Assembly (NCBI RefSeq): GCF_014323725.1
Contig: NZ_JABVED010000022.1
Span: forward strand, 1-64,000
DNA: 64,000 nucleotides
Source: Actinokineospora xionganensis
GTDB taxonomy: Bacteria; Actinomycetota; Actinomycetes; Mycobacteriales; Pseudonocardiaceae
Reading direction: 5' to 3'
Below are positions 1 through 64,000 of this stretch, in pieces; the stretch's first letter is position 1; each line of letters opens with the position of its first letter. Below the pieces are notes generated by a model. The model was given only the letters and a program-made list of their open reading frames with translations. It did no database searches and was not told the origin of the DNA. The position numbers were made by a program, and so were the translations under genes.

Positions 1-43
1 TCTCAGCTGGTCAGGACTTCGAGACACGGCCTAGGCTGCCCGG

Positions 44-673
44 GTGGATGTCTACGAGGTCATTGGCAAGCGGCGTGACGTGCGCGCCGAGTTCACCGGC
101 GCGCCCATCGCCGACGAGGTGCTCCACCGTGTACTCGGCGCGGCGCATGCCGCGCCGAGTGTGGGGATGAGCCAGCCGTGGGACTTCGTCCTCGTCCGGG
201 ACCCGGACACGCGCACCCAGTTCCACCAGCACGTCCACGGCGAGCGGGCGGAGTACGCGGCGACGCTGACCGGCGAGCGGGCCGCCACCTTCGAGCGGAT
301 CAAGATCGACGGCATCCTGGAGTCGACCCTGTCCGTCGTCGTCACCTACGACCCGCACCGGGGCTCGCCGTCGGTCCTCGGCAGACACGCCATCGCCGAC
401 GCCGGCCTGTACTCGGTGTGCCTGGCCATCCAGAACCTGTGGCTCGCCGCGACCGCAGAGGGTCTGGGCGTCGGCTGGGTCAGTTTCTACCGCGAGGAGT
501 ACCTCCAGAGCCTGCTGGGTATCCCGAAGACAGTGCGGCCGGTCGCGTGGCTGTGCCTCGGTCCCGTGGACCGGCTGCAGGAGGTGCCTGACCTGGAACG
601 GCACGGCTGGCGCAGCCGGATGCCACTCGACCAGGTGGTCCATCACGAGCGCTACAGCGCACACACCGGTTGA
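44..673 (+). CDS. bluB: 5,6-dimethylbenzimidazole synthase (BluB), nitroreductase fold
   Basis: This 209-residue protein matches BluB, the flavin-destroying enzyme that converts reduced FMN and O2 into 5,6-dimethylbenzimidazole, the lower ligand of cobalamin. The N-terminal RRDVRAEF stretch (about residues 10-17) and the APSVGMSQPWDF segment (about 37-48) are typical of BluB within the nitroreductase superfamily, and the length fits the family. The frame is closed by a stop at 32-34, so the GTG at 44 is the first usable start. No clear Shine-Dalgarno precedes it, so a leaderless or weakly initiated message is possible. It lies 40 bases upstream of the next gene on the same strand. The window edge hides its own upstream context. 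Confidence 0.85.
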   Translation: MDVYEVIGKRRDVRAEFTGAPIADEVLHRVLGAAHAAPSVGMSQPWDFVLVRDPDTRTQFHQHVHGERAEYAATLTGERAATFERIKIDGILESTLSVVVTYDPHRGSPSVLGRHAIADAGLYSVCLAIQNLWLAATAEGLGVGWVSFYREEYLQSLLGIPKTVRPVAWLCLGPVDRLQEVPDLERHGWRSRMPLDQVVHHERYSAHTG

Positions 674-713
674 CTCCCCGGTAACCTCGGGGATTCCCCG
701 GAGGGAGACAGCA

Positions 714-1244
714 ATGGCGGTACGGCGGGCGTTGGTCTTGGGCGGCACCGGAATGCTCACACGAGTCACGACGGGGCTCATCGCGGACGGCTGGCACGTC
801 GTCCTCCCCAGCCGCCGCTACGCCCCACTGGCCGCGGAAGGCACCGGCCGAGCCCTGTGGGTGGAAGCCGACTGGACCTACCCCGAGCGCCTGGCCGACC
901 GAGCCGCACGCGCCCTGGGCGGCCCAGCCGACCTCCTGGTCGCCTGGATCGACAGCCGATCGCGCGTGCCGGTCCTCAAGGCGGTGGCCCGACTCCTCGC
1001 CCCCGACGCTCCGGTCGTAGAGGTCCATGGCAGCTCGTCGGCCGACCCGATCGCCGGCTGCCCAGACCCGGTGATCACCGATCACCCAACACAGCAGGTC
1101 GTGCTCCGCCCGGTCACGGACCGAGGCTCCTCCCGCTGGCTCACTCACGCGGAAATCGCCACCAGCGTCACCGACGCCATCCACCGCGGCCTCGACGGAC
1201 GCCCTTCCGGCATCCACCAGGTCGGCGGCGTCCACGTCAGCTGA
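714..1244 (+). CDS. Rossmann-fold NAD(P)-binding protein, short-chain-dehydrogenase-like
   Basis: A 176-residue protein that begins with a classic dinucleotide-binding strand and turn (LVLGGTGML, residues 7-15), followed by alternating hydrophobic strands and helices. It is shorter than a normal short-chain dehydrogenase, and I do not see a YxxxK catalytic pair, so it may bind a nucleotide without being an active dehydrogenase. A GAGGGAG ribosome-binding site lies just before the ATG. It follows bluB closely on the same strand and may be co-transcribed with it. The substrate is unknown. Confidence 0.7.
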   Translation: MAVRRALVLGGTGMLTRVTTGLIADGWHVVLPSRRYAPLAAEGTGRALWVEADWTYPERLADRAARALGGPADLLVAWIDSRSRVPVLKAVARLLAPDAPVVEVHGSSSADPIAGCPDPVITDHPTQQVVLRPVTDRGSSRWLTHAEIATSVTDAIHRGLDGRPSGIHQVGGVHVS

Positions 1245-1310
1245 CGTCTACCCGACGTGACGGTGATCCGCGCGCGGGGCGAGCCCGCGCGCGGGATTCA
1301 AGCCCGCGGA

Positions 1311-2279
1311 CTACTCGCCGCCGTCGTCGCCGCCCTCGAAGGCATCGCCGATCATGTCACCGATGATCATGCCGCCGACCAGGCCCGCGGCGGCGCCGCC
1401 GATGGCCGCTCCCATGCCCGGGCCTCGCCGCTGCTGACCGTAACCGTGCTGTCCGTGGCCGGGTTGGCCGAAGGCGGGGTTGCCGTGGCCGCCGAAGGCG
1501 TTGTGGGCGGGCCGCCGGTCGGTGATCTGCTGCAACCAGCCGCCGATGGCGTCGGCCCAGTTGGTGTCCTCGGCTTCCTGGTGGGACACGTGGAAGCGGC
1601 CGAACGTGTCGCCGCCGCCGTGGAATCCGCCGCCGCGCTTGTCGGCTTCGAGGATGACGTGCAGGTGGTTGGGGTCGGCGACGAAGGTCAGTTCGACCTC
1701 GTTGACGGTGTGGGCGAACTGGGCGGGTGGGAAGAACTCGATTTCCTGGAAGAAGGGGAGTTCCTGGCGGACGCCGTGCAGGTGTCCGGCTTCGACGTCG
1801 GCTTTGCGGAACTGGAAGCCGAGTTCGCCGAACGCGTCGAGGACGCGGTCCTGGGAGGGCAGGGGATGCACGAGGACGGGGTCGAGGTCGCCCTTGTCCG
1901 GGGCCCCGGAGATGACCAGGTCGGTGCGGACGCCGACGGTGACTCCGGGCAGCGGGTTGTTCCCGACCGCGGTGATGGGTGTCTCGAAGGGCAGTGGAAG
2001 CCGGAAGGGCAGGTTGAGCGGTTGCCCGGCGGTGACGCGGACGTTCTGGTCGACGACGAGCCGGTGGAACTCGGTGTGCGGGTTGTGTCCGTGCTGGGTT
2101 TTCACGGCGGTGACCAGGGTGAGCACGACCTGGCCGATCTCGGCGTCGGCGCTGCCGCCCTGGATGCGGACCTGCCCGGTGATCACCTGCCCGGGCACGG
2201 CGTGGGGTGAGTCGAGAACGGTGTCCACGGATGGTCCTCCGACACCGAAGGCACTGAGCATCCGTTTGAACATCGGCAT
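1311..2279 (-). CDS. Spo0M-like sporulation-control protein (arrestin-like fold)
   Basis: This 322-residue protein has the features of the SpoOM family: the N-terminal segment SVDTVLDSPHAVPGQ, alternating beta strands of an arrestin-like sandwich over roughly the first 230 residues, and motifs such as ITAVGNNPLPG and the NHLHVILEADKRGG stretch. The C-terminal 90 residues are rich in Gly, His and Gln and end in a GxxG-type glycine-zipper-like helix and an acidic tail. In Bacillus the family modulates sporulation; its job in actinobacteria is poorly defined. An AGGAGGA ribosome-binding site precedes the ATG at 2279. It is the last gene of a minus-strand series that starts at the CNNM pair. Confidence 0.8.
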   Translation of the reverse strand: MPMFKRMLSAFGVGGPSVDTVLDSPHAVPGQVITGQVRIQGGSADAEIGQVVLTLVTAVKTQHGHNPHTEFHRLVVDQNVRVTAGQPLNLPFRLPLPFETPITAVGNNPLPGVTVGVRTDLVISGAPDKGDLDPVLVHPLPSQDRVLDAFGELGFQFRKADVEAGHLHGVRQELPFFQEIEFFPPAQFAHTVNEVELTFVADPNHLHVILEADKRGGGFHGGGDTFGRFHVSHQEAEDTNWADAIGGWLQQITDRRPAHNAFGGHGNPAFGQPGHGQHGYGQQRRGPGMGAAIGGAAAGLVGGMIIGDMIGDAFEGGDDGGE

Positions 2280-2339
2280 TTCCTCCTGAAATGGGTGAAC
2301 AGACCCCGCACCGGTCGGTGCGGGGGTGAGGTCAGGGGA

Positions 2340-3383
2340 TCAGCTGGGGGTGTCGGTCTCGTCGTCGAACTCGCCGATGAGTTCCTCCAGGAGGTCTTCC
2401 ATGGTGGCGATGCCCACCACCGGGCCCCCGGTGCCCGCGGCGACGAGGGCGAGTTGGGCGCGGCGTTCCCGCATCGCGGTGACCGCGGCCGCGACAGGCA
2501 GGTCCGCGGGGATGGTCACGGCCTCACCCATCAGCTCCAGCGCCGTGGGGTCGCCACCGCGGGCGGTGGCCCGCATGGCTTCGCGGATGTGGACCAGCCC
2601 GACGAACCGTCCACTGTGGTCGCTCACGGGGAAGCGGGAGCGACCGGTCTCGCGGCTGTGGCGTTCGATCGCGCGCGCGGTGATGTCCTCGGAGACGGTG
2701 ACGGTCTCATCCAGGGGCACCATGACCTGCTCGACGCGGGTGTTCTGCAAGGCCAGCATGCGGGTGAGTAGCCGTTGCTGGCCCTCGGCGATGAGGCCGT
2801 GCTCACCGGACTGGCGTACCAGCATCCGCAGATCGTCGGGGCGGTGGGCTTGGGCGAGTTCGTCCTGCGGGGTGACCTTGGCCGCCCGCAGCAGCGCGTT
2901 GGTCACCCCGTTGAGTCCGGCCAGTACCCACCGCACCAGGTGGGCGAACCCGCGGAACGGCAGTGCCAGCAGCAGCGCCGAACGTTCCGGGTGTGAGATC
3001 GCCCAGGATTTCGGGGCCATCTCCCCGACGACCATGTGCAGGAACACCACCAGGGCCAGGCTGATCCCGAACGCGATCGCGTGCGACACCCCGGCCGGCA
3101 GGCCGAGTGCGAGCAGCGGGATGTCGAGCAGGGCGGCGACCGCCGGTTCGGCCAGCGCACCCAGACCCAGGGTGCACAGGGTGATTCCGAGTTGGGCCCC
3201 GGCGAGCATCAGCGACAACTCGCGGGTCCCGGCCACGGCGGCACGAGCGGCACGGCTGCCCTCGGCGGCCAACGCCTCAAGCCGGTGGCGTTTCGCCGAG
3301 ATCAACGCGAACTCGGCGGCGACGAAGAAAGCGTTGCCCACCAACAACACCAGCGAGGCGATCAACGACCATCCGATGCTCAT
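2340..3383 (-). CDS. CNNM/CorC-family membrane protein with DUF21 and CBS pair (short partner)
   Basis: A 347-residue inner-membrane protein. Residues 1 to about 180 form a DUF21 (CNNM) transmembrane domain with the family signature GEMAPKSWAI; two CBS motifs follow. There is no C-terminal CorC/HlyC domain, unlike the upstream partner. Relatives are implicated in Mg2+/Co2+ extrusion or in membrane-protein maintenance. The start was set at the ATG at 3383, preceded by AGGAGG; that ATG overlaps the stop of the upstream gene by four bases, so the two are translationally coupled. A second coupled pair of the same design lies at 48643-51011. Confidence 0.85.
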   Translation of the reverse strand: MSIGWSLIASLVLLVGNAFFVAAEFALISAKRHRLEALAAEGSRAARAAVAGTRELSLMLAGAQLGITLCTLGLGALAEPAVAALLDIPLLALGLPAGVSHAIAFGISLALVVFLHMVVGEMAPKSWAISHPERSALLLALPFRGFAHLVRWVLAGLNGVTNALLRAAKVTPQDELAQAHRPDDLRMLVRQSGEHGLIAEGQQRLLTRMLALQNTRVEQVMVPLDETVTVSEDITARAIERHSRETGRSRFPVSDHSGRFVGLVHIREAMRATARGGDPTALELMGEAVTIPADLPVAAAVTAMRERRAQLALVAAGTGGPVVGIATMEDLLEELIGEFDDETDTPS

Positions 3384-4747
3384 CGACCCACCTCCTGGGC
3401 GCCGTCGGGTGCCGCGCAGACCAGCACGGTGGCGGGAACATGCCGGGCGACGGTCATCACCCGCACACTCACGAGCTGCGGCGGCGGGGGCACATCCTCG
3501 TGCGAAGGTGTCGTGATGAGCAGCTCGACCTCGTCGCCGACCTGCGGGACACGCCCGAGGTGCAGCAGCACCAGCCCGGAGACGGTGTCGTAGTCCTCGT
3601 GCTCGGGCAGGGCTATCCCGGTGGCGTCGGCGATCTCGTCGACCCGGGCGCGGCCAGGGACCAGCCAGGCTCCCTCGCCGCGACGTTCGATGACGGCCTG
3701 GACCGGGTCGTCCTCGTCGTGGATCTCCCCGACCAACTCCTCGGCCAAATCCTCCAACGACACCACCCCGGCGAACCCGCCGAACTCGTCGACCACGCAC
3801 GCCAGCTGCCGGTGCTCGGCGCGCAAGCGCTCCAGCACCGCGGGCAGCGGCAGCGTCGCGGGCACCATCACCGCCGGGGTGGCGATCCGCCCGACCGGGG
3901 TGTGCGGGCGCTGTTCGGGCTCGATGGTCAGCACTTCGGCCAACCCGACCACACCGACCAGGTCGTCCAAGTCGTTTCGCACCACGGGGAAGCGGGAGAA
4001 CCCGGTATCGAGCAGCTCCACCACACGGGAGGCGGGCTCGTCGACGTGGATCGTGCGCACCGCGACCCGCGGGGTCATCGCCTGCTCGGCGACCAGCCCA
4101 CGAAAGTCCAGACCCCGGTCCAGCAGCTGTGTCAGCTCGGGGTCGAGGTGGCCTTGAGCTCCGGCCTGGTCGACGATGCGCACGAGGTCCTCCGGGGTCG
4201 CGCCCTGCGGCAGCTCCTCCACCGGTTCGATCCCCACCGCGCGCAGCAACCGGTTCGCCGCCGCGTCGAACAGTCGGATCAACGGTCCGGCGATCTTCAG
4301 ATAGACCAGGGTGGATCCGCTCAGCGCCCGGGCGAGGGGCACCGGTTTGGCGATGGCCAGGTTCTTCGGCAACAACTCGCCCAACACCATCTGCACCACA
4401 GTCGCGAACACCAACGACACCGCCAGCGACAACGACAACGCGGCGGCACGGTTCAGCCCGGTCAGCCCGAGCAGATCAGCCAAACCGGTACCCAGCAACG
4501 GCTCGGCGACATACCCGACGAGCAGCGCGGTCACGGTGATTCCGAACTGGGCGCCCGAGAGCATGAACGACAGCTTCTGCGTCACCTGCAACGCCCGCTG
4601 CGCGGGTTTGTCCCCCGTCTCGGCCAGCTGCCGCAGCCTGCCCCGGTCGACCGCCATGTAGGCGAACTCCTGGGCCACGAAGTACCCGGTCGCTGCGGTC
4701 AACACCAGGGTGACCACCAACCCGGCGGCGATCAACACGGCGAACAC
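3380..4747 (-). CDS. CNNM/CorC-family membrane protein with DUF21, CBS pair and CorC/HlyC domain (long partner)
   Basis: This is the first gene of the two-gene CNNM operon. From the GTG at 4747 it gives 455 residues: an N-terminal transmembrane segment (VFAVLIAAGLVVTLVL), the DUF21 domain with GELLPKNLAIAKP, a CBS pair, and a C-terminal transporter-associated (CorC/HlyC) domain around the GLVLLHLGRVPQVGDEV stretch. The frame is open upstream to 4864, but that extension is Arg-rich and unlike the family, so I prefer the GTG that starts right at the membrane helix; there is no strong Shine-Dalgarno to settle it. It is divergent from a MerR gene, which suggests MerR control. Confidence 0.8.
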   Translation of the reverse strand: MFAVLIAAGLVVTLVLTAATGYFVAQEFAYMAVDRGRLRQLAETGDKPAQRALQVTQKLSFMLSGAQFGITVTALLVGYVAEPLLGTGLADLLGLTGLNRAAALSLSLAVSLVFATVVQMVLGELLPKNLAIAKPVPLARALSGSTLVYLKIAGPLIRLFDAAANRLLRAVGIEPVEELPQGATPEDLVRIVDQAGAQGHLDPELTQLLDRGLDFRGLVAEQAMTPRVAVRTIHVDEPASRVVELLDTGFSRFPVVRNDLDDLVGVVGLAEVLTIEPEQRPHTPVGRIATPAVMVPATLPLPAVLERLRAEHRQLACVVDEFGGFAGVVSLEDLAEELVGEIHDEDDPVQAVIERRGEGAWLVPGRARVDEIADATGIALPEHEDYDTVSGLVLLHLGRVPQVGDEVELLITTPSHEDVPPPPQLVSVRVMTVARHVPATVLVCAAPDGAQEVGR

Positions 4748-4853
4748 CCGCCCAAGCGGGCAGGATTGGACACGGTGGAGACACGGGCGGACCTGATCAG
4801 CCGGGCTCGCCCCGGCCGGGTACTGCACCCATCGGCGTCGATATGCACGCACA

Positions 4854-4875
4854 GACACTATCACGTGACACTGTA
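4854..4875. promoter_or_regulatory. Imperfect palindrome between the CNNM operon and the MerR gene
   Basis: The hexamer CACGTG at 4862-4867 is flanked by matching half-sites (ACA-T-T on the left, A-A-TGT on the right), giving an imperfect dyad inside the shared promoter region. Its place between a MerR gene and a divergent operon makes it a candidate operator. The assignment rests on symmetry and position only. Confidence 0.4.
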
Positions 4876-4922
4876 TGGTTTAGCCCGCTGACCCACCCAG
4901 GTGACGCGCGAGGAGGCTGCCC

Positions 4923-5321
4923 GTGGGCGACACACTGCTGCGCATCGGGGAACTCGCGGCCCAGGCCGGAGTCAGCACGCGCACCATCGACTACTACACC
5001 CACCTCGGCCTCCTCGTGCCCGCCGAACGCACCCCCGCCAACTACCGTCTCTACGACGTGGGCGCGGTCGAGCGCGTGAACACCATCCGCCAACTCGAAG
5101 CCCACGGCGTCAGCCTCGACGAGATCACCACCGCGCTGCGCACCAACAACGCCGATGTCCTAGGCCTGCTGCATCGTCTCGACGAGGACGTGCGCGCGTT
5201 GCGCGAGGTGGCGGAATCCACCGCTCCACACGCGCACGGCCTGCTCGCGGCGATCACCACGCGCGCCCAGTCCTTGATCACCACCGCGCTGGAGATCGGT
5301 CAGCACATGCCACCGGCGTAG
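4923..5321 (+). CDS. MerR-family transcriptional regulator
   Basis: A 132-residue MerR protein. The N-terminal winged helix-turn-helix is clear: LRIGELAAQAGVSTRTIDYY (residues 5-24), then the wing containing NYRLYD and the helix with the RQLEAHGVSLDEI motif. The C-terminal half is a helical, probably coiled-coil, dimer segment with no obvious metal-binding cysteines, so the effector is unknown. Start is the GTG at 4923. It is divergent from the CNNM/CorC operon, with a palindrome in between, so control of that operon and of itself is a reasonable inference. Confidence 0.85.
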   Translation: MGDTLLRIGELAAQAGVSTRTIDYYTHLGLLVPAERTPANYRLYDVGAVERVNTIRQLEAHGVSLDEITTALRTNNADVLGLLHRLDEDVRALREVAESTAPHAHGLLAAITTRAQSLITTALEIGQHMPPA

Positions 5322-5325
5322 GTGC

Positions 5326-5369
5326 TCAGCCGGCTCCGCGCAGGCCGCGGACCACCGTCAACAGCGCCG
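5326..5369 (-). repeat. Degenerate copy of the 3' end of the TetR gene at 5856
   Basis: The plus-strand segment CGCAGGCCGCGGACCA beginning near 5338 recurs at about 5876 as the last codons of the TetR gene. In both places a TCA (minus-strand stop) lies a little upstream on the plus strand, and the match continues into CGTCAACA. Read on the minus strand this copy encodes a tail like TVVRGLRGAG, against TLVRGLRGTVG in the gene. It looks like a remnant of a duplicated or rearranged TetR 3' end on the other side of the 5493 gene. Confidence 0.4.
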
Positions 5370-5492
5370 CGTGCGTTCTGCCACGGCACTCACCGACCAC
5401 GTCCCAACACCGCAGTGTGACCAGTGGTCCACGGCTCGACAATGAGGAAGAACAGGGCGCACGCAGGCAAGATGCCGGACATACTCTCGGCA

Positions 5493-5789
5493 ATGGATGA
5501 CTACTCGTGGCCAGATGACCGCGCCTTGGGCGAACGAGCACGACAAGCTTGGGCCGCGACCGTCGCCGCGTTGCCGCTGGGAACCCATATCACTGGGGAG
5601 GTCATCGGTCGGCAACGCTTCGGCGTCTTCCCCCGTATCGAGGGCGTTCCTGACGCGGTGGGCCTGGTCGAGATCATCGAGATGCCCTCTGAGATCGACC
5701 TTCCGGTGATGAACGCGCTTCTTTCCGGCACGGTGATCGCGCATGCTGATCACAACAATCAGGTGCGCATCCGACCCACGCCACAGTGA
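5493..5789 (+). CDS. Small S1-like domain protein
   Basis: A 98-residue protein when started at the ATG at 5493; the frame is open to 5424 and two earlier ATGs exist, none with a good ribosome-binding site. The core LGTHITGEVIGRQRFGVF followed by a VGLVEIIEMP segment has the strand pattern of an S1/OB-fold RNA-binding domain, as seen in small actinobacterial proteins of unknown role. I chose the start that leaves a short helix before the OB-like core. The gene sits between a TetR remnant and the TetR gene itself. Confidence 0.6.
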   Translation: MDDYSWPDDRALGERARQAWAATVAALPLGTHITGEVIGRQRFGVFPRIEGVPDAVGLVEIIEMPSEIDLPVMNALLSGTVIAHADHNNQVRIRPTPQ

Positions 5790-5855
5790 TTCCTCGCGTG
5801 GCCGATGTTCGAATGAGCTGACCCGCCGTGGCGAATCCGCTCCCGAATCGGGCAC

Positions 5856-6446
5856 TCAGCCCACGGTGCCCCGCAGGCCGCGGACCAGCGTCAACACCGA
5901 GTCCCGCACCTCTTCCTGGCTCCGCTCCGGCGCGAACACCTGCCAGTCCAGCGCCACCACCAGCACCGTTCCGAACAACGCCGCCGATGCCGTGGGCACC
6001 GCCACCCCCTCGGGCAGCTCCCCGGCATCGGCCAACCGCTGCAACTGCCCCCGGATGATCGACGTGACCTGCTCCCGCAGCAGCGACAGCGTCTGCTGCC
6101 ACTGCCCGGGCGTCCGCCACAGCTCGCTCACCAACAGCTGCGCGAACGTCGGATATTCCGCGAAGAACGCCAACATCCCGTCGATCAACCGCGACAGCGT
6201 GTCCGAGGCGTCCCCGTCCGCCGAACTCAACCGGGCCGCCAACAGGTCCACCCCGTACCGCAGGAGGGCGTCGATCAGCCCGTCCTTGCTGCCGAAGTTG
6301 TAGTAGACCGTCCCCTTCGCGACCCCGGCCTCGGCGGCGATCTCGTCCACCGTCAGCCCGACCATCCCGCGCGTCCCCGCCAGCCGTAGGGTCGCGTCGA
6401 AAAGCTTCCGCTTGGTGACGTCGGTCCGTCCCGGTCGAGGGCTCAC
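5856..6446 (-). CDS. TetR-family regulator of the YhgE operon
   Basis: A 196-residue TetR regulator. The helix-turn-helix is GLTVDEIAAEAGVAKGTVYY, followed by the usual NFGSKDGLIDALL helix; the remaining helical part is the ligand-binding and dimer domain. The GTG start at 6446 overlaps the stop of the YhgE gene by four bases (GTGA), so it is the third gene of the ABC-YhgE-TetR operon and is translationally coupled. A perfect TetR-type dyad lies in front of the operon at 9049-9062, so autorepression of the whole operon is the simplest model. The frame is open far upstream, but that part is antisense-like and unlike TetR. Confidence 0.85.
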   Translation of the reverse strand: MSPRPGRTDVTKRKLFDATLRLAGTRGMVGLTVDEIAAEAGVAKGTVYYNFGSKDGLIDALLRYGVDLLAARLSSADGDASDTLSRLIDGMLAFFAEYPTFAQLLVSELWRTPGQWQQTLSLLREQVTSIIRGQLQRLADAGELPEGVAVPTASAALFGTVLVVALDWQVFAPERSQEEVRDSVLTLVRGLRGTVG

Positions 6447-8422
6447 AGCACAAGCTCCGGCCGCAGCCGCTTGGCCGTCCACACCCGCTGCTTGCGGGCG
6501 GCAAGAGTCGACACCGCCAGCCCTCCGATCAGGTACGCCCCCAACACCGCCACATCGATGCCCACCCCGCCAAGCGGACCGCCGTACATCAGGTGTCGCA
6601 GCCCGTCGACCACGTACCCCATCGGCAGTGCCTTGTGCAGCGGGTAGAGCGCCTCGGGCAGAGTCTGCCAGGGGAACGTCCCGCCTGCGCTGATCAGTTG
6701 CAGGATCAGCACGACCAGCGCGACGAACTTGCCCGACGGGCCGAAGAACGCGTTGAGCGCGTGCACGATCGCGATAAACGCCAGCGACGTGAGCGCAAGG
6801 AACCCGAGCGTCGCCAGCGGTCGGGCCGGGTGGATGCCGATGAGCGTGGTCACCGCCGTGAACATCAGCACCACCTGGGCGAGCCCGAGCAGCGCCGCGG
6901 GCAGCCACCCCGCCAGAGCGGTGCGCACAGCCGGATACCCGGCCGCCAGGGCTCGCGACGACAGTGGTCGCAGCACCAGGAACAGCACGAACGCGCCGAT
7001 CCACGTCGCCAGCCCGAGGAAGAACGGTGCCAGGCCCGCGCCATACGAGCCCGCCGAGTTCTCACCGACCGTCCGCACGGCCACCGGGTCGCCGATGGTC
7101 CGCGCGGTGGCGTCGCGGGTCGCGTCGTCCGGGTGCGGGATGGTGCCCAGGCCGGCGGTGAGCCCGTCACGCAGCTGCGTCGAGCCGTCCGCCAGCGCGC
7201 GGGCGCCTGCGGCCAGCCGATCCGTGCCGTCTACGGCGGTCTGCTCGCCATCGCGCAGGGCCGCCGCGCCGTCGCGGAGCTGGGACGTCCCGTCGGCCAG
7301 CCGCTTGCCGCCGTCCGCCGCCTTCGAGATCCCCTCGGTCAGCGCGGGAGTCGCCGCCGCGAGAGTGTCCGCGCCGTCGGCGACTTGTTCGGCTCCGTCG
7401 GCCAGAGTCCGCAGTTGTGTGGCCGCCGTCTGAACCTTCCCGTTCGCCTGGTCGACCGGCGCGCGCAAGCCACGGACACTCGCCATCACCTCGGCGACCC
7501 GGTCTTCAGGCACGCCTATCGCCCGCAGTTGCCCGGCGATGTCGCTCTCCACGCCGTCGAGCTTGTCCACGACACCCTGCGCGGCGCCCGCGACCTCCTC
7601 GCCCGCGACCGCGAACCGCTCGTTGCCGTTCGCGACCTGGCGCGCGCCGGAAGCAAGCCGGGCGGTCTGGGCGGGCAGGTCGTTTGTCCTGTCCCGCAAC
7701 GTGTTCAGCCCAGCCGACAGCTCACCCGCCCCGGACGCGGCTGTCGCGGTCCCGTCCGCCAACTTCCGCGATCCGTCGAGCAGTGCCCGCTGCCCGTCGG
7801 CGAGCTTCGTGGCGCCCGCGCTGGCCTGCCCGGCGCCGTCGGTCAACTTCGACGCCCCGGCCGCGGCTTCCTGGGTGCGCTGGTAGACCGTGCCGAACCC
7901 GACGAGGAACTTCTCCGCCGCCTCCTGGCCGACCTCCGAGGCCACCGACCGCCGCACCTCGCTCACCACCCGGTCGGCGATGGTGCCGACGAGGTAGTTG
8001 TTCGCGTCGTTGGTGGTGACCGAGATCAGCCCCTGCCGCGGCGCGAAGTCCGCGGTCGACGTCAGCGCCGAGGAGAAGTCCGCGGGCAGCGTCAGCGAGA
8101 AGGTGAACCGGCCGTCGCGCACCCCGGCCTCGGCCTCGGCGGCCGACACCTCGTGCCACTCGAACGCGCCCGAGTCCTTGAGCTTGTCGGCGACTTTGCG
8201 GCCCGCGTCGAACCGGGTGCCGTTCGCCTTCGTCACGCCCTCGTCGGCCACGACCAGCGCGGCCGGGATGTGATCGAGCCGGTCGTACGGGTCGGCGTTC
8301 GCGTAGAGGTACAGCGATCCGTAGAGCAACGGCACGAGGACCAGCGCGAGGATCGCCAGCCGGGGGAGTCGGCCGGTGGTGACGCGGCGCAGTTCGCTGC
8401 GGGCCAGGCGGAGGGTGTTCAC
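6443..8422 (-). CDS. YhgE/Pip-family membrane protein
   Basis: A 659-residue protein of the YhgE/Pip (phage infection protein) family. It has one transmembrane helix near residues 20-42 (LAILALVLVPLLYGSLYLYA), a large extracytoplasmic region of some 400 residues with many short ADG/TDG-spaced helical repeats, and a C-terminal block of about six membrane helices like an ABC-2 permease. Relatives in Gram-positives are linked to phage receptor function or to export. The GTG start at 8422 overlaps the stop of the upstream ATPase-like gene by four bases, and its stop overlaps the TetR start in the same way. Permease and ATPase-like partner probably form one complex. Confidence 0.85.
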   Translation of the reverse strand: MNTLRLARSELRRVTTGRLPRLAILALVLVPLLYGSLYLYANADPYDRLDHIPAALVVADEGVTKANGTRFDAGRKVADKLKDSGAFEWHEVSAAEAEAGVRDGRFTFSLTLPADFSSALTSTADFAPRQGLISVTTNDANNYLVGTIADRVVSEVRRSVASEVGQEAAEKFLVGFGTVYQRTQEAAAGASKLTDGAGQASAGATKLADGQRALLDGSRKLADGTATAASGAGELSAGLNTLRDRTNDLPAQTARLASGARQVANGNERFAVAGEEVAGAAQGVVDKLDGVESDIAGQLRAIGVPEDRVAEVMASVRGLRAPVDQANGKVQTAATQLRTLADGAEQVADGADTLAAATPALTEGISKAADGGKRLADGTSQLRDGAAALRDGEQTAVDGTDRLAAGARALADGSTQLRDGLTAGLGTIPHPDDATRDATARTIGDPVAVRTVGENSAGSYGAGLAPFFLGLATWIGAFVLFLVLRPLSSRALAAGYPAVRTALAGWLPAALLGLAQVVLMFTAVTTLIGIHPARPLATLGFLALTSLAFIAIVHALNAFFGPSGKFVALVVLILQLISAGGTFPWQTLPEALYPLHKALPMGYVVDGLRHLMYGGPLGGVGIDVAVLGAYLIGGLAVSTLAARKQRVWTAKRLRPELVL

Positions 8423-9030
8423 GACAGGGTCTCCAGGGGTGCGGGCTGGAAGTGTTCGCCCAGCCGGGCGGGAGTCAGGGGGAGCCGGTCGGCGGCCGCG
8501 GTGCCGCACAGCACGACGACCGCCCGGCCCGACTGGGCCTGCGCCAGCGCGGTGGGCCACCAGTCGCCCACATCGGCCGTGTGCCGGTCCGGGGTGTCGA
8601 GGACGAGCAAATCCGCCCCGGGCCGGACGAGGTCCGTCAGCAGCGCGATCCGGACCGCGGGCGGCACCGCCTCGAAGCGGGTTCGCGCGGTGAGCCCGTG
8701 CTTGTCCAACAACTCGGTGCGGGACCGGCGGACGCGGGTCAGGGCCAGTTCCTCGGTGATGACGTCGATGACCTTCAGACCGGGTTCGGGCTCGGTCACC
8801 CCAGGCGCGTCGACCAGCACCGCGCGCTCGCGCAACTCGGCCGCGCACGGCTCGACCGACCCGGCCGACGGCGTGATCCGGCCGGTCAACGCCAGGCCGA
8901 ACGCGGTGTGCCCCTGCCCGGGGTCGCCCGCGACGACCGCGAGCTCACCTGACCGGACCCGCAAGGAGGTGGCCCGCAGCAGTGGGCCGTGGGCTCCGGT
9001 GACCGCGACGCGGTCCGCACGGACGTCCAT
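8419..9030 (-). CDS. Degenerate ABC ATPase-like protein, partner of YhgE
   Basis: A 203-residue ABC-type nucleotide-binding domain with damaged catalytic motifs. The Walker A loop reads GDPGQGHT at residues 35-42, with His41 in place of the essential Lys. Walker B is LLVLDTPD (141-148) with Thr146 where the catalytic Glu should be. The signature loop LSGGQ is not recognisable. Start is the ATG at 9030 with a GGAGGGGG ribosome-binding site. As first gene of the operon, directly coupled to the YhgE permease, it may regulate or scaffold the permease without normal ATP hydrolysis. Confidence 0.75.
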   Translation of the reverse strand: MDVRADRVAVTGAHGPLLRATSLRVRSGELAVVAGDPGQGHTAFGLALTGRITPSAGSVEPCAAELRERAVLVDAPGVTEPEPGLKVIDVITEELALTRVRRSRTELLDKHGLTARTRFEAVPPAVRIALLTDLVRPGADLLVLDTPDRHTADVGDWWPTALAQAQSGRAVVVLCGTAAADRLPLTPARLGEHFQPAPLETLS

Positions 9031-9048
9031 GATGCCCCCTCCAGTTAA

Positions 9049-9062
9049 ACTGACCAGTCAGT
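9049..9062. promoter_or_regulatory. Perfect dyad operator before the ATPase-YhgE-TetR operon
   Basis: ACTGAC-CA-GTCAGT is a perfect 6-base inverted repeat with a 2-base centre, placed about 20 bases upstream of the first ATG of the operon, where a TetR dimer would block initiation. The operon's own third gene is a TetR, so this is its likely site. Confidence 0.65.
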
Positions 9063-9116
9063 ACAAATAATGTCCCATGACGGTTGGCTGGCGCAACTTG
9101 TTTCGGGGGGACCTGG

Positions 9117-10028
9117 TCAGCGCAGCGCGGCGGCCGGGCGGACTTCCCATACCGTCCACAGAGGACGGTACCCCTGGCGGGCCCAGAACGCCGGGGACAG
9201 CGGATTCGGCGGGTTGTAATACAGGAACGAGCCGACCGTGCGCGGGCTCAAGTCCGCGTGCGCGACGTCCATCAGCGCCCGGCCCACCCCGGCGTGCCGT
9301 GCGTGCGGCAGCACGGACAGGCAGTTCACGTAACCCCAGCGGCCGTGTCGCACGCGGGTCTCCGCCCAGGACCCCGGCCTGGACTCGGTGTGCCAGCCCT
9401 CCGCGTGTCCGACCGCGACCCCGTCGCGCTCGGCCAGCCAGATCGGGTCGCCCTGGGTCAGGTGCGCCCGCAGCGCGGCCCGCTTGACCGCGCGCGCGTC
9501 CGACCGCGGTATCGCGCCGCCGACCTGCGCCGAATAGGCCACTTCCGCCAGCGCGGACTCGACCAGCACGTCCAGGTCGGCCCGGGTCGCGCGACGGACG
9601 ACCACGCCCGGCACCGGGTCGCTCGGCGGCGGGGGAGTCGTGCGCACCGCCAGGACCGAGAGCGGGATGAATCCGTGGGTCATCAGCGCCCTGGCCGCCG
9701 CCGCGTCCCGGCTCGGCCAGGTCACCACGCACGCGGTGTCCGTGCCCGCCGCGGTCAGCCTGCCCGGCAGGGCGCGCAGCAGCGGGTCGAGCGCGCCGCC
9801 GTCGGCCGCGCCGAGCAGCGGGTGCAACTCGAAGACCTCGGACGCCGACCACAGCGACTGCGGGGTTCCCGGCTCGATGAGCGTGCGGGTCAGCACGGCC
9901 GAGACCCGCTCGCCGTCGGGCAGGGCGGCCGTGAGCAGATCGCCGGGTGGTGGTTCCACCGCGGCCGGGAGCAGGGGGTCCAGACCGGCGAACCGGGTGG
10001 ACTGGGCGCGCAGGAGCGCCGCCGTCAC
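9117..10028 (-). CDS. GNAT-family N-acetyltransferase
   Basis: A 303-residue protein whose C-terminal half is a GNAT domain: RRATRADLDVLVE begins the fold, and the VNCLSVLPHARHAGVGRALM stretch carries the beta-4 strand and the acetyl-CoA pyrophosphate loop (RxxGVG). The N-terminal 140 residues show a weaker, possibly second, GNAT-like unit. The GTG start at 10028 overlaps the stop of the methyltransferase gene by four bases. The substrate is not evident; the pairing suggests the two modify a common target or are simply co-regulated. Confidence 0.75.
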   Translation of the reverse strand: MTAALLRAQSTRFAGLDPLLPAAVEPPPGDLLTAALPDGERVSAVLTRTLIEPGTPQSLWSASEVFELHPLLGAADGGALDPLLRALPGRLTAAGTDTACVVTWPSRDAAAARALMTHGFIPLSVLAVRTTPPPPSDPVPGVVVRRATRADLDVLVESALAEVAYSAQVGGAIPRSDARAVKRAALRAHLTQGDPIWLAERDGVAVGHAEGWHTESRPGSWAETRVRHGRWGYVNCLSVLPHARHAGVGRALMDVAHADLSPRTVGSFLYYNPPNPLSPAFWARQGYRPLWTVWEVRPAAALR

Positions 10029-10846
10029 CGGCGGCACCTGAAGATCGCCGTGCCGGGGAACAACTCGCCGCGCAGGGGGCTCCACTGGCCCCACTCCTGG
10101 GTGTGGCCCTCCGGCCACTCCGGCTCCACCAGGTCGAAGATCGTGAGCCCGGCGGCGGTCAGCGCGCGGACGTAGTCACCGAGCGTGCGGTGGTGCTCGA
10201 CGTAGGTCGGCGTGCCCTGCTCGTCGACCTCGACGTACGGCGTCCGGTCGAAGTACGAGCCGGTCACGCGCAGGCCGTCCGGGCCCGGGTCGTCGGGGAA
10301 GATCCAGCGCATCGGGTGGGTGACCGCGAACGTCCACGTGCCGCCGGGCCGCAGGACGCGCGCGACCTCGCTGAACACAGCGCCCACGTCGGCCACGAAC
10401 GGCACGGCGCCGAAGGCGGAGCACGCCAGGTCGAACGACGCGTCGGCGAACGGCAGCTTCTCGGCGTTCCCCCTGATCAGCGGCACGTCGATCCCGGTCG
10501 CCAGGTTGGCGGCAGAGGCGTAGCGCAGCATCCCGGCCGACAAATCCAGGCCGACGACCCGCGCACCCCGCGCGGAGAGCCACCGCGCGCACGGCGCGGA
10601 TCCGCAGCCGACCTCGAGCACATCGCGGCCGGAGACCTCACCCAACAGGTTGGCGTCTTCTTCGCGAAGCGATTCCGGGCACCAGACGAAGTCGGCGACA
10701 CCGAGGAATTCACCGTGCTCGGCGTGATAATCGTCGGCGTCGGCGTCCCACCAGGCGATGTTGGCGGCGACGGACTCGGCCGACCCCACGTTCACCCTGG
10801 CGACGGCGGTCGTGCCGAGGGCCTTCTCGGCGCTTGGGTTGGACAC
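10025..10846 (-). CDS. Class I SAM-dependent methyltransferase
   Basis: A 273-residue methyltransferase. Motif I is EVGCGSAP at residues 78-85, followed by the acidic GLDLS loop, the post-I NAEKLPFADASFD stretch typical of the Methyltransf_11 group, and a VLRPGGTWTF motif. The family covers small-molecule methylation, and the WWDADADDYHAEHGEF start is common in actinobacterial members of unknown substrate. GTG start at 10846 with ACAGGA upstream. It leads a two-gene operon with the GNAT gene and is divergent from rpsA across 278 bases. Confidence 0.8.
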   Translation of the reverse strand: MSNPSAEKALGTTAVARVNVGSAESVAANIAWWDADADDYHAEHGEFLGVADFVWCPESLREEDANLLGEVSGRDVLEVGCGSAPCARWLSARGARVVGLDLSAGMLRYASAANLATGIDVPLIRGNAEKLPFADASFDLACSAFGAVPFVADVGAVFSEVARVLRPGGTWTFAVTHPMRWIFPDDPGPDGLRVTGSYFDRTPYVEVDEQGTPTYVEHHRTLGDYVRALTAAGLTIFDLVEPEWPEGHTQEWGQWSPLRGELFPGTAIFRCRR

Positions 10847-11124
10847 CGTGACATCCTGTCACCAGTGGCCGGACCAGCAATCCTGGAGTACCCCCGGGTT
10901 TGCCCGGTCATCACGCAGCCGCGTAGGATACCGCCGCGCAGTGGTTTCGCGCTGACTTGGGTTTCTGACCGCTGGGAATCATTCACGGGTCGCGCGGCGT
11001 TGTCGGTGTGGTCCTGTTCGTTCGGGTGTGCCGTCGGCGAAAAATTCCGCCGCGCCCCGGATATCGAATGCCTTGAAAACCGTAAGCCCGACCCAAACCA
11101 ATCCGTACCGGAGCCACCTACCCT

Positions 11125-12636
11125 ATGTCCACCGACACCACCATTGTCCCGGCTGTCACCGCGCCGAAGCAGCAGGTCGCCGTCAACGACTTCGCATCCG
11201 AAGAGGAGTTCCTCGCTGCCATCGACGCGACGATCAAGTACTTCAACGATGGCGACATCGTCGAGGGCACGATCGTCAAGGTCGACCGGGACGAGGTCCT
11301 GCTCGACATCGGCTACAAGACCGAGGGTGTCATCCCCTCGCGCGAGTTGTCGATCAAGCACGATGTCGATCCCGCCGACGTGGTCAAGGTCGGCGATGAG
11401 GTCGAGGCCCTCGTTCTCCAGAAGGAGGACAAGGAGGGCCGTCTGATCCTGTCCAAGAAGCGCGCTCAGTACGAGCGTGCGTGGGGCACGATCGAGGCTC
11501 TCAAGGAGTCGGACGAGCCGGTCAAGGGCACGGTCATCGAGGTCGTCAAGGGTGGCCTCATCCTGGACATCGGTCTGCGTGGCTTCCTCCCGGCGTCGCT
11601 GGTCGAGATGCGCCGCGTGCGCGACCTGCAGCCGTACGTCGGCCGCGAGCTCGAAGCCAAGATCATCGAGCTCGACAAGAACCGCAACAACGTGGTCCTG
11701 TCGCGCCGCGCGTGGCTCGAGCAGACCCAGTCCGAGGTTCGCAGCGAGTTCCTCAACCAGCTGCAGAAGGGCCAGGTCCGCAAGGGCGTCGTGTCCTCGA
11801 TCGTCAACTTCGGTGCCTTCGTGGACCTCGGTGGCGTCGACGGCCTGGTGCACGTCTCGGAGCTGTCCTGGAAGCACATCGACCACCCGTCCGAGGTTGT
11901 CGAGGTCGGCCAGGAAGTCACCGTCGAGGTCCTCGACGTCGACATGGAGCGCGAGCGCGTGTCGCTGTCGCTCAAGGCGACGCAGGAAGACCCGTGGCGT
12001 CAGTTCGCCCGCACCCACGCGATCGGTCAGATCGTGCCGGGCAAGGTCACCAAGCTGGTTCCGTTCGGTGCGTTCGTCCGCGTGGACGAGGGCATCGAGG
12101 GCCTGGTCCACATCTCCGAGCTGGCCGAGCGCCACGTGGAGATCCCGGAGCAGGTCGTGCAGGTCGGCAACGACGTCATGGTCAAGGTCATCGACATCGA
12201 CCTCGAGCGTCGCCGCATCTCGCTGTCGCTGAAGCAGGCCAACGAGGGCTTCACCGCCGACACCGAGTTCGACCCCACGCAGTACGGCATGGCCGCCGAG
12301 TACGACGCCGAGGGCAACTACATCTACCCCGAAGGCTTCGACCCGGACACCCAGGAGTGGCAGGAAGGCTTCGACAAGCAGCGCGAGGAGTGGGAGCGTC
12401 AGTACGCCGACGCGCACGCTCGCTACGAGCAGCACATGAAGCAGATCGTCAAGGCCGCCGAGGCTGACGCCGAGGCCGAGGCCGCAGGCGAAAGCGCGGC
12501 TCCGGCAGGCGGCGGTTCCGGTGGCGAGCAGAACTACTCGTCCGCGGGCACCGAGAAGGCGGCCCAGTCGGGCGGCACCCTCGCCAGCGACGAGCAGCTC
12601 GCCGCTCTGCGCGAGAAGCTGTCGGGCGGCGTCTGA
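11125..12636 (+). CDS. rpsA: 30S ribosomal protein S1
   Basis: A 503-residue ribosomal protein S1 with four S1 RNA-binding domains, the usual actinobacterial number: about residues 40-110, 128-195, 212-282 (GVVSSIVNFGAFVDLGG) and 297-369 (GKVTKLVPFGAFVRVDEG). S1 anchors mRNA to the small subunit during initiation. After residue 375 the protein has an acidic, Ala/Gly-rich tail. The ATG at 11125 is preceded by GGAG. The 278-base upstream region is shared with the divergent methyltransferase gene and is long enough for regulated promoters. A strong intrinsic terminator follows at 12661. Confidence 0.97.
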   Translation: MSTDTTIVPAVTAPKQQVAVNDFASEEEFLAAIDATIKYFNDGDIVEGTIVKVDRDEVLLDIGYKTEGVIPSRELSIKHDVDPADVVKVGDEVEALVLQKEDKEGRLILSKKRAQYERAWGTIEALKESDEPVKGTVIEVVKGGLILDIGLRGFLPASLVEMRRVRDLQPYVGRELEAKIIELDKNRNNVVLSRRAWLEQTQSEVRSEFLNQLQKGQVRKGVVSSIVNFGAFVDLGGVDGLVHVSELSWKHIDHPSEVVEVGQEVTVEVLDVDMERERVSLSLKATQEDPWRQFARTHAIGQIVPGKVTKLVPFGAFVRVDEGIEGLVHISELAERHVEIPEQVVQVGNDVMVKVIDIDLERRRISLSLKQANEGFTADTEFDPTQYGMAAEYDAEGNYIYPEGFDPDTQEWQEGFDKQREEWERQYADAHARYEQHMKQIVKAAEADAEAEAAGESAAPAGGGSGGEQNYSSAGTEKAAQSGGTLASDEQLAALREKLSGGV

Positions 12637-12660
12637 TCTAGCCGCTTGAAGTAGCTCTGA

Positions 12661-12697
12661 CGAGAGCCCCGCACCGGATCCCGGTGCGGGGCTCTCG
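12661..12697 (+). terminator. Strong hairpin terminator after rpsA
   Basis: A perfect 17-base-pair GC-rich stem with a 3-base ATC loop, 25 bases past the rpsA stop. It lacks a long U-tract, as is common in actinobacteria. Confidence 0.85.
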
Positions 12698-12705
12698 CTC
12701 TACCC

Positions 12706-12780
12706 CCGCGAGTCCCCACCTCCCGACAGCGAGTTCCCACTTCAACTGCGAAGTCACTGTCGGGATGTGGGGATTCGCGG
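12706..12780. repeat. Palindromic intergenic repeat, copy 1
   Basis: Arms at 12706-12736 and 12750-12780 pair over 31 bases with four mismatches around a 13-base loop. The arm core TCCCGACAG(C/T)GA and the flank CGCGAGTCCCCAC closely match the outer part of the longer palindrome at 31603-31794, so the two are members of one dispersed repeat family. It lies between the rpsA terminator and the operators of the next gene. Confidence 0.7.
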
Positions 12781-12782
12781 AC

Positions 12783-12799
12783 GTCAACCAGTGGTTGAC
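12783..12799. promoter_or_regulatory. Operator 1: GTCAACC-N3-GGTTGAC
   Basis: A perfect 7-base inverted repeat with a 3-base spacer (AGT). An identical pair of half-sites recurs at 12812-12828. A possible -10 element (TAGGGT, 12803-12808) lies between the two sites, so a bound regulator would cover the promoter. Confidence 0.7.
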
Positions 12800-12811
12800 G
12801 ATTAGGGTATC

Positions 12812-12828
12812 GTCAACCTAAGGTTGAC
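12812..12828. promoter_or_regulatory. Operator 2: GTCAACC-N3-GGTTGAC
   Basis: Second perfect copy of the same dyad (spacer TAA), centred 29 bases from the first and ending four bases before the start codon. The downstream protein has its own helix-turn-helix, so autoregulation is likely. Confidence 0.7.
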
Positions 12829-12831
12829 GGC

Positions 12832-13500
12832 ATGACCATGCCACGTCTTGATGACCTCATCGGCGCCATCCGTACCACCTACTCCGACGAGAACCCCCTC
12901 GGCCAGCTGTCCGCGGCCGTCATCGCCGCCGAGTACCTCGGCGAGATCTCCGACCACCTCATCGGCCACTTCGTCGACCAGGCCCGCCGCTCCGGCGCCT
13001 CCTGGACCGAGATCGGCAAGAGCATGGGCGTCACCAAGCAGGCCGCGCAGAAGCGCTTCGTCAGCAAGGACGACCCGAACATGTTCGCCCGCTTCACCGA
13101 CAAGGCGAAGCAGTCCGTGATGGCCGCTCAAACCGAGGCGCAGCAGTCGAAGCGGTCGCGGATCTACCCCGAGCACCTGCTGCTCGGCCTGCTGTCCGCA
13201 CCGGCCAGCCTGGCCATGAAGGCGTTGGCCGACCAGGGGGTCGACGCGGACAAGATTCGCTCCGGGGTCGTGCTGCCCGAAGCCGGGGACGCCGAGCCGG
13301 GGCCGCTGGTCGAGTTCTCACCCGCGAGCAAGAAGGCGCTCGAACTGTCCGTGCGCGAGTCGCTGCGGCTGAGCCACAACTACGTCGGCACCGAGCACCT
13401 GCTGCTGGCCCTGTTCGAGATCGACGACTCGCCACTGCCCGCGCTCGGCGCGGACCGGGAAAAGGCCGAGGACTACCTCACCAAGGCCCTGGCGAAGTGA
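12832..13500 (+). CDS. Helix-turn-helix protein with a Clp N-terminal domain
   Basis: A 222-residue protein joining a DNA-binding-like segment to a Clp_N domain. Residues 54-77 (SGASWTEIGKSMGVTKQAAQ and following) form a helix-turn-helix. From about residue 90 come two Clp repeats, each with an EHLLL motif (PEHLLLGLL and TEHLLLALF), as in the adaptor- and substrate-binding domain of ClpA/ClpC. There is no AAA+ module. It may be a transcription factor whose activity or stability is tied to the Clp protease. Two identical palindromes overlap its promoter. ATGs at 12832 and 12838 are both possible; neither has a strong ribosome-binding site. Confidence 0.8.
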   Translation: MTMPRLDDLIGAIRTTYSDENPLGQLSAAVIAAEYLGEISDHLIGHFVDQARRSGASWTEIGKSMGVTKQAAQKRFVSKDDPNMFARFTDKAKQSVMAAQTEAQQSKRSRIYPEHLLLGLLSAPASLAMKALADQGVDADKIRSGVVLPEAGDAEPGPLVEFSPASKKALELSVRESLRLSHNYVGTEHLLLALFEIDDSPLPALGADREKAEDYLTKALAK

Positions 13501-13713
13501 TCAGCCGATAGCGGGCGCCCAGGCGCGTTCCATGGCCGCGGCCACGGCGCGCCTGCGCAAGCCCGCCAGGCTGTGCCGGGCGGGGAGAAGAACCGTCGAG
13601 AGCCACGAACGGCGGTACTCGACCAGGGCATCGGCCACGGACGCGTGGACGACACAGTGGACCAAACCAGGGGTCCCGAGCCGGTGCCGTCCAGACCGCC
13701 GCGCGCTCCGCAT
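13501..13713 (-). CDS. Small basic protein of unknown function
   Basis: A 70-residue minus-strand ORF starting at the ATG at 13713, with a well-spaced GGAGGAA ribosome-binding site. It is Arg- and Ala-rich (start MRSARRSGRHRL) with a central HASVADALVEYRRSWLSTVL helix. Its stop and that of the converging Clp_N gene together form the palindrome TGATCA. I recognise no family. The ribosome-binding site and tight packing support it as a gene; the composition alone would not. Confidence 0.45.
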   Translation of the reverse strand: MRSARRSGRHRLGTPGLVHCVVHASVADALVEYRRSWLSTVLLPARHSLAGLRRRAVAAAMERAWAPAIG

Positions 13714-13799
13714 CGAAGTTCCTCCGTGTGGGTGACGGTGTTGCGCGCAACCGTACGACCCACCGTGGGTAAACGGTGGAATTTCGCCGGTGTGTCGCC

Positions 13800-14399
13800 C
13801 TAATCGGGTACCGGCCGCCGCTCCCGGCGTCGGCGGAAGGCCCGAACCTTGCGGTACGTCCACACGGCCATGAAGCCGAGCGCGATCAGAAACACGATCA
13901 CCAGGATCGGCAGGAAGATCGCCACGAAGCTCAGGCCGATCGATCCCGCGTCCTCGATTGTGCTCACCACCGGGGCGCCCACCCCGGCGGTGCCCGCGTT
14001 GATCACCGGCCGGGCCGCGGCCTTGGTGACGTGCACGATCAGCGCGGTGACGATGCCCAGCAGCCATCCCACCCATGGGTGATCGCTCATCCAGGTCGAG
14101 TTGTCGAAGTCGGACGCGGCCTGGGTCGCGCTGAACACGATGCCGCCGGACGCCGGTCGGATGGCGGTCTGGATGGTGTCGTTGACGCTGTCGACGACCG
14201 GCACCTTGTCCAGGACGAACTCGGCGGCCAGCAGTACCGCCACGATGCCCAGCACCCAGCCGTTGCCGAGCCAGGAGAACTCCTTGGGCAGGGTCACCGA
14301 ATCGGTGAAATTCGCCAGGAGGCCGACCACGAGGATCGGGATGTAGGCGTTGAGGCCCGCCGCAGCGGAGAGGCCCATGCCGGTCAGTGCCGCGAGCAT
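13800..14399 (-). CDS. DUF4126 membrane protein
   Basis: A 199-residue integral membrane protein of the DUF4126 family. The N-terminal GMGLSAAAGLNAYIPILVVG helix is a family hallmark; further helices include WVLGIVAVLLAAEFVLD, WVGWLLGIVTALIVH and the C-terminal LPILVIVFLIALGFMAVW, and a basic tail (RAFRRRRERRP) is probably cytoplasmic. The function is unknown. It is divergent from coaE with only 58 bases between the starts, so their promoters must overlap. Confidence 0.8.
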   Translation of the reverse strand: MLAALTGMGLSAAAGLNAYIPILVVGLLANFTDSVTLPKEFSWLGNGWVLGIVAVLLAAEFVLDKVPVVDSVNDTIQTAIRPASGGIVFSATQAASDFDNSTWMSDHPWVGWLLGIVTALIVHVTKAAARPVINAGTAGVGAPVVSTIEDAGSIGLSFVAIFLPILVIVFLIALGFMAVWTYRKVRAFRRRRERRPVPD

Positions 14400-14457
14400 G
14401 GCAGTGATGTTAGGACCGGACCGTGATCACCGCGCGCCGGCTGGGAGACTGGTACGC

Positions 14458-15627
14458 ATGTTGTATGTCGGCCTCAGCGGCGGAATCGGGTCCGGGAAGT
14501 CCACTGTGGCCGGCAGGCTGGCCGAGCACGGCGCCTACGTCGTCGACTCGGACAAGATCGCTCGGGAGGTCGTCGAGCCCGACACCGCGGGCCTGGCCGA
14601 GTTGGTCGCCGCGTTCGGCGACGGGATCCTCGCCGCGGACGGTTCACTCGACCGGCAGGCGCTGGCGTCGATCGCGTTCGCCGACGAGCAGTCCAGGCAG
14701 CGGCTCAACGCGATCGTGCACCCCAGGATCGGGGCGCGGACGTCCGAGTTGATCGCGCAGGCGCCCGCCGACGCCGTCGTCGTGCAGGACATCCCCTTGC
14801 TGGTGGAGATCGGCATGGCGCCCGTGTACCACCTGGTGATCATCGTGGACGCGCCCGTGGAGGTCCGGGTGCATCGACTGGTGCACTCGCGGGGACTCGT
14901 GGAGGCCGACGCGCGCGCCAGGATCGCCGCGCAGGCCACGGAGGAGGCCCGGCGCGCGGTCGCCGACGTATGGCTCGACAACAGCGGACCCGCCGACCAG
15001 GTGCTCGCCGCGGTCGACGAACTCTGGGCCGACCGGCTCGTCCGCTACGAGGCCAACGTGCGCCTGCACCGCCACACGCCGCGTGGTGCGCCGCGACTGG
15101 TGCCCGCCGACCCGACCTGGGGCGCCCAAGCCCAGCGCGTGCTCGCCCGGCTGCGGCTGGCGGCGGGGGAGAAGGCCCTGCGGGTCGACCACATCGGGTC
15201 GACGTCGGTGCCGGGACTGGCCGCGAAGGACGTCCTCGACTTGCAACTCACGGTGGCCGCGCTCGACGACTCGCTGGACGAACCCCTTGCCCGGGCTGGG
15301 TTTCCGCTCCTTCCCGGCTTCGATCACGACACCCCGCACGACGGTTCGGCGCCTTGGCCCAAGCGCACCCACGTCGGGGCCGACCCGCTGCGCTGGGTCA
15401 ACGTCCACGTCCGCGAGCAGGACTCGCCCGGCTGGCGGGTCGCCCTGCTGATCCCCGCCTGGCTGCGCGCCGACGACGCGGCGCGCGAGGAGTACGAGCA
15501 GCTCAAGCGCGACTTGGCGGACAGGTTCGACTCGATCCCCGAGTACGGCGCGGCCAAGGACGACTGGTTCGCCCAGGCGATCCTCCGGGCCGAGAACTGG
15601 GCAGACGAGACCGGCTGGACGCCCTGA
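14458..15627 (+). CDS. coaE: Dephospho-CoA kinase fused to a GrpB/UPF0157 domain
   Basis: A 389-residue fusion. Residues 1 to about 195 are dephospho-CoA kinase, which phosphorylates dephospho-CoA in the last step of CoA synthesis: P-loop GGIGSGKS at 8-15, the DSDKIAREVVEP motif, and the lid region. From about residue 205 comes a GrpB (UPF0157, nucleotidyltransferase-fold) domain with the typical VDHIGSTSVPGL and DLQLTV motifs. The same fusion is known in mycobacteria. I set the start at ATG 14458, where the kinase begins, with GGGAG upstream; the frame is open to 14350. A convergent terminator follows at 15672. Confidence 0.93.
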   Translation: MLYVGLSGGIGSGKSTVAGRLAEHGAYVVDSDKIAREVVEPDTAGLAELVAAFGDGILAADGSLDRQALASIAFADEQSRQRLNAIVHPRIGARTSELIAQAPADAVVVQDIPLLVEIGMAPVYHLVIIVDAPVEVRVHRLVHSRGLVEADARARIAAQATEEARRAVADVWLDNSGPADQVLAAVDELWADRLVRYEANVRLHRHTPRGAPRLVPADPTWGAQAQRVLARLRLAAGEKALRVDHIGSTSVPGLAAKDVLDLQLTVAALDDSLDEPLARAGFPLLPGFDHDTPHDGSAPWPKRTHVGADPLRWVNVHVREQDSPGWRVALLIPAWLRADDAAREEYEQLKRDLADRFDSIPEYGAAKDDWFAQAILRAENWADETGWTP

Positions 15628-15671
15628 GATAACCGCCGTTCGGCAAGTCGGGTCCTCGCATCGCGTGGTGA

Positions 15672-15730
15672 AACGGCCGGAGGGCGGTGGCATCCCATGT
15701 TGGGACCGCTGCTCACGCCCTCCGGCCGTT
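15672..15730. terminator. Bidirectional hairpin between coaE and the DUF1579-like gene
   Basis: Arms AACGGCCGGAGGGCG and its exact complement (about 15 base pairs) enclose a 29-base loop that itself holds a small TCCCA/TGGGA hairpin. It sits between two converging genes, so it can end both transcripts. Confidence 0.7.
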
Positions 15731-15755
15731 CTGGGTCGGTGTTCGCGCGTCGACG

Positions 15756-16178
15756 TCAGATACGGGTCATGGTGGAGGGATAGCCGCCTCCGCCGGGGTA
15801 GACCCATTCGCCGGTGACGGTGCTGTCGTCGGTGTTGAAGGTGCCTTGGTAGTAGGCAGGGCTGCCTTTGGCGCCGCCCCAGATGGTGAGTGTGTCTCCG
15901 GTGAGTTCGTAGACGTAGTCGAGGGTGTTGCCGGTCGAGTCGTAGAACCGGGAGACCACGTCGGTGCCGGTGGGTTCGCCGAACGGGCGGAGGTTGCCGA
16001 TCACCTCGAGGCCGGTGACGGGTTGGCCGTACTGGGTGAGGTCGACGTGCTGGAGCAGGAAGAACTGGCCGGGCATCCATTCGTACCGCACAGTTCCCTC
16101 GGCGCCGCCGGTCACGGTCCAGGTGCCGACCAGGCGGTCCAGGGCCTGCAGTTCCGCACTGGGCTGGATTTCGTTCAT
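15756..16178 (-). CDS. DUF1579-like beta-rich protein
   Basis: A 140-residue protein with the start LDRLVGTWTVTGGAEGTV, then the YEWMPGQFFLLQHVDL and SRFYDSTGNTLDYVYELTGD segments. These are typical of a DUF1579-type, lipocalin-like barrel family seen in actinobacteria. Its ligand is unknown. A GAGGAGGA ribosome-binding site precedes the ATG at 16178. It is divergent from the DUF998-like remnant and the DGPF/ECF42 module, whose sigma factors often sit near such small barrel genes. Confidence 0.75.
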   Translation of the reverse strand: MNEIQPSAELQALDRLVGTWTVTGGAEGTVRYEWMPGQFFLLQHVDLTQYGQPVTGLEVIGNLRPFGEPTGTDVVSRFYDSTGNTLDYVYELTGDTLTIWGGAKGSPAYYQGTFNTDDSTVTGEWVYPGGGGYPSTMTRI

Positions 16179-16241
16179 CTTGTCCTCCTCGGTGGAGTGC
16201 TGGATGGGGTGTTCGCCGTTACCTCGGAGCCGGCGCGCGCG

Positions 16242-16291
16242 TCTCGACACCGAATGTTCGTGACTCGGATCACATTCGAGGCGTGTCGAGA
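16242..16291. promoter_or_regulatory. Imperfect stem-loop in the divergent intergenic region
   Basis: TCTCGACAC at 16242-16250 pairs perfectly with GTGTCGAGA at 16283-16291. An inner CGAATGT/ACATTCG pair continues the stem after a four-base bulge on the right arm. It may be an operator or a leader structure for one of the divergent genes. Confidence 0.35.
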
Positions 16292-16348
16292 TCCGGGGAT
16301 CGGTCACGAGGTTGCGCGAGACCCCACCAACCACAGCAGGAGGAAGCC

Positions 16349-16706
16349 ATGACCACCCTCTCCGCGCCCACCGTGGCCGCCGCTTCTGCCGGCGGTCGCT
16401 CGGTGTCGCCCCTGCTGCTCGCGGGGGCGTTCGCCGGGCCTGTGTTCGGCAGGCGGGCACTGCTGATCTTGACCGGATTCTTCGGCGGCGGTCGCGTTCA
16501 CCGCGCTGGCCGTCGCGGCGATCGTGCGGACCGCGCGGTACGCCCGCCGACGGCAGGTGGGGCAGGCCGTGCTGAACGGCGCCGTCGCGCTCGTGCTGCT
16601 GCTGCCTGTGTCGCCGGAACACATGAGCATCCATCTCGCGGTGAACGGCCTGGTCGCCCGCACCTGGACGACCCTCCTCGCGATATCCCTGCGGCGCACC
16701 GCCTGA
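16349..16706 (+). pseudogene. Remnant of a DUF998-like membrane protein
   Basis: A well-placed ribosome-binding site (CAGGAGGA) and ATG begin a protein (MTTLSAPTV...) with the membrane start SPLLLAGAFAGPVF, typical of DUF998-type proteins. After about 45 codons the frame becomes Arg-rich. A membrane-like frame continues one register over as FTALAVAAIVRTARYARR and ends with AVNGLVARTWTTLLA, resembling the last helices of that family. The total is only about 119 codons against roughly 200 for an intact protein, so I infer both a frameshift near 16480-16500 and an internal deletion. Confidence 0.5.
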
Positions 16707-16750
16707 CCTCGGCATACTGTTGCCGACACGATCAACAAAAGGAACCTGTG

Positions 16751-17122
16751 ATGAAGTACCTGCTGCTCGGCTACACGCCGGCCGCCGCCTGGGACGCCGA
16801 CACCGCCGACATCCCGTCCGAGGAGGCCATGGCGGCGTTCGCCGCCTACCAGGAGTTCGAACAGGAACTACGCGAGACCGGCGAGTTCGTCAGCAGCGAG
16901 GGCCTCGGCCACCCCGCGGTCAGCACCACCGTCCGCAGGACCGCTGACGGTGTGGTGGCGACCGACGGGCCGTTCGCCGAGCTCAAAGAGGTCCTGGCGA
17001 GCTTCGCCGTCATCGACGTCGCCAGCCACGATCGCGCCGTCGAGATCGTCTCGCGGATCGTCGACGCGCTGGGCGAACCGATCGAGATCCGCCCGATCAT
17101 GGGCGACGACTTCGGCGCATGA
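16751..17122 (+). CDS. YCII/DGPF-domain protein linked to an ECF42 sigma factor
   Basis: A 123-residue YCII-related protein with the namesake DGPF motif (VATDGPFAELKE) and the family start MKYLLLGYTP. DGPF proteins are the hallmark neighbours of ECF42 sigma factors. Start is the ATG at 16751, with AAAGGA upstream. Its stop overlaps the sigma-factor start (ATGA at 17119-17122), so the two are coupled. Whether DGPF proteins are sensors, targets or enzymes is not settled. Confidence 0.85.
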   Translation: MKYLLLGYTPAAAWDADTADIPSEEAMAAFAAYQEFEQELRETGEFVSSEGLGHPAVSTTVRRTADGVVATDGPFAELKEVLASFAVIDVASHDRAVEIVSRIVDALGEPIEIRPIMGDDFGA

Positions 17123-18381
17123 CCCACCCCGCCGGGGATGTCGAGCACCTGCTGCGCACCGAGGCGCCGCAGGTGCTCGGCGCGTTGGTGCGGCGCTTCG
17201 GCCACTTCGATATCGCCGAGGACGCGGTGCAGGAAGCGCTGTTCGCCGCGAGCCGGAAGTGGCCCACCGTCGGCGTGCCGGAGAACCCGCGCAGCTGGCT
17301 GATCCGCATCGGCTACCGGCGGATGGTCGACCTGCTCCGCTCCGACCAGGCCCGCCGCCGCCGCGAGCAGGAAACCGGCATGGCCGAACTGGCCATGCAC
17401 GAACCCACCCGCCAGGCGGGCCTACCACCGCAGACCGACGACAGCCTCACCCTGCTGCTGCTTTGCTGCCACCCCACGCTCAGCCCCACCTCCCAGGTGG
17501 CGCTCACCCTGCGCGCGGTGGGCGGCCTCACCACCGCCGAGATCGCCCACGCCCACGGCACCACCGAGAACACCATGGGCACCCGGATCAGCCGCGCCAA
17601 ACAACAACTGGCCCGCGCAGGCGCCCGCTTCACCCCACCGACCGAAGCCGATCGGGACAGCAGGCTCACCGCCGTGACACAGGTCCTGTACCTGATCTTC
17701 AACGAGGGCTACACGACCTCGTCCGGTGATGAGCTCACCCGGGTCGACCTGACCGCCGAAGCGATCCGACTCACCCGCATGCTCCACGCCACCCTGCCCT
17801 CCGACGATCCGATGACCCCGGAAGTGACCGGCCTGCTCGCGCTGATGCTGCTCACCGAATCCCGACGTCCCGCCCGCACCGGCGGCGACGGCGAACTTGT
17901 GCCGCTGGAGGAACAGGACCGGACACAGTGGAATCCCGGCCTGATCCGTGAGGGCACAGAACTCATCGACAGCGTCTGGCACCGCCGTGAAACCGGCCCG
18001 TACCAACTGCAGGCGGCGATCGCGGCCGTGCATGCCGCCGCCCCCTCACCCGAACATACGGACTGGCACCAGATCGCCGCGCTCTACCTGTGGCTGGAAC
18101 GGTTCACCCCCACCGGCCCAGTCCGGTTGGGCCGCGTCGTGGCAGTCGCCAAAGCCCATGGACCAGCGCGAGGCCTGGCACTGCTCGACGACCTCAACCA
18201 ACACCACCGCCTGGACGAGGACCCGCTCACCCGGCAACGAGAACGCGCCGTCCGCGCGCACCTCCTCCAACTCACCGGCAACACCGCCGCCGCGGCAGAG
18301 CTCTACCGCGAGGCCGCCACGTTGACCGACAACCAAGTCGAACAGAGGTACCTGCTGAACAAGGCTCACAACCTCGATTAG
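17119..18381 (+). CDS. ECF42-type RNA polymerase sigma factor
   Basis: A 420-residue extracytoplasmic-function sigma factor of the ECF42 type. Sigma region 2 spans about residues 10-75 (FDIAEDAVQEALFAA, then PRSWLIRIGYRRMVD), and region 4 lies near 130-160 (LTTAEIAHAHGTTENTMGTR). A long C-terminal extension of some 230 helical residues, TPR-like in pattern, begins at VLYLIFNEGYT and is the family's distinctive part, thought to replace an anti-sigma factor. It is translated from an ATGA overlap with the DGPF gene. A second module of the same kind lies at 42371-43965. Confidence 0.88.
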   Translation: MTHPAGDVEHLLRTEAPQVLGALVRRFGHFDIAEDAVQEALFAASRKWPTVGVPENPRSWLIRIGYRRMVDLLRSDQARRRREQETGMAELAMHEPTRQAGLPPQTDDSLTLLLLCCHPTLSPTSQVALTLRAVGGLTTAEIAHAHGTTENTMGTRISRAKQQLARAGARFTPPTEADRDSRLTAVTQVLYLIFNEGYTTSSGDELTRVDLTAEAIRLTRMLHATLPSDDPMTPEVTGLLALMLLTESRRPARTGGDGELVPLEEQDRTQWNPGLIREGTELIDSVWHRRETGPYQLQAAIAAVHAAAPSPEHTDWHQIAALYLWLERFTPTGPVRLGRVVAVAKAHGPARGLALLDDLNQHHRLDEDPLTRQRERAVRAHLLQLTGNTAAAAELYREAATLTDNQVEQRYLLNKAHNLD

Positions 18382-18511
18382 TCGTGACGATCTTGTCGAG
18401 CCGCAGTCCGTCGGCGGCGGTATCGAGCGGGCCGAGGATGCCGAGCCGCAACCCGGGCGTCACCAGTGAAAAGTACGCCCACGGGGCCCGAAATCCGAGA
18501 GGCCGGTTCGA

Positions 18512-19033
18512 TCAGTATGGCGGCCAGACCTCGAAGATGTGCTTGTAGGCCAGCCATGACGACAGGTCGTGGCGGAAGCGGCTCAGTTCTTCGAGGGTCT
18601 TGTGGACCGTGCACAGCGCCAAGTCCGCGTCGCCGACTCGGAGGACCAGGCCCGCGACCGCGGCCGCGAACTCCTCCGAGCGCACGATGCGGGCCGTGGC
18701 ACCGTTTCCCGGTGCGGCCAGCCCCAGAAGCAGGTCCGTTGTCCGCCAGTAGCGGCCGTCTCGCAGCACCCGGACGGCGGTCAGGACGCTGGGTCCGCCG
18801 CGCGCGTGCCTGGAACGGGGCTTCTGCTGGGTCAGCCGCAGGTTCAGGTCGGGGAGCAGCCAGGTGACTTCGGTGTCGGAGAACGGGTCCTCGGGGGTCG
18901 GGCACTCCATGCGGAGACCCCAGCGCTCGATCTGGCACGTCCGGAGGTTGCGTGACATCCCGGACGAGTAGCTGCGTGTTGCGCTCACCGTGTCGACTAT
19001 GTCGACCAGTTGCGGCGTGATGGCCGTGCCCAC
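18512..19033 (-). CDS. DUF402-like protein (paralogue 1)
   Basis: A 173-residue protein of unknown function. The segment DGRYWRTTDLLLGLA and the later helix ending in DLSSWLAYKHIFEVW align by eye with the next gene upstream (DGPIWRTKDLYLDIL and DVDGWLNGLG), which looks like a DUF402 protein. The sequence is more diverged and lacks the clearer DUF402 acidic motifs. GTG start at 19033 without a strong ribosome-binding site; the internal ATG at SGMSRNL is an alternative. Together the two genes form a tandem paralogue pair separated by 145 bases. Confidence 0.6.
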   Translation of the reverse strand: MGTAITPQLVDIVDTVSATRSYSSGMSRNLRTCQIERWGLRMECPTPEDPFSDTEVTWLLPDLNLRLTQQKPRSRHARGGPSVLTAVRVLRDGRYWRTTDLLLGLAAPGNGATARIVRSEEFAAAVAGLVLRVGDADLALCTVHKTLEELSRFRHDLSSWLAYKHIFEVWPPY

Positions 19034-19178
19034 GCGGCCCGAGGGTAGTCGGCAGTATCCGTTCTGTGATCATCGGGACCGATTCGTTATGTCACGACTC
19101 GTGTTCACCCGGATATCTATCGGGCGAAATAATCACCCGATCCGCTAATGGTCTATTGACCCGTTAGCCGGCCTCGCG

Positions 19179-19742
19179 CTAGCGCTTTCGCCATGAGGTC
19201 GTGATACCCAAACCGTTGAGCCAACCGTCGACGTCGTAGGCGTGGCGCGAGATCCCGTCGACCGTGCGATGGGTGCGTTCAAGGGCTCGCTGCGCCGCCG
19301 ACTGGTCGATCAGCTTGATCCGCAGCGCCGCGAGCAACTCGTCGGTGTCCTCGACGCGGAGGTCGTGGCCGGTGCGGACCAGGATGTCCAGGTACAGGTC
19401 CTTGGTCCGCCAGATCGGCCCGTCGGTGATGTCGACGATGTCGATGTAGAAGTCATGGCCGAGGTCGAAACCAGGGTTGGCCTGCCATTTCGACACCCGC
19501 AGACCCAACTCGGGCAGCAGCAGCGACTCGAAGTAGGCGATTCGTCGGTGGCCGTCGACCGGCCGCGCCATGTAGAGCCCGTGCTCTGTGTGGCGGTATT
19601 CGTCGACCGTGCGGACGAAGCCTTTGGGATCGATGTTCGTCATCGCCTCGACGTCGAAGAGCTCCACCTTGGGTGGGTGCACCTCGTGGTGGCGGTCGTC
19701 GCGGCGGGCGATGGGGACGGGCACCGGGAAGTTCGCGGCCAT
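19179..19742 (-). CDS. DUF402-like protein (paralogue 2)
   Basis: A 187-residue protein with a DUF402-like core: a barrel region ending in DFYIDIVDIT, the turn GPIWRTKDLYLDILV, and the acidic LRVEDTDELLAAL motif that in DUF402 proteins (FomD-type phosphohydrolases) helps bind metal. A C-terminal helical part follows. The catalytic Tyr/Lys set cannot be verified by eye. Start is the ATG at 19742. It precedes its paralogue on the same strand and is divergent from the DUF5685 gene. Confidence 0.65.
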   Translation of the reverse strand: MAANFPVPVPIARRDDRHHEVHPPKVELFDVEAMTNIDPKGFVRTVDEYRHTEHGLYMARPVDGHRRIAYFESLLLPELGLRVSKWQANPGFDLGHDFYIDIVDITDGPIWRTKDLYLDILVRTGHDLRVEDTDELLAALRIKLIDQSAAQRALERTHRTVDGISRHAYDVDGWLNGLGITTSWRKR

Positions 19743-19872
19743 TGGCCCATCGTGCCTACTCCACCCGGTCGCGGCACAGCCTTTTCCGTGGGTTTCCGAC
19801 GTCCGATCGGGTGAATCCCGCTAGGCTCCCGCGGACTCGCCGTGGTGTTCTCGAAAGGACAGTCGCGCTCAC

Positions 19873-21201
19873 ATGTTCGGAATCCTGCGGCCCTGTCGCC
19901 ACCGTCTGCCCGGCGACCTCGCGAAAACCTGGCTCGCCCATCTCTGCGGCCTCTGTCTCGCCCTTCGCGACGACCACGGCCAACTCGCGCGCACCGTCAC
20001 CAACTACGACGGGCTGGTGATCTCCGCTCTCGTCGAGGCGCAGGCGGCCACCGCCCGGCGTCGGATGGCCGGACCGTGCGCGCTCCGGGCGATGAAACCG
20101 ACGTCGGTCGCCGAGGGATCCGGCGCCCGTCTCGCGGCCGCCGTCTCGCTGGTGCTCGCCTCGGCGAAGATCAACGACCACGTCGAGGACCGCGACGGCG
20201 TGTTCGGCCGCCGCCCGGTCGCGGGCGCGGCACGGCGGATGGCGACCCGCTGGGCCCGCCAAGGTGACAGAACGGGGGCCGACATCGGATTCTCGACCGC
20301 GGTCCTCCTCGACGCCGTCGGACGCCAGGGCGAGGTGGAATCCGCCCTGGGCCTCGGTTCCTCCGTGCTGACGGCGACCGAGCCGACGGAGTCCGCGACC
20401 TCGCGGGCCTTCGCCCACACCGCGCTGCTCGCGGAGCGGCCGGAGAACATCGCACCGCTGAGCGAGGCGGGGAAGCTCTTCGGCCGTGTCGCCCACCTGA
20501 TCGACGCCGTGGAAGACCTCGAAACCGACAAGGTCTCCGGTGCCTGGAACCCGCTGACCGCGACCGGCACCAGCGTCGAAGAGGCCCGGCGGCTGTGCGA
20601 CGACGCCGTCATGGGTGTCCGGCTGGCCCTGTCCGAGGCGAGCTTCAGCGACTCGAAACTGGTGCACGCCCTGCTCGTCCACGAATTGGGCGCCGCGGTC
20701 GGCCGCACCTTCAGGGCGCACTACCCGCAAGGTCCGCAGGGCCCGTACGGCCCGCCGGGGCCCAACGGGCCGTACGGCCCGTCGCCGCAGCGTCATGGCG
20801 CACCTGGCCCGCACCAGGGGCATGGACATCAGCCCTATGGGCAGCAGGGATGGCAGCGTCCCGGTCCGCCGCTGCCCCCGATGAGCGCCGGGCCGCCGCC
20901 TCCCGGGGCGACCGGCCCGGAGGGTCCGCCGCCCCCGCCCAAGAAGGGCCGCAAGGGGCGCGACATCTACGAGCCGTCGCGCTGCCTGTGCTGGAAGTGG
21001 CCCAAGCTCAAGCCGGTACCGCGGAGCCGAGGGGTGATCCTCGGCTGCGCGGCCTGCCTCTACGAGTGCGGGACCTGTCAGCAGTGCTGCCGCGATCCGT
21101 TCCCCGGGCCGTGGAGCGGCAAGCCGCACGACGCGTGCGGCGACTGCGACTGCGGTAGCTGTGACAACTGCTGCTGCGATTGTTGCGATTGCAGCTGCTG
21201 A
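19873..21201 (+). CDS. DUF5685-family protein with Pro-rich linker and Cys-rich tail
   Basis: A 442-residue protein in three parts. Residues 1 to about 275 are helical and match DUF5685, with the hallmark start MFGILRPCRHRL and a conserved HLCGLCLAL. Residues of about 280-370 are a low-complexity Pro/Gly/Gln linker (repeats of the type GPYGP). The last 70 residues carry 19 cysteines, ending CDCGSCDNCCCDCCDCSC. Such a tail could bind metal or clusters, or be heavily cross-linked. An AAAGGA ribosome-binding site precedes the ATG. No neighbour explains its role. Confidence 0.75.
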   Translation: MFGILRPCRHRLPGDLAKTWLAHLCGLCLALRDDHGQLARTVTNYDGLVISALVEAQAATARRRMAGPCALRAMKPTSVAEGSGARLAAAVSLVLASAKINDHVEDRDGVFGRRPVAGAARRMATRWARQGDRTGADIGFSTAVLLDAVGRQGEVESALGLGSSVLTATEPTESATSRAFAHTALLAERPENIAPLSEAGKLFGRVAHLIDAVEDLETDKVSGAWNPLTATGTSVEEARRLCDDAVMGVRLALSEASFSDSKLVHALLVHELGAAVGRTFRAHYPQGPQGPYGPPGPNGPYGPSPQRHGAPGPHQGHGHQPYGQQGWQRPGPPLPPMSAGPPPPGATGPEGPPPPPKKGRKGRDIYEPSRCLCWKWPKLKPVPRSRGVILGCAACLYECGTCQQCCRDPFPGPWSGKPHDACGDCDCGSCDNCCCDCCDCSC

Positions 21202-21234
21202 TCCGGCCTTGACCGATGCCTACTCGTCAGTGAT

Positions 21235-21250
21235 TATGACAGCTGTCATA
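21235..21250. promoter_or_regulatory. Perfect 16-base palindrome before the molybdopterin oxidoreductase
   Basis: TATGACAGCTGTCATA reads identically on both strands and lies 22 bases before the start codon. The operon's second gene is a TetR regulator, making this its probable autoregulatory operator. Confidence 0.7.
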
Positions 21251-21272
21251 GTCGCGGCGTGGAGGTGTGCTC

Positions 21273-23705
21273 GTGGACGAGTCCAGCTGGCAGAAGAGCG
21301 CGTGCATCCTCTGTGAGTGCAACTGCGGTATCGAGGTCCAGGTCCAAGACCGGAGCCTGGCCAAGATCCGCGGCGACAAGTCGCACCCCGGTTCCGAGGG
21401 CTACACGTGCGAGAAGGCGCTGCGCCTCGACCACTACCAAAGCCGGACAGTGCGGCTGACCAGCCCGCTGCGCAGGCGCGCCGACGGCTCGTACGAGGAG
21501 ATCGACTGGGACACCGCGATCACCGAGATCGCGGCTCGCCTCAAGGCTGTCCGCGACACCCACGGCGGCGACAAGATCTTCTTCTACGGCGGTGGCGGAC
21601 AGGGCAACCACCTTGGCGCCACCTACAACAAGGCCCTGCAGGGCGCGGTGGGGGCGAAGTACCAGTCGAACGCGCTCGCCCAGGAGAAGACCGGCGAGAT
21701 GTACGTCGACGGCAGGCTCTACGGCGGCCACACCAAGGGCGACTTCGAGCACGCCGAGGTCGTCGTCTTCGTGGGCAAGAACCCGTGGCAGTCACACAGC
21801 TTCCCCCGCGCCCGCCCGGTCTTGAAGCAACTCGCCGCCGACCCCGAGCGCACGATGGTGGTCATCGACCCGCGGCGCAGTGAGTCGGCCGCGATGGCCG
21901 ACATCCACCTGCAGGTCCGGCCCGGCACCGACGCGTGGTGCCTGGCCGCGCTCGGCGCGATCCTCGTCCAGGAGGACCTGGTCGACCACGCGTTCATCGA
22001 CGACCACACCACCGGCGCCGAATCGGTGCTGGCCGCCTACCGCGAGATCGACGTGACGGACTACGCGAGCCGGTGCGGTGTCCCCGAGGACTTGCTTCGC
22101 GAGACGGCGCGCCGCATCGGTACCGCGAAGAGTGTCTGCACGTACGAGGACCTCGGCATCCAGCAGGCCCCGCACAGCACGCTGTCGTCCTACCTCAACA
22201 AGATGCTGTGGATCCTCACCGGCAACTTCGCCAAGCAGGGCGCCATGTTCCTGCACTCGTCGTTCGCGCCGCTCGCGGGCGGACCTGCCGGGGGCTCAGG
22301 CGGGCCGCGCCGCCCGAAGAGCCCTGTCCAGCGTGCGGCCGCGACGGCCACGGACCTGGCTGCCGCGGCGGCCCTCCGGCTGCCCGCCGTGCTGCCGGAC
22401 TTCCTCGCCACCCGCCTGAGCGCACTGCTCCAGCCCTCGGTCGCGAAGGTCGCGGGTGGCGGCTCAGGCGGCAAACCGGGTGGTGGCGGCAGGCGCACCC
22501 CGGTCACGAACGCGCGCATCATCGCGGGGCTCGTGCCGTGCAACTCGATCGCCGAGGAGATCCTCACCGACCACCCGGACCGGTTCCGGGCGATGTGGAT
22601 CGACAGCGTCAACCCCGCGCACTCGCTGGCCGACTCCGCGAGCTTCCGCGAGGCGATGCGGACACTCGACCTGACCGTCGTCATCGACATCGCGATGACC
22701 GAGACCGCGCGCCTGGCCGACTACGTGCTGCCCGCGTCGAGCCAGTTCGAGAAGTGGGAGTGCACGTTCTTCAACGTCGACTTCCCGCGCAACGTCTTCC
22801 ACCTGCGCGCGCCGGTCATGTCGCCGCTGCCGGGCACGCTCGCGGAACCGGAGATCTACACGCGGCTGATCCGCGAACTCGGCGTCGTCGGCGATAGCGT
22901 CCTAGAGCCGCTGCGTCGCGCCGCCCGGCGCGGTCGCAAGCAGTTCGCGCCGGCGTTCTTCACCGCCGTGGGCGCCAACCCGAAGCTGATGCCGCTGGCG
23001 CCCTACCTGCTGATCGAGACGCTCGGGGAGACGTTGGCCGAGGGCGCCGCCGGAACGGCGTCGCTGTGGGGCGCCGCGCAGCTCTGCGCGATGGCCAACC
23101 CCAAGTCCGTGCGCCGCGCGGGCTTCGAGGGGTCCGGCTTCGAACCGGGCGACCAGCTGTTCGACGCCGTGCTTCGCGGGGAGGGCGTGGTGTTCACGCT
23201 CGACGACTACGAGCACGCCTGGGACTACGTGCGCAGGCCCGACCGGAAGTTCACTCTCGAGGTCCCCGAACTGCTCGACCGCGTGCGCGCGCTGGCGCAC
23301 GAACCGAGTTCGTGGGTCACGGAGGAGTTCCCGTTCGTGCTCTCGGCGGGGGAGCGGCGGTCTTTCACCGCGAACACGATCATCCGCGACCCGTCCTGGC
23401 GCCGCCGCGACGCCGACGGCGCGCTGCGGCTGAACGCGGCCGACGCCGCGGGCCTGGGGGTCGAGACAGGGGACAGGCTGCGGGTGGTCACCGAGCGCGG
23501 GCAGGCCGAGGCGGTTGTCGAGGTCTCGGACATGATGCAGGCGGGCCATATCTCGCTGCCCAACGGCATGGGGCTCGACAACGGCACCCCGAAGGTCACC
23601 GGGGTCGCGCCCAACGAACTGACCTCGCTGCACCACAGGGACTTTCTGGCGGGCACGCCATGGCACAAGTACGTCCCGGCCCGCCTGGAGCGCATCCATG
23701 CCTAG
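21273..23705 (+). CDS. Molybdopterin-dependent oxidoreductase
   Basis: An 810-residue member of the DMSO reductase/formate dehydrogenase superfamily. An N-terminal [4Fe-4S] site is formed by CILCECNC plus the Cys in GYTCEKA. The central molybdopterin domains follow (YGGGGQGNHLGATYNKA, then VVFVGKNPWQSH). A Gly/Pro/Ala-rich insertion spans about residues 330-410, and a C-terminal dinucleotide-binding beta-barrel contains LPNGMGLDNG. No twin-arginine signal is seen, so it should be cytoplasmic. I moved the start to the GTG at 21273 because GGAGG at 21261-21265 is correctly spaced for it and too close to the GTG at 21267. The electron acceptor and substrate are unknown. Confidence 0.88.
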   Translation: MDESSWQKSACILCECNCGIEVQVQDRSLAKIRGDKSHPGSEGYTCEKALRLDHYQSRTVRLTSPLRRRADGSYEEIDWDTAITEIAARLKAVRDTHGGDKIFFYGGGGQGNHLGATYNKALQGAVGAKYQSNALAQEKTGEMYVDGRLYGGHTKGDFEHAEVVVFVGKNPWQSHSFPRARPVLKQLAADPERTMVVIDPRRSESAAMADIHLQVRPGTDAWCLAALGAILVQEDLVDHAFIDDHTTGAESVLAAYREIDVTDYASRCGVPEDLLRETARRIGTAKSVCTYEDLGIQQAPHSTLSSYLNKMLWILTGNFAKQGAMFLHSSFAPLAGGPAGGSGGPRRPKSPVQRAAATATDLAAAAALRLPAVLPDFLATRLSALLQPSVAKVAGGGSGGKPGGGGRRTPVTNARIIAGLVPCNSIAEEILTDHPDRFRAMWIDSVNPAHSLADSASFREAMRTLDLTVVIDIAMTETARLADYVLPASSQFEKWECTFFNVDFPRNVFHLRAPVMSPLPGTLAEPEIYTRLIRELGVVGDSVLEPLRRAARRGRKQFAPAFFTAVGANPKLMPLAPYLLIETLGETLAEGAAGTASLWGAAQLCAMANPKSVRRAGFEGSGFEPGDQLFDAVLRGEGVVFTLDDYEHAWDYVRRPDRKFTLEVPELLDRVRALAHEPSSWVTEEFPFVLSAGERRSFTANTIIRDPSWRRRDADGALRLNAADAAGLGVETGDRLRVVTERGQAEAVVEVSDMMQAGHISLPNGMGLDNGTPKVTGVAPNELTSLHHRDFLAGTPWHKYVPARLERIHA

Positions 23706-24261
23706 GTCGCCGCGGGACGCCATGATCGACAGCGCTGTCGTGCTGTTCCGGCAGCGCGGGGTCGCCGACACCTCCCTGCGCGACGTCGTCGAGCACAGCG
23801 GCGTATCGCGGGGATCGATCTACCACCACTTCCCGGGCGGCAAGGAGGAACTTGCCCTCGCGGCCACCGAGCGCGGCGGCGACTTCATCGGGAACCTGCT
23901 TGAGCGGCTTCTGGGGGACGTCGACGGCGATAGGGCGGTCGCCGCGTTCGTCGACTACTGGACTTCGGCCATGACGAAGGCCGATTTCGTCGACGGCTGC
24001 CCGGTCGGCGCCGCCGCTCTCTCGTCCGAGGAGACAGCGTCGGCCCGCGACGCGGCGGGACGCGCGTTCGCGCGTTGGGAGTCGCTCCTGGCCGCCGCGA
24101 TAGCCCGCCGCGGCGTCCCGGCCGAGCGCGCGGCGACGCTGGGCACACTGGCGATCGCGAGCATTGAGGGAGCGCTGCTGATGTGTCGGGCGCGGCGCGA
24201 CACCGAGCCCCTGACCAGGGTGGGCGTCGAGCTGAGGGCCCTGCTCAAGCTGTCCGACTGA
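23698..24261 (+). CDS. TetR-family regulator (LmrA/YxaF-like)
   Basis: A 187-residue TetR protein with helix-turn-helix [20 protein letters not shown] (residues 22-41) and the following FPGGKEELA. The C-terminal part, with [13 protein letters not shown], has the pattern of the LmrA/YxaF subgroup, whose members sense small drugs or flavonoids. The ATG at 23698 overlaps the end of the oxidoreductase gene by eight bases, so the two are coupled. The perfect palindrome at 21235 is its likely binding site. Confidence 0.85.
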
Positions 24262-24292
24262 GATTGTCGGTGGGGCCGCGTACTGTCGAGTT

Positions 24293-26452
24293 GTGGCTTT
24301 TCCGACCGAGCACCCAGTCCTCGCGCACTCCGAACACCGACCCGTCGGCGACATCCCGCGCGCCGACGGGAAGTTCCGCATGGTGGCGGACTACTCGCCC
24401 GCGGGCGACCAGCCCGCGGCCATCGAGGAGCTGGAGAAGCGGATCAAGGCGGGCGAGCAGGACATCGTGCTGCTCGGCGCGACCGGCACCGGCAAGTCGG
24501 CGACGGCGGCCTGGCTGATCGAGCGGGTGCAGCGGCCGACGCTGGTGATGGCGCCGAACAAGACGCTCGCCGCCCAGTTGGCCAACGAGCTGCGCGAGTT
24601 CTTCCCGGACAACGCGGTCGAGTACTTCGTCAGCTACTACGACTACTACCAGCCCGAGGCGTACATCCCGCAGACGGACACCTACATCGAGAAGGACTCG
24701 TCGGTCAACGACGACGTCGAGCGGCTGCGCCACTCCGCGACGATGAGCCTGCTCTCGCGGCGCGACGTCATCGTGGTCGCCTCGGTGTCGTGCATCTATG
24801 GCCTCGGCACCCCGCAGTCCTACCTCGACCGCTCGGTCGGGCTCAACGTCGGCGGCGAGGTCGAGCGCGACGTGCTGCTCCGCGCGCTGGTCGACATCCA
24901 GTACGCGCGCAATGACATCGCCTTCGCCCGCGGCACGTTCCGCGTGCGCGGCGACACGGTGGAGATCATCCCGGCGTACGAGGAGCTGGCGATCCGGGTC
25001 GAGTTCTTCGGCGACGAGATCGACAAGCTCTACTACCTGCACCCGCTGACCGGAGACATCGTCCGCGAGGTCGACGAGCTGCGGATCTTCCCGGCAACCC
25101 ACTACGTCGCGGGCCCCGAGCGCATGGAACGTGCCATCGGCGCCATCGAGGGGGAGTTGGAGGAGCGGCTGGCGACCCTGGAGCGCCAGGGCAAGCTGCT
25201 GGAGGCGCAGCGGCTGCGGATGCGCACGGCGTACGACATCGAGATGATGCGCCAGGTCGGGTTCTGCTCCGGCATCGAGAACTACTCCCGGCACATCGAC
25301 GGCCGCGGCCCCGGCACCGCCCCCGCCACCCTGATCGACTACTTCCCCGAAGACTTCCTGCTGGTCATCGACGAGTCCCACGTGACGGTGCCGCAGATCG
25401 GCGGCATGTACGAGGGCGACATGTCCCGCAAGCGCAACCTCGTCGAGCACGGCTTCCGGTTGCCCAGCGCGGTTGACAACCGGCCGCTGACCTGGGAGGA
25501 GTTCGCCGAGCGGATCGGTCAGACGGTGTACCTGTCGGCCACTCCGGGCCCCTACGAGATGGGCCAGGCGGGCGGCGAGTTCGTCGAGCAGGTCATCCGC
25601 CCGACCGGTCTGATCGACCCCGAGGTCATCATCAAGCCGACCGAGGGCCAGATCGACGACCTGGTCCACGAGATCCGCGAACGCGCCGAGCGTGACGAAC
25701 GCGTCCTGGTCACGACCCTGACCAAGAAGATGTCCGAGGACCTGACGGACTACCTGCTGGAGCTGGGGATCCGGGTGCGGTACCTGCACTCCGAGGTCGA
25801 CACCCTGCGCCGCATCGAGCTCCTCCGCCAGCTCAGGCTCGGCGACTACGACGTCCTGGTCGGAATCAACCTGTTGCGTGAGGGCCTCGACCTCCCGGAG
25901 GTCTCCCTGGTGGCGATCCTCGACGCGGACAAGGAGGGCTTCCTCCGCAGCGGAACCTCCCTGATCCAGACCATCGGCCGCGCAGCCCGAAACGTCTCTG
26001 GCCAGGTCCACATGTACGCCGACCGGATCACCGACTCGATGCAGCACGCGATCGACGAGACCAACCGCAGGCGCACGAAGCAGATCGCGTACAACACCGA
26101 GCGCGGTCTCGACCCGCAGCCGCTCCGCAAGAAGATCAACGACATCCTCGACCGCGTCCTGAGCGAAGCCACCGACGACGACTCGGTCCCCGTCGGCGGC
26201 TCCGGCCGCAACACCTCCCGAGGCAAGCGCGCGGCGGGGGAGCCCGGCAACGCCCGAAGCGCGGGCATCGTCGGCGGCAAGGACGTCAAGTCGATGCCCC
26301 GCGCGGAACTGGCGGACCTGGTGCAACAGCTGACCGACCAGATGATGAACGCGGCCCGCGACCTCCAGTTCGAACTGGCCGCCCGCCTGCGCGACGAAAT
26401 CCACGACCTCAAGCGCGAACTCCGGGGAATGGACGCGGCCGGGATCAAGTGA
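24293..26452 (+). CDS. uvrB: Excinuclease ABC subunit B (UvrB)
   Basis: A 719-residue UvrB, the helicase-like subunit that verifies DNA damage and hands it to UvrC in nucleotide-excision repair. It has Walker A GATGTGKS, the beta-hairpin region rich in tyrosines ([20 protein letters not shown]), helicase motifs through [10 protein letters not shown], and a C-terminal UVR coiled-coil ([20 protein letters not shown]) for UvrC/UvrA contact. The GTG at 24293 lies 31 bases past the TetR stop. The length is normal. Confidence 0.97.
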
Positions 26453-26542
26453 CAGCCTTCGGCGTGCGTCGACCGTCAGTGCGGGAATAGGCCCGCCCCA
26501 CCCCTTGTTTGAGAGTTCAACTACCAATAGGGGAGTGGGGCA

Positions 26543-27601
26543 ATGGGCTACGAGATCCTGGGCACGCGTCAGGAGCCCACGTTCGGGCTGGACACCTTCG
26601 GCGACGTGGAGAACGGCGCCGACGGCGAGCTGGTGAGCCAGGCGGAGGCGATCCGCCAAGTCGTGGCCGAAGGCGTGCTGGCCGACCAGGTCGGTGTCGA
26701 CTACTTCGGCGTCGGCGAGCACCACCGCGCCGAGATGGCGGTGTCCTCCCCGGACGTGGTCCTCGCCGCGATCGCCGGTCAGACTGACAGGATCCGGCTC
26801 GGCACCGGCGTGACCGTGTTGAGCTCCGACGACCCGGTCCGCGTGTACGAGCGGTTCGCCACCCTGGACGCGGTGTCGCGCGGGCGCGCGGAGGTCACGC
26901 TGGGCCGCGGATCGTTCACCGAGTCCTTCCCGCTCTTCGGGCACTCCCTGGCCGACTACGACGTGCTGTTCGCCGAGAAGCTCGACCTGTTCACCCACCT
27001 GCAGGACGAGAAGCCGGTCACCTGGCGCGGATCCGTCCGGCCGCCACTGGAGCAGGCCCAGGCGTACCCGGTCACCGAGTCGGGTCGGCTCCCCGCGTGG
27101 GTCGGTGTCGGCGGCACGCCGCAGTCCGTCGTCCGGGCCGCCGCCTACGGGCTGCCGCTGGTGATGGCCGTGATCGGCGGCTCGCCGGAGCGGTTCGTTC
27201 CACTGGCCGAGCTGTACCGGCGGGCGCTGGCCGAGGCAGGCCACCCGGACCTGCCGGTCGCCATGCACAGTCCTGGACACCTCGCCGAGACCGACGAACT
27301 CGCGCGGGCCCAGCACTTCGCCCACCACCAGGCAGCGTTCGCCAAGATCGGCGCCGAGCGCGGGTGGGCGCCGATGACCCGCGCTGACTACGACGCGATG
27401 GCCGGCCCACGCGGCGCGCTGTTCGTCGGGTCGCCGGAGACCGTCGCGCAGAAGATCGCCTGGTCTGTGCGTACCCTCGGCCTGTCCCGATTCCAGCTCA
27501 AATACGGCGTCGGCGGCCTGCCGCACGACCAGCGGCTTGAGTCGATCCGGCTCTACGGCGAGCAGGTCGTGCCTCGGGTCAGGCAGCTTCTCGGCGACTG
27601 A
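26543..27601 (+). CDS. LLM-class flavin-dependent oxidoreductase
   Basis: A 352-residue bacterial-luciferase-like monooxygenase with the TIM-barrel landmarks VDYFGVGEHHRAEMAVSSP, RIRLGTGVTVLSSDDPVRVY, RAEVTLGRGSF and the C-terminal GSPETVAQKI. Such enzymes use FMNH2 and O2 to oxidise diverse small molecules. An AGGGGAG ribosome-binding site precedes the ATG at 26543. A loose TTTGA/TTCAA dyad lies near 26511-26521 in the leader and may be a MarR- or ArsR-type site. The downstream ArsR gene, 46 bases away, is a possible regulator. Confidence 0.85.
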   Translation: MGYEILGTRQEPTFGLDTFGDVENGADGELVSQAEAIRQVVAEGVLADQVGVDYFGVGEHHRAEMAVSSPDVVLAAIAGQTDRIRLGTGVTVLSSDDPVRVYERFATLDAVSRGRAEVTLGRGSFTESFPLFGHSLADYDVLFAEKLDLFTHLQDEKPVTWRGSVRPPLEQAQAYPVTESGRLPAWVGVGGTPQSVVRAAAYGLPLVMAVIGGSPERFVPLAELYRRALAEAGHPDLPVAMHSPGHLAETDELARAQHFAHHQAAFAKIGAERGWAPMTRADYDAMAGPRGALFVGSPETVAQKIAWSVRTLGLSRFQLKYGVGGLPHDQRLESIRLYGEQVVPRVRQLLGD

Positions 27602-27647
27602 CCACACTTCGGCCGCCGCCGAACCGTCCACAGGGCATCCTGGAGCC

Positions 27648-28322
27648 ATGTCCGCCCAAGGCCTGGCCAAGCTCGCCGCCCTCCTCGCCGACGAGACCAG
27701 GGCGGGCTTCTGCCTGGCCCTGCTCGACGGCCGGGCCTGGACGGCGACCGAACTGGGCAACGCCGCCGGGGTCGCCAGGTCCACCGCGTCTGAGCACCTG
27801 AGCAAGCTCGTCGAGGGCGGCCTGCTCACCGAGGAACGCCAGGGCAGGCACCGCTACGTCCGGCTGGCCGACCACGGCACCGCCGAACTCATCGAACTGA
27901 TGATGACCAGGTTTTCGCCCGCGCCGACCAAGACCCTCAAAGCCGCCACCACCAACAAGGCCATGGCCGCCGCCCGCACCTGCTACGACCACCTCGCGGG
28001 CACCCTCGGCGTCGGGATCGCCGACGCCATGCGGGACAGGCGGCTGTTGGACACCAACCTCAGCCTCACCAAGGAAGGTGCGGCGTGGTTCGGCGACCTC
28101 GCGGTCGACCTGCGGTCAGGCAGCAGGCCCGTCGCCCGGGCCTGTCTCGACTGGACTGAGCGCAGGCCGCACCTTGCCGGAGCCGCCGGAGCCGCCCTGT
28201 GCGCCACGCTGACGACCCGGCGGTGGGTAGTCCGCGTCGGTACTTCGCGGGCTGTCCGACTGACCGACGCGGGCGGTGACGCGCTCTTTGGCCTCCTCGG
28301 CGTCCGGCTTGCGCCGCAGTGA
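27648..28322 (+). CDS. ArsR-family regulator
   Basis: A 224-residue winged-helix regulator. The ArsR helix-turn-helix is ATELGNAAGVARSTASEHLS, followed by the wing RQGRHRYVRLAD. The longer C-terminal half is typical of the actinobacterial subgroup that ends in an LTDAGGDALFGLLGV-type motif; it has no arsenic or metal cysteines. The ATG at 27648 is preceded by TGGAG. Its last 207 bases overlap the antisense 3' end of the MFS gene, and both frames look genuine there. Confidence 0.8.
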   Translation: MSAQGLAKLAALLADETRAGFCLALLDGRAWTATELGNAAGVARSTASEHLSKLVEGGLLTEERQGRHRYVRLADHGTAELIELMMTRFSPAPTKTLKAATTNKAMAAARTCYDHLAGTLGVGIADAMRDRRLLDTNLSLTKEGAAWFGDLAVDLRSGSRPVARACLDWTERRPHLAGAAGAALCATLTTRRWVVRVGTSRAVRLTDAGGDALFGLLGVRLAPQ

Positions 28323-29531
28323 ACCGACGGCGGGCACCAAGCAGACCGCCAGGACAGCGGCGCCGACCAGGATCGCGGCCCCGGTGAGCGTGGTGGACAC
28401 GCCGAACTGCTTCGCCAGCGGGCCCACGGCGATCTCGCCCAAGGGGATGGCGATGAACGAGCCGAGGGCGTCGTAGGAGTACACGCGGGCAAGGCGGTCC
28501 TGCGGAACGTTCTCCTGCAGCGCCAAGTCCCACGCGATGCCGAACTGCTCGACCGCGATGCCGCCGACGAACATCACCACGAGCAGCGGGATCATCAGCG
28601 GCGCGTGCGCCAGGACCACCAGCACCACCGACTGCGACCCGAGCAGCGCCGTGCCGAACAGCAGGGCCCGCGACGGTAGCCACCGGCTGGCCACGATGCC
28701 GCCGATCAGCGACCCGACGGTCTGCGCGCCGAGGACCAGACCCCAGGCGAAGCGTCCGATGGTCGAGTCGGCGATGGACGGTCCGAGCACGAAGACACCG
28801 GCCACCACGGCCGCGTTGATGACCATCAGGCCCGCCACCACAGACCAGACCCAGGACCGCGCGGTGAACTCGCGCCAGCCCGCCCGGATGTCGGCGAGCG
28901 GGCGGGTCGGGGCGGTCTCGTCGATCTCGGGGGCGTCGACCCGGGCGTAGCAGACGGCGGCGACCACGAAGACCAGCGCCGTCGCCGAGATAGCCCAGCC
29001 GGGACCGGCGAATGCGGCGACCATGCCGCCCAGTGACGCACCGGCGATCATGGCGGTGTTGACGCCCATCCGGACTACGGCGTTCGCCTGCCGGAGCAGG
29101 TGCGTGGGGACGGTCTGCGGGGTCAGCGCGGACGCGGCGGGCAGCGACACCGCGGAGACGGCGCCGTTGACCACGCTCAGCACGACCAGCATCGGCACGG
29201 TCGCGAACCCCATGAGGACCGCGGCACCGGTCAGCGCCTGCGACACCGCCGCGGCGATGCTGGCGCCCTGCAAAATCACCCCGCGCGGCAGCCGGTCGGC
29301 CAGCACGCCGCCCATGAGCAGCAGGGTCACGTTGGCGATCGAGCGGGCGCCGACGACCAGGCCCAGCGTGATGACCGACCCGGTCAGGTCCAACACGGCG
29401 AACGCGAGCGCGATGGGCGCGATGGAGTTGGCCAGGTAGGTCGCGACCCGGCCGGTCGCGAGCCTGCGGAACATGGTGTGCCGCAAGGGCTCGAACATAC
29501 CCCGGGAAGCGGTGCCGGTCGTCGAGGTCAT
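28116..29531 (-). CDS. Major facilitator superfamily transporter
   Basis: A 471-residue transporter with about 12 membrane helices, resembling the enterobactin-exporter/MFS_3 type: LATGRVATYLANSIAPIALA at the start, GGVLADRLPRG as the loop 2-3 motif A, and a LVLGAQTVGSLIGG helix in the second half. The last 70 residues after SLRRKPDAEEAKERV are hydrophilic and low in complexity; this tail is what overlaps the ArsR gene on the other strand. The substrate is unknown; efflux of a small hydrophobic compound is likely. Confidence 0.82.
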   Translation of the reverse strand: MTSTTGTASRGMFEPLRHTMFRRLATGRVATYLANSIAPIALAFAVLDLTGSVITLGLVVGARSIANVTLLLMGGVLADRLPRGVILQGASIAAAVSQALTGAAVLMGFATVPMLVVLSVVNGAVSAVSLPAASALTPQTVPTHLLRQANAVVRMGVNTAMIAGASLGGMVAAFAGPGWAISATALVFVVAAVCYARVDAPEIDETAPTRPLADIRAGWREFTARSWVWSVVAGLMVINAAVVAGVFVLGPSIADSTIGRFAWGLVLGAQTVGSLIGGIVASRWLPSRALLFGTALLGSQSVVLVVLAHAPLMIPLLVVMFVGGIAVEQFGIAWDLALQENVPQDRLARVYSYDALGSFIAIPLGEIAVGPLAKQFGVSTTLTGAAILVGAAVLAVCLVPAVGSLRRKPDAEEAKERVTARVGQSDSPRSTDADYPPPGRQRGAQGGSGGSGKVRPALSPVETGPGDGPAA

Positions 29532-29615
29532 GGGCGTCCGTCATCGGTCGGGGATTCGGCCGCATGGAGTATGACGGTCCCCCGATCCACGTGCGGGTGG
29601 TTCAGCGGAATTCGA

Positions 29616-30413
29616 TCAGGAAATGGTCTCCAGGAACCCGGTGATCCGACTGGTCAGCCGTTCCGGCCGCAAGCGCAGCTCCAGGGGGCTCTCCGCCTCG
29701 ACGAACATCGAGTTGGGCAGCTCGTTGGCGAGCATGTCCGCGTCGCCGAAGGGGTGAATCGGGTCGCGCCGGTGTCCGATCACCAGGGCGGGCGCGGTGA
29801 TCGCGGTGCGCAGCGCCTTCGGCGGGGCGATGCGGCCGAAGAAGATCCCGTGCACGGCCGCGGCCATCGCGGCAGGCTCCTGGCGCAGGGTGTCGGTGAC
29901 GACGTCGACCCACTGGTCGCCGCTGGGCACCTTGTCCGCCAGCCACGCCACGCCACGGACCAGCGCGGGGAGGAAGCGCGCGGTGAACAGCAACGGGGTG
30001 AACGCCATCAGCCCGGCGACGATGGCGTTGTCCAGGACCGGCATCTCGACGACCAGGCCGAGGACGCGCTCCGGGGCCGCGACGGCGACCTCGAGGGAGA
30101 CGTTGGCGCCCAGTGACGTGCCGCCGATGACGGCCTGGTCGACGCCGAGGTGGTCGAGCAGGGCCACGACCTGGGTGGCCCAGATGGACATCGAGTACTC
30201 CCAGGACCGGGTCGGGCGGTCGGACTCGCCGTGGCCGAGCAGGTCGAGGGTGATCACCCGGTAGCCCGCCTCGGCCAGCGACCTGGCCAGCGGCGCGTGC
30301 ATGCGGCGGGTCATCAGCTGGCCGTGGGTGAGGACGACGAGCGTGTCGCCCGTGCCGAACTCGGTGTAGCGCAGGGTGTGTCCGCCGGTGGTGAAGGACC
30401 GCGCGAGTTCCAT
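29616..30413 (-). CDS. Alpha/beta-fold hydrolase
   Basis: A 265-residue alpha/beta hydrolase. The nucleophile elbow is GTSLG with Ser100, the oxyanion-hole region is LTHGQ (28-32), and the LDLLGHGES stretch (57-65) follows strand 4. The acid is probably the Asp in HRRDPIHPF. The active-site His is not certain, as the C-terminal ESPLELRLRPERL lacks the usual GHxxH pattern. It sits just downstream of the MFS gene on the reverse strand, without overlap. The substrate is not predictable. Confidence 0.8.
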   Translation of the reverse strand: MELARSFTTGGHTLRYTEFGTGDTLVVLTHGQLMTRRMHAPLARSLAEAGYRVITLDLLGHGESDRPTRSWEYSMSIWATQVVALLDHLGVDQAVIGGTSLGANVSLEVAVAAPERVLGLVVEMPVLDNAIVAGLMAFTPLLFTARFLPALVRGVAWLADKVPSGDQWVDVVTDTLRQEPAAMAAAVHGIFFGRIAPPKALRTAITAPALVIGHRRDPIHPFGDADMLANELPNSMFVEAESPLELRLRPERLTSRITGFLETIS

Positions 30414-30439
30414 GCCGAGATGTTACTCGGCGGTATGGC

Positions 30440-30592
30440 TCATTCGGGCCGCCTGCGCCGCCCGGCGCCCGCCTTGGCCTCCGACTGCTCGGCGGTGTCC
30501 TGCTTCGGTTGTTCCGGCTTGGCCGAGTTCGCCGCCATCTCCCGCAGCAGTTCGTCGAAGATCGGCGTCGACATAGCGGTCTGGCCTGCCAT
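30440..30592 (-). CDS. Small Glu/Lys-rich protein, unknown
   Basis: A 50-residue ORF, too short for most gene callers. It starts at the ATG at 30592 with GGAGA upstream (an in-frame ATG at 30574 is an alternative). The sequence is an amphipathic helix (TPIFDELLREMAANSAK) followed by a disordered acidic-to-basic tail ending in AGAGRRRRPE. It lies 26 bases upstream of the hydrolase gene on the same strand. The codon-position GC pattern fits this frame better than the alternatives. Confidence 0.5.
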   Translation of the reverse strand: MAGQTAMSTPIFDELLREMAANSAKPEQPKQDTAEQSEAKAGAGRRRRPE

Positions 30593-30770
30593 GCGGGTCT
30601 CCCATCGCTCCCGTTTCAGACTCGGAATTTACCCCGCGCCCGGGTGCAGCCTGACAAACCAGGCCTTGCACGATCGGGGGAACCCCGCGGCGTGGCTTGA
30701 CATACCGCGAGTAGAACCCCAGTCCCAGACGCAGGCAGACAACTGGTTACTCGTGAGTAATAATAGCCGC

Positions 30771-31595
30771 ATGACAGAAAACCTGGTGTCCCTGAAAGTC
30801 GACGTAGCCGATCATGTGGCCGAGGTGACGCTGCTCGGTCCGGGCAAGGGCAACGCGATGGGACCGGACTTCTGGCGCGAGTTGCCGATGGTCTTCAACG
30901 CCCTCGACGCCGACCCCGACGTCCGCGCGGTCGTGCTCACCGGAAGCGGCGCGAACTTCTCCTATGGGCTCGACCTGCCCGCGATGATGGGCTCCTGGGC
31001 CGACATGCTCGGCCCGGACAGCCTGGCGGGCGCGCGGACCCGGTTCCTGGACACGATCCGCGACCTGCAGAACTCGGTCACGTCGGTCGCCGCGTGCCGC
31101 AAGCCCGTCATCGCCGCGGTCAGCGGCTGGTGCATCGGCGGCGGCGTGGACGTCATCGCGGCCGCCGACATCCGCCTGGCCAGCGCTGACGCCAAGTTCA
31201 GCGTCCGCGAGGTCAAGGTCGCGATCGTCGCCGACCTGGGCAGCCTGCAGCGCCTGTCCGGCATCATCGGCGAGGGCCACCTGCGCGAACTCGCCTTCAC
31301 CGGCAAGGACATCGACGCCGAGCGGGCCCGCGCGATCAACCTCGTCAACGACGTCCACCCCGACCAGGCCGCGCTCCTCGACGCCGCCCGGGCGCTGGCC
31401 GCCGAGATCGCGCAGAATCCCCCGCTGGTCGTGCAGGGCACCAAGGACGTGCTGGGCCAGGACCGCGACCGCCGCGTCGCCGACGGCCTGCGCTACGTCG
31501 CCGCCTGGAACTCTGCCTTCCTCCCCAGCAAGGACCTCGGCGAAGCCGTCCAGTCCTTCCTCGAACGCCGCCCCCCAAACTTCACCGGCGAATAA
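30771..31595 (+). CDS. Crotonase-family enzyme, dienoyl-CoA isomerase-like
   Basis: A 274-residue enoyl-CoA hydratase/isomerase-fold protein. The oxyanion-hole segments are ANFSYGLDL and GWCIGGGVDV. The catalytic region FSVREVKVAIVADLGSLQ (143-160) matches the pattern of delta-3,5-delta-2,4-dienoyl-CoA isomerase (ECH1), with Glu147 and Asp155 at the two acidic positions, rather than the two-Glu pattern of hydratases. This would place it in beta-oxidation of unsaturated fatty acids. Start is the ATG at 30771, with no strong ribosome-binding site. Its stop lies seven bases before the large palindrome. Confidence 0.82.
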   Translation: MTENLVSLKVDVADHVAEVTLLGPGKGNAMGPDFWRELPMVFNALDADPDVRAVVLTGSGANFSYGLDLPAMMGSWADMLGPDSLAGARTRFLDTIRDLQNSVTSVAACRKPVIAAVSGWCIGGGVDVIAAADIRLASADAKFSVREVKVAIVADLGSLQRLSGIIGEGHLRELAFTGKDIDAERARAINLVNDVHPDQAALLDAARALAAEIAQNPPLVVQGTKDVLGQDRDRRVADGLRYVAAWNSAFLPSKDLGEAVQSFLERRPPNFTGE

Positions 31596-31602
31596 CCGCG
31601 CA

Positions 31603-31794
31603 CCCCGACACGGTCGCGAGTCCCACGTTCCCGACAGTGAGGTCTACGTTCAGGACAGTGAGTTCTCATTTCGCGACAGCCGAGTTCGGTTGCAGCACCT
31701 GACTTGCGGGGGCTTGAGCGTCGCGAAATGAGAACTCACTGTCCTGAACGTAGAACTCACTGTCGGGAACGTGGGACTCGCGACCGTGTCGGGG
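31603..31794. repeat. Large palindromic repeat, copy 2 (75-base arms)
   Basis: Arms at 31603-31677 and 31720-31794 are complementary over 75 bases with one mismatch, around a 42-base loop. Within each arm the motif GACAGTGAG is repeated. The outer part (CGCGAGTCCCAC and TCCCGACAGTGAG) is shared with the shorter palindrome at 12706-12780. The right arm overlaps the 3' end of the FAD oxidase gene. Near-identical arms indicate recent spread or gene conversion. Confidence 0.85.
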
Positions 31795-33130
31795 ACGAAA
31801 CGAGGGTGGCGGGGTTGAGTAGGGCGGTGGGGTCGAAGGCTTGTTTGATGGCGGTGTAGAGGTCGCGTTCGGCGGGGGAGCGGGTGAGGTGTAGCCAGGG
31901 AGCCTTGGCGACGCCTATGCCGTGTTCGGCTGAGATGGTGCCGCCGTGGGCGGCGGCGGCGCGAAGCACGGCCTCGGTGATCCGGTCCTCATCCGCTCCC
32001 GCGCCGACCACGTTGACGTGGAAGTTGCCCTCGGCCAAGTGTCCGAAAAGGACCAATGTGCCGCTGGTGACGATCGAACGGATCTCCCGCTCGAACTCCG
32101 CGGCGGCCGCGGGAGGCACGCCGACGTCGAGTTTCAGCGGCGGGCCAAGGGAATTGACCGCGTCGGCGTGTCCCTCGCGCAGGGTCCACAGCGCTCGGCG
32201 GGACGGCTCGTCGACCGCCAGGGCCGAGTCGAGCACCCCGGGCAGGCCCTCGACGGCGGCGCCAAGCGGCTCGGTCGGGTCGGTGTCGTCCGAGCACTCG
32301 ACCAGCAGGTACACCGGGTGTGGCACCGGAAACGGCGGTGGCACGTTCCGGTGGGCGCACACCAGTCGCGCGCCGTCGTCGTAGAACACCTCCGCCGAGG
32401 TCAACGAGGGCAGTGCTCGCAACGCCGTCACTGCGGCGACCGCGTCGTCAGTGGTCGCGAACGCCAGCGTCGCCGTAGCCTTGCAAGCGAAGGCCGGAAT
32501 GAGCCGCAGCCGGACTGCGGTGATCACGGCAAGGGTGCCCTCGCTGCCGGTCAGCAGGCCCGCGAGGTCGTAGCCGGTGCTGTCCTTGTCCAGCCCCGAA
32601 AGCGTGCCCACGACCCGCCCGTCGGCCAGCACGGCCTCCACCCCGGCGACCTGTTGGCGCATCGGACCCCACCGCAGCACCCGCAGTCCGCCCGCGTTGG
32701 TCGCCACCATCCCGCCGACAGTCGCGCTGTCGCGCGAGGCGATGTCGACCGCGAAATCCAGTCCGGAACCCGCCGCGTGCGCCCGAAGCGCGGCCAGCGT
32801 GACGCCCGCGCCCGCTGTCACCTGCCTGCTTGCTCCATCGACCTCGCCGAGCGTGTCGAGCCGGGTCAGACTCAGCAGAACCTCGCCATGGTGGGCGATC
32901 CCGCCGCCGACAAGCCCGGTGTTGCCGCCCTGCGGGACCACCGCGACGCCCTCGTCCCGACACAGCCGCAGCACCTCGGCGACCTGGTCGCGGTCGGCGG
33001 GCCGGACGACGAATCGGGCGTGGCCGCGGTGTCTGCCGGTCCAATCCGTCGTGAAACCCATGCACACAGCCGCATCTGTGAGGACATGGTCGTCACCCAC
33101 CGTCGAGGCAAGCCGCCGGACGAGGCTCAC
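31757..33130 (-). CDS. FAD-binding oxidase (GlcD / D-2-hydroxyacid dehydrogenase type)
   Basis: A 457-residue flavoprotein of the VAO/GlcD family: FAD-binding PCMH domain with VPQGGNTGLVGGG, the ASRDSATVGGMVATNAGG loop, and a C-terminal FAD-oxidase domain ending in SAEHGIGVAK and the typical DPTALLNPATL. These enzymes oxidise D-lactate, glycolate or D-2-hydroxyglutarate. The last 12 residues (about SPTRSRVPRSRQ) and the stop codon lie in the right arm of the palindromic repeat, so the natural C-terminus was probably replaced. GTG start at 33130 with AAAGGGG upstream. Confidence 0.88.
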   Translation of the reverse strand: MSLVRRLASTVGDDHVLTDAAVCMGFTTDWTGRHRGHARFVVRPADRDQVAEVLRLCRDEGVAVVPQGGNTGLVGGGIAHHGEVLLSLTRLDTLGEVDGASRQVTAGAGVTLAALRAHAAGSGLDFAVDIASRDSATVGGMVATNAGGLRVLRWGPMRQQVAGVEAVLADGRVVGTLSGLDKDSTGYDLAGLLTGSEGTLAVITAVRLRLIPAFACKATATLAFATTDDAVAAVTALRALPSLTSAEVFYDDGARLVCAHRNVPPPFPVPHPVYLLVECSDDTDPTEPLGAAVEGLPGVLDSALAVDEPSRRALWTLREGHADAVNSLGPPLKLDVGVPPAAAAEFEREIRSIVTSGTLVLFGHLAEGNFHVNVVGAGADEDRITEAVLRAAAAHGGTISAEHGIGVAKAPWLHLTRSPAERDLYTAIKQAFDPTALLNPATLVSSPTRSRVPRSRQ

Positions 33131-33266
33131 AGGTCCCCTTTCAGGGTGCGCAATGTAGCTCTGTGTGGGCCAGGAAGTGGAACAACTCCACCAGTCAGGC
33201 GTCCACTAGGTGAACAGGCTAACGAAGCCGATTCCGTGATCGACACTTCTGACGGAGGTGGGCGAG

Positions 33267-33518
33267 ATGAGCGAGGCGATCTCGGAGTTCGAGCCCGAGT
33301 CGGGTCAGCCCGTACTGACCCAAAAGCATCCGCGTAGACTGCCCACCTTGCCCTGCAGCGTCGTGTGGAGCCGCGGGCGCGCCTACGTCCTGGAAGCTGT
33401 GGACGGGTACGCGTTCTGGGTCGGTTTCGACCGCTACGGCAGACCACAGTCGCTGAGTAGATCCGCACTCGAGCGGCAGGGTTGGACCCACCATCGTGCT
33501 GAACGGAAAACAGCGTGA
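33267..33518 (+). CDS. Small protein, tandem paralogue A
   Basis: An 83-residue protein of unknown function. The core LPTLPCSVVWSRGRAYVLE, then FWVGFDRYGRP and QGWTHHRAE, recurs in the next gene. The predicted structure is a compact beta fold with a single conserved Cys in the PCSVVW motif. I chose the ATG at 33267 because GGAGG at 33254-33258 is properly spaced for it. It is divergent from the FAD oxidase and overlaps the next gene by four bases (GTGA). Confidence 0.7.
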   Translation: MSEAISEFEPESGQPVLTQKHPRRLPTLPCSVVWSRGRAYVLEAVDGYAFWVGFDRYGRPQSLSRSALERQGWTHHRAERKTA

Positions 33519-33724
33519 ACGACATCGCGGCCAGACCCGTGATCCGCAAGCCCCGCCCACTCCCGACCGTTCCCTGCAGCGTCGTGTGGAGCAAAGGCCA
33601 TCCCTTCGTCCTTGAGCGGTTCGCGGGCACGGCCCGCTGGGTCGGCATGGACACCTACGGCAGGCCCTGCGCCCTGACCCCGACCGCGCTCGACAGCCAA
33701 GGCTGGTCGCACCGCCGAGCCTGA
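33515..33724 (+). CDS. Small protein, tandem paralogue B
   Basis: A 69-residue protein, clearly a paralogue of the preceding gene: LPTVPCSVVWSKGHPFVLE, RWVGMDTYGRP and QGWSHRRA align without gaps. It lacks the acidic N-terminal segment of paralogue A. The GTG at 33515 overlaps the upstream stop by four bases, so the two are made together and may form a heterodimer. The downstream phosphatidyltransferase gene starts 24 bases later. Confidence 0.7.
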   Translation: MNDIAARPVIRKPRPLPTVPCSVVWSKGHPFVLERFAGTARWVGMDTYGRPCALTPTALDSQGWSHRRA

Positions 33725-33748
33725 ATCGGGCCGATTACGCTCCCGCTC

Positions 33749-34351
33749 ATGGCCGCACGCGACGGGGAACCGTCTGACCGGGGATCCGATCGGGTCCTCA
33801 CCATCCCCAACGCGCTCAGCGCGTTGCGCCTGGCCGGTGTGCCGGTGTTCCTGTACCTGCTTCTGGGGCCGCAGGCCGACGGGTGGGCCATCGCGATCCT
33901 GATGTTCAGCGGGTTCACCGACTGGCTGGACGGCAAGATCGCCCGCTGGCTCGACCAGGCCAGCAGGCTCGGCGCGCTGCTCGATCCGCTGGCCGACCGG
34001 CTCTACACCCTCGCCACGATCGTCGCGTTCGTCCTGCGCGACATCGTGCCGTGGTGGGTCGCGGCCGCCCTGATCGCGCGTGACGTGGTCGTGGCAGGCT
34101 GCGTCGCGCTGCTGCGGCGGCGCGGCTTCGGCCCACCGGAGGTGACCTACATCGGCAAGGCGGCGACCTTCAACCTGATGTACGCCTTCCCCCTGCTGCT
34201 GCTCGCCGAGGGCACCTCCACGCTGGCAGGCGTCGTCCGCCCGGTCTCCTACGCGCTGGCCATCTGGGGTGGCGCGCTGTTCCTCTGGTCGGGGGCGCTC
34301 TACCTCGTGCAGACGAGGGCGGCGCTGCGGCTCAAGACCGGAGTCGCGTAG
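33749..34351 (+). CDS. CDP-alcohol phosphatidyltransferase (PgsA-type)
   Basis: A 200-residue integral membrane enzyme with the family motif DG-x2-AR-x8-G-x3-D-x3-D at residues 61-83 complete, which binds Mg2+ and CDP-diacylglycerol. It has five to six membrane helices. It is the positional counterpart of mycobacterial pgsA2 upstream of garA. The exact product (phosphatidylglycerophosphate, cardiolipin or another) cannot be read from the sequence. In mycobacteria four genes ending in gcvH lie between this gene and garA; here they are absent. Confidence 0.85.
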   Translation: MAARDGEPSDRGSDRVLTIPNALSALRLAGVPVFLYLLLGPQADGWAIAILMFSGFTDWLDGKIARWLDQASRLGALLDPLADRLYTLATIVAFVLRDIVPWWVAAALIARDVVVAGCVALLRRRGFGPPEVTYIGKAATFNLMYAFPLLLLAEGTSTLAGVVRPVSYALAIWGGALFLWSGALYLVQTRAALRLKTGVA

Positions 34352-34482
34352 CCAACCGCGCCCGCCGCGTGAGACGATCTTCGTTCGATCGTTCGGGCTG
34401 GAGGGGAGCCACCGGCCCGGCTGCTGATCGCGCACGGTACGTTGGCAGTGTTCAACGTAATAGGACAGCAGGAGGAGCTCAG

Positions 34483-34935
34483 GTGAGCACGAACGACGGG
34501 CCCGGCGTCCCGCCGGAGCAGTCTCCGGAGCGGACTTCCGTATTCCGGGCCGACTTCCTCTCCGATGTCGAGGGCACCCAGGCCCCGGCTCCAGAACCCG
34601 CGGTCGCGGGTGTCGACGCCCTGCCTGCCGGGTCGGCCCTGCTCGTGGTCAAGCGTGGCCCGAACGCGGGCTCCCGATTCCTGCTCGACCGCGACACCAC
34701 CAGTGCGGGACGGCACCCGGACAGCGACATCTTCCTCGACGACGTCACCGTGTCCCGTCGCCACGCGGAGTTCCGCCGCGAGGGTGGCGAGTTCGTGGTG
34801 ATCGACGTCGGCAGCCTCAATGGCACCTACGTCAACCGCGAACCGGTCGACCAGGCCGTGCTCGCCGGTGGCGACGAGGTCCAGATCGGCAAGTTCCGCC
34901 TGGTGTTCCTCACCGGACCCGGCGCGGGCGCCTAG
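34483..34935 (+). CDS. garA: FHA-domain metabolic regulator GarA (OdhI homologue)
   Basis: A 150-residue GarA homologue. The FHA domain (about residues 55-125) carries the phosphothreonine-binding residues in SAGRHPDSD, VSRRHAEF and SLNGTYVN and is nearly identical to mycobacterial GarA, which inhibits 2-oxoglutarate dehydrogenase and glutamate dehydrogenase when unphosphorylated. The N-terminal switch motif reads ERTS (residues 16-19) instead of ETTS: Thr18 matches the PknB site, but the PknG threonine is Arg17. GTG start at 34483 with GGAGGAG. It is followed by ftsR with 25 bases between. Confidence 0.95.
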   Translation: MSTNDGPGVPPEQSPERTSVFRADFLSDVEGTQAPAPEPAVAGVDALPAGSALLVVKRGPNAGSRFLLDRDTTSAGRHPDSDIFLDDVTVSRRHAEFRREGGEFVVIDVGSLNGTYVNREPVDQAVLAGGDEVQIGKFRLVFLTGPGAGA

Positions 34936-34960
34936 TGGTTTGACTTATGGGCATTCGACC

Positions 34961-35662
34961 GTGACGGCGGCGCGGCCCGCCAGTGACGGGTGGAACATCG
35001 GGGCGGTGCTGCAACGGCTCCGCCCCGAGTTCCCGGACGTGACGATCTCCAAGATCCGGTTTCTGGAAGCGGAAGGCCTCATCCGGCCGGACCGCTCGCC
35101 CGCCGGATACCGGCGCTTCACCGGCGACGACGTGGAGCGTCTGCGCTTCGTGTTGGCCGCGCAGCGCGATCACTACCTGCCGCTGCGCGTGATCAAAGAC
35201 CAGTTGGAGCAGGCCGATCGTGGCGGCGCCGCCCGACCGCTGGCCATCGCCGTGGAACGGATCGATCCCGACGAGTTCGCCGCGGGCTCGGACACCCGGC
35301 TGACCAGGGACGATGTGCTGCGCCAAGCCGGGGTGACGGGGATGCTGCTCGACGATCTCGAGCAGTACGGACTCGTCGCGGCGGGCTCGGACGGTTTCTA
35401 CGACGCCGACGCGGTCCAGATCGCCCGGCTCGCGGCAGGCCTGGCCGACTACGGGATCGAACCCCGGCACCTGCGCGCGTTCCGCGCGGCGGCCGACCGG
35501 GAGGTCGGTCTCATGGAGCAGGTGGTCGCGCCGATGTACCGCCAACGCGATCCCGCGGCGCGCGATCGCGCCGACAGCATCGCCCGCGAACTCGGGGCGT
35601 TGTCGGTCGGATTGCACTCATTGCTGGTCAAAGCGGGTCTGCGGCGTATCACGGGCCGGTAA
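34961..35662 (+). CDS. ftsR: MerR-family regulator FtsR (Rv1828 homologue)
   Basis: A 233-residue MerR-like regulator matching Rv1828/FtsR, which activates ftsZ in corynebacteria: IGAVLQRLRPEFPDVTISKI followed by RFLEAEGLIRPDRSPAGYRR form the winged helix, and AAQRDHYLPLRVIKDQL the linker helix. The C-terminal half holds a second, winged-helix-like effector domain. The frame is open upstream to 34820 inside garA, so I set the GTG at 34961, after the garA stop, where homology begins. A GTGATC-T-GATCAC dyad follows at 35688. Confidence 0.9.
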   Translation: MTAARPASDGWNIGAVLQRLRPEFPDVTISKIRFLEAEGLIRPDRSPAGYRRFTGDDVERLRFVLAAQRDHYLPLRVIKDQLEQADRGGAARPLAIAVERIDPDEFAAGSDTRLTRDDVLRQAGVTGMLLDDLEQYGLVAAGSDGFYDADAVQIARLAAGLADYGIEPRHLRAFRAAADREVGLMEQVVAPMYRQRDPAARDRADSIARELGALSVGLHSLLVKAGLRRITGR

Positions 35663-35687
35663 AAGTGGCCTTGTGCAGGTAATCATT

Positions 35688-35700
35688 GTGATCTGATCAC
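35688..35700. promoter_or_regulatory. Perfect short dyad between ftsR and the bifunctional nuclease gene
   Basis: GTGATC-T-GATCAC is a perfect 6-base inverted repeat 114 bases upstream of the nuclease start, a plausible operator for one of the two MerR proteins nearby. Support is symmetry and position only. Confidence 0.35.
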
Positions 35701-35813
35701 GATGAGATAGTCAGGCGTCCGAGCCGGATGGCGGGTAGCGTCGGAGTAGGCGATAAGCGATCCTCAGATGACGGGACGCCGGACGCCCCAGCGAGCGGAG
35801 GGAGGCGAGCCCG

Positions 35814-36287
35814 ATGAGCGAGATGCGCGTCGTGGGAGTGCGGGTGGAGTTGCCCGCGAACCAGCCGATCTTGTTGCTGCGCGAGACCGAAGGTGAGAGG
35901 TATCTCCCGATCTGGATCGGCTCCGTGGAGGCGACCGCGATCGCCCTTGAGCAGCAGGGGGTGCGGCCCGCGCGGCCGCTCACCCATGACCTGCTCAAGG
36001 ACGTGATCGGGGCGCTGGGTCGCGAGTTGGAACAGGTCCGGATCACCGATCTTCGCGAGGGCACGTTCTTCGCCGAACTCGTCTTCGACGGCGACGTCCG
36101 GGTCTCGGCCCGGCCGAGCGACTCCGTCGCATTGGCGTTGCGGGTCGGCGTGCCGATCCACGCTGAGGACTCAGTGCTGCAGGAAGCCGGATTGATCATT
36201 CCGGACGAGCAGGAGGACGAGGTCGAGAAGTTCCGAGAGTTCCTCGACTCCGTCTCGCCGGAAGATTTCCGCGGCGCCGACACCTGA
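35814..36287 (+). CDS. Bifunctional nuclease-domain protein (Rv1829 homologue)
   Basis: A 157-residue protein with a BFN (bifunctional nuclease, DUF151) domain: start MRVVGVRVELPANQPILLL, then the LPIWIGSVEATAIAL and RPSDSVALALRVGVPI motifs, and an acidic C-terminal tail. The plant founder of the family cleaves RNA and DNA; the mycobacterial protein is uncharacterised. Start is the ATG at 35814, with GGAGGGAGG upstream. It keeps the mycobacterial order between the two MerR genes. Confidence 0.9.
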   Translation: MSEMRVVGVRVELPANQPILLLRETEGERYLPIWIGSVEATAIALEQQGVRPARPLTHDLLKDVIGALGRELEQVRITDLREGTFFAELVFDGDVRVSARPSDSVALALRVGVPIHAEDSVLQEAGLIIPDEQEDEVEKFREFLDSVSPEDFRGADT

Positions 36288-36484
36288 GCAACCGGCGCGT
36301 CGCGTTCCCGCGCGTCGCGTTGACCAGTCCCCACGCCAGTCTTACCGTCAGGGATGAGCGAATCGCCGATGCGGCCGTGACCCACAGTCCGCACCGGCCG
36401 ATACGCATGGCCGGCGGTTCCCCAGAGCGGAACGGGCGGTCTCGTTCGCCGGCCACATCGGTGGTCGGACGAGGGGAGGCAGGC

Positions 36485-37051
36485 GTGTTCGAGGAAGGTC
36501 CCGTCGGGGCTGATACCGGAGAGCAGGGCGAACTGTTCCCGGACGCCTCACTGCCCGACGAACTCGTCGGCTACCGGGGTCCTGCCGCGTGCCAGATCGC
36601 AGGCATCACGTATCGGCAGCTCGACTACTGGGCGCGCACTGACCTGGTGGTTCCCACGGTGCGCGGTGCGCACGGCTCCGGTTCGCAGCGGCTGTACTCG
36701 TTCAAGGACGTCCTGGTTCTCAAGGTCGTCAAGCGCCTGCTCGACACCGGCGTCTCCCTGCAGAACATCCGCGTGGCGGTCGACCACTTGCGACGGCACG
36801 GTGTGCGCGACCTGGCCCGCATCACCCTGTTCAGCGACGGCACCACGGTCTACGAGTGCACGTCCCCCGAAGAGGTCGTCGACCTGTTGCAGGGCGGACA
36901 GGGCGTGTTCGGTATCGCCGTCAGCGGCGCCATCCGAGAGATCACCGGTACGATTCACGAGTTCCCCGCCGAGCGCGCGGACGGCATCGAGATGCCGCAC
37001 CAGTCGCAGGACGAGCTCACCCAGCGCCGGAAGGCGCGCAACGCCGGTTAG
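36485..37051 (+). CDS. MerR-family regulator (Rv1830 homologue)
   Basis: A 188-residue MerR protein matching Rv1830: QGELFPDASLPDELVGYRGP, then AGITYRQLDYWARTDLVVP as the helix-turn-helix, and the very conserved LQGGQGVFGIAVSGAIREI C-terminal motif. Mycobacterial Rv1830 is reported to affect growth and drug response. The GTG at 36485 follows GGGGAGG; the frame is open to 36320 but that part is not conserved-looking. Confidence 0.9.
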   Translation: MFEEGPVGADTGEQGELFPDASLPDELVGYRGPAACQIAGITYRQLDYWARTDLVVPTVRGAHGSGSQRLYSFKDVLVLKVVKRLLDTGVSLQNIRVAVDHLRRHGVRDLARITLFSDGTTVYECTSPEEVVDLLQGGQGVFGIAVSGAIREITGTIHEFPAERADGIEMPHQSQDELTQRRKARNAG

Positions 37052-37064
37052 GTACCGACAGACA

Positions 37065-37724
37065 ATGGGCTACCCCAACCCGCAGTTCCAGCAGCCTTTT
37101 CCGGCTGGTCCGCCGATGCAGGGCTGGGGTGGTGGTCCGGCAGGTCCGCCCAGCCGAGTGATGGCCTACGTGTCCGCCAGCCTGTTCGTGCTGTGTTCGG
37201 CGTTGAGCATCGTCATCGGGATCCTGACCGGCCAGGCTGCGCTCAAAGGCGGGTTCGACTACCCGGAGATCGCGATTTCGTCGATCGGCATCGCGTTCGG
37301 CAACGGAGACGCGTCCGCCGACTCCCGGCAGGCCCTCCTGTGGATCACCGCCGGGATCGGCGCGGCCGTGTTGGCGCTCGCGATCGCGATGTTCTTCCGG
37401 CTCGGTTTCGCGCGGTGGACGCTCGCCGGGCTTGGCGTAATGGTCTCGCTGTACTACGTGTTCGCGGTGATCAGGGTGATCAGCCTCGGCGGTGCGAGCC
37501 GCATGGCCTTCCTGGTGATCGTGCTGTTGGTGTGGCTGGCGGCCACGGTCATCGTCATGCTTCCGCCCGTCGGCCACGGCATGCGCGGATACAAGCCGCC
37601 GCCCGCGTTCGCCCAGCAGGCACCGGGCTACGGCTACCCGCAGCAGCCCGGTTACCCCCAGCAGCCTGGATTTGCCCCGCAGCAGCCGGGCTATCCGCCG
37701 CAGCAGCCGGGCGGCTGGCAGTAG
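37065..37724 (+). CDS. Four-helix membrane protein with Pro/Gln-rich ends
   Basis: A 219-residue membrane protein. A short N-terminal Pro/Gly segment (FPAGPPMQGWGGG) is followed by four helices, including VSASLFVLCSALSIVIG, LLWITAGIGAAVLALAIAM and AFLVIVLLVWLAATVIVML. The C-terminal tail has YPQQPG-type repeats, common in actinobacterial septal or cell-wall proteins, but no specific family is recognised. It starts 13 bases after the MerR stop. Confidence 0.7.
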   Translation: MGYPNPQFQQPFPAGPPMQGWGGGPAGPPSRVMAYVSASLFVLCSALSIVIGILTGQAALKGGFDYPEIAISSIGIAFGNGDASADSRQALLWITAGIGAAVLALAIAMFFRLGFARWTLAGLGVMVSLYYVFAVIRVISLGGASRMAFLVIVLLVWLAATVIVMLPPVGHGMRGYKPPPAFAQQAPGYGYPQQPGYPQQPGFAPQQPGYPPQQPGGWQ

Positions 37725-37728
37725 CCGT

Positions 37729-38493
37729 TCACCCGGCCATGAATGGCCTGGTCGAGGTTAGGCGGGTGAAGCCGATGCGGGTCAGGATCGGCTCGCTCGT
37801 CGGTAGCGCGTCCACCTGCAGATAACGCACTCCCCGAGCCTGGGCTCGGCGGGCGCGGTGGCTGACCAGCGCTTTGTAGATGCCCTTGCCGCGCCACGCC
37901 TCCAGGGTGCCGCCACCCCAGAGCCCCGCGAACTCGGTGCCCGGGTAGTAGTCGGTTCGCGCGGCGCTCACCGGGGTGTCACCGGCGACCGCGAGTACCA
38001 CGTCCAAGGTCTCCGGGGCTTCGGCGAGCACGGCCAGCAGCCGCTCACGCAGGCCGCGGTGGCACTGGCCGAACACCTCGTCGTGCACGTCGGTGGCCGC
38101 GATGATGCCTTCCTCGTCGGTCACGTCGACCAGTTCGACCCCGGCGGGCGGGGCGAAGTCCGGGACCTCGGCGGCCTCGGCCACCATCACCGCCTCCAGA
38201 TCCCCCTGGCGCAGGCCCGCCGCGCGTAGGTGGTCGGGCAGGTCGGCGGGGAGGTCGTGGGTGTAGTACTTCCACTCGTAGCCGCCGCGGAAGTTCCGGG
38301 ACTCGGCGGCGATCTCGGCGCCCGCCGTCGAGGAGTCCAGGTCGCTCCACACCACACCGGTCCAGCTGTGCGGCTGGTCGCTGACGTGTCGGACGAGCCG
38401 GGCCGTCCGCTCGATCCTGGTGGCTGAGTCACCGGGCGGAAGTTCACGCCTGAGTTGTCGATCGAACGCGGAGAGTGCCGACGAGGTGTCCAT
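37729..38493 (-). CDS. GNAT-type acetyltransferase
   Basis: A 254-residue protein with a C-terminal GNAT fold: FAGLWGGGTLEAWRGKGIYKAL holds the acetyl-CoA loop (RGKGIY), and LPTSEPILTRIGF the last strand-helix. The N-terminal 110 residues are not conserved enough to place, but may be a second degenerate GNAT unit. I chose the ATG at 38493; the frame is open to 38547. The 3' ends of this gene and the membrane protein face each other four bases apart. It is divergent from the gcvP riboswitch leader. Confidence 0.75.
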   Translation of the reverse strand: MDTSSALSAFDRQLRRELPPGDSATRIERTARLVRHVSDQPHSWTGVVWSDLDSSTAGAEIAAESRNFRGGYEWKYYTHDLPADLPDHLRAAGLRQGDLEAVMVAEAAEVPDFAPPAGVELVDVTDEEGIIAATDVHDEVFGQCHRGLRERLLAVLAEAPETLDVVLAVAGDTPVSAARTDYYPGTEFAGLWGGGTLEAWRGKGIYKALVSHRARRAQARGVRYLQVDALPTSEPILTRIGFTRLTSTRPFMAG

Positions 38494-38581
38494 TCGGACA
38501 GTGGACCCCGCATTGAGCACTCTGGGCAAACGAGTTTGGATACCCACCGTCTAGACTTCACGGTGTCGTCGCTGATCCCAC

Positions 38582-38790
38582 GCGGGAGAGCTCGAGCGGT
38601 CAACCGGCCGTGTCGACGCCGAAGGAGCAAATCCTCCCCGGAACCTCTCAGGCACAAGGACCGCGTGGGCGAGACGCCTCTGGAAAGCGGGCATCCCAGG
38701 CACCCCTGGGAAGCCCCGCCGAAGGTGCAAGTCCGGCAGTTCGGACGAAGCTCTCAGGCGCTCGGGTTCACGGGCACGGACAGAGGGGGA
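38582..38790 (+). ncRNA. Tandem glycine riboswitch
   Basis: Two glycine aptamers sit back to back, joined by a short linker. Aptamer 1 (about 38582-38668) starts GGGAGAG and has CCGAAGGAGCAA at 38619 and CTCTCAGGCAC at 38645. Aptamer 2 (about 38671-38789) has CCGAAGGTGCAA at 38719 and CTCTCAGGCGC at 38751. These are the conserved core motifs of the gcvT-type riboswitch. It lies in the leader of gcvP and should activate the glycine cleavage gene when glycine is high. A TAGACT -10 element at 38552 could start the transcript. Confidence 0.92.
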
Positions 38791-38821
38791 GGGCCAAGCG
38801 GGCAACCACCCGCTCAGGCCC
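38791..38821 (+). promoter_or_regulatory. Riboswitch expression-platform hairpin
   Basis: GGGCC pairs with GGCCC around an inner AGCGGG/CCCGCT stem with a six-base loop, directly after the second aptamer and 17 bases before the gcvP ribosome-binding site. It is the natural candidate for the switching structure, acting either as an attenuator or by masking translation. Confidence 0.6.
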
Positions 38822-38851
38822 GACCCCTTGTATCGCCGGAGGAGCTGCACC

Positions 38852-41719
<2,868 letters not shown>

Positions 41720-41729
41720 TCGCCTCGGG

Positions 41730-41766
41730 ACGGGCCCCGCCGATAACCTTCGGCGGGGCCCGTTTC
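41730..41766 (+). terminator. Intrinsic terminator after gcvP
   Basis: A perfect 14-base-pair GC stem (41730-41743 with 41750-41763), six-base TAACCT loop, then TTT. It starts 10 bases past the gcvP stop. Confidence 0.88.
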
Positions 41767-41833
41767 CATTGGCTGGTCATGCCAGGGGACACCAGCGTCA
41801 CGGCGGGCGACGCGACAAGCGGAGGAGCCCACC

Positions 41834-42268
41834 ATGATCAAGCGGATGGACAACGTCGGCGTTGTCGTCGACGACCTCGACGCCGCCACCGCGTTCTTCG
41901 TCGAACTCGGCATGGAGGTGGAGGGCAAGGGGCCCGCCGAGGGCGAGTGGGTGGACAAGTGCGTCGGGCTCGACGGTGTCCGGGTCGACGTTGTGATGAT
42001 GCGGACCCCGGACGGCCACGGCCGCCTTGAGCTGACCCGGTTCCGCTCGCCCGAGGTGCTCGGCGGTGAGCCGAACGCACCGGCGAACACACTGGGCCTG
42101 CGTCGCATCATGTTCGCCGTCGACGACATCGACGACACCGTCGCCCGCCTGCGTGCCCACGGCGCCGAATTGGTGGGCGAGGTGACGCAGTACGAGGACA
42201 GCTATCGGCTCTGCTACCTGCGCGGTCCCGCGGGCATCATCGTCTCGCTGGGCGAACAGCTCGGTTGA
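41834..42268 (+). CDS. VOC-family (glyoxalase-fold) protein
   Basis: A 144-residue vicinal-oxygen-chelate protein with two beta-alpha-beta-beta-beta modules: MDNVGVVVDDLDAATAFFVE at the start and GLRRIMFAVDDIDDTVARL at the middle, ending GIIVSLGEQL. Family members are glyoxalases, dioxygenases or antibiotic-binding proteins. It is often found beside DGPF/ECF42 genes, as here (next gene 102 bases on), and may belong to the same regulon. A GGAGGAG ribosome-binding site precedes the ATG. Confidence 0.82.
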   Translation: MIKRMDNVGVVVDDLDAATAFFVELGMEVEGKGPAEGEWVDKCVGLDGVRVDVVMMRTPDGHGRLELTRFRSPEVLGGEPNAPANTLGLRRIMFAVDDIDDTVARLRAHGAELVGEVTQYEDSYRLCYLRGPAGIIVSLGEQLG

Positions 42269-42370
42269 GAAATTTCCGAAATTACCCGCGGTGGGATGTC
42301 GAGAACCCGTGCGCGGCTCCGTCCCCGGGGTGAACAGGCCACAAGGGCCGCACTTCACAAGGAGATCAAG

Positions 42371-42778
42371 ATGGCCAAGTACCTGCTGCTGAAGCACTAC
42401 CGGGGCGCGCCCGCATCGGTCAACGACGTGCCGATGGACCAGTGGACGCCGGAGGAGGTCTCGGCGCACATGCGGTACATGAACGACTTCGCCGCCAAGC
42501 TCGAGGGCACCGGCGAGTTCGTCGACAGCCAGGCGCTTTCCCCGCAGGGCACATTCGTCCGCTCCGACGGCGAGGGCCGCCCGCCGATCACCGACGGTCC
42601 GTTCGCGGAGACCAAGGACCTGATCGCGGGCTGGATGGTGATCGACGTCGAGACCTATGAGCGCGCGCTGGAGCTGGCGGGCGAGTTGTCCGCGGCCCCG
42701 GGCGCCGGTGGCAAGCCGATCCACGAGTGGTTGGAGGTGCGCCCGTTCTACGGCGTGTGCCCGACCACCACGGAGTGA
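42371..42778 (+). CDS. YCII/DGPF-domain protein (second copy)
   Basis: A 135-residue YCII/DGPF protein, with ITDGPFAETKDLIAGW carrying the motif and MAKYLLLKHYRG as the start. AAGGAG lies before the ATG at 42371. The end of the gene overlaps the sigma-factor start as GTGA (42775-42778). It is diverged from the copy at 16751 but keeps the same arrangement. Confidence 0.85.
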   Translation: MAKYLLLKHYRGAPASVNDVPMDQWTPEEVSAHMRYMNDFAAKLEGTGEFVDSQALSPQGTFVRSDGEGRPPITDGPFAETKDLIAGWMVIDVETYERALELAGELSAAPGAGGKPIHEWLEVRPFYGVCPTTTE

Positions 42779-43965
42779 CGACTGTGGACGAGGCCCTGCT
42801 GCGGGCGCTCACCCCCAGCGTGATCGGCGTCCTCGTCCGCCGCGGAGCTGACTTCGCGGCGGCCGAGGACGCCGTGCAGGACGCCCTGATCGAGGCCCTC
42901 CGGGTGTGGCCGCGGGACGCGCCTGCGGACCCCAAGGGCTGGCTGGTCACCGTGGCCTGGCGCAAGTTCCTCGACGCCGTCCGCGCCGACACCTCCCGGC
43001 GCGACCGCGAGGCGCGCGTCGAGGAGGAACCGGTGTCCGGCCCGGGCGAGGCGGTGGACGACACGCTGCAGCTGTACTTCCTGTGCGCGCACCCGTCGCT
43101 GACCCCGGCGTCGGCCGTCGCGCTCACGCTGCGCGCGGTCGGTGGCCTGACCACGCGGCAGATCGCGCAGGCCTACCTGGTGCCGGAGGCGACCATGGCC
43201 CAGCGGATCAGCCGGGCCAAGCGGACCGTCTCGGCGGTGCGGTTCAACCAGCCCGGCGACGTCGCCACCGTGCTGCGGGTGCTCTACCTGGTGTTCAACG
43301 AGGGTTACTCCGGCGACGTCGACCTCGCCGCGGAGGCGATCCGGCTCACCCGCCAGCTGGCCGCCAGGATCAACCACGAGGAGGTCGCGGGCCTGCTCGC
43401 GCTCATGCTGCTGCACCACGCCCGCCGCCCGGCGCGGACCGACGCCGAGGGCAGGCTCGTGCCCTTGGCGGAGCAGGACCGCGGCCGGTGGGACACCCGC
43501 CTGATCGTTGAGGGCGTCGACATCCTCCAGGCTGCCCTGGCCCGCGACCGCCTGGGCGAGTTCCAGACGCAGGCCGCCATCGCCGCGCTCCACGCCGACG
43601 CCCGGACGGCGCAGGAGACCGATTGGGTGCAGATCGTCGAGTGGTACGACGAACTGGTGCGCCTCACCGGCAGCCCGGTGGCCCGCCTCAACCGGGCCGT
43701 CGCGGTCGGCGAGGCCGACGGCCCGCGGGCGGGCCTGGCCGCCTTGGCGGAACTCGACCCCGACCTGCCGCGCCACACCGCCGTCGCGGCGTACCTGCAA
43801 GAGCGCGACGGTGACCTGGCGACCGCGGCGAGGCTCTATGCTCAGGCCGCGCGGTCGGCGTCCAGCCTGCCCGAACGCGACCACCTCACCCGCCAGGCCG
43901 CACGGCTCAACGCGCGGCTGCGGGACCCCGGCGGGTTCTCAGACTCGCTTGCGTCCGACGGGTAG
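42775..43965 (+). CDS. ECF42-type RNA polymerase sigma factor (second copy)
   Basis: A 396-residue ECF42 sigma factor. Region 2 includes [16 protein letters not shown] and [20 protein letters not shown]; region 4 includes [20 protein letters not shown]. The C-terminal TPR-like extension starts at [13 protein letters not shown] and ends in repeats such as [22 protein letters not shown] moved the start to the GTG at 42775, which overlaps the DGPF stop; the frame is open to 42727. Its 3' end overlaps the converging RNase H gene by 27 bases. Confidence 0.88.
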
Positions 43966-44418
43966 TTCCAGGCCCGCCACCAGCAAGGCGTCGTGCAGGC
44001 CCGCCAGCGCCAGGCGGTCGGCGCGTTCGTTGTCGGGGTGGCCGTTGTGGCCCTTGACCCAGTGCCACTCGATGTCGTGGCGGGCGGCGGCGAGGTCGAG
44101 GCGGCGCCAGAGGTCCTCGTTGGCCACGGGCTTCTTGGCGCTCGTCATCCAGCCGTTGGACTTCCAGGTGGTGACCCACTTGGTGATGCCGTTGCGGACG
44201 TAGGTGCTGTCGGTGAACAGGTTCACCTTGGCCGCCCGGGTCAGCGTCTCCAACGCCTGGATGGGTGCCATCAGCTCCATCCGGTTGTTGGTCGTCTCAC
44301 CGACGTCGCCGCCGCGCAGTTCGCGTTCGTGGCCGCCGTAGCGCAGGACCGCGCCCCAGCCGCCCGGGCCGGGATTGGGGATGCAGGCGCCATCGGTGTA
44401 GATCTCGACCACGGTCAT
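43939..44418 (-). CDS. rnhA: Ribonuclease HI
   Basis: A 159-residue RNase HI with every catalytic residue in the E. coli register or within one of it: Asp9 (YTDGAC), Glu48 (NNRMEL), Asp70 (FTDST), His124 (VKGHNGH) and Asp134 (ERADRLA). It cuts RNA in RNA:DNA hybrids, removing R-loops and primers. The start is the ATG at 44418, where the fold begins; the frame is open further upstream. The basic GRKRV end overlaps the ECF42 3' end. Confidence 0.95.
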
Positions 44419-44503
44419 TGGCGCGATCCTAGCGGCGGGAATATGTGGGCCCTCCGGGAGTTGGCACCTGGTGGAGAACATCCACACAGGAGGAAACCGC
44501 CGC

Positions 44504-45331
44504 ATGCCGACCAACCCCGACATCTCGCTGAACGACGGCACCACCATCCCGCAACTCGGGTTCGGTGTGTTCCAGGTGCCCGACGACGAGGTCCGCGCGG
44601 TCGTGGCCGAAGCCGTCGAGGCCGGGTACCGCAGCTTCGACACCGCCGCCTACTACCGCAACGAGGTGGGCACCGGCCGGGCGCTGGCCGAGTCCGGGCT
44701 GCCGCGCGAGGAGCTGTACGTCACGACCAAGGTCTGGAACGACCGACAGGGCTACGACGAGGCGCTGCGGGCGTTCGACGAGAGCCTGGCGAACCTGGGG
44801 CTCGACTACATCGACCTGTTCCTGATCCACTGGCCCGCGCCCGGCGCCGACAAGTACGTCGACACCTGGCGGGCCCTGGAGAAGATCAAGGAAGACGGCC
44901 GCGTCCGGTCGATCGGCGTGTCCAACTTCCATGTCCCGCACCTGGAGCGTCTCTTCGCCGAGACCGGCACGGTGCCCGCGCTCAACCAGATCGAGCTGCA
45001 CCCGAACCTGCCTCAGGCCGAACTTCGCGCGTTCCACGCCAAGCACGGCATCGCCACCGAGGCGTGGAGCCCACTGGGCCAAGGTGTGGTGCTCAAGGAC
45101 CCGACCGTGGTCGCGATCGCCGACCGGCTGGGCCGCTCCGCCGCCCAGGTCGTCCTGCGTTGGCACCTGGACCTGGGCAATGTCGTCATCCCGAAGTCGG
45201 TCACCCCGCAACGGATCCGCGCCAACTTCGACGTGTTCGACTTCGAGCTCACCACCGAGGACCACAAGGCACTCGACGCGCTGGACAACGGCGTGCGCAC
45301 CGGTCCCGACCCGGAGAAGTTCTGGGCGTGA
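44504..45331 (+). CDS. Aldo/keto reductase
   Basis: A 275-residue NADPH-dependent aldo/keto reductase with the full tetrad: Asp46 and Tyr51 ([10 protein letters not shown]), Lys76 (TTKVW), His109 (LIHWPAPG). The C-terminal [13 protein letters not shown] binds the 2'-phosphate of NADPH. It resembles the 2,5-diketo-gluconate reductase group, which also reduces methylglyoxal and other carbonyls. Start is the ATG at 44504, with AGGAGGAAA upstream. Its stop and that of the next, converging, gene share TGATCA. Confidence 0.9.
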
Positions 45332-45838
45332 TCACTTCCCGGTGATGGCGCGCCCCAGCTCTCGAATCTCCTTCTGGGTGAACCGACCGGCGATCTGGAG
45401 CGTGCCACCGGTGATCGCGGACATGATCTTCGGCGCGGAGACCACCTCACCGTCCACCACGATGGCGAGTTGTTCGCCCACGTGCTCGCCGGTCCACTTC
45501 GCGAAGATCGCGGCGGTGTCCTCGGGCAGCTCGATGGTGAGCACCCAACCGGAGTCGGTCTGCTCCGTCGCGACGTTCTCGAACCGCTTGAAGTCGCCGA
45601 TGGACGGGCCGAGGCGGTAGGTCGAGCCGTCCTCGCCGGTCAGCACGTCAGGGGCGGCAGGCGCGGGGGTCTGGGCGGGCGGGTCGACCGCGAGCACCGG
45701 CCGCATCTCCACCGCGACCTTGACGTCGACCGGCCCGCTGCCCGCCTGCGTGGTCCGCGGTGGCGGGGTCGGGGCCGACTCCGTGCCGCACGCGGTGAGG
45801 GCGAGCAGCAGACCGGCGAGGATGATCAGCTTGGGCAT
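45332..45838 (-). CDS. Lipoprotein with a SecDF P1-head-like domain
   Basis: A 168-residue predicted lipoprotein. The signal peptide ends in the lipobox LTAC (Cys17 would carry the lipid), followed by a Thr/Pro-rich linker. The C-terminal half (FAKWTGEHVGEQLAIVVDGE and the following VVSAPKIMSAITGG) looks like the P1-head subdomain of SecD, which handles translocated proteins on the outer side of the membrane. There are no membrane helices for a channel. It may assist folding or secretion of exported proteins. Confidence 0.8.
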   Translation of the reverse strand: MPKLIILAGLLLALTACGTESAPTPPPRTTQAGSGPVDVKVAVEMRPVLAVDPPAQTPAPAAPDVLTGEDGSTYRLGPSIGDFKRFENVATEQTDSGWVLTIELPEDTAAIFAKWTGEHVGEQLAIVVDGEVVSAPKIMSAITGGTLQIAGRFTQKEIRELGRAITGK

Positions 45839-45905
45839 GATCGGATCCTATGATGTCCTACCTGGCCGGGCGGGGTTCGTTGCTGGGTGCCTGTTCGGGT
45901 GGTGG

Positions 45906-47669
45906 TCAGTCTCGCCGGGCCGCGAGCTGGCCCAACGCCGCCTGAAGGCCGCGTGCGCTGGACAGCGTCGAAACAGTCCCGCCGGTGAGCTTGGCGATGT
46001 CGCGCAACGCGGCCCGGTTCTGGTTGGTTCCCAACGTGATCACGCTGACCGCGACCGGCTTCTTGGTGCTGCCGAGCGCCTTGATCGCCGCGGTCAGCTC
46101 AGTCAACGTCATCGAGCCCTCGCTGCCGCCATCGGTGATCACGACGATCTCGTTGCGCTTGCCCACCACATAGCCGCTGACCGCCGACCGATAAGCCGCG
46201 GCGACGCTCTCGTGCAGGTGAGTCGCCCCGGTGGGCGCCAGGGTGTCGACCGCCTGGTGCAGGGGAGCCCGGGTGTCGCCGATCGGGCCGGTCGCCACCA
46301 ACTGTTGGTAGGGCCTGCCGCGGTCCAGCGCCTGGGAGAACCGCCAAAGTCCCAACGAACCGGACACCGTGTAGTTCGCGTACCCGTGCAGCGCCTCCTG
46401 CACCCACTGCATCCGCGTGCGGCCGTCGCCGTTGTCGTCGCCCATCGACTTCGACACGTCCACCAGCATGGTCACGATGCGCCCGCCCTCCGCGGCCGCG
46501 GCCCACGTGGCGGCGAGTTGCTGGGTGGTGCGCGGGTTCGCCGGGGCGGTGGCGGGCGGAAGGTCCGGCCAGGTGATGCCGAGGGTGCTGGGCGGGCGCT
46601 CCCGCGACGCCGTCCGCAGGCCCGCGCGGCCCAGCGACCGCTGTTGGTCCGGTTCGAGCAAAAACTGGCGAAACCGGTCGGCGGCGTTCGCCAGGGCGGC
46701 GTCGATGCCCGCGAGGCGGACGAAGGGGAAGTCGGCGGTCGGGATCGGGCCGTCGGGCATGACCTCGAACAGCGGACGCCTGGCCGGGGGACCGCCGTCG
46801 ATGGCGAGGTTGCGCCGGTGCAGGTCGACCTCCAACACCGGCACCGCGCTGAACGGCGCGGTCGTCATCGACTCCGCCGCGCCCAGGCTGATCAGGGCTT
46901 CGCGGGTCGTCTCCGGGACACCGGTCGGCTGGCCCGCGGTCAGCTTGCCGATCGCGTCGGCGACCTCCGGGCGTTCGAGGACGTCGTGGGTCAGCGGGCT
47001 CTGCTTGCCGACCCCGGACAGCACCGCCTGCACCGCCAGCCCGGTGGCGGGGTTCGCCGCGGGCTGCGGCAGCGCGACGATCAGCCTGCCCCAGCCGGAC
47101 TGGCCGAACCGCGACCAGCCGCTCGGGTCGGGGATCAGGGCGGCGACGTCGGCCCAGGTGAACGTCACCGTGTCGGTGAGTGCCTTCGACGCTGGTTCCG
47201 GCGTCGCCAGCACCACCGGGCTGCTCGCGACCGTGTCCGGCGCCGAGCCGAGCAGGGCGTCGTCGACGGCGCTGAGCCGGTCGGTCCAGAACGAGGACTC
47301 CGGCAGCCAGGCGTGCGGCCGGTCGCCGAGTTCACGGACGTTCCACTCGCCGGTGAGCCCGGTGAGGATCGGACCGGACTCGGTCGCCGCGATCGTGACC
47401 TTGACGCAGAAATCGTCGACCACCACCCCGGCGGCGTTCCACCGCCCGGCGATCTCGCGCAGCGGCTCTTCGACACTCGGCGCGACGGTGACCTTGAGCG
47501 TCGTCGGCCCATGTGGACACTCGCGGCCCCGCTCGGCGGCCCGCTCGTCGGCGACATAGCGCAGCCAGGTGGCGCCCAGCCACAGGGCGATCATGAGCAG
47601 GACCAAGCCCAGGACGAGAACCGACCGCCGCAGCGCGCTGCGACGGCCGACCACACGTTGTCGAGGCAT
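45906..47669 (-). CDS. Membrane-anchored substrate-binding and VWA-domain protein
   Basis: A 587-residue protein. A single N-terminal helix (SVLVLGLVLLMIALWLGATW) anchors it, with the rest outside. About residues 55-350 resemble a bacterial solute-binding fold. From about 385 comes a von Willebrand A domain with the metal-binding DVSKS motif and the later VVITDGGSEGS. This architecture is common in actinobacteria and unassigned. I chose the ATG at 47669 with AAGGGTAGG upstream; the frame is open to 47732. The lipoprotein gene lies 67 bases downstream on the same strand. Confidence 0.8.
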   Translation of the reverse strand: MPRQRVVGRRSALRRSVLVLGLVLLMIALWLGATWLRYVADERAAERGRECPHGPTTLKVTVAPSVEEPLREIAGRWNAAGVVVDDFCVKVTIAATESGPILTGLTGEWNVRELGDRPHAWLPESSFWTDRLSAVDDALLGSAPDTVASSPVVLATPEPASKALTDTVTFTWADVAALIPDPSGWSRFGQSGWGRLIVALPQPAANPATGLAVQAVLSGVGKQSPLTHDVLERPEVADAIGKLTAGQPTGVPETTREALISLGAAESMTTAPFSAVPVLEVDLHRRNLAIDGGPPARRPLFEVMPDGPIPTADFPFVRLAGIDAALANAADRFRQFLLEPDQQRSLGRAGLRTASRERPPSTLGITWPDLPPATAPANPRTTQQLAATWAAAAEGGRIVTMLVDVSKSMGDDNGDGRTRMQWVQEALHGYANYTVSGSLGLWRFSQALDRGRPYQQLVATGPIGDTRAPLHQAVDTLAPTGATHLHESVAAAYRSAVSGYVVGKRNEIVVITDGGSEGSMTLTELTAAIKALGSTKKPVAVSVITLGTNQNRAALRDIAKLTGGTVSTLSSARGLQAALGQLAARRD

Positions 47670-47762
47670 GCCTACCCTTTCGTGCGCTCGCGAACAGAGA
47701 TGCTGTCCGTAGTCGGCGCCCGGCAGAGGCACTCTATTAGGTGAAGTGCGTGCGTCAAGGGT

Positions 47763-48641
47763 CTAACTGTGAGTAGAACTCTCCAGTAGAAGGTCGCACA
47801 GCGCGATCAGCCTGTGGCGCAACGGTTCCGCGCGGCGGACGAACTCCGCCTGCCTGCGCGCGTACTCGGCGCGGCCACGCTCGGTCTCGATCCGCACCGG
47901 CTCGTAGCCCAGCGGGGACAGGTCGTACGGGCTTGCCCGCATGTCCAGTTCGCGCACGTCGGACGCCAGTTCGAAGCAGTCGGCCAGCAGGTCCGACGGC
48001 GTGTACGGATCGAGCTTGTACGCCCATTTGAACAAGTCCATCGTCGCGTGCAGACAGCCCGGCTGCTCCATCGCGATCTGCCGGTCCCGGCTGGGTTCCA
48101 GGGTATTGCGGGGGCGCGCGGGCTCGGTGAAGAACCGGAAGGCGTCGAAGTGGCTGCACTTGATCGTCTGAGTTTCGACGACCTCGTCGGTGCCCGCCGC
48201 GCCGAGCCGCAGCGGCCAGTCGACGTGTCGGATCTCCGTCTCCGGCAGCCGGTAGACCATCGCCCACTCGTGCAGCCCGAAGCAGCCCAGCCGCGGCGGC
48301 CGGGACGCGGTGGCGGCCACCAGGTCCCGGATGAACCGGGCGCTGCGCCGCCGCGATTGCGGCAGCGCCGCGAGGTCGACGGTGACGCCCGCGTCGGTGG
48401 CGGTGTAGGTGGGCCAGCGCAGGTAGGCCCGCGCCGATTCGCCCGCCAATACCACGCCCGCACCCGGGTGCCACCGCTCCAGGTGCGCGGGCCGGTGCGA
48501 GTAGTACGTGAACAGGAAGTCCAGCACCGGGTGCTTCTCGCCGCGCGCCCGCCGCGCCTGGTGTGGCTCGGTCCACGCGCGCATCCGCTCGGCGTGCGCG
48601 TCGCGCCGGGCGTGCCAGTCGATCTCCTCGAGGACGGTCAT
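47763..48641 (-). CDS. Putative 3-methyladenine DNA glycosylase-type protein
   Basis: A 292-residue protein similar to actinobacterial proteins annotated as 3-methyladenine DNA glycosylases, with GEKHPVLDFLFTYYSHRPA, CFGLHEWAMVYRLP, CSHFDAFRFFTEPARPRNTL and HATMDLFKWAYKL as the conserved blocks. I see no HhH motif, so the glycosylase name rests on database habit, not on visible catalytic residues. The ATG at 48641 lies one base past the stop of the CNNM gene; a GTG at 48650 is an alternative. It probably is the third gene of that operon. Confidence 0.7.
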   Translation of the reverse strand: MTVLEEIDWHARRDAHAERMRAWTEPHQARRARGEKHPVLDFLFTYYSHRPAHLERWHPGAGVVLAGESARAYLRWPTYTATDAGVTVDLAALPQSRRRSARFIRDLVAATASRPPRLGCFGLHEWAMVYRLPETEIRHVDWPLRLGAAGTDEVVETQTIKCSHFDAFRFFTEPARPRNTLEPSRDRQIAMEQPGCLHATMDLFKWAYKLDPYTPSDLLADCFELASDVRELDMRASPYDLSPLGYEPVRIETERGRAEYARRQAEFVRRAEPLRHRLIALCDLLLESSTHS

Positions 48642-48642
48642 C

Positions 48643-49692
48643 TCAGCCACCGTTGGCGATGTGCGTCCCGTCCCGCACGGTGCCCACGTACTCCTCGACC
48701 AGGTCCTCCAGCGCGACCACGCCGAGCACGGTGCGGTCCGGGGCGACCGCGGTCGCCAGGTGGCTGTGCGCCCGGCGCAGCGCGCTGAGCGCCTCGTCGA
48801 CCCGCGAGTCGGCGGGCAGCTGCGGCAGCCCGCGCACCCGCGACGCGGGCAGCCGGGTCGCCGGGTCGGCGTCGACCTGGTCGAGCACGTCCTTGACGTG
48901 CACGTAGCCGGTGATCGACCCGTCGGACATCCGCACCGGGAACCGCGAGTAGCCGGTCTCGGCGACCGCGCGCTCGATGTCGCCGAGGGTCGGCGGCGAG
49001 GGCACGGTCTTGAGCTGTGCCAGCGGCACCATCACGTCGGCGACGGTCCGCTCCGCCGAGGACAGCGTCTGGGTGAGCCGCCGGTGCTCGGAGTCGTCGA
49101 GCAGACCCTCGCGCCGGGACTCCGAGATCAGGTTCGCCAGCTCGTCGGGGGTGTAGGCGTTCTCCATCTCGTCGCGTGGCTCGACCTTGAACCGCTTGAG
49201 CACGAACGTCGACGCCACCGTGAACAGCGCCAGCACCGGCCGCACCAGCTTGCAGAACGCGTAGTGCACCGGGACCAGCGCCATCGCCACGCCCTCCGGG
49301 CCCGCGATGGCGAGGTTCTTCGGCACCATCTCGCCGATCACCGTGTGCAGCGTGACCACGATGCCCAGGGCGATCGCGAAAGCGACACCGTGCAGGACCG
49401 CGGGCGGAATGTCGAGCGAGTGGAACGGGCGCTCCAGCAGGCTCGCGATCACCGGCTCGGACAGCGCGCCCAACCCCAGCGAGCACACCGTGATCCCCAG
49501 CTGCGCGCCCGCGATGAGCAGCGGCAGCTGCTGGCCCGCCTCGATCGCCACGGCCGCGCGGTGCTTGCCCTCACGGGCCAGCGCCTCGAGCCGGTCGCGT
49601 CGGGCGGTGATGATCGCGAACTCGGCGCCGACGAAGAAACCGTTGCCCAGCAACAGGAGAATGGTCGTGAACAGGGCGAGGACGTCGGTCAT
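48643..49692 (-). CDS. CNNM/CorC-family membrane protein (short partner, second pair)
   Basis: A 349-residue protein with DUF21 and CBS-pair domains: LLLLGNGFFVGAEFAIITAR as the first helix, GEMVPKNLAIAGPEG as the family signature, and the CBS repeats SRFPVRMSDGSITGYVHVKD and TVLGVVALEDLVEEYVG. There is no CorC/HlyC domain, as in the other short partner. The ATG at 49692 overlaps the upstream stop by four bases. Confidence 0.85.
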   Translation of the reverse strand: MTDVLALFTTILLLLGNGFFVGAEFAIITARRDRLEALAREGKHRAAVAIEAGQQLPLLIAGAQLGITVCSLGLGALSEPVIASLLERPFHSLDIPPAVLHGVAFAIALGIVVTLHTVIGEMVPKNLAIAGPEGVAMALVPVHYAFCKLVRPVLALFTVASTFVLKRFKVEPRDEMENAYTPDELANLISESRREGLLDDSEHRRLTQTLSSAERTVADVMVPLAQLKTVPSPPTLGDIERAVAETGYSRFPVRMSDGSITGYVHVKDVLDQVDADPATRLPASRVRGLPQLPADSRVDEALSALRRAHSHLATAVAPDRTVLGVVALEDLVEEYVGTVRDGTHIANGG

Positions 49693-51011
49693 GCGGTCAC
49701 CTCGTGGACCTTGGCGACCCGCAGCTCGGCGATGCGGTGGCGGTCCATCCGCATCACCGTGATGAGCCAGCCGTCATAGCGCAGCTCGTCGTTCACCGAG
49801 GGAATCCTTCCAAGGCGGTTGAGGACGAACCCCGCCACCGTTTCGTAGTCGCCCGCGGGCATCCGGAACCCGGTCGCCTCGGCCAGTTCGTCGTCGCGCA
49901 GCAGCCCGGACACCATCCAGCTGTCCTTGCCCAGCGGGCGGACCGGGTTGACCTCGCCGCGGTCGTGCTCGTCGCGCACGTCGCCGACGATCTCCTCGAT
50001 CAGGTCCTCCAGGGTGACCAGGCCCGCCGTGCCGCCGTACTCGTCGACGACCACCGCGACCTGCAGCCCGGAGCCGCGCAGTCGGTCGAGCAGGACGTCG
50101 CCGTCGAGCGTCTCCGGGACCGTGGGCACCGGACGCGCCAGGGACGCCGCCTTCGTCGTCGCACGCATCGCGTGAGGGACGCCGAAGACCTGCTTGACGT
50201 GCACCACGCCGCGGATCTCGTCGAGATCGCCGCCGTGCACCGGGAACCGTGAGAACCCGGTCGCGCGCGCGAGCGCGATCAAGTCGAGCACCGTCGCGTC
50301 CGCGCGCAGCGCCTGCACCTGCACACGCGGGGTCATCAGCTCGTCGGCCGTGCGGTCGCCGAAGCGCAGCGACCGGCTCAACAGCGCGGCGGTGCCGGTG
50401 TCGAGCATCCCCTTGGCCTCACTGGAGCGGACCAGGCCGCCCAGCTCGTCGGGGGAGCGGGCCGACCGCAGTTCTTCCTGGGGCTCGACGCCGAGGCGGC
50501 GTACCACCCAGTTCGCCGCGCCGTTGAGGGCGGTGATCAGCCACCGCAGCGCCGCGGAGAACACGGCCTGCGGACCGGCGACGGCGCGCGCGGTCGCCAG
50601 CGGGCGGGCGATGGCGAGGTTCTTCGGGACCAGCTCGCCGAACACCATCGACAGCGAGGTCGCCACGACCAGCGCGATCGTGATCGCCACCGCGTCGGCC
50701 GCGCTCTTGGGCAGGCCGATCAGCGCTAGCAGCGGCTCGATCAGCTGCGCGAGGGCGGGCTCGGCGATGTAGCCGGTGATCAGCGTGGTGATCGTGATGC
50801 CCAGCTGCGCGCCGGAGAGCTGGAACGACAGGGTCCGGTGGGCCTTCTGGATGGCCAGCGCCCGCCGGTCGCCGACTTGCTCGGCGTGGTGGTCGACCTG
50901 GCTGCGTTCCAGGGTCGTGAGGGAGAACTCGGCGGCGACGAAGAGCGCCGTTCCGAGAGTGAGCGCGAAAACGGCCAGCAGGCCGAGGACGCTGATCAGG
51001 GGACCGGTCAC
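49689..51011 (-). CDS. CNNM/CorC-family membrane protein (long partner, second pair)
   Basis: A 440-residue protein: DUF21 with FVAAEFSLTTLERS and GELVPKNLAIARPLAT, a CBS pair with VDEYGGTAGLVTLEDLIEEI, and a C-terminal CorC/HlyC domain with AGFVLNRLGRIPSVNDEL. These proteins are linked to Mg2+ and Co2+ balance and to membrane stress in other bacteria. GTG start at 51011 without a strong ribosome-binding site. It heads the operon with the short partner and the glycosylase-type gene, and mirrors the pair at 2340-4747. Confidence 0.85.
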   Translation of the reverse strand: MTGPLISVLGLLAVFALTLGTALFVAAEFSLTTLERSQVDHHAEQVGDRRALAIQKAHRTLSFQLSGAQLGITITTLITGYIAEPALAQLIEPLLALIGLPKSAADAVAITIALVVATSLSMVFGELVPKNLAIARPLATARAVAGPQAVFSAALRWLITALNGAANWVVRRLGVEPQEELRSARSPDELGGLVRSSEAKGMLDTGTAALLSRSLRFGDRTADELMTPRVQVQALRADATVLDLIALARATGFSRFPVHGGDLDEIRGVVHVKQVFGVPHAMRATTKAASLARPVPTVPETLDGDVLLDRLRGSGLQVAVVVDEYGGTAGLVTLEDLIEEIVGDVRDEHDRGEVNPVRPLGKDSWMVSGLLRDDELAEATGFRMPAGDYETVAGFVLNRLGRIPSVNDELRYDGWLITVMRMDRHRIAELRVAKVHEVTA

Positions 51012-51181
51012 CGGGCATCACACCCGGATACCGGGCCGGTATGGTCGCCGGGACTCTCTCCCGGCCCGCTACTGCGGCCCGGTGATTGTGCTTCACGCAC
51101 GGGAAACGGTCACTCCTTGAGAAATAGAATCTGCTGGTAGCCCATTCTAGGGAATCCAGACGGGTTTTCGCTCGACCGGCG

Positions 51182-51775
51182 TCAGGTGGTCCGGCGGTGT
51201 CGGCGGACGGTCTCCTCGACGAGGTCGAGGACCGGATCGAGGTCGTCGGCGGGCAGGCCCATCGCCAAGTGTGAGACCAGACCTTCGAGGACCAGTTCGA
51301 GGAACGCGGTCAGCACGGTCACGTCGACGTCGTCACGCAGGTTGCCTGCCTGGCGCTGGCGCAGCAGGCGCTCGCGGGTGGCGATGGTGAGCTGCTCGGA
51401 GCGCTCCGCCCAGCGGGCCCGGAACTCCGGGTCGGTCCGCAGCCTGCGCGAGACCTCCAGCCGGGTGCCCAGCCAGTCGGCCGGGCTGTCGCCGTCGCCG
51501 CCCGCGGGGGTGGAAAGCAGCTCACGCATGACCTGGACGAGGCCCTGCTGGGCGACGACCTCGGTCATCCGCAGCACGTCGTCCTCGGCCAGGGCGAGGA
51601 AAAGCGACTCCTTGTCGCGGAAGTGGTGGAAGATCGCGCCACGCGACAACCCGGTAGCCTCTTCGAGGCGGCGCACGGTCGCACCCTCGTACCCGTGGCG
51701 CGCGAAGCAGGACCGCGCCCCGTCGAGGATCTGACGGCGGCGCGCGTCGAGGTGGTCTTGGCTCACGCGGGGCAC
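51182..51775 (-). CDS. acnR: TetR-family regulator AcnR (aconitase repressor homologue)
   Basis: A 197-residue TetR protein closely resembling corynebacterial AcnR: RRQILDGARSCFARHGYEGA, then TVRRLEEATGLSRGAIFHHF for the helix-turn-helix and DKESLFLALAEDD after it; the C-terminal domain includes RRLRTDPEFRARW. In Corynebacterium it represses acn, the aconitase gene. acnA lies at the far end of this window, on the same strand, 12 kb away. A palindrome at 51809 sits just upstream. GTG start at 51775; a second GTG at 51766 is possible. Confidence 0.85.
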   Translation of the reverse strand: MPRVSQDHLDARRRQILDGARSCFARHGYEGATVRRLEEATGLSRGAIFHHFRDKESLFLALAEDDVLRMTEVVAQQGLVQVMRELLSTPAGGDGDSPADWLGTRLEVSRRLRTDPEFRARWAERSEQLTIATRERLLRQRQAGNLRDDVDVTVLTAFLELVLEGLVSHLAMGLPADDLDPVLDLVEETVRRHRRTT

Positions 51776-51808
51776 CCGACGATCGTGTCAGTCGAACCCG
51801 CAGGAAGC

Positions 51809-51826
51809 AATCCGTACGTACGTATT
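51809..51826. promoter_or_regulatory. Palindrome between acnR and egtA
   Basis: CGTACGTACG (51813-51822) is a perfect palindrome flanked by AAT and ATT, giving 18 bases with one mismatched pair. It resembles the GTAC-rich sites bound by AcnR and lies in front of acnR, so it may be an autoregulatory operator. It is also the upstream region of the ergothioneine operon. Confidence 0.5.
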
Positions 51827-51918
51827 GGGTATCACGTCGCCCTCGTGCCCCCGCACTTTGAGATCATGCGGCTGTCGGTGCCCCCGTGTAGCGTCGATTT
51901 CACGGCACGGACGAAGGG

Positions 51919-53163
51919 GTGAGTCCTCTGACCGCAGTATGCGATCCGGAGACCACCGGGCCCGACGGACGACGGTTACGGGCCCGTGTGGAAGCCGAGG
52001 CGTACGTCGCTTCGGTGTGTTTCAAACATGGACCACCGAACCTGGTGGGAGTCGAGCTCGAATGGACCGTCCACCATCGTGACGATCCCCGGCGGCGTCT
52101 CGACTCCGATCATCTGGCGGCCGCTCTGGGGCCCCACACACCGCCGACACTAAGACCCGACAGTCCCCATCTCGCACTTCCGGCGGGATCGCCGCTCTCC
52201 TTGGAGCCTGGCGGTCAAGTCGAGATCTCCTCCCTCCCGGCCTCCGATTTCGGGCAGTTGCTCGACGCGGTCATCGCCGACCACCACTATCTCGCCGACC
52301 GGCTCGATCAAGCGGGCCTGGTCCTGGGTGCCTGGGGCACCGATCCTTTCCGGACTCCGCGCCGAGTCCTCGACACCCCCCGCTACGCGGCCATGGAGCG
52401 CGCGTTCGAGCCCATCGGCCCCGACGGGATCGCCATGATGTGCGCGACCGCCGGCCTACAGGTCTGCGTCGACGTCGGTGAAGCCGCCGACACCCCCGCC
52501 CGGTGGGCGGCGATCACGTCACTGGGGCCCGTGATGCTCGCGCTGTTCGCGAACTCGCCGCACCTCGCGGGCGAGCTCACCGGCTGGGCCTCGACCAGGG
52601 CCCGCAGCGTGTTCGGCACCGACCCGGCGCGCAGCCGCCCGCTGCCGCGGACCGACGACCCGGTGGGCGCGTGGGTCCAGCATGTTCTTGACACCCCGCT
52701 GCTCTGCGTGCGAAGACCAGGTCAGGCCTGGGACGCGCCCCCTGGGGTGACCTTCGCCGACTGGATCGCCGGGGCCCTGCCCGACCCGCCCACCACGGCC
52801 GATCTCGACTACCACATCTCGACGCTGTTCCCACCGGTTCGCCCGCAGGGCTACTTCGAGGTGCGCTACCTCGACGCCCAGGACGGCGCGGGCTGGATCA
52901 CCCCCGCGGCCCTCGTGGCCGCGCTGACCGCCGACCCGGCCACCGTCGACGCGGTCGCCGCGGCCTGCGCGCCGGTGGCCGACCGCTGGGTCGTCGCGGC
53001 CCGGCGCGGCCTGGCCGACCCGCCGCTCGCCGCCGCCGCCCGCGCGGTGATCGACATCGGGCTGCGCGCGGTGGCGGACCTGGGCCTTCCGCCCGAATAC
53101 GCCCGGCTGGTCACGGGGGAACTGGAACGGCTGACCGACAGGACCATGGAGAGGACGCCGTGA
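51919..53163 (+). CDS. egtA: Glutamate-cysteine ligase EgtA
   Basis: A 414-residue GCS2-type ligase that makes gamma-glutamylcysteine, the sulfur donor for ergothioneine. GVELEWTVHHRDDP and the LSLEPGGQVEISSLPA stretch hold the ATP/Mg2+-binding Glu residues, and YFEVRYLDAQDG lies near the C-terminal end. It heads the egt operon. The GTG at 51919 has GAAGGG upstream. Its end overlaps the egtB start by four bases. Confidence 0.92.
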   Translation: MSPLTAVCDPETTGPDGRRLRARVEAEAYVASVCFKHGPPNLVGVELEWTVHHRDDPRRRLDSDHLAAALGPHTPPTLRPDSPHLALPAGSPLSLEPGGQVEISSLPASDFGQLLDAVIADHHYLADRLDQAGLVLGAWGTDPFRTPRRVLDTPRYAAMERAFEPIGPDGIAMMCATAGLQVCVDVGEAADTPARWAAITSLGPVMLALFANSPHLAGELTGWASTRARSVFGTDPARSRPLPRTDDPVGAWVQHVLDTPLLCVRRPGQAWDAPPGVTFADWIAGALPDPPTTADLDYHISTLFPPVRPQGYFEVRYLDAQDGAGWITPAALVAALTADPATVDAVAAACAPVADRWVVAARRGLADPPLAAAARAVIDIGLRAVADLGLPPEYARLVTGELERLTDRTMERTP

Positions 53164-54473
53164 CGAGCACGGAGGATTTGCGCGGGAAGGTCGCCGACGC
53201 GCTGCGGCGCTCCCGTGAGCGCAGCACCACACTGACCGAAGCCGTCGATGACGACGACCTGGTCCGTCAGCACTCGAAGCTGATGTCGCCGCTGGTCTGG
53301 GACCTCGCGCACATCGGCAACCAGGAAGAGCTCTGGCTGGTGCGCGACGTCGGCGGACGCGAGCCGGTGCGCGAGGACATCGACCACCTCTACGACGCTT
53401 TCCAGCACGCGCGCGCCGACCGGCCCGCGCTGCCGCTGCTCTCACCCGCAGAGACCCGCGGGTATGTGCGCGAGGTGCGCGAGAAGGTGTTAGACGTGCT
53501 TGAGCGCGTCCCCCTTGAGGGCTCGCGGCTGGTCGACCAGGGTTTCGCGTTCGGGATGATCGTGCAGCACGAGCAGCAGCACGACGAGACCATGCTGGCC
53601 ACCCACCAACTCCGCGTCGGCGCGCCGGTCCTGCACGCGCCGGACCCAGGTCCGGCGACTCGGCCCGCGCGGCGCGAGGTGCTGGTGCCCGCGGGCGAGT
53701 TCACCATGGGCACTTCCACCGAGCCGTGGGCGCTGGACAACGAGCGGCCCGCGTACCGGCGCCACGTCGACGCCTTCTTCATCGACACGGTCCCGGTCAG
53801 CAACGGCGACTACCTGGCGTTCATCGACACGGGCGGCTACGACGACGAGCGCTGGTGGAGCCCCGAGGGCTGGGCCTACCGCAAGCAGGCCAACCTGGTG
53901 GCGCCCCGGTTCTGGAAGCGCGATGGCGATGGCTGGGTGCGCACGCGGTTCGGTGTGGTGGAACGGATCCCGCAGGACGAGCCGGTGGTGCACGTCAGCT
54001 TCCACGAGGCCGCCGCGTACGCGAAGTGGGCGGGCAAGCGGCTGCCGACCGAGCCGGAGTGGGAGAAGGCCGCCCGGTTCGACCCGGCCACCGGCCGCTC
54101 GCGACGCTACCCGTGGGGTGATGAGGATCCCGGCGTCGAGCACGCCAACCTCGGACAGCGGCACCTGCGCCCCGCGCCGGTCGGCTCGTACCCGGCAGGC
54201 GAGTCGGCGCTGGGTGTCCGCCAGCTCATCGGCGACGTCTGGGAGTGGTGCGACTCCGGTTTCGAGGCGTATCCGGGGTTCGCGGCGTTCCCATACCGGG
54301 AGTACTCCGAGGTGTTCTTCGGTGGCGACTACAAGATGCTGCGCGGAGGGTCATTCGGCACCGACGAAGCGGCCGTGCGCGGGACTTTCCGCAACTGGGA
54401 CCACCCGATCCGCAGGCAGATCTTCGCCGGCTTCAGATGCGCCCGCGACGTGCTCCCGGATGAGGCGCGGTAG
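53160..54473 (+). CDS. egtB: Ergothioneine sulfoxide synthase EgtB
   Basis: A 437-residue non-haem iron enzyme that links gamma-glutamylcysteine to hercynine with O2. The N-terminal DinB-like helical domain supplies the three iron ligands: His51 (DLAHIGNQ), His137 and His141 (QHEQQHDET), at or near the positions in known EgtB. The C-terminal half is an FGE-sulfatase fold with [21 protein letters not shown] and the final FAGFRCARD. It starts at the GTG in the GTGA overlap with egtA. The next gene begins five bases past its stop. Confidence 0.95.
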
Positions 54474-54478
54474 ACGCC

Positions 54479-56242
54479 GTGTGCCGACATCTGGGTTACC
54501 TCGGCCCCGCCGTGTCCTTGTCCACCTTGCTGTTCGACCCGCCGCAAGGGTTGCTGAGGCAGACGTTCGCGCCGAAGGACATGCGGCAGGGCGGCACGGT
54601 CAACGTCGACGGGTTCGGCGTCGCCTGGCGCACCGACGGGCAGACGGTCCGCTACCGCCGCGCGGTCCCGATGTGGATCGACCACGGCTTCGCCGCCGTC
54701 GCCGCGAGCACCCGCAGCGACGTGGTGCTCGGCGCCGTCCGGTCGGCCACGATCGGCATGCCGATCTGCGACGACGCCTGCGCGCCCTTCACCGAGGGGC
54801 CGTGGATGTTCAGCCACAACGGGCGGATCGGCGGATGGCCGGGGAGTGTCGCCGGGCTCGCCGCCGAACTGCCCACAGTGGACCTGATGACGCTCGACGC
54901 ACCCACCGACAGCGCACTGATCTGGGCCATGGTGCGGCATCGGCTGCGGGCGGGCCTCGACCCGGCCGACGCGCTGGCCGAGGTGGCCCGCGCGATCGGC
55001 GCGGTGGCGCCGGACTCGCGGCTCAACTTCCTGCTCACCGACGGCCGGACGCTGGTCGCCACCACCTGGTGGCACTCGCTTTCCGTGCTGAGGAACGAAG
55101 ACAGCGTCGTCCTGGCCTCCGAGCCGTGGGACGACGATCCACAGTGGACGACCTTGGGTGACCGCCTGCTGGTCACCGCCACGCTTGACCCGGCCCCGGA
55201 TGTGCGCGTCACCGAATTGGGGCCGATCGCCGAATCACCGGAGGGGAACGCAGTAGTGACCACGACCGACGCCAGGAACTCCGCTGTCGAAGTACACCTG
55301 CCCGAAGACCACGCCGCTCGTTCGCTCGCCGCCGATGTCCGCATGGGACTGACCGCAACGCCCAAATCTCTGCCGCCCAAGTGGTTCTACGACACCCGGG
55401 GCAGCGAGCTGTTCGAACAGATCACCCGGCTCCCGGAGTACTACCCGACTCGCGCGGAACGTGAGATCCTCGCGGCCCGCGCGGCCGAGATCGCTTCGGT
55501 GACCGGCGCGCACACGTTGGTGGAACTGGGTTCGGGCTCCTCGGAGAAGACCCGGCTGCTGCTCGACGCCCTGCGCGACGGCGGCACCCTGTCGCAGATC
55601 GTCGTCCTGGATGTCTCGGAGTCGGCGCTACGCGAGGCTTCGGCGGCGCTGGGGGAGGAGTACCCGGACACGACCGTCAACGGCGTCGTCGGCGACTTCA
55701 CCGAACACCTGGGTCTGCTCCCCGGCGAGCCCGCGCGGCTGGTCGTGTTCCTCGGCGGCACCATCGGCAACCTGCTTCCCGCTGAGCGCAGGACATTCCT
55801 GGCGTCGATCCGCGACACCCTCAAGCCGGGGGAGTGGCTGCTGCTGGGCACCGACCTGGTCAAGGACGAGGCCACCGTCGTCGCCGCGTATGACGACGCG
55901 GCGGGTGTCACGGCGGAGTTCAACAAGAACGTCCTGCACGTCCTCAACCGCGAGTTGGACGCCGACTTCGACGTCGACGCGTTCGACCATGTGGCGCTGT
56001 GGGACGCGAAGAACGAGTGGATCGAGATGCGCCTGCGCTCGACCAAGGCCCAGCGCGCCCGCATCGCGGCGTTGGACATGGAGGTCGACTTCGCCGAGGG
56101 CGAGGAACTCCGCACCGAGATCTCCGCCAAGTTCCGCCAGTCGGGCGTGGCGGCGGAACTCGCGGCCGCGGGCTTCGCCCTGAGCCAGTGGTGGACCGAC
56201 GAACAGGGTCGCTTCGCGCTCTCCTTGGCCAAGGCGGACTAG
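54479..56242 (+). CDS. egtC-egtD: EgtC amidohydrolase and EgtD methyltransferase in a single reading frame
   Basis: One 587-residue frame covers two ergothioneine enzymes that are normally separate. Residues 1-259 are EgtC, an Ntn-type amidohydrolase with the nucleophile Cys2 (MCRHLGYLG) that removes glutamate. Residues 260-587 are EgtD, the histidine trimethylating enzyme that makes hercynine: [24 protein letters not shown], the SAM-binding [11 protein letters not shown] and LGGTIGN. A GTG at 55256 with its own ribosome-binding site would start EgtD alone. Dropping one G from GGGG at 55243-55246 would end egtC at TAG overlapping that GTG, so the fusion may be real or a one-base error. No egtE is seen nearby. 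Confidence 0.9.
55241..55258 (+). promoter_or_regulatory. Internal ribosome-binding site and GTG for separate EgtD
   Basis: GAGGGGAA at 55241-55248 is spaced correctly for the in-frame GTG at 55256-55258. The out-of-frame TAG at 55254-55256 overlaps that GTG exactly as in a normal coupled egtC/egtD junction. Confidence 0.6.
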
Positions 56243-56730
56243 CCGCCGAACAGTTCCTTCGTGGCTTCCTGGCCCGCGTTGGTGGTGCGGGTCAGGAAGT
56301 CGGCGAGGATCTGGAGTTCGGCTTCGCTGTAGCCGGAGACGATGTCGTCCATGCTTGAGTTCATGCCCGAGTAGAGCGCGAACACGTCGGCGGCGCGGTC
56401 TTTCCGCGCCTGGATGAGGACCGCCCGGCGGTCGCTGGGGTCGCGGTCCCGGGAGATCCAGCCGCCGCGTTCGAGGCGGTCGAGGACGCCGGTCATGGTG
56501 GCGGGGTGCATTCCCGCCCGCTTCGCCAGGGCGCTGGGGGTCAGGGGGCCGTGGCGGGTGATCAGGTCGAGACACTCGAGGTCGGCGTCGCGCAGGTCCA
56601 GCTTGCCGCTCACCTGGTGGTTCAGCAGTGACAGCTGCACGCTCAGCTCCCGCAGCGACTCCTTGATGTCGTTGGTGAGCCGTCGCTTGCGCCTGCGGTC
56701 GTCCGCGTCGGAAGAAGATACGGAACTCAT
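56239..56730 (-). CDS. MarR-family regulator
   Basis: A 163-residue MarR protein: [20 protein letters not shown] is the helix-turn-helix and [20 protein letters not shown] the wing, with helical ends for the dimer. The ATG at 56730 is preceded by GAGGAG. Its stop and the EgtD stop share the palindrome CTAG, so the convergent genes overlap by four bases. The divergent gene is an NmrA-like protein, and a dyad covers both promoters, which points to joint control. Confidence 0.85.
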
Positions 56731-56755
56731 ATGATACGCTCCTCGTAGTATATGA
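56727..56755. promoter_or_regulatory. MarR-type operator between marR and the NmrA-like gene
   Basis: TCATATGATACG and CGTAGTATATGA are inverted repeats matching at 10 of 12 positions with a five-base spacer. The site covers the MarR ribosome-binding site and start, as expected for autorepression, and faces the divergent promoter. Confidence 0.6.
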
Positions 56756-56797
56756 CCGACGTAAGACAAAGTACTCGGCATGCTGAGGGAGCACACC

Positions 56798-57457
56798 ATG
56801 AAGCTCACGATCTTCGCCGCGACCGGCGGCATCGGCCGCCACCTCGTCGACCAGGCCTTGGCCGAACGCCACTACGTCACCGCCGTCGTCCGCGATCCCG
56901 GCAAGGTGACCGCCGACGTCCGCGCGATCAAAGCCGACCTGCTGAATCCCGACGCCGACACCTTGCAGACGGCCGTCGCGGGCGCCGACGCGGTGCTGTC
57001 CGGACTCGGCCCCCGCAAGCTCAAGGACGCGGGCGTGACGGCCCCGGGCACCCTCGCCATCGTCCAGGCGATGCGCGCCACCGGAGTCCGCAGGCTCGTC
57101 GTCGTCAGTGCCGCCCCGGTGTCGACCATGCCCTCGCCCGGCAGGCCGAACCCACCACGCGACCCCGGCGAGGGCTTCTTCACCCGCGCGGTCCTCACGC
57201 CGCTGGTGAAAGCCGCGCTACGCAAGCACTATGTCGACCTCGCCCGTATGGAGGATGTCCTGCGGGACAGCGACCTCGACTGGACGTCCCTGCGCCCGCC
57301 GCGTCTGACCGACAAGCCGCTGACCGGGAACTACCGCACCGCCATCGAGGCGAGCGCGGGCGGCCACCTGGTTTCCCGCGCGGATGTGGCCCACGGGATG
57401 CTGGCGGCTTTGGACCGCCCGGAGACCATCCGCAAGGCGGTCGGGATCGCGAACTAG
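56798..57457 (+). CDS. NmrA/SDR-like NAD(P)-binding oxidoreductase
   Basis: A 219-residue Rossmann protein with the nucleotide loop FAATGGIGRHLVD (residues 6-18), VVRDPGKV as strand 2, and AGADAVLSGLGP around strand 4. Atypical SDRs of this NmrA type act as redox sensors or reduce quinones. A TGAGGGAG ribosome-binding site precedes the ATG at 56798. It is divergent from, and probably repressed by, the MarR gene; such pairs often respond to electrophiles. Confidence 0.82.
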   Translation: MKLTIFAATGGIGRHLVDQALAERHYVTAVVRDPGKVTADVRAIKADLLNPDADTLQTAVAGADAVLSGLGPRKLKDAGVTAPGTLAIVQAMRATGVRRLVVVSAAPVSTMPSPGRPNPPRDPGEGFFTRAVLTPLVKAALRKHYVDLARMEDVLRDSDLDWTSLRPPRLTDKPLTGNYRTAIEASAGGHLVSRADVAHGMLAALDRPETIRKAVGIAN

Positions 57458-57629
57458 GAGTCGTGGTCGAGGAGGGTGGCCAGATCCTCGAGGATCCCGG
57501 CGAATACCGCGGCCGGATCGTCACCACGAAGACCTTTCCCGCATGTTCGGGGTGCGCGAGCAGGTGCGACTCACGCCAGAACTGGACGGTGAGGATCAGG
57601 GCGGCGCCTTCGCGGAACACGTAGGCGAG
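57454..57629 (-). pseudogene. Frameshifted gene remnant
   Basis: On the minus strand, LAYVFREGAALILTVQFWRE continues to about HPEHAGK in one frame; the protein-like sequence then carries on one register over as GLRGDDPAAVFAGILEDLAT and ends at a stop at 57454. The shift falls near 57535-57540, at GGGAAAGG. Upstream the first frame is closed by a stop at 57630-57632. It looks like the 3' part of a decayed gene of unknown family, overlapping the NmrA-like stop by four bases. Confidence 0.35.
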
Positions 57630-58006
57630 TCAGTTGGTCGGTCGTTGGGCCATGGCCAGTGCGGCCCCAGTCAGCGGTGTCCCATACAGCGTGCCGAAAC
57701 TGCTTCACACACGCGTCGTTGTTGTCACACGTCAAACGCTGATCGGAGGCCACAGTCCACTCGACGCAGCGCGGGGCCGACCGTCAGTCGAGCTAACGAG
57801 ATCGGTCGAGAGGATCTTGTCGAACGTCTATACAAGAACTTCCTCGGCCAATATGAGATGCCACTCTGGATGCTCGGCTATTGAAGACCGAGCACGCCAG
57901 TTGCTCCATCCGGGCGTACTTGCGCTGAACCCTCAGTGTTGTCGTACGCCGCTGCTACAACAACCAGTGCCCACCCGCACGCTGTCCGTAGCCACCTGGA
58001 GACCGC
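57458..58006. other. Intergenic stretch at the left edge of the accessory island
   Basis: Apart from the remnant at 57454-57629 I see no convincing gene. The base composition is lower in GC than the flanks. One plus-strand fragment ending at 57884 reads LVERLYKNFLGQYEMPLWML, which is protein-like but has no start or ribosome-binding site. It may be the scar of an old insertion. Confidence 0.4.
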
Positions 58007-58636
58007 ATGGCCATGACCAAAACTGGCCTCCTCCTCCCGCTCCTGGCCGTCGTCGGACTGGTCGCCTACTTCGGGCTGGACACCGTCACGGACACCGTGG
58101 GCGACCTGTTCGGCGGCAACGACCCGGTCATCATCGAGGACCACGGCTACCAGTTGCTGATTGGCGACGACGGCGAAGCGAAGGTCCGGCAGTGCACGGC
58201 CCAAGTCGCCCTGACCATCCGGCAGTGCGGCGACGTCAAGGTGGTGGTCATCGACGCGACCAAGATGCCCTTCATCTCCCGCAACATCCAGCTGGCTTGG
58301 GCGGACGGCATCCCTTCGATCCTGACTCGCAACTCGGCCAAGCAGGCCGTGAACCGCGCCGCGGCTTGCGGCAAGTTTGTCCCGAAGTACGGCGGCAGTT
58401 GTGACGAGTACGCCTTCGCCACCACCGACGAGGGCGGCTCCAGTGCCCGCACCGAGGAAGTCCCCCTGCGCGAACAGCGCTGCCAGGGCGGTGCAGTGAC
58501 CGGCGGCTATGCCAAGGCCGCTGTCGGTCAGGGCGATCAGTTCTTGGTGGTCATCGCGAGCCCCGGCAAGGTCGCCACCAAGTCGTTCACTGGAGCCGAC
58601 GTGGCAGAGGAACCGGTGGAACAATGCGCAGTGTGA
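58007..58636 (+). CDS. Secreted or membrane-tethered NucA/NucB-type deoxyribonuclease
   Basis: A 209-residue protein with an N-terminal hydrophobic helix (TGLLLPLLAVVGLVAYFGL) that is a signal or anchor. The C-terminal half matches the NucA/NucB DNase domain: SRNIQLAWADGIPSIL, then CDEYAFATTDEGG, EVPLREQRCQGG and GDQFLVV, in the same order as secreted Bacillus and Streptomyces NucB. Six cysteines suit an extracytoplasmic, disulfide-bonded protein. GGAG lies five bases before the ATG. The next gene overlaps it by 13 bases, so the two are coupled. Confidence 0.75.
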   Translation: MAMTKTGLLLPLLAVVGLVAYFGLDTVTDTVGDLFGGNDPVIIEDHGYQLLIGDDGEAKVRQCTAQVALTIRQCGDVKVVVIDATKMPFISRNIQLAWADGIPSILTRNSAKQAVNRAAACGKFVPKYGGSCDEYAFATTDEGGSSARTEEVPLREQRCQGGAVTGGYAKAAVGQGDQFLVVIASPGKVATKSFTGADVAEEPVEQCAV

Positions 58637-59175
58637 ACTCCTACGCTTGGGCAGACACGGCCTACGACCTGTCGTGGACGCTGGCCGTCATCCAAGGCCG
58701 CACCGAGGATGAGGTTCGCGCGGGCTACGGCGCAGATCAAGAAGTCAGCAAGCTGACGTTCGAACAAGCCAACGCCGAACGAACCGAACACCTGGACGAC
58801 TACGGCCTTGTCCAGTTCAAGGCTGTCGACGACTACATCGTGGTCATCGAGCCGAACGGGTGGGTGGGCAACGCTCCCGAGGTAGCTCGCAAGTTGTCCA
58901 GCCCCACCGGCTTGTTCTTCTCGGTGTACTGGAGCCCGAGCGGCCACCAGATTCTTCAGGCCACGGGCGGCCAGATCACCGGTCGCTTCGATCCGACGTT
59001 CATCGGGCTGCCTGCCGGGGCGAACGACATGCTTCCTGGCTGGGTCGGCGACGACGAGTTCGACCTTGAACACCTACGCTCCGCCAGCCTCGCAGCAGTT
59101 GAGCGTCAAACCGGCCTCGCCTTCGATCCGGCCTGGCTCACCGATCCACTTCCGACGTACCGGGTATCGGCGTAG
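58624..59175 (+). CDS. DUF6461-like protein overlapping the nuclease gene
   Basis: A 183-residue soluble protein resembling DUF6461 proteins: the N-terminal YAWADTAYDLSWTLAVIQGR, a central GLVQFKAVDDYIVVIEPNGW strand block, SSPTGLFFSVYWSP, and a C-terminal helical ALxxxxGLAFDPAWL region. It has no signal peptide, so it is cytoplasmic. It starts inside the last codons of the nuclease gene, an arrangement typical of toxin-immunity pairs, but no immunity function has been shown for the family as far as I know. Its 3' end overlaps the converging gene by 38 bases. Confidence 0.6.
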   Translation: MRSVNSYAWADTAYDLSWTLAVIQGRTEDEVRAGYGADQEVSKLTFEQANAERTEHLDDYGLVQFKAVDDYIVVIEPNGWVGNAPEVARKLSSPTGLFFSVYWSPSGHQILQATGGQITGRFDPTFIGLPAGANDMLPGWVGDDEFDLEHLRSASLAAVERQTGLAFDPAWLTDPLPTYRVSA

Positions 59176-59656
59176 GTCGCCACCGTCGCAACCCGTCCAG
59201 CACTCGCCCGAGTAGCTCGTCGCCGGGGTCGATGTATACCGGTCGTGACGGTGCGGGGAATGCCTGCGCTTCCCGCTCCGGCAGCTCGGCCACCGAGTCC
59301 GCGGTGAGCTTCTGTTCCAAAATGTCCATCAGCTCGTCTGTCATCGGGGGCAGTACGCCCGTTGGCCAGTCGTGTCCTTGCAGGGAAGCGAATCCATGCG
59401 GATCGGTGTCGTCCTCCGTCCAGTTCAACCGCAGTGCTCGCCCGCTCAACGCCACCCGCTCTAACAGCTCCGCCACGGCAATCGAGTGGCCGTGCTGTCC
59501 GTCGTGCTTGCCCATGTAATTACGCCCGTCCACGTAGCGCCTGGCTACCGCGATGGCCGCGTTCCACTTGCGCCGCTGGGAAAGCGCATCGGATGGCAGC
59601 CACCAGACCGCCCAAGCGAGGGCGCCAACGATCGGCCCACAGGCCAGCGCCCACAT
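59138..59656 (-). CDS. Island operon gene 5: single-helix membrane protein
   Basis: A 172-residue protein whose first 25 residues are a membrane helix (CGPIVGALAWAVWWLP). A soluble, mostly charged domain follows, with YMGKHDGQHGHSIAVAELLE and EREAQAFPAPSRPVYI. No family is recognised. The ATG at 59656 lies one base past the stop of the 34-residue gene, so translation is continuous through the operon. The frame is open to 59731. Its 3' end overlaps the DUF6461-like gene. Confidence 0.6.
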   Translation of the reverse strand: MWALACGPIVGALAWAVWWLPSDALSQRRKWNAAIAVARRYVDGRNYMGKHDGQHGHSIAVAELLERVALSGRALRLNWTEDDTDPHGFASLQGHDWPTGVLPPMTDELMDILEQKLTADSVAELPEREAQAFPAPSRPVYIDPGDELLGRVLDGLRRWRPTPIPGTSEVDR

Positions 59657-59657
59657 G

Positions 59658-59762
59658 TCACAGCCGCCGTGCCCGTGTGAGCCAGGGCAGGACGAAACGG
59701 CCAGCCAACCGTCCGACCAGCACCGTGCCACCGAGCGTGGCCACCGCCAGGCCGACGCTCAC
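59658..59762 (-). CDS. Island operon gene 4: 34-residue membrane microprotein
   Basis: A 34-residue protein, starting V-S-V-G-L-A-V-A and ending LPWLTRARRL. It has one hydrophobic helix and a positively charged C-terminal tail. Its GTG start at 59762 overlaps the stop of the upstream gene as GTGA, and one base separates its stop from the next ATG. Such exact spacing on both sides argues for a real coding sequence despite its size. Confidence 0.6.
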   Translation of the reverse strand: MSVGLAVATLGGTVLVGRLAGRFVLPWLTRARRL

Positions 59763-60139
59763 GTCGGCCGCGCAAGCTGACCTCGGCAAAGCTTCTGCGC
59801 CATGTCCGGCAGGCCGCCGTCTTGTACCCAGATCGCTGCCTTGGTTCGCCGGATTTGGGCAACCAACGCCGTTACCACATCCGCCCGGTATGACAGGTGG
59901 ACGCTGTTGAGCACCACTGCCGCTGACGCCTGCGGCATACCCAGCGCTTGCACCAGACCCCGGAAACCCACCCGGTCTTCTACGTCGAGCAATGACCCCA
60001 CGTCAGAAAACGTCGCGCCCAAATGCCAGCCCTCGCTGACGCACCACAGCTCTAGGCGTTCCTTGGCCTCGGCAAACCATTCCGGCTGTTCCCGGACGTT
60101 GTGCAAGTAGCCGTAGACCAACGGGGCTTGCCGTTTCAT
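59759..60139 (-). CDS. Island operon gene 3: resolvase-fold-like protein without catalytic residues
   Basis: A 126-residue protein patterned like the N-terminal domain of serine recombinases: VYGYLHNVREQ as the first strand, an ERLELWCVSEGWHLGATFSD helix-strand, RVGFRGLVQAL, VVLNSVHLSY and the final VDGG-like turn WVQDGG. The catalytic Ser position near VYGYLHN is occupied by Asn, and no DNA-binding domain follows. It is likely a recombinase-derived, non-catalytic partner. Start is the ATG at 60139, which overlaps the upstream stop. Confidence 0.6.
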   Translation of the reverse strand: MKRQAPLVYGYLHNVREQPEWFAEAKERLELWCVSEGWHLGATFSDVGSLLDVEDRVGFRGLVQALGMPQASAAVVLNSVHLSYRADVVTALVAQIRRTKAAIWVQDGGLPDMAQKLCRGQLARPT

Positions 60140-60384
60140 GCCTGCTCCGTTCCGGCCTCGATCAACAGGGGAACATCGGTCGCATCTATCCGCCCCGTAG
60201 CGTTGGCCTGCAACGCGATCGCGATCGCGAACAGGCGAGCGGCGAGCTGCTGCTCGACTTCGGGGAGCGCTGCGCTGTACTCCGTCCGTCCGCCGTCGAT
60301 GTCGAGTACCCGCCCGATGTAGACGGCGATGGCTTGGTTGACGCTGGACACTTCCGCCAGGAACGCCAATTCGTCGTGATTCAC
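60136..60384 (-). CDS. Island operon gene 2: small helical protein
   Basis: An 82-residue protein with a long amphipathic helical core (ELAFLAEVSSVNQAIAVYIG, then VEQQLAARLFAIAIALQANA). It has no signal peptide or known motif. Both ends show four-base overlaps (ATGA) with neighbours. Its role is unknown; coiled-coil-like packing would suit a multimeric or adaptor role. Confidence 0.6.
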   Translation of the reverse strand: MNHDELAFLAEVSSVNQAIAVYIGRVLDIDGGRTEYSAALPEVEQQLAARLFAIAIALQANATGRIDATDVPLLIEAGTEQA

Positions 60385-60605
60385 TTATGCCCCTTGGGTT
60401 CTGTGGGCAGCTCGGGGTGCTGCTTGGCGGCATCTCGCACCTTGCGCAAGCCGCGTTCCGCGGCCCGGACCGGTGGGATATCCCAGGGCGACGACACGAT
60501 GACGGCCGCCCGGCTCAGGGCGCTGAGTTCGGGAATGGTGACCTTGACGGTCAGGGCGACCAGCCGATCTGGGGGCTTGCTGTTCGCCTTGTCCTTGCTT
60601 GCCAC
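60381..60605 (-). CDS. Island operon gene 1: small basic protein
   Basis: A 74-residue protein with a Lys-rich start (ASKDKANSKPPDRLVALTVK), a middle strand-helix unit (TIPELSALSRAAVIVSSPWD) and a Lys/Pro-rich end. GTG start at 60605. It is the first gene of the five-gene minus-strand operon; the divergent XRE gene starts 218 bases away. No family recognised. Confidence 0.55.
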   Translation of the reverse strand: MASKDKANSKPPDRLVALTVKVTIPELSALSRAAVIVSSPWDIPPVRAAERGLRKVRDAAKQHPELPTEPKGHK

Positions 60606-60754
60606 CTGTCAGGCCTTCCGTGGTCGCTGCTGGAAGGCACCCAGCGCCGAGAGTTGCCCGCACTGCCACGGGGGAGGCCGTCGGGGGAAGCACGTGCGAT
60701 TACTCCCGACGCCGGGTGCCAGAGAGGACGCTAGGAGCGACAGTCGGTGACGAG

Positions 60755-60762
60755 TTGTACAA
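60755..60762. promoter_or_regulatory. TTGTACAA palindrome in the divergent island promoter
   Basis: A perfect 8-base palindrome in the 218-base region between the five-gene operon and the XRE gene. Approximately symmetric CAGTC and GACTG sequences lie 9-10 bases outward. It is a candidate site for the XRE protein, on position only. Confidence 0.35.
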
Positions 60763-60823
60763 AATGTGTGACTGGCCACCCGCTACGCTGATGACGGTTG
60801 CCGCAGGTCGGACGGGGTGAGGC

Positions 60824-62038
60824 ATGGACGGCACGTCGAGGCAGATCGGTACGAGAGTTCGCTATTGGCGGGAGCGACGGAACCTGACGCGTCAGCGGTT
60901 TGCCGACATGGTGGGTCGGTCGACCTCGTGGTTGGACAAGATCGAGTCGGGCGAACGCGAGCTGGTCCGGCTGCCGATGATCGAGCGGGTGGCCGAGGCC
61001 CTGGGCGTCGACCCGGCTGTGCTGACCGACGCTGCTCAGGCCGAGCGCGCCGAACAGTGCGTCGATGCCGGCGAAGTCCAGGCCATCCGTACCGCACTTG
61101 CTGCCTATCCGGGCTTGGCCGCGTGGCCTGCCGAGAACGTCAGTACCGCTAGCATTCGCAGGCAGGCCGAGTACTTGGACCTTGCCTGGTTGTCGTCCCG
61201 CTTCACCGTGTTGGCTCGCCACCTCCCCGGGCTGATGACCGAGGCGCAAGCCGCGGTGCTCAGCGTTCCGCGCGACGAGCGGGTTGGGGCCTACCGCGTC
61301 CTGGTGACGACCTACCGTCTGGCGTCATCCATGCTGCTGAAGTTCGAGGCCAACGACGTTGCCTGGCTGGCGGCCGACCGCGCCATGTACACGGCGATGA
61401 GCGTCGACGACACCTGGTCGCTGGCACGGGCTACCCGCAGCGTGGCGCGGGCCATGACCAGCACTCGGCAGGAAGCCCAGGCGATTTCCACGCTGTTGGA
61501 CATGGCCGACCGGATGCGACGCGAAACCGAAACGCACGCTCCTGAGCTGCTGTCCCTGTACGGGATGCTCTACCTCGCGGCCTCGATTACGGCGGCCGGT
61601 CAGGACGACCCGGTGACAGCTCGGGAGATGCACGAAGAGGCGATGGTGGCGGCGCTGAAGTTCGAGCCGCACTACAACACTCACCACACCTTCTTCGGCA
61701 CCACCAACACCCTGATCCACCGCGTCTCGGCGCTCGTACGCCTACACCAAGGCGGGCGAGCGTTGGAGTTCGCGGAGACCATTGACCCGTCCGCGGTTGC
61801 GGCGCTATCCGCCGAGCGGCAGTCGAACTTCCTGCTCGATCTCACCGAGGCGCACACCAGCGTCGGCAACCACCGGCAAGCCGTCCGCTTGCTGGGCCAG
61901 GCGGAACAGGTCGCGCCCGAGGAGGTGCGCTGCCGACCGCTGGCGCACGGCCTGCTGCGGTCGCTGCTGCACAACACCACCGGCGAGCCCGCTAAGTTGG
62001 TCAAGCAAATGGCTGACCGAGCGGGAGTCGTGGCATGA
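60824..62038 (+). CDS. XRE-family regulator with long helical sensor domain
   Basis: A 404-residue protein. Residues 5 to about 62 are an XRE helix-turn-helix (IGTRVRYWRERRNLTRQRFA, then RSTSWLDKIESGERE). The remaining 340 residues are all-helical and TPR-like, a layout seen in actinobacterial peptide- or metabolite-responsive regulators. GGGGTGAGG precedes the ATG at 60824. It is coupled (ATGA) to the flavoprotein gene, suggesting the flavoprotein's substrate or product may signal to it. It is divergent from the five-gene operon. Confidence 0.85.
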   Translation: MDGTSRQIGTRVRYWRERRNLTRQRFADMVGRSTSWLDKIESGERELVRLPMIERVAEALGVDPAVLTDAAQAERAEQCVDAGEVQAIRTALAAYPGLAAWPAENVSTASIRRQAEYLDLAWLSSRFTVLARHLPGLMTEAQAAVLSVPRDERVGAYRVLVTTYRLASSMLLKFEANDVAWLAADRAMYTAMSVDDTWSLARATRSVARAMTSTRQEAQAISTLLDMADRMRRETETHAPELLSLYGMLYLAASITAAGQDDPVTAREMHEEAMVAALKFEPHYNTHHTFFGTTNTLIHRVSALVRLHQGGRALEFAETIDPSAVAALSAERQSNFLLDLTEAHTSVGNHRQAVRLLGQAEQVAPEEVRCRPLAHGLLRSLLHNTTGEPAKLVKQMADRAGVVA

Positions 62039-62610
62039 CTAAACCGGTGCTGTACCTGATGATTTGCGGCGCCGGTCCGGCTGATCACATCGACCGCATG
62101 ATCAAGCTCGCCCACGCCGATGGCTGGGACGTCTGGTGTCTGGCCACGCCATCTGCTGTTGAACACTTCCTCGATCTGGATGCGCTCGAAGCGCTCACCG
62201 GGCACGTGGTGCGCACCGGCCACCAACGAGCGGGCCAACCGCCGCTGCCCAAGGCCAGGGCGGTGATCGTGGCCCCGGCGACCTACAACACGATCAACAA
62301 GTGGGCTGCTGGCATCGCCGACACCTACGTCCTGACCCAGCTCGCCGAGCTCACCGGCCTCGGGGTGCCAATCGTGGTCCTGCCATTCGTCAACACCGCA
62401 CTAGCGGCCAACCGCGTCTTCCAGCGCAGCGTCGCCGAGTTGCGCGAGTCCGGGGTGACCGTGCTGTTTGGCGAAGGCGGCTTTGTGCCGCACCCTCCGC
62501 GGACTGGTGGTCAGGTGATGGATAGCTACCCGTGGGAAGCCGCGCTCAGAGCTGCGACGCGGTCTGATTTCGGAAACATTGGAGACGAAAACATGCCGGT
62601 GAAGCCATGA
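62035..62610 (+). CDS. HFCD-family flavoprotein (EpiD/Dfp-like)
   Basis: A 191-residue homologue of the homo-oligomeric flavin-containing Cys decarboxylases. Strand 1 is VLYLMICGAGPADHI, the FMN-binding PASANT-type motif reads APATYNTINKWAAGIAD, and PFVNTALAANRVFQRS occupies the position of the PxMNxxMW substrate clamp. Family members decarboxylate cysteine residues in peptides or phosphopantothenoylcysteine. This one pairs with an XRE gene, not with coaBC or a lanthipeptide cluster, so its substrate is open. Start by ATGA overlap. Confidence 0.82.
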   Translation: MTKPVLYLMICGAGPADHIDRMIKLAHADGWDVWCLATPSAVEHFLDLDALEALTGHVVRTGHQRAGQPPLPKARAVIVAPATYNTINKWAAGIADTYVLTQLAELTGLGVPIVVLPFVNTALAANRVFQRSVAELRESGVTVLFGEGGFVPHPPRTGGQVMDSYPWEAALRAATRSDFGNIGDENMPVKP

Positions 62611-62714
62611 CACGTTCCATGGGTGACGCCGAGTGGGAGCGCTATAGGAACTTCCGCGAGACTACCTTTTCTCGCGTTCGGCTACTAGTTCGGTCGCGAT
62701 TGAACTGGAGGTAG
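62607..62714 (+). CDS. Possible small protein coupled to the flavoprotein
   Basis: A 35-residue ORF that starts in an ATGA overlap with the flavoprotein stop: MTRSMGDAEWERYRNF and onward, basic and helical. The 4-base overlap is the same type used throughout this operon, which is the main support. It could also be a chance ORF, or a short substrate peptide for the flavoprotein (it contains no Cys, which argues against a decarboxylation substrate). Confidence 0.35.
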   Translation: MTRSMGDAEWERYRNFRETTFSRVRLLVRSRLNWR

Positions 62715-62954
62715 GTAGCCAGAGATCTTCTTCCGCCCAGCCGTACTGACCTTAATTGTCAGTAGAGGCGACCATGAGAAACTCGGTCAAATGCGTCCAA
62801 AAGTGCCAACGCCCGCAACGTGTAGGATCTAAGTCAGCCTACGGGCATCTCTTGGGCGAGTAGTCCCTCGCACTGCATTCCCTAGCCAGCATCTCCACAT
62901 CCACACTGACGTAGTGCCGGATGCTGTCCACCCGCCTACCTCCACGGCGACGAA

Positions 62955-63668
62955 CTAGAAGACGCTCTTCCCGATCAGCAGCAGTGCGCTCAGTGCTGCG
63001 ACCACCAGGACGCCGACCCGCAGCCGCGGCCCCTCGACGTGCTTGCGCAGCGGGTTGGAGATCAGGGCGCCGCAGGCCAGGAACGGAATCAGTAAGGCCG
63101 CGGCCACCAGGTGGCGCTGTTCCACATGACCGGCCACCGCCAGCATCGCCAGCGACGAGATCGAGGCGACCAGGAAAAAGGCGCTCAGCGTCGAGCGAAT
63201 CGTGGGACCGGACTGGTTCTGGTACACCAGCGCGATCGGCGGACCGCCGATCGACGCCATGGTGCCGAAAGCACCCGACGCGGTGCCTGCCACCAGCAGG
63301 GTGGGGACAGTCGGCCGCGGCTTCCACGTCATCACCGACAGGCCCACGCACACCAGAACACTCACCCCGATCAGCGTGGTGAAGCCCGCCACCGGCAGCG
63401 TCGCCAGGGCGATCAGGCCGAGCCCGTTGCCGGGCAACCGCCCCACCATCGCCCAGCCGACGTTCTTCCACTCGACCGAGCCGTGCTCGCGGAAGATCAG
63501 CATCGCCGAGAGCGCGGTCCCGGCGAACAGCACCGGCACCGGCACGAGCATCGGGTCGATCAGCGCCAGGATCGGACCGGCGATCAGGTTGAGGCCGAAG
63601 CCGATGGTGCCCTGCACCGCCGCGCCGACTAACAGGACCAGGCCCGCGATCAGCAGTCCGAGTGTCAA
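62955..63668 (-). CDS. TauE/SafE (TSUP) family sulfite/anion permease
   Basis: A 237-residue permease with about eight helices. The paired family motifs are visible: VGAAVQGTIGFGLNLIAGP near the start and ASGAFGTMASIGGPPIALVY at the second repeat. Relatives move sulfite, sulfonates or other small anions across the inner membrane. The only workable start is TTG at 63668, preceded by GGGGA. It is downstream of acnA on the same strand, separated by a terminator. Confidence 0.82.
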   Translation of the reverse strand: MTLGLLIAGLVLLVGAAVQGTIGFGLNLIAGPILALIDPMLVPVPVLFAGTALSAMLIFREHGSVEWKNVGWAMVGRLPGNGLGLIALATLPVAGFTTLIGVSVLVCVGLSVMTWKPRPTVPTLLVAGTASGAFGTMASIGGPPIALVYQNQSGPTIRSTLSAFFLVASISSLAMLAVAGHVEQRHLVAAALLIPFLACGALISNPLRKHVEGPRLRVGVLVVAALSALLLIGKSVF

Positions 63669-63688
63669 AGGGATCCCCAGAAATACGA

Positions 63689-63727
63689 GAGCGGGAGACG
63701 TCCGGGGTTGCCGGACGTCCCCCGCTC
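63689..63727 (-). terminator. Terminator after acnA
   Basis: GAGCGGGAGACGTCCGG and its complement (one mismatch in 17 pairs) with a GGTTG loop, located 11 bases past the acnA stop on the minus strand. Confidence 0.8.
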
Positions 63728-63737
63728 AGGTTCTTGA

Positions 63738-64000
63738 TCAGCTGTTTACCATCTTGCGCAGCACGTACTGCATGATGCCGCCGTTGCGGTAGTAGTCCGC
63801 CTCACCGGGGGTGTCGATGCGCACGAGGCCGTCGAACTCCACAGTGGAGCCATCCGCCTTCGTGGCCGAAACCTTGACCGTGCGCGGGGTCTCGCCGTCG
63901 TTGAGCGCGGTGACGCCCGTGATCGAGAACGTCTCCGTGCCGTCGAGGCCCAGCGACGCCGCGGTCTCGCCCTGCGGGAACTGCAGCGGCAGCACGCCCA
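63738..64000 (-). CDS. acnA: Aconitate hydratase AcnA (3' end only, cut by the window)
   Basis: The last 87 residues of aconitase: [20 protein letters not shown], then [17 protein letters not shown] and the typical end [19 protein letters not shown]. The remainder lies beyond 64000. It belongs to the swivel domain that closes over the [4Fe-4S] active site in the TCA cycle. The AcnR homologue that should repress it lies in the same window at 51182. Confidence 0.93.

Follow-up and report, generated by a model that had tools for sequence, protein, structure and literature searches.

BldB and WhiJ-type loci govern development and antibiotic production in Streptomyces, and the action of the partner protein on the XRE regulator is not settled. 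In whiJ-bldB loci opposite abaA or iosA, the XRE protein binds between the divergent genes, with BldB-type proteins as its presumed modulators; in one of these, iosA is activated by WhiJ9 bound to repeats that lie between the iosA and whiJ9 genes (PMC10294661). AICEs contain clusters of the xre-nud-mdp type, and in pSAM2 the Nudix protein Pif confers conjugal immunity (PMC3218068). We analysed a 64,000-nucleotide stretch of Actinokineospora xionganensis DNA (the window), in which a gene pair encoding an XRE regulator and a flavoprotein (FLV) faces an operon of five small genes (g1-g5). The whiJ-bldB locus opposite abaA or iosA is the nearest known kind, with a flavoprotein here in the BldB position.

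Layout and composition of the locus

All seven open reading frames were present where the first-pass annotation had placed them, as five tightly packed minus-strand genes (60605-59138) diverging from the coupled XRE and flavoprotein genes (60824-62610; Table 1). The g1/g2, g2/g3, g3/g4 and XRE/FLV junctions are overlaps of 4 bases each, and a gap of 1 base separates g4 from g5.

Table 1 Features of the locus, in window coordinates.
Feature	Position	Strand	Description
Insert	56245..62950	.	Absent from the closest relative, G201, with ~560 bp there instead
g5	59138..59656	-	172 aa; hydrophobic segment at N-terminus
g4	59658..59762	-	34 aa; hydrophobic, probably a membrane peptide
g3	59759..60139	-	126 aa; serine-recombinase catalytic-domain fold without catalytic Ser
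g2	60136..60384	-	82 aa; without known family
g1	60381..60605	-	74 aa; first gene of the operon
-10-like box TAGCGT	60728..60733	-	g1-g5 operon; TANNNT at same core offset in 15/20 non-redundant sequences, +3 one base off
Operator-like site	60747..60772	.	Conserved 26-bp imperfect inverted repeat, GTGAC-gag-TTGTACAAAATGT-GTGAC
Site core TTGTACAAAATGTGTGAC	60755-60772	.	Between the -10-like boxes of both operons
-10-like box TACGCT	60784..60789	+	XRE-FLV operon; TANNNT at same core offset in 11/20 sequences, +3 one base off
XRE regulator	60824..62038	+	404 aa; HTH_31 at N-terminus, then TPR-like superhelix
FLV	62035..62610	+	191 aa; flavoprotein of CoaC/EpiD fold, Gln68 in place of catalytic His

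By its composition, the stretch carrying XRE-FLV and g1-g5 looks foreign to its host, a soil bacterium. The comparison with the flanks that had been proposed earlier gave GC3 values of 0.74-0.86 for the island genes (58007-62610), against 0.915 ± 0.028 for the 32 other window genes longer than 200 aa. In the closest relative, the flanks matching 56244 and 62951 lie only about 560 bp apart, so the missing stretch also takes in the MarR and NAD(P)H-binding genes (56239-57457), whose GC3 of 0.91-0.92 is host-like. The earlier description as an accessory island therefore holds for foreign GC3 and absence from the closest relative, and not for its extent, the missing stretch being larger. Neighbouring genes encode a NucA/NucB-type nuclease and a DUF6461 protein (Pfam). 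An RNA element or tRNA target was ruled out, as an Rfam scan of 56000-63500 returned zero RNA-element matches and the sole tRNA of the window (tRNA-Pro, 49848) is far from the insert.

A conserved candidate operator between the operons

The palindrome noticed earlier between the two operons is real, and belongs to a conserved 26-bp site. With at most 4 mismatches, and in a search whose shuffled control preserved base composition only, this site was found upstream of XRE in 22 of the 23 flavoprotein loci with an XRE of at least 50% identity, and in none of the 43 remaining flavoprotein loci. It occurs once in the 6.81 Mb assembly (at most 2 mismatches). Its presence before 22 of 23 XRE genes and its uniqueness in the genome suggest that XRE most likely controls just the g1-g5 operon and its own operon with FLV. 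The earlier proposal that XRE controls the divergent five genes, with the flavoprotein as its partner, gains support from such a conserved, genome-unique site between the promoters. The -10-like box on the g1-g5 side is the better conserved of the two; no -35 hexamer stood out near either, so XRE could be an activator or a repressor. An exact, genome-unique candidate operator is now available for this regulator.

The XRE regulator and its flavoprotein partner

In the predicted model, XRE consists of an HTH domain and a TPR superhelix, and its fold matches include ComR and PlcR. Pfam analysis detected no DUF5753 in XRE and no DUF397 in FLV, which belongs to PF02441, so the comparison with WhiJ and BldB rests on layout.

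FLV had been called an HFCD flavoprotein, and the fold part of this assignment stands while the HFCD catalytic His is missing. Like EpiD, CoaC and HAL3, FLV has the HFCD fold and the flavin-site motif, its APATYNTINKWAAGIAD aligning to the PASANT region. The catalytic His column was located through the EpiD entries 1g63 and 1g5q, which differ there; it holds Gln68 in FLV and corresponds to the active-site His67 of EpiD. Unlike these HFCD flavoproteins, 50 of the 59 FLV family members carry Gln, Glu or Asp in this column, and just 1 carries His. This loss makes a flavin-sensing partner likelier than a peptide-modifying enzyme. Replacement of the His of EpiD and PPC decarboxylases likewise weakens an EpiD-like peptide decarboxylase as a candidate, and with it the peptide-modification idea of the first-pass annotation.

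We consider it improbable that the locus is a toxin-antitoxin or defence-like module in which XRE would be the antitoxin and FLV or one of the small proteins the toxin. Pairs of XRE and a small protein were formerly proposed to be type II toxin-antitoxin systems, as recounted in PMC10364602, and the NucA/NucB-type nuclease and DUF6461 genes adjoin the module; however, 14 DUF397 partners overexpressed in S. coelicolor produced no clear toxicity in the same account (PMC10364602). FLV relatives also occur where XRE was undetected (15 of the 66 flavoprotein loci fetched), and a PADLOC scan gave generic HTH matches to XRE alone, leaving the earlier suggestion of a defence role without support.

The five-gene operon

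For g1, no Pfam or NCBIfam family was found and only one PHROG, with an E value of 0.44; a paralog elsewhere in the genome is 84% identical. The second copy of the operon in this genome lies opposite an unrelated XRE gene and a gene for a RibD-type reductase.

The assignment of g3 to a resolvase-like fold lacking the catalytic Ser was borne out by weak family matches, profile, model and alignment. The protein matched Pfam Resolvase below the gathering score (E = 0.019) and NCBIfam IS607 weakly (E = 0.005), and a 22-row profile matched the TP901-1 integrase and TnpX at 5-6e-6. A modest model built from a 3-row alignment (pLDDT 68) returned serine-recombinase catalytic domains among the best folds. 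The catalytic-domain fold is thus common to g3 and serine recombinases such as IS607 TnpA and TP901-1 Int. Unlike them, g3 has Val at the Ser position, a column assigned as catalytic by motif alignment, and at 126 aa it is too short for an additional DNA-binding domain. An active recombinase was rejected for g3. A single-protein search with g3 in the named genome collection gave zero matches.

The 34-residue membrane peptide of the first-pass annotation is the hydrophobic g4, which gave no match in Pfam, NCBIfam or PHROGs; the one resemblance noted was to a comparable hydrophobic frame that follows g3 in the paralogous operon of the same genome. RRNPP-like signalling, with g4 as the pro-peptide and its mature product as the ligand of the XRE TPR domain, draws on the shortness and hydrophobicity of g4 and on the ComR and PlcR fold matches, and we consider it very improbable: g4 sits deep inside the opposing operon, XRE superposes poorly on ComR and PlcR (TM 0.16-0.38), and the flavoprotein partner would be left unexplained.

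Modularity across genomes

The seven genes had been proposed to form one inherited system, to be checked by conservation of their order. This check found g3 opposite the XRE-FLV pair in only 2 of the 66 flavoprotein loci, and g3 operons mostly opposite other XRE genes with other partners. An obligate unit of seven genes was rejected, as the XRE-FLV pairs fetched also lie mostly opposite other genes.

We assembled 117 g3-type loci from a selection of search matches plus three plasmid records, and dropped 8 in which the best match looked by eye like a true recombinase; other distant resolvase-like loci were retained among the 109 and count as misses. With a home-made HTH profile that was iterated over the very loci counted, 75 of the 109 loci (26/28 in the Streptomyces group and 49/81 in the others) were seen to have a divergent XRE-type HTH gene no more than 2 kb from g3, versus 7 of 82 control ORFs. 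No divergent XRE gene lay within 2 kb in 34 loci, and no XRE gene of any orientation within 3 kb in 25. An independent Pfam scan of 83 regulators adjoining g3 identified HTH_3 in 67, HTH_31 in 64 and DUF5753, as in WhiJ, in 9. In an alignment of 25 Streptomyces-group loci, a second XRE class showed a set of direct repeats peculiar to it in the interval from XRE to g3. Profile relatives of g2 and g5 adjoin g3 in 18 and 20 of the 109 loci, respectively, and an AbaA-type HATPase relative lies within 3 kb on the same strand in 19, all in the Streptomyces group. About a hundred examined loci of the dead-resolvase family are thereby placed in a regulatory context.

The slot downstream of the regulator is occupied by DUF218 (YdcF), RibD_C, Y_phosphatase3, APH, 2'-5' RNA ligase, 5-FTHF cyclo-ligase, NUDIX, HD, DUF397, SDR or AKR genes; only Pfam-checked genes are named, the automatic ORF picks being partly spurious. 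In the SDR example (L044), the regulator was recognised through similarity to other regulators and not by the HTH profile. Some regulators are followed by DUF397; three such loci, one of them Pfam-checked, cluster together. In Actinokineospora enzanensis, XRE and FLV are followed by an HD gene (Pfam-confirmed), near a second XRE gene and a NUDIX-like gene, the latter named by eye.

Gene neighbourhoods in other genomes show regulator-enzyme cassettes paired variously with a common set of effector genes, and the different combination of parts in related bacteria suggests that these gene-control modules form a large family about which little is known. More tentatively, mix-and-match switches of this sort may make up a large family in actinobacteria that has yet to be named. 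Each would combine an XRE-TPR regulator with an enzyme from a set of about ten small-molecule folds (flavoprotein, RibD, NUDIX, HD, YdcF, 5-FTHF cyclo-ligase and others) and its own bidirectional operator, before common small effector operons that often include a dead-resolvase protein. The enzyme would be a sensor replacing BldB; if so, the metabolite reported would differ from cassette to cassette, while the kind of output would stay the same.

The same distribution bears on whether the locus is a remnant of an AICE, plasmid or phage, with XRE as immunity repressor, FLV as accessory enzyme and g1-g5 as leftover transfer or exclusion genes, which we regard as unlikely but worth weighing. The whole length of XRE is covered by a match to PHROG 5823, related regulators at less than 60% identity occur in 33 Streptomyces phage records, and one viral contig carries XRE-FLV after a GH25 gene, beside a Pfam-confirmed tyrosine recombinase. 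FLV relatives occur in 92 plasmid records (87 from Streptomyces) and a g3 relative in 9 Streptomyces plasmid records. Prim-Pol proteins function in AICE replication, and a Prim-Pol-type gene lies opposite XRE-FLV in locus L180, with relatives behind g3 in other loci. The AICE xre-nud-mdp clusters and pSAM2 Pif point the same way, and with comparable XRE cassettes present on AICEs, plasmids and phages, the conjugation-derived origin suggested earlier may apply. Against this, the earlier statement that integrase and transposase are absent held for the 11 scanned insert genes (nine proteins against Pfam, NCBIfam and PHROGs, and the two of 56239-57457 against Pfam), apart from the weak g3 matches. 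These genes likewise include no relaxase, FtsK/TraB or replication gene, and AICE or plasmid cargo was set aside as a candidate because no mobility gene was found among them. Two query integrases had no relative near any of the 66 FLV loci and only 4 matches in the 117 g3-type loci, all in loci dropped as true recombinases, although other integrase types could be missed with two queries. The window g3 had zero matches in the plasmid set, a g3 relative had zero in the phage set, and FLV gave only two weak phage matches.

Proposed mechanism

We favour, as the probable reading, a two-module regulatory locus working like whiJ-bldB loci, composed of an XRE-FLV cassette, which carries a bidirectional promoter and an operator of its own, and of a g1-g5 effector operon. 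XRE would bind the operator-like site, regulate itself and switch g1-g5 on or off. FLV, probably made together with XRE through coupled translation, would modulate it as BldB-type proteins may do with WhiJ, perhaps via a bound flavin or another small molecule, and the TPR-like domain of XRE is a likely docking place for FLV or the ligand. The effectors would work in the cytoplasm and, in the case of g4 and g5, at the membrane, and so affect development, the specialised metabolism of the cell or how a mobile element behaves.

Comparison with known systems

In a literature search by titles and abstract openings, no paper was found to describe a comparable locus, whether of the XRE-flavoprotein or of the dead-resolvase type. 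XRE is moderately similar to RRNPP receptors such as ComR and PlcR in its predicted HTH and TPR-like superhelix; unlike them, it has a flavoprotein as partner and no recognised secreted pro-peptide. As in AICE xre-nud-mdp clusters and pSAM2 Pif, the family pairs a larger XRE protein with NUDIX or HD enzymes; it differs in its flavoprotein partner, in a regulatory site seen by conservation, and in that no integration, replication or transfer gene was found.

The differences from whiJ-bldB loci lie in the partner, a flavoprotein and not DUF397, in an XRE without DUF5753, and in a site that is an inverted repeat and not direct repeats. Opposite XRE lies an effector operon of five genes that includes a dead resolvase, and g1-g5 gave no HATPase match in Pfam. 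Enzymes of defined chemistry in the partner slot and two XRE classes with their own conserved sites make it testable which metabolite each cassette would sense. Shared with whiJ-bldB loci are an XRE gene with an adjoining partner gene, a divergent effector, a site conserved in the shared intergenic region, and many paralogous cassettes.

Gene content and origin of the insert

The seven open reading frames proposed in the first-pass annotation, the minus-strand operon g1–g5 and the divergent regulator gene XRE with its coupled flavoprotein gene FLV, were all present. Adjacent genes overlap by 4 bases at g1/g2, g2/g3, g3/g4 and XRE/FLV, with a gap of 1 base at g4/g5. The suggested comparison with the flanks placed all seven genes below their surroundings in third-position GC, with 0.74–0.81 for g1–g5, 0.84 for XRE and 0.77 for FLV vs 0.915 ± 0.028 for 32 other window genes of >200 aa. 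In the closest relative, G201, whose flanks are 91–93% identical, ~560 bp separate window bases 56244 and 62951; G190 and G078 have other genes in this gap. The insert is bordered by a histidine-specific methyltransferase gene, which we take to belong to the ergothioneine pathway, and by a TauE permease gene, beyond which G201 has an aconitase gene (all Pfam). Within the insert, a gene for a NucA/NucB-type DNase whose N-terminus is hydrophobic overlaps a DUF6461 gene. This pair, perhaps a nuclease with its immunity protein, recurs at many sites across genomes of the same genus and adjoins a g3 operon in two other loci (L050, L058).

No mobility gene turned up among the insert genes scanned, in line with the earlier failure to see an integrase or transposase. 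The insert may have a mobile-element past: regulators in 33 phage records are related to XRE, 92 plasmid records contain FLV relatives and 9 contain a g3 relative, XRE-FLV adjoins a tyrosine recombinase on one viral contig (L243, IMG/VR), and xre-nud-mdp clusters are present on AICEs, according to PMC3218068. On L243 the cassette follows a GH25 lysozyme-type gene and may act as a phage lysogeny switch.

Table. Location of features in the window and at related loci (L numbers).
Feature	Location	Remark
Insert	window 56245..62950	absent from G201
DNase and DUF6461 gene pair	window 58007-59175 (+)	DNase NucA/NucB-type
g1–g5 operon	window 60605-59138 (-)	
Core	window 60755-60772	part of the operator-like site
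XRE	window 60824..62038 (+)	
FLV	window 62035..62610 (+)	
Cys-pair peptide	L052, L054, L062, L064, L065, L068, L069, L072, L073, L075	
ACTTCCGT direct repeats	L084-L090, L143-L158, L160, L162	Streptomyces group; between g3 and XRE operon; 25-locus alignment
Conserved 31-39 aa peptide	L069:8139-8258	
Conserved 31-39 aa peptide	L072:8031-8150	
Conserved 31-39 aa peptide	L068:8696-8791	
Conserved 31-39 aa peptide	L176:3841-3960	

Encoded proteins

XRE matches HTH_31 (E 5e-14) and, over its full length, the phage regulator family PHROG 5823. In its model (29 sequences, pLDDT 92), a TPR-like superhelix comes after the HTH; the fold matches are TPR proteins and, as matches that also carry an HTH, ComR and PlcR, whose TM scores are low.

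FLV is a flavoprotein (PF02441, Pfam) whose profile matches EpiD and PPC decarboxylases. In the alignments, EpiD entries 1g63 and 1g5q differ at a single residue, His vs Asn, in the column of FLV Gln68; this His is the catalytic one. Among 59 family members (the window and 58 of 66 FLV loci), the column holds Gln in 20, Glu in 20, Asp in 10, His in 1 and other residues in 8. The catalytic His for peptide decarboxylation being replaced by Gln68, the proposed role of FLV in peptide modification is disfavoured.

As previously described, g3 is a dead resolvase fold; the catalytic column holds Ser in 11 of 117 best hits, with true recombinases among these 11. Active recombinase chemistry shows no sign in g3. 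Scans with Pfam, NCBIfam, PHROGs and PADLOC gave no family match above threshold for g1, g2, g4 or g5, consistent with the lack of clear known function noted earlier, and the defence role once suggested gained no match among the scanned genes.

A conserved site between the two operons

Alignment of the window with 23 loci carrying an XRE at least 50% identical revealed a single strongly conserved block before XRE, GTCACNNNTTGTACAAAATGTGTGAC, with shorter conserved boxes on either side; the rest of this DNA aligns poorly. The core was found before XRE with ≤4 mismatches at 22 of these 23 loci (L205 is the exception) and at 0 of the 43 remaining flavoprotein loci; three matches arose in an equally large shuffled control (768,643 bases). 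Boxes resembling -10 elements were counted in a non-redundant set of 20 sequences, comprising the window plus 19 loci (L177, L178 and L184 left out). On the minus strand, a TANNNT box precedes the core by 27 bases in 15/20; on the plus strand, one follows the core start by 29 bases in 11/20, and each is shifted by one base in 3 more; conservation is stronger for the divergent-side box than for the XRE-side box, despite differing divergent genes. Because the 6.81 Mb assembly holds the core once (≤2 mismatches), the g1–g5 and XRE-FLV operons are likely, from sequence, to be the only XRE targets. The site centre lies ~38 bases from each of the two predicted start sites (counted by hand), which suits activation or repression alike.

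Distribution of g3 and its regulators

A second operon copy in the same genome (L039; g1 84% and g3 77% identical) also holds a hydrophobic frame, a g2-family gene and a g5-family gene, and faces a RibD_C reductase gene and an XRE 14% identical to that of the window (multiple alignment). Relatives of g3 occur in 35/249 family genomes by single-sequence search; a profile search (E 1e-8), which also picks up some true recombinases, found them in 73/390 family genomes and 25/121 genomes of a Streptomyces-like genus. A divergent XRE-type HTH lies ≤2 kb from g3 in 75 of 109 fetched loci, compared with 7/82 control ORFs in the same loci (8/130 and 12/166 at laxer settings), while 25/109 have none within 3 kb. 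Regulators beside g3 (Pfam, n=83) match HTH_3 (67), HTH_31 (64) and DUF5753 (9), and the co-oriented slot after them is occupied (Pfam-checked) by DUF218, RibD_C, Y_phosphatase3, APH, 2'-5' RNA ligase, 5-FTHF cyclo-ligase, NUDIX, HD, DUF397, SDR or AKR.

The operons facing these regulators draw on a common gene pool. At the 109 g3 loci it contributes a Cys-pair peptide (26), g1 (7), g2 (18), g5 (20) and, in the Streptomyces group alone, HATPase (19); the Cys-pair peptide, g1, g2 and g5 are all absent from 63. The Cys-pair family (54-92 aa; PxxLY, Cys-x-x-Cys and WPC motifs) is encoded upstream of g3 in 26/26 g3 loci holding it (profile, n=109). In an alignment of 25 Streptomyces-group loci, somewhat variable direct repeats of the form ACTTCCGTTNCACTTCCGT lie between XRE and g3, and YdcF follows XRE in 24.

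The conserved 31-39 aa peptide, with ...VERTPIVQDRTEVQLSDGAQGDWGDTRDP in Lentzea, is encoded downstream of g3 operons, except in L176, where it lies downstream of the Cys-pair peptide. Next come a JmjC_2/cupin-type gene, assigned by Pfam in L068 and L069, and a convergent gene with weak APH similarity in L068, possibly forming a ribosomal-peptide cluster.

XRE-FLV as a separate cassette

Counts at 66 flavoprotein loci from named genomes indicate that XRE-FLV is a cassette in its own right, its facing genes coming partly from the g3-locus pool. XRE was found at 51/66 (upstream HTH profile match or similarity to the window XRE). A g3 operon faces the cassette in 2/66, both Lentzea, the Cys-pair peptide in these two and a third Lentzea, and a g2 relative is present in 2/66. 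In Saccharothrix L180 and L191 the cassette faces a gene pair, the first gene being Prim-Pol-like in L180; relatives of the pair sit behind g3 in other genomes, and the second gene is also found in L185 and L190.

Comparison with known systems

In L165 (A. enzanensis), an XRE-FLV-HD cassette faces a second XRE gene, behind which lies a gene that looks NUDIX-like by eye; a flavoprotein-like fragment separates the two sides. These parts resemble the AICE xre-nud-mdp cluster.

By analogy, the best precedent for mechanism is iosA/whiJ9/bldB9. According to PMC10294661, WhiJ9 binds direct repeats between divergent iosA and whiJ9 and activates iosA, whiJ9 transcription doubles on WhiJ9 loss, and BldB9 hetero-oligomerises with BldB, giving a possible BldB link to the locus. 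FLV would fill the BldB role toward XRE, a plausible assignment because the window locus has the layout of whiJ/bldB-type loci, with a site in the intergenic region common to both operons, and DUF5753, DUF397 and HATPase versions occur around the same g3 family.
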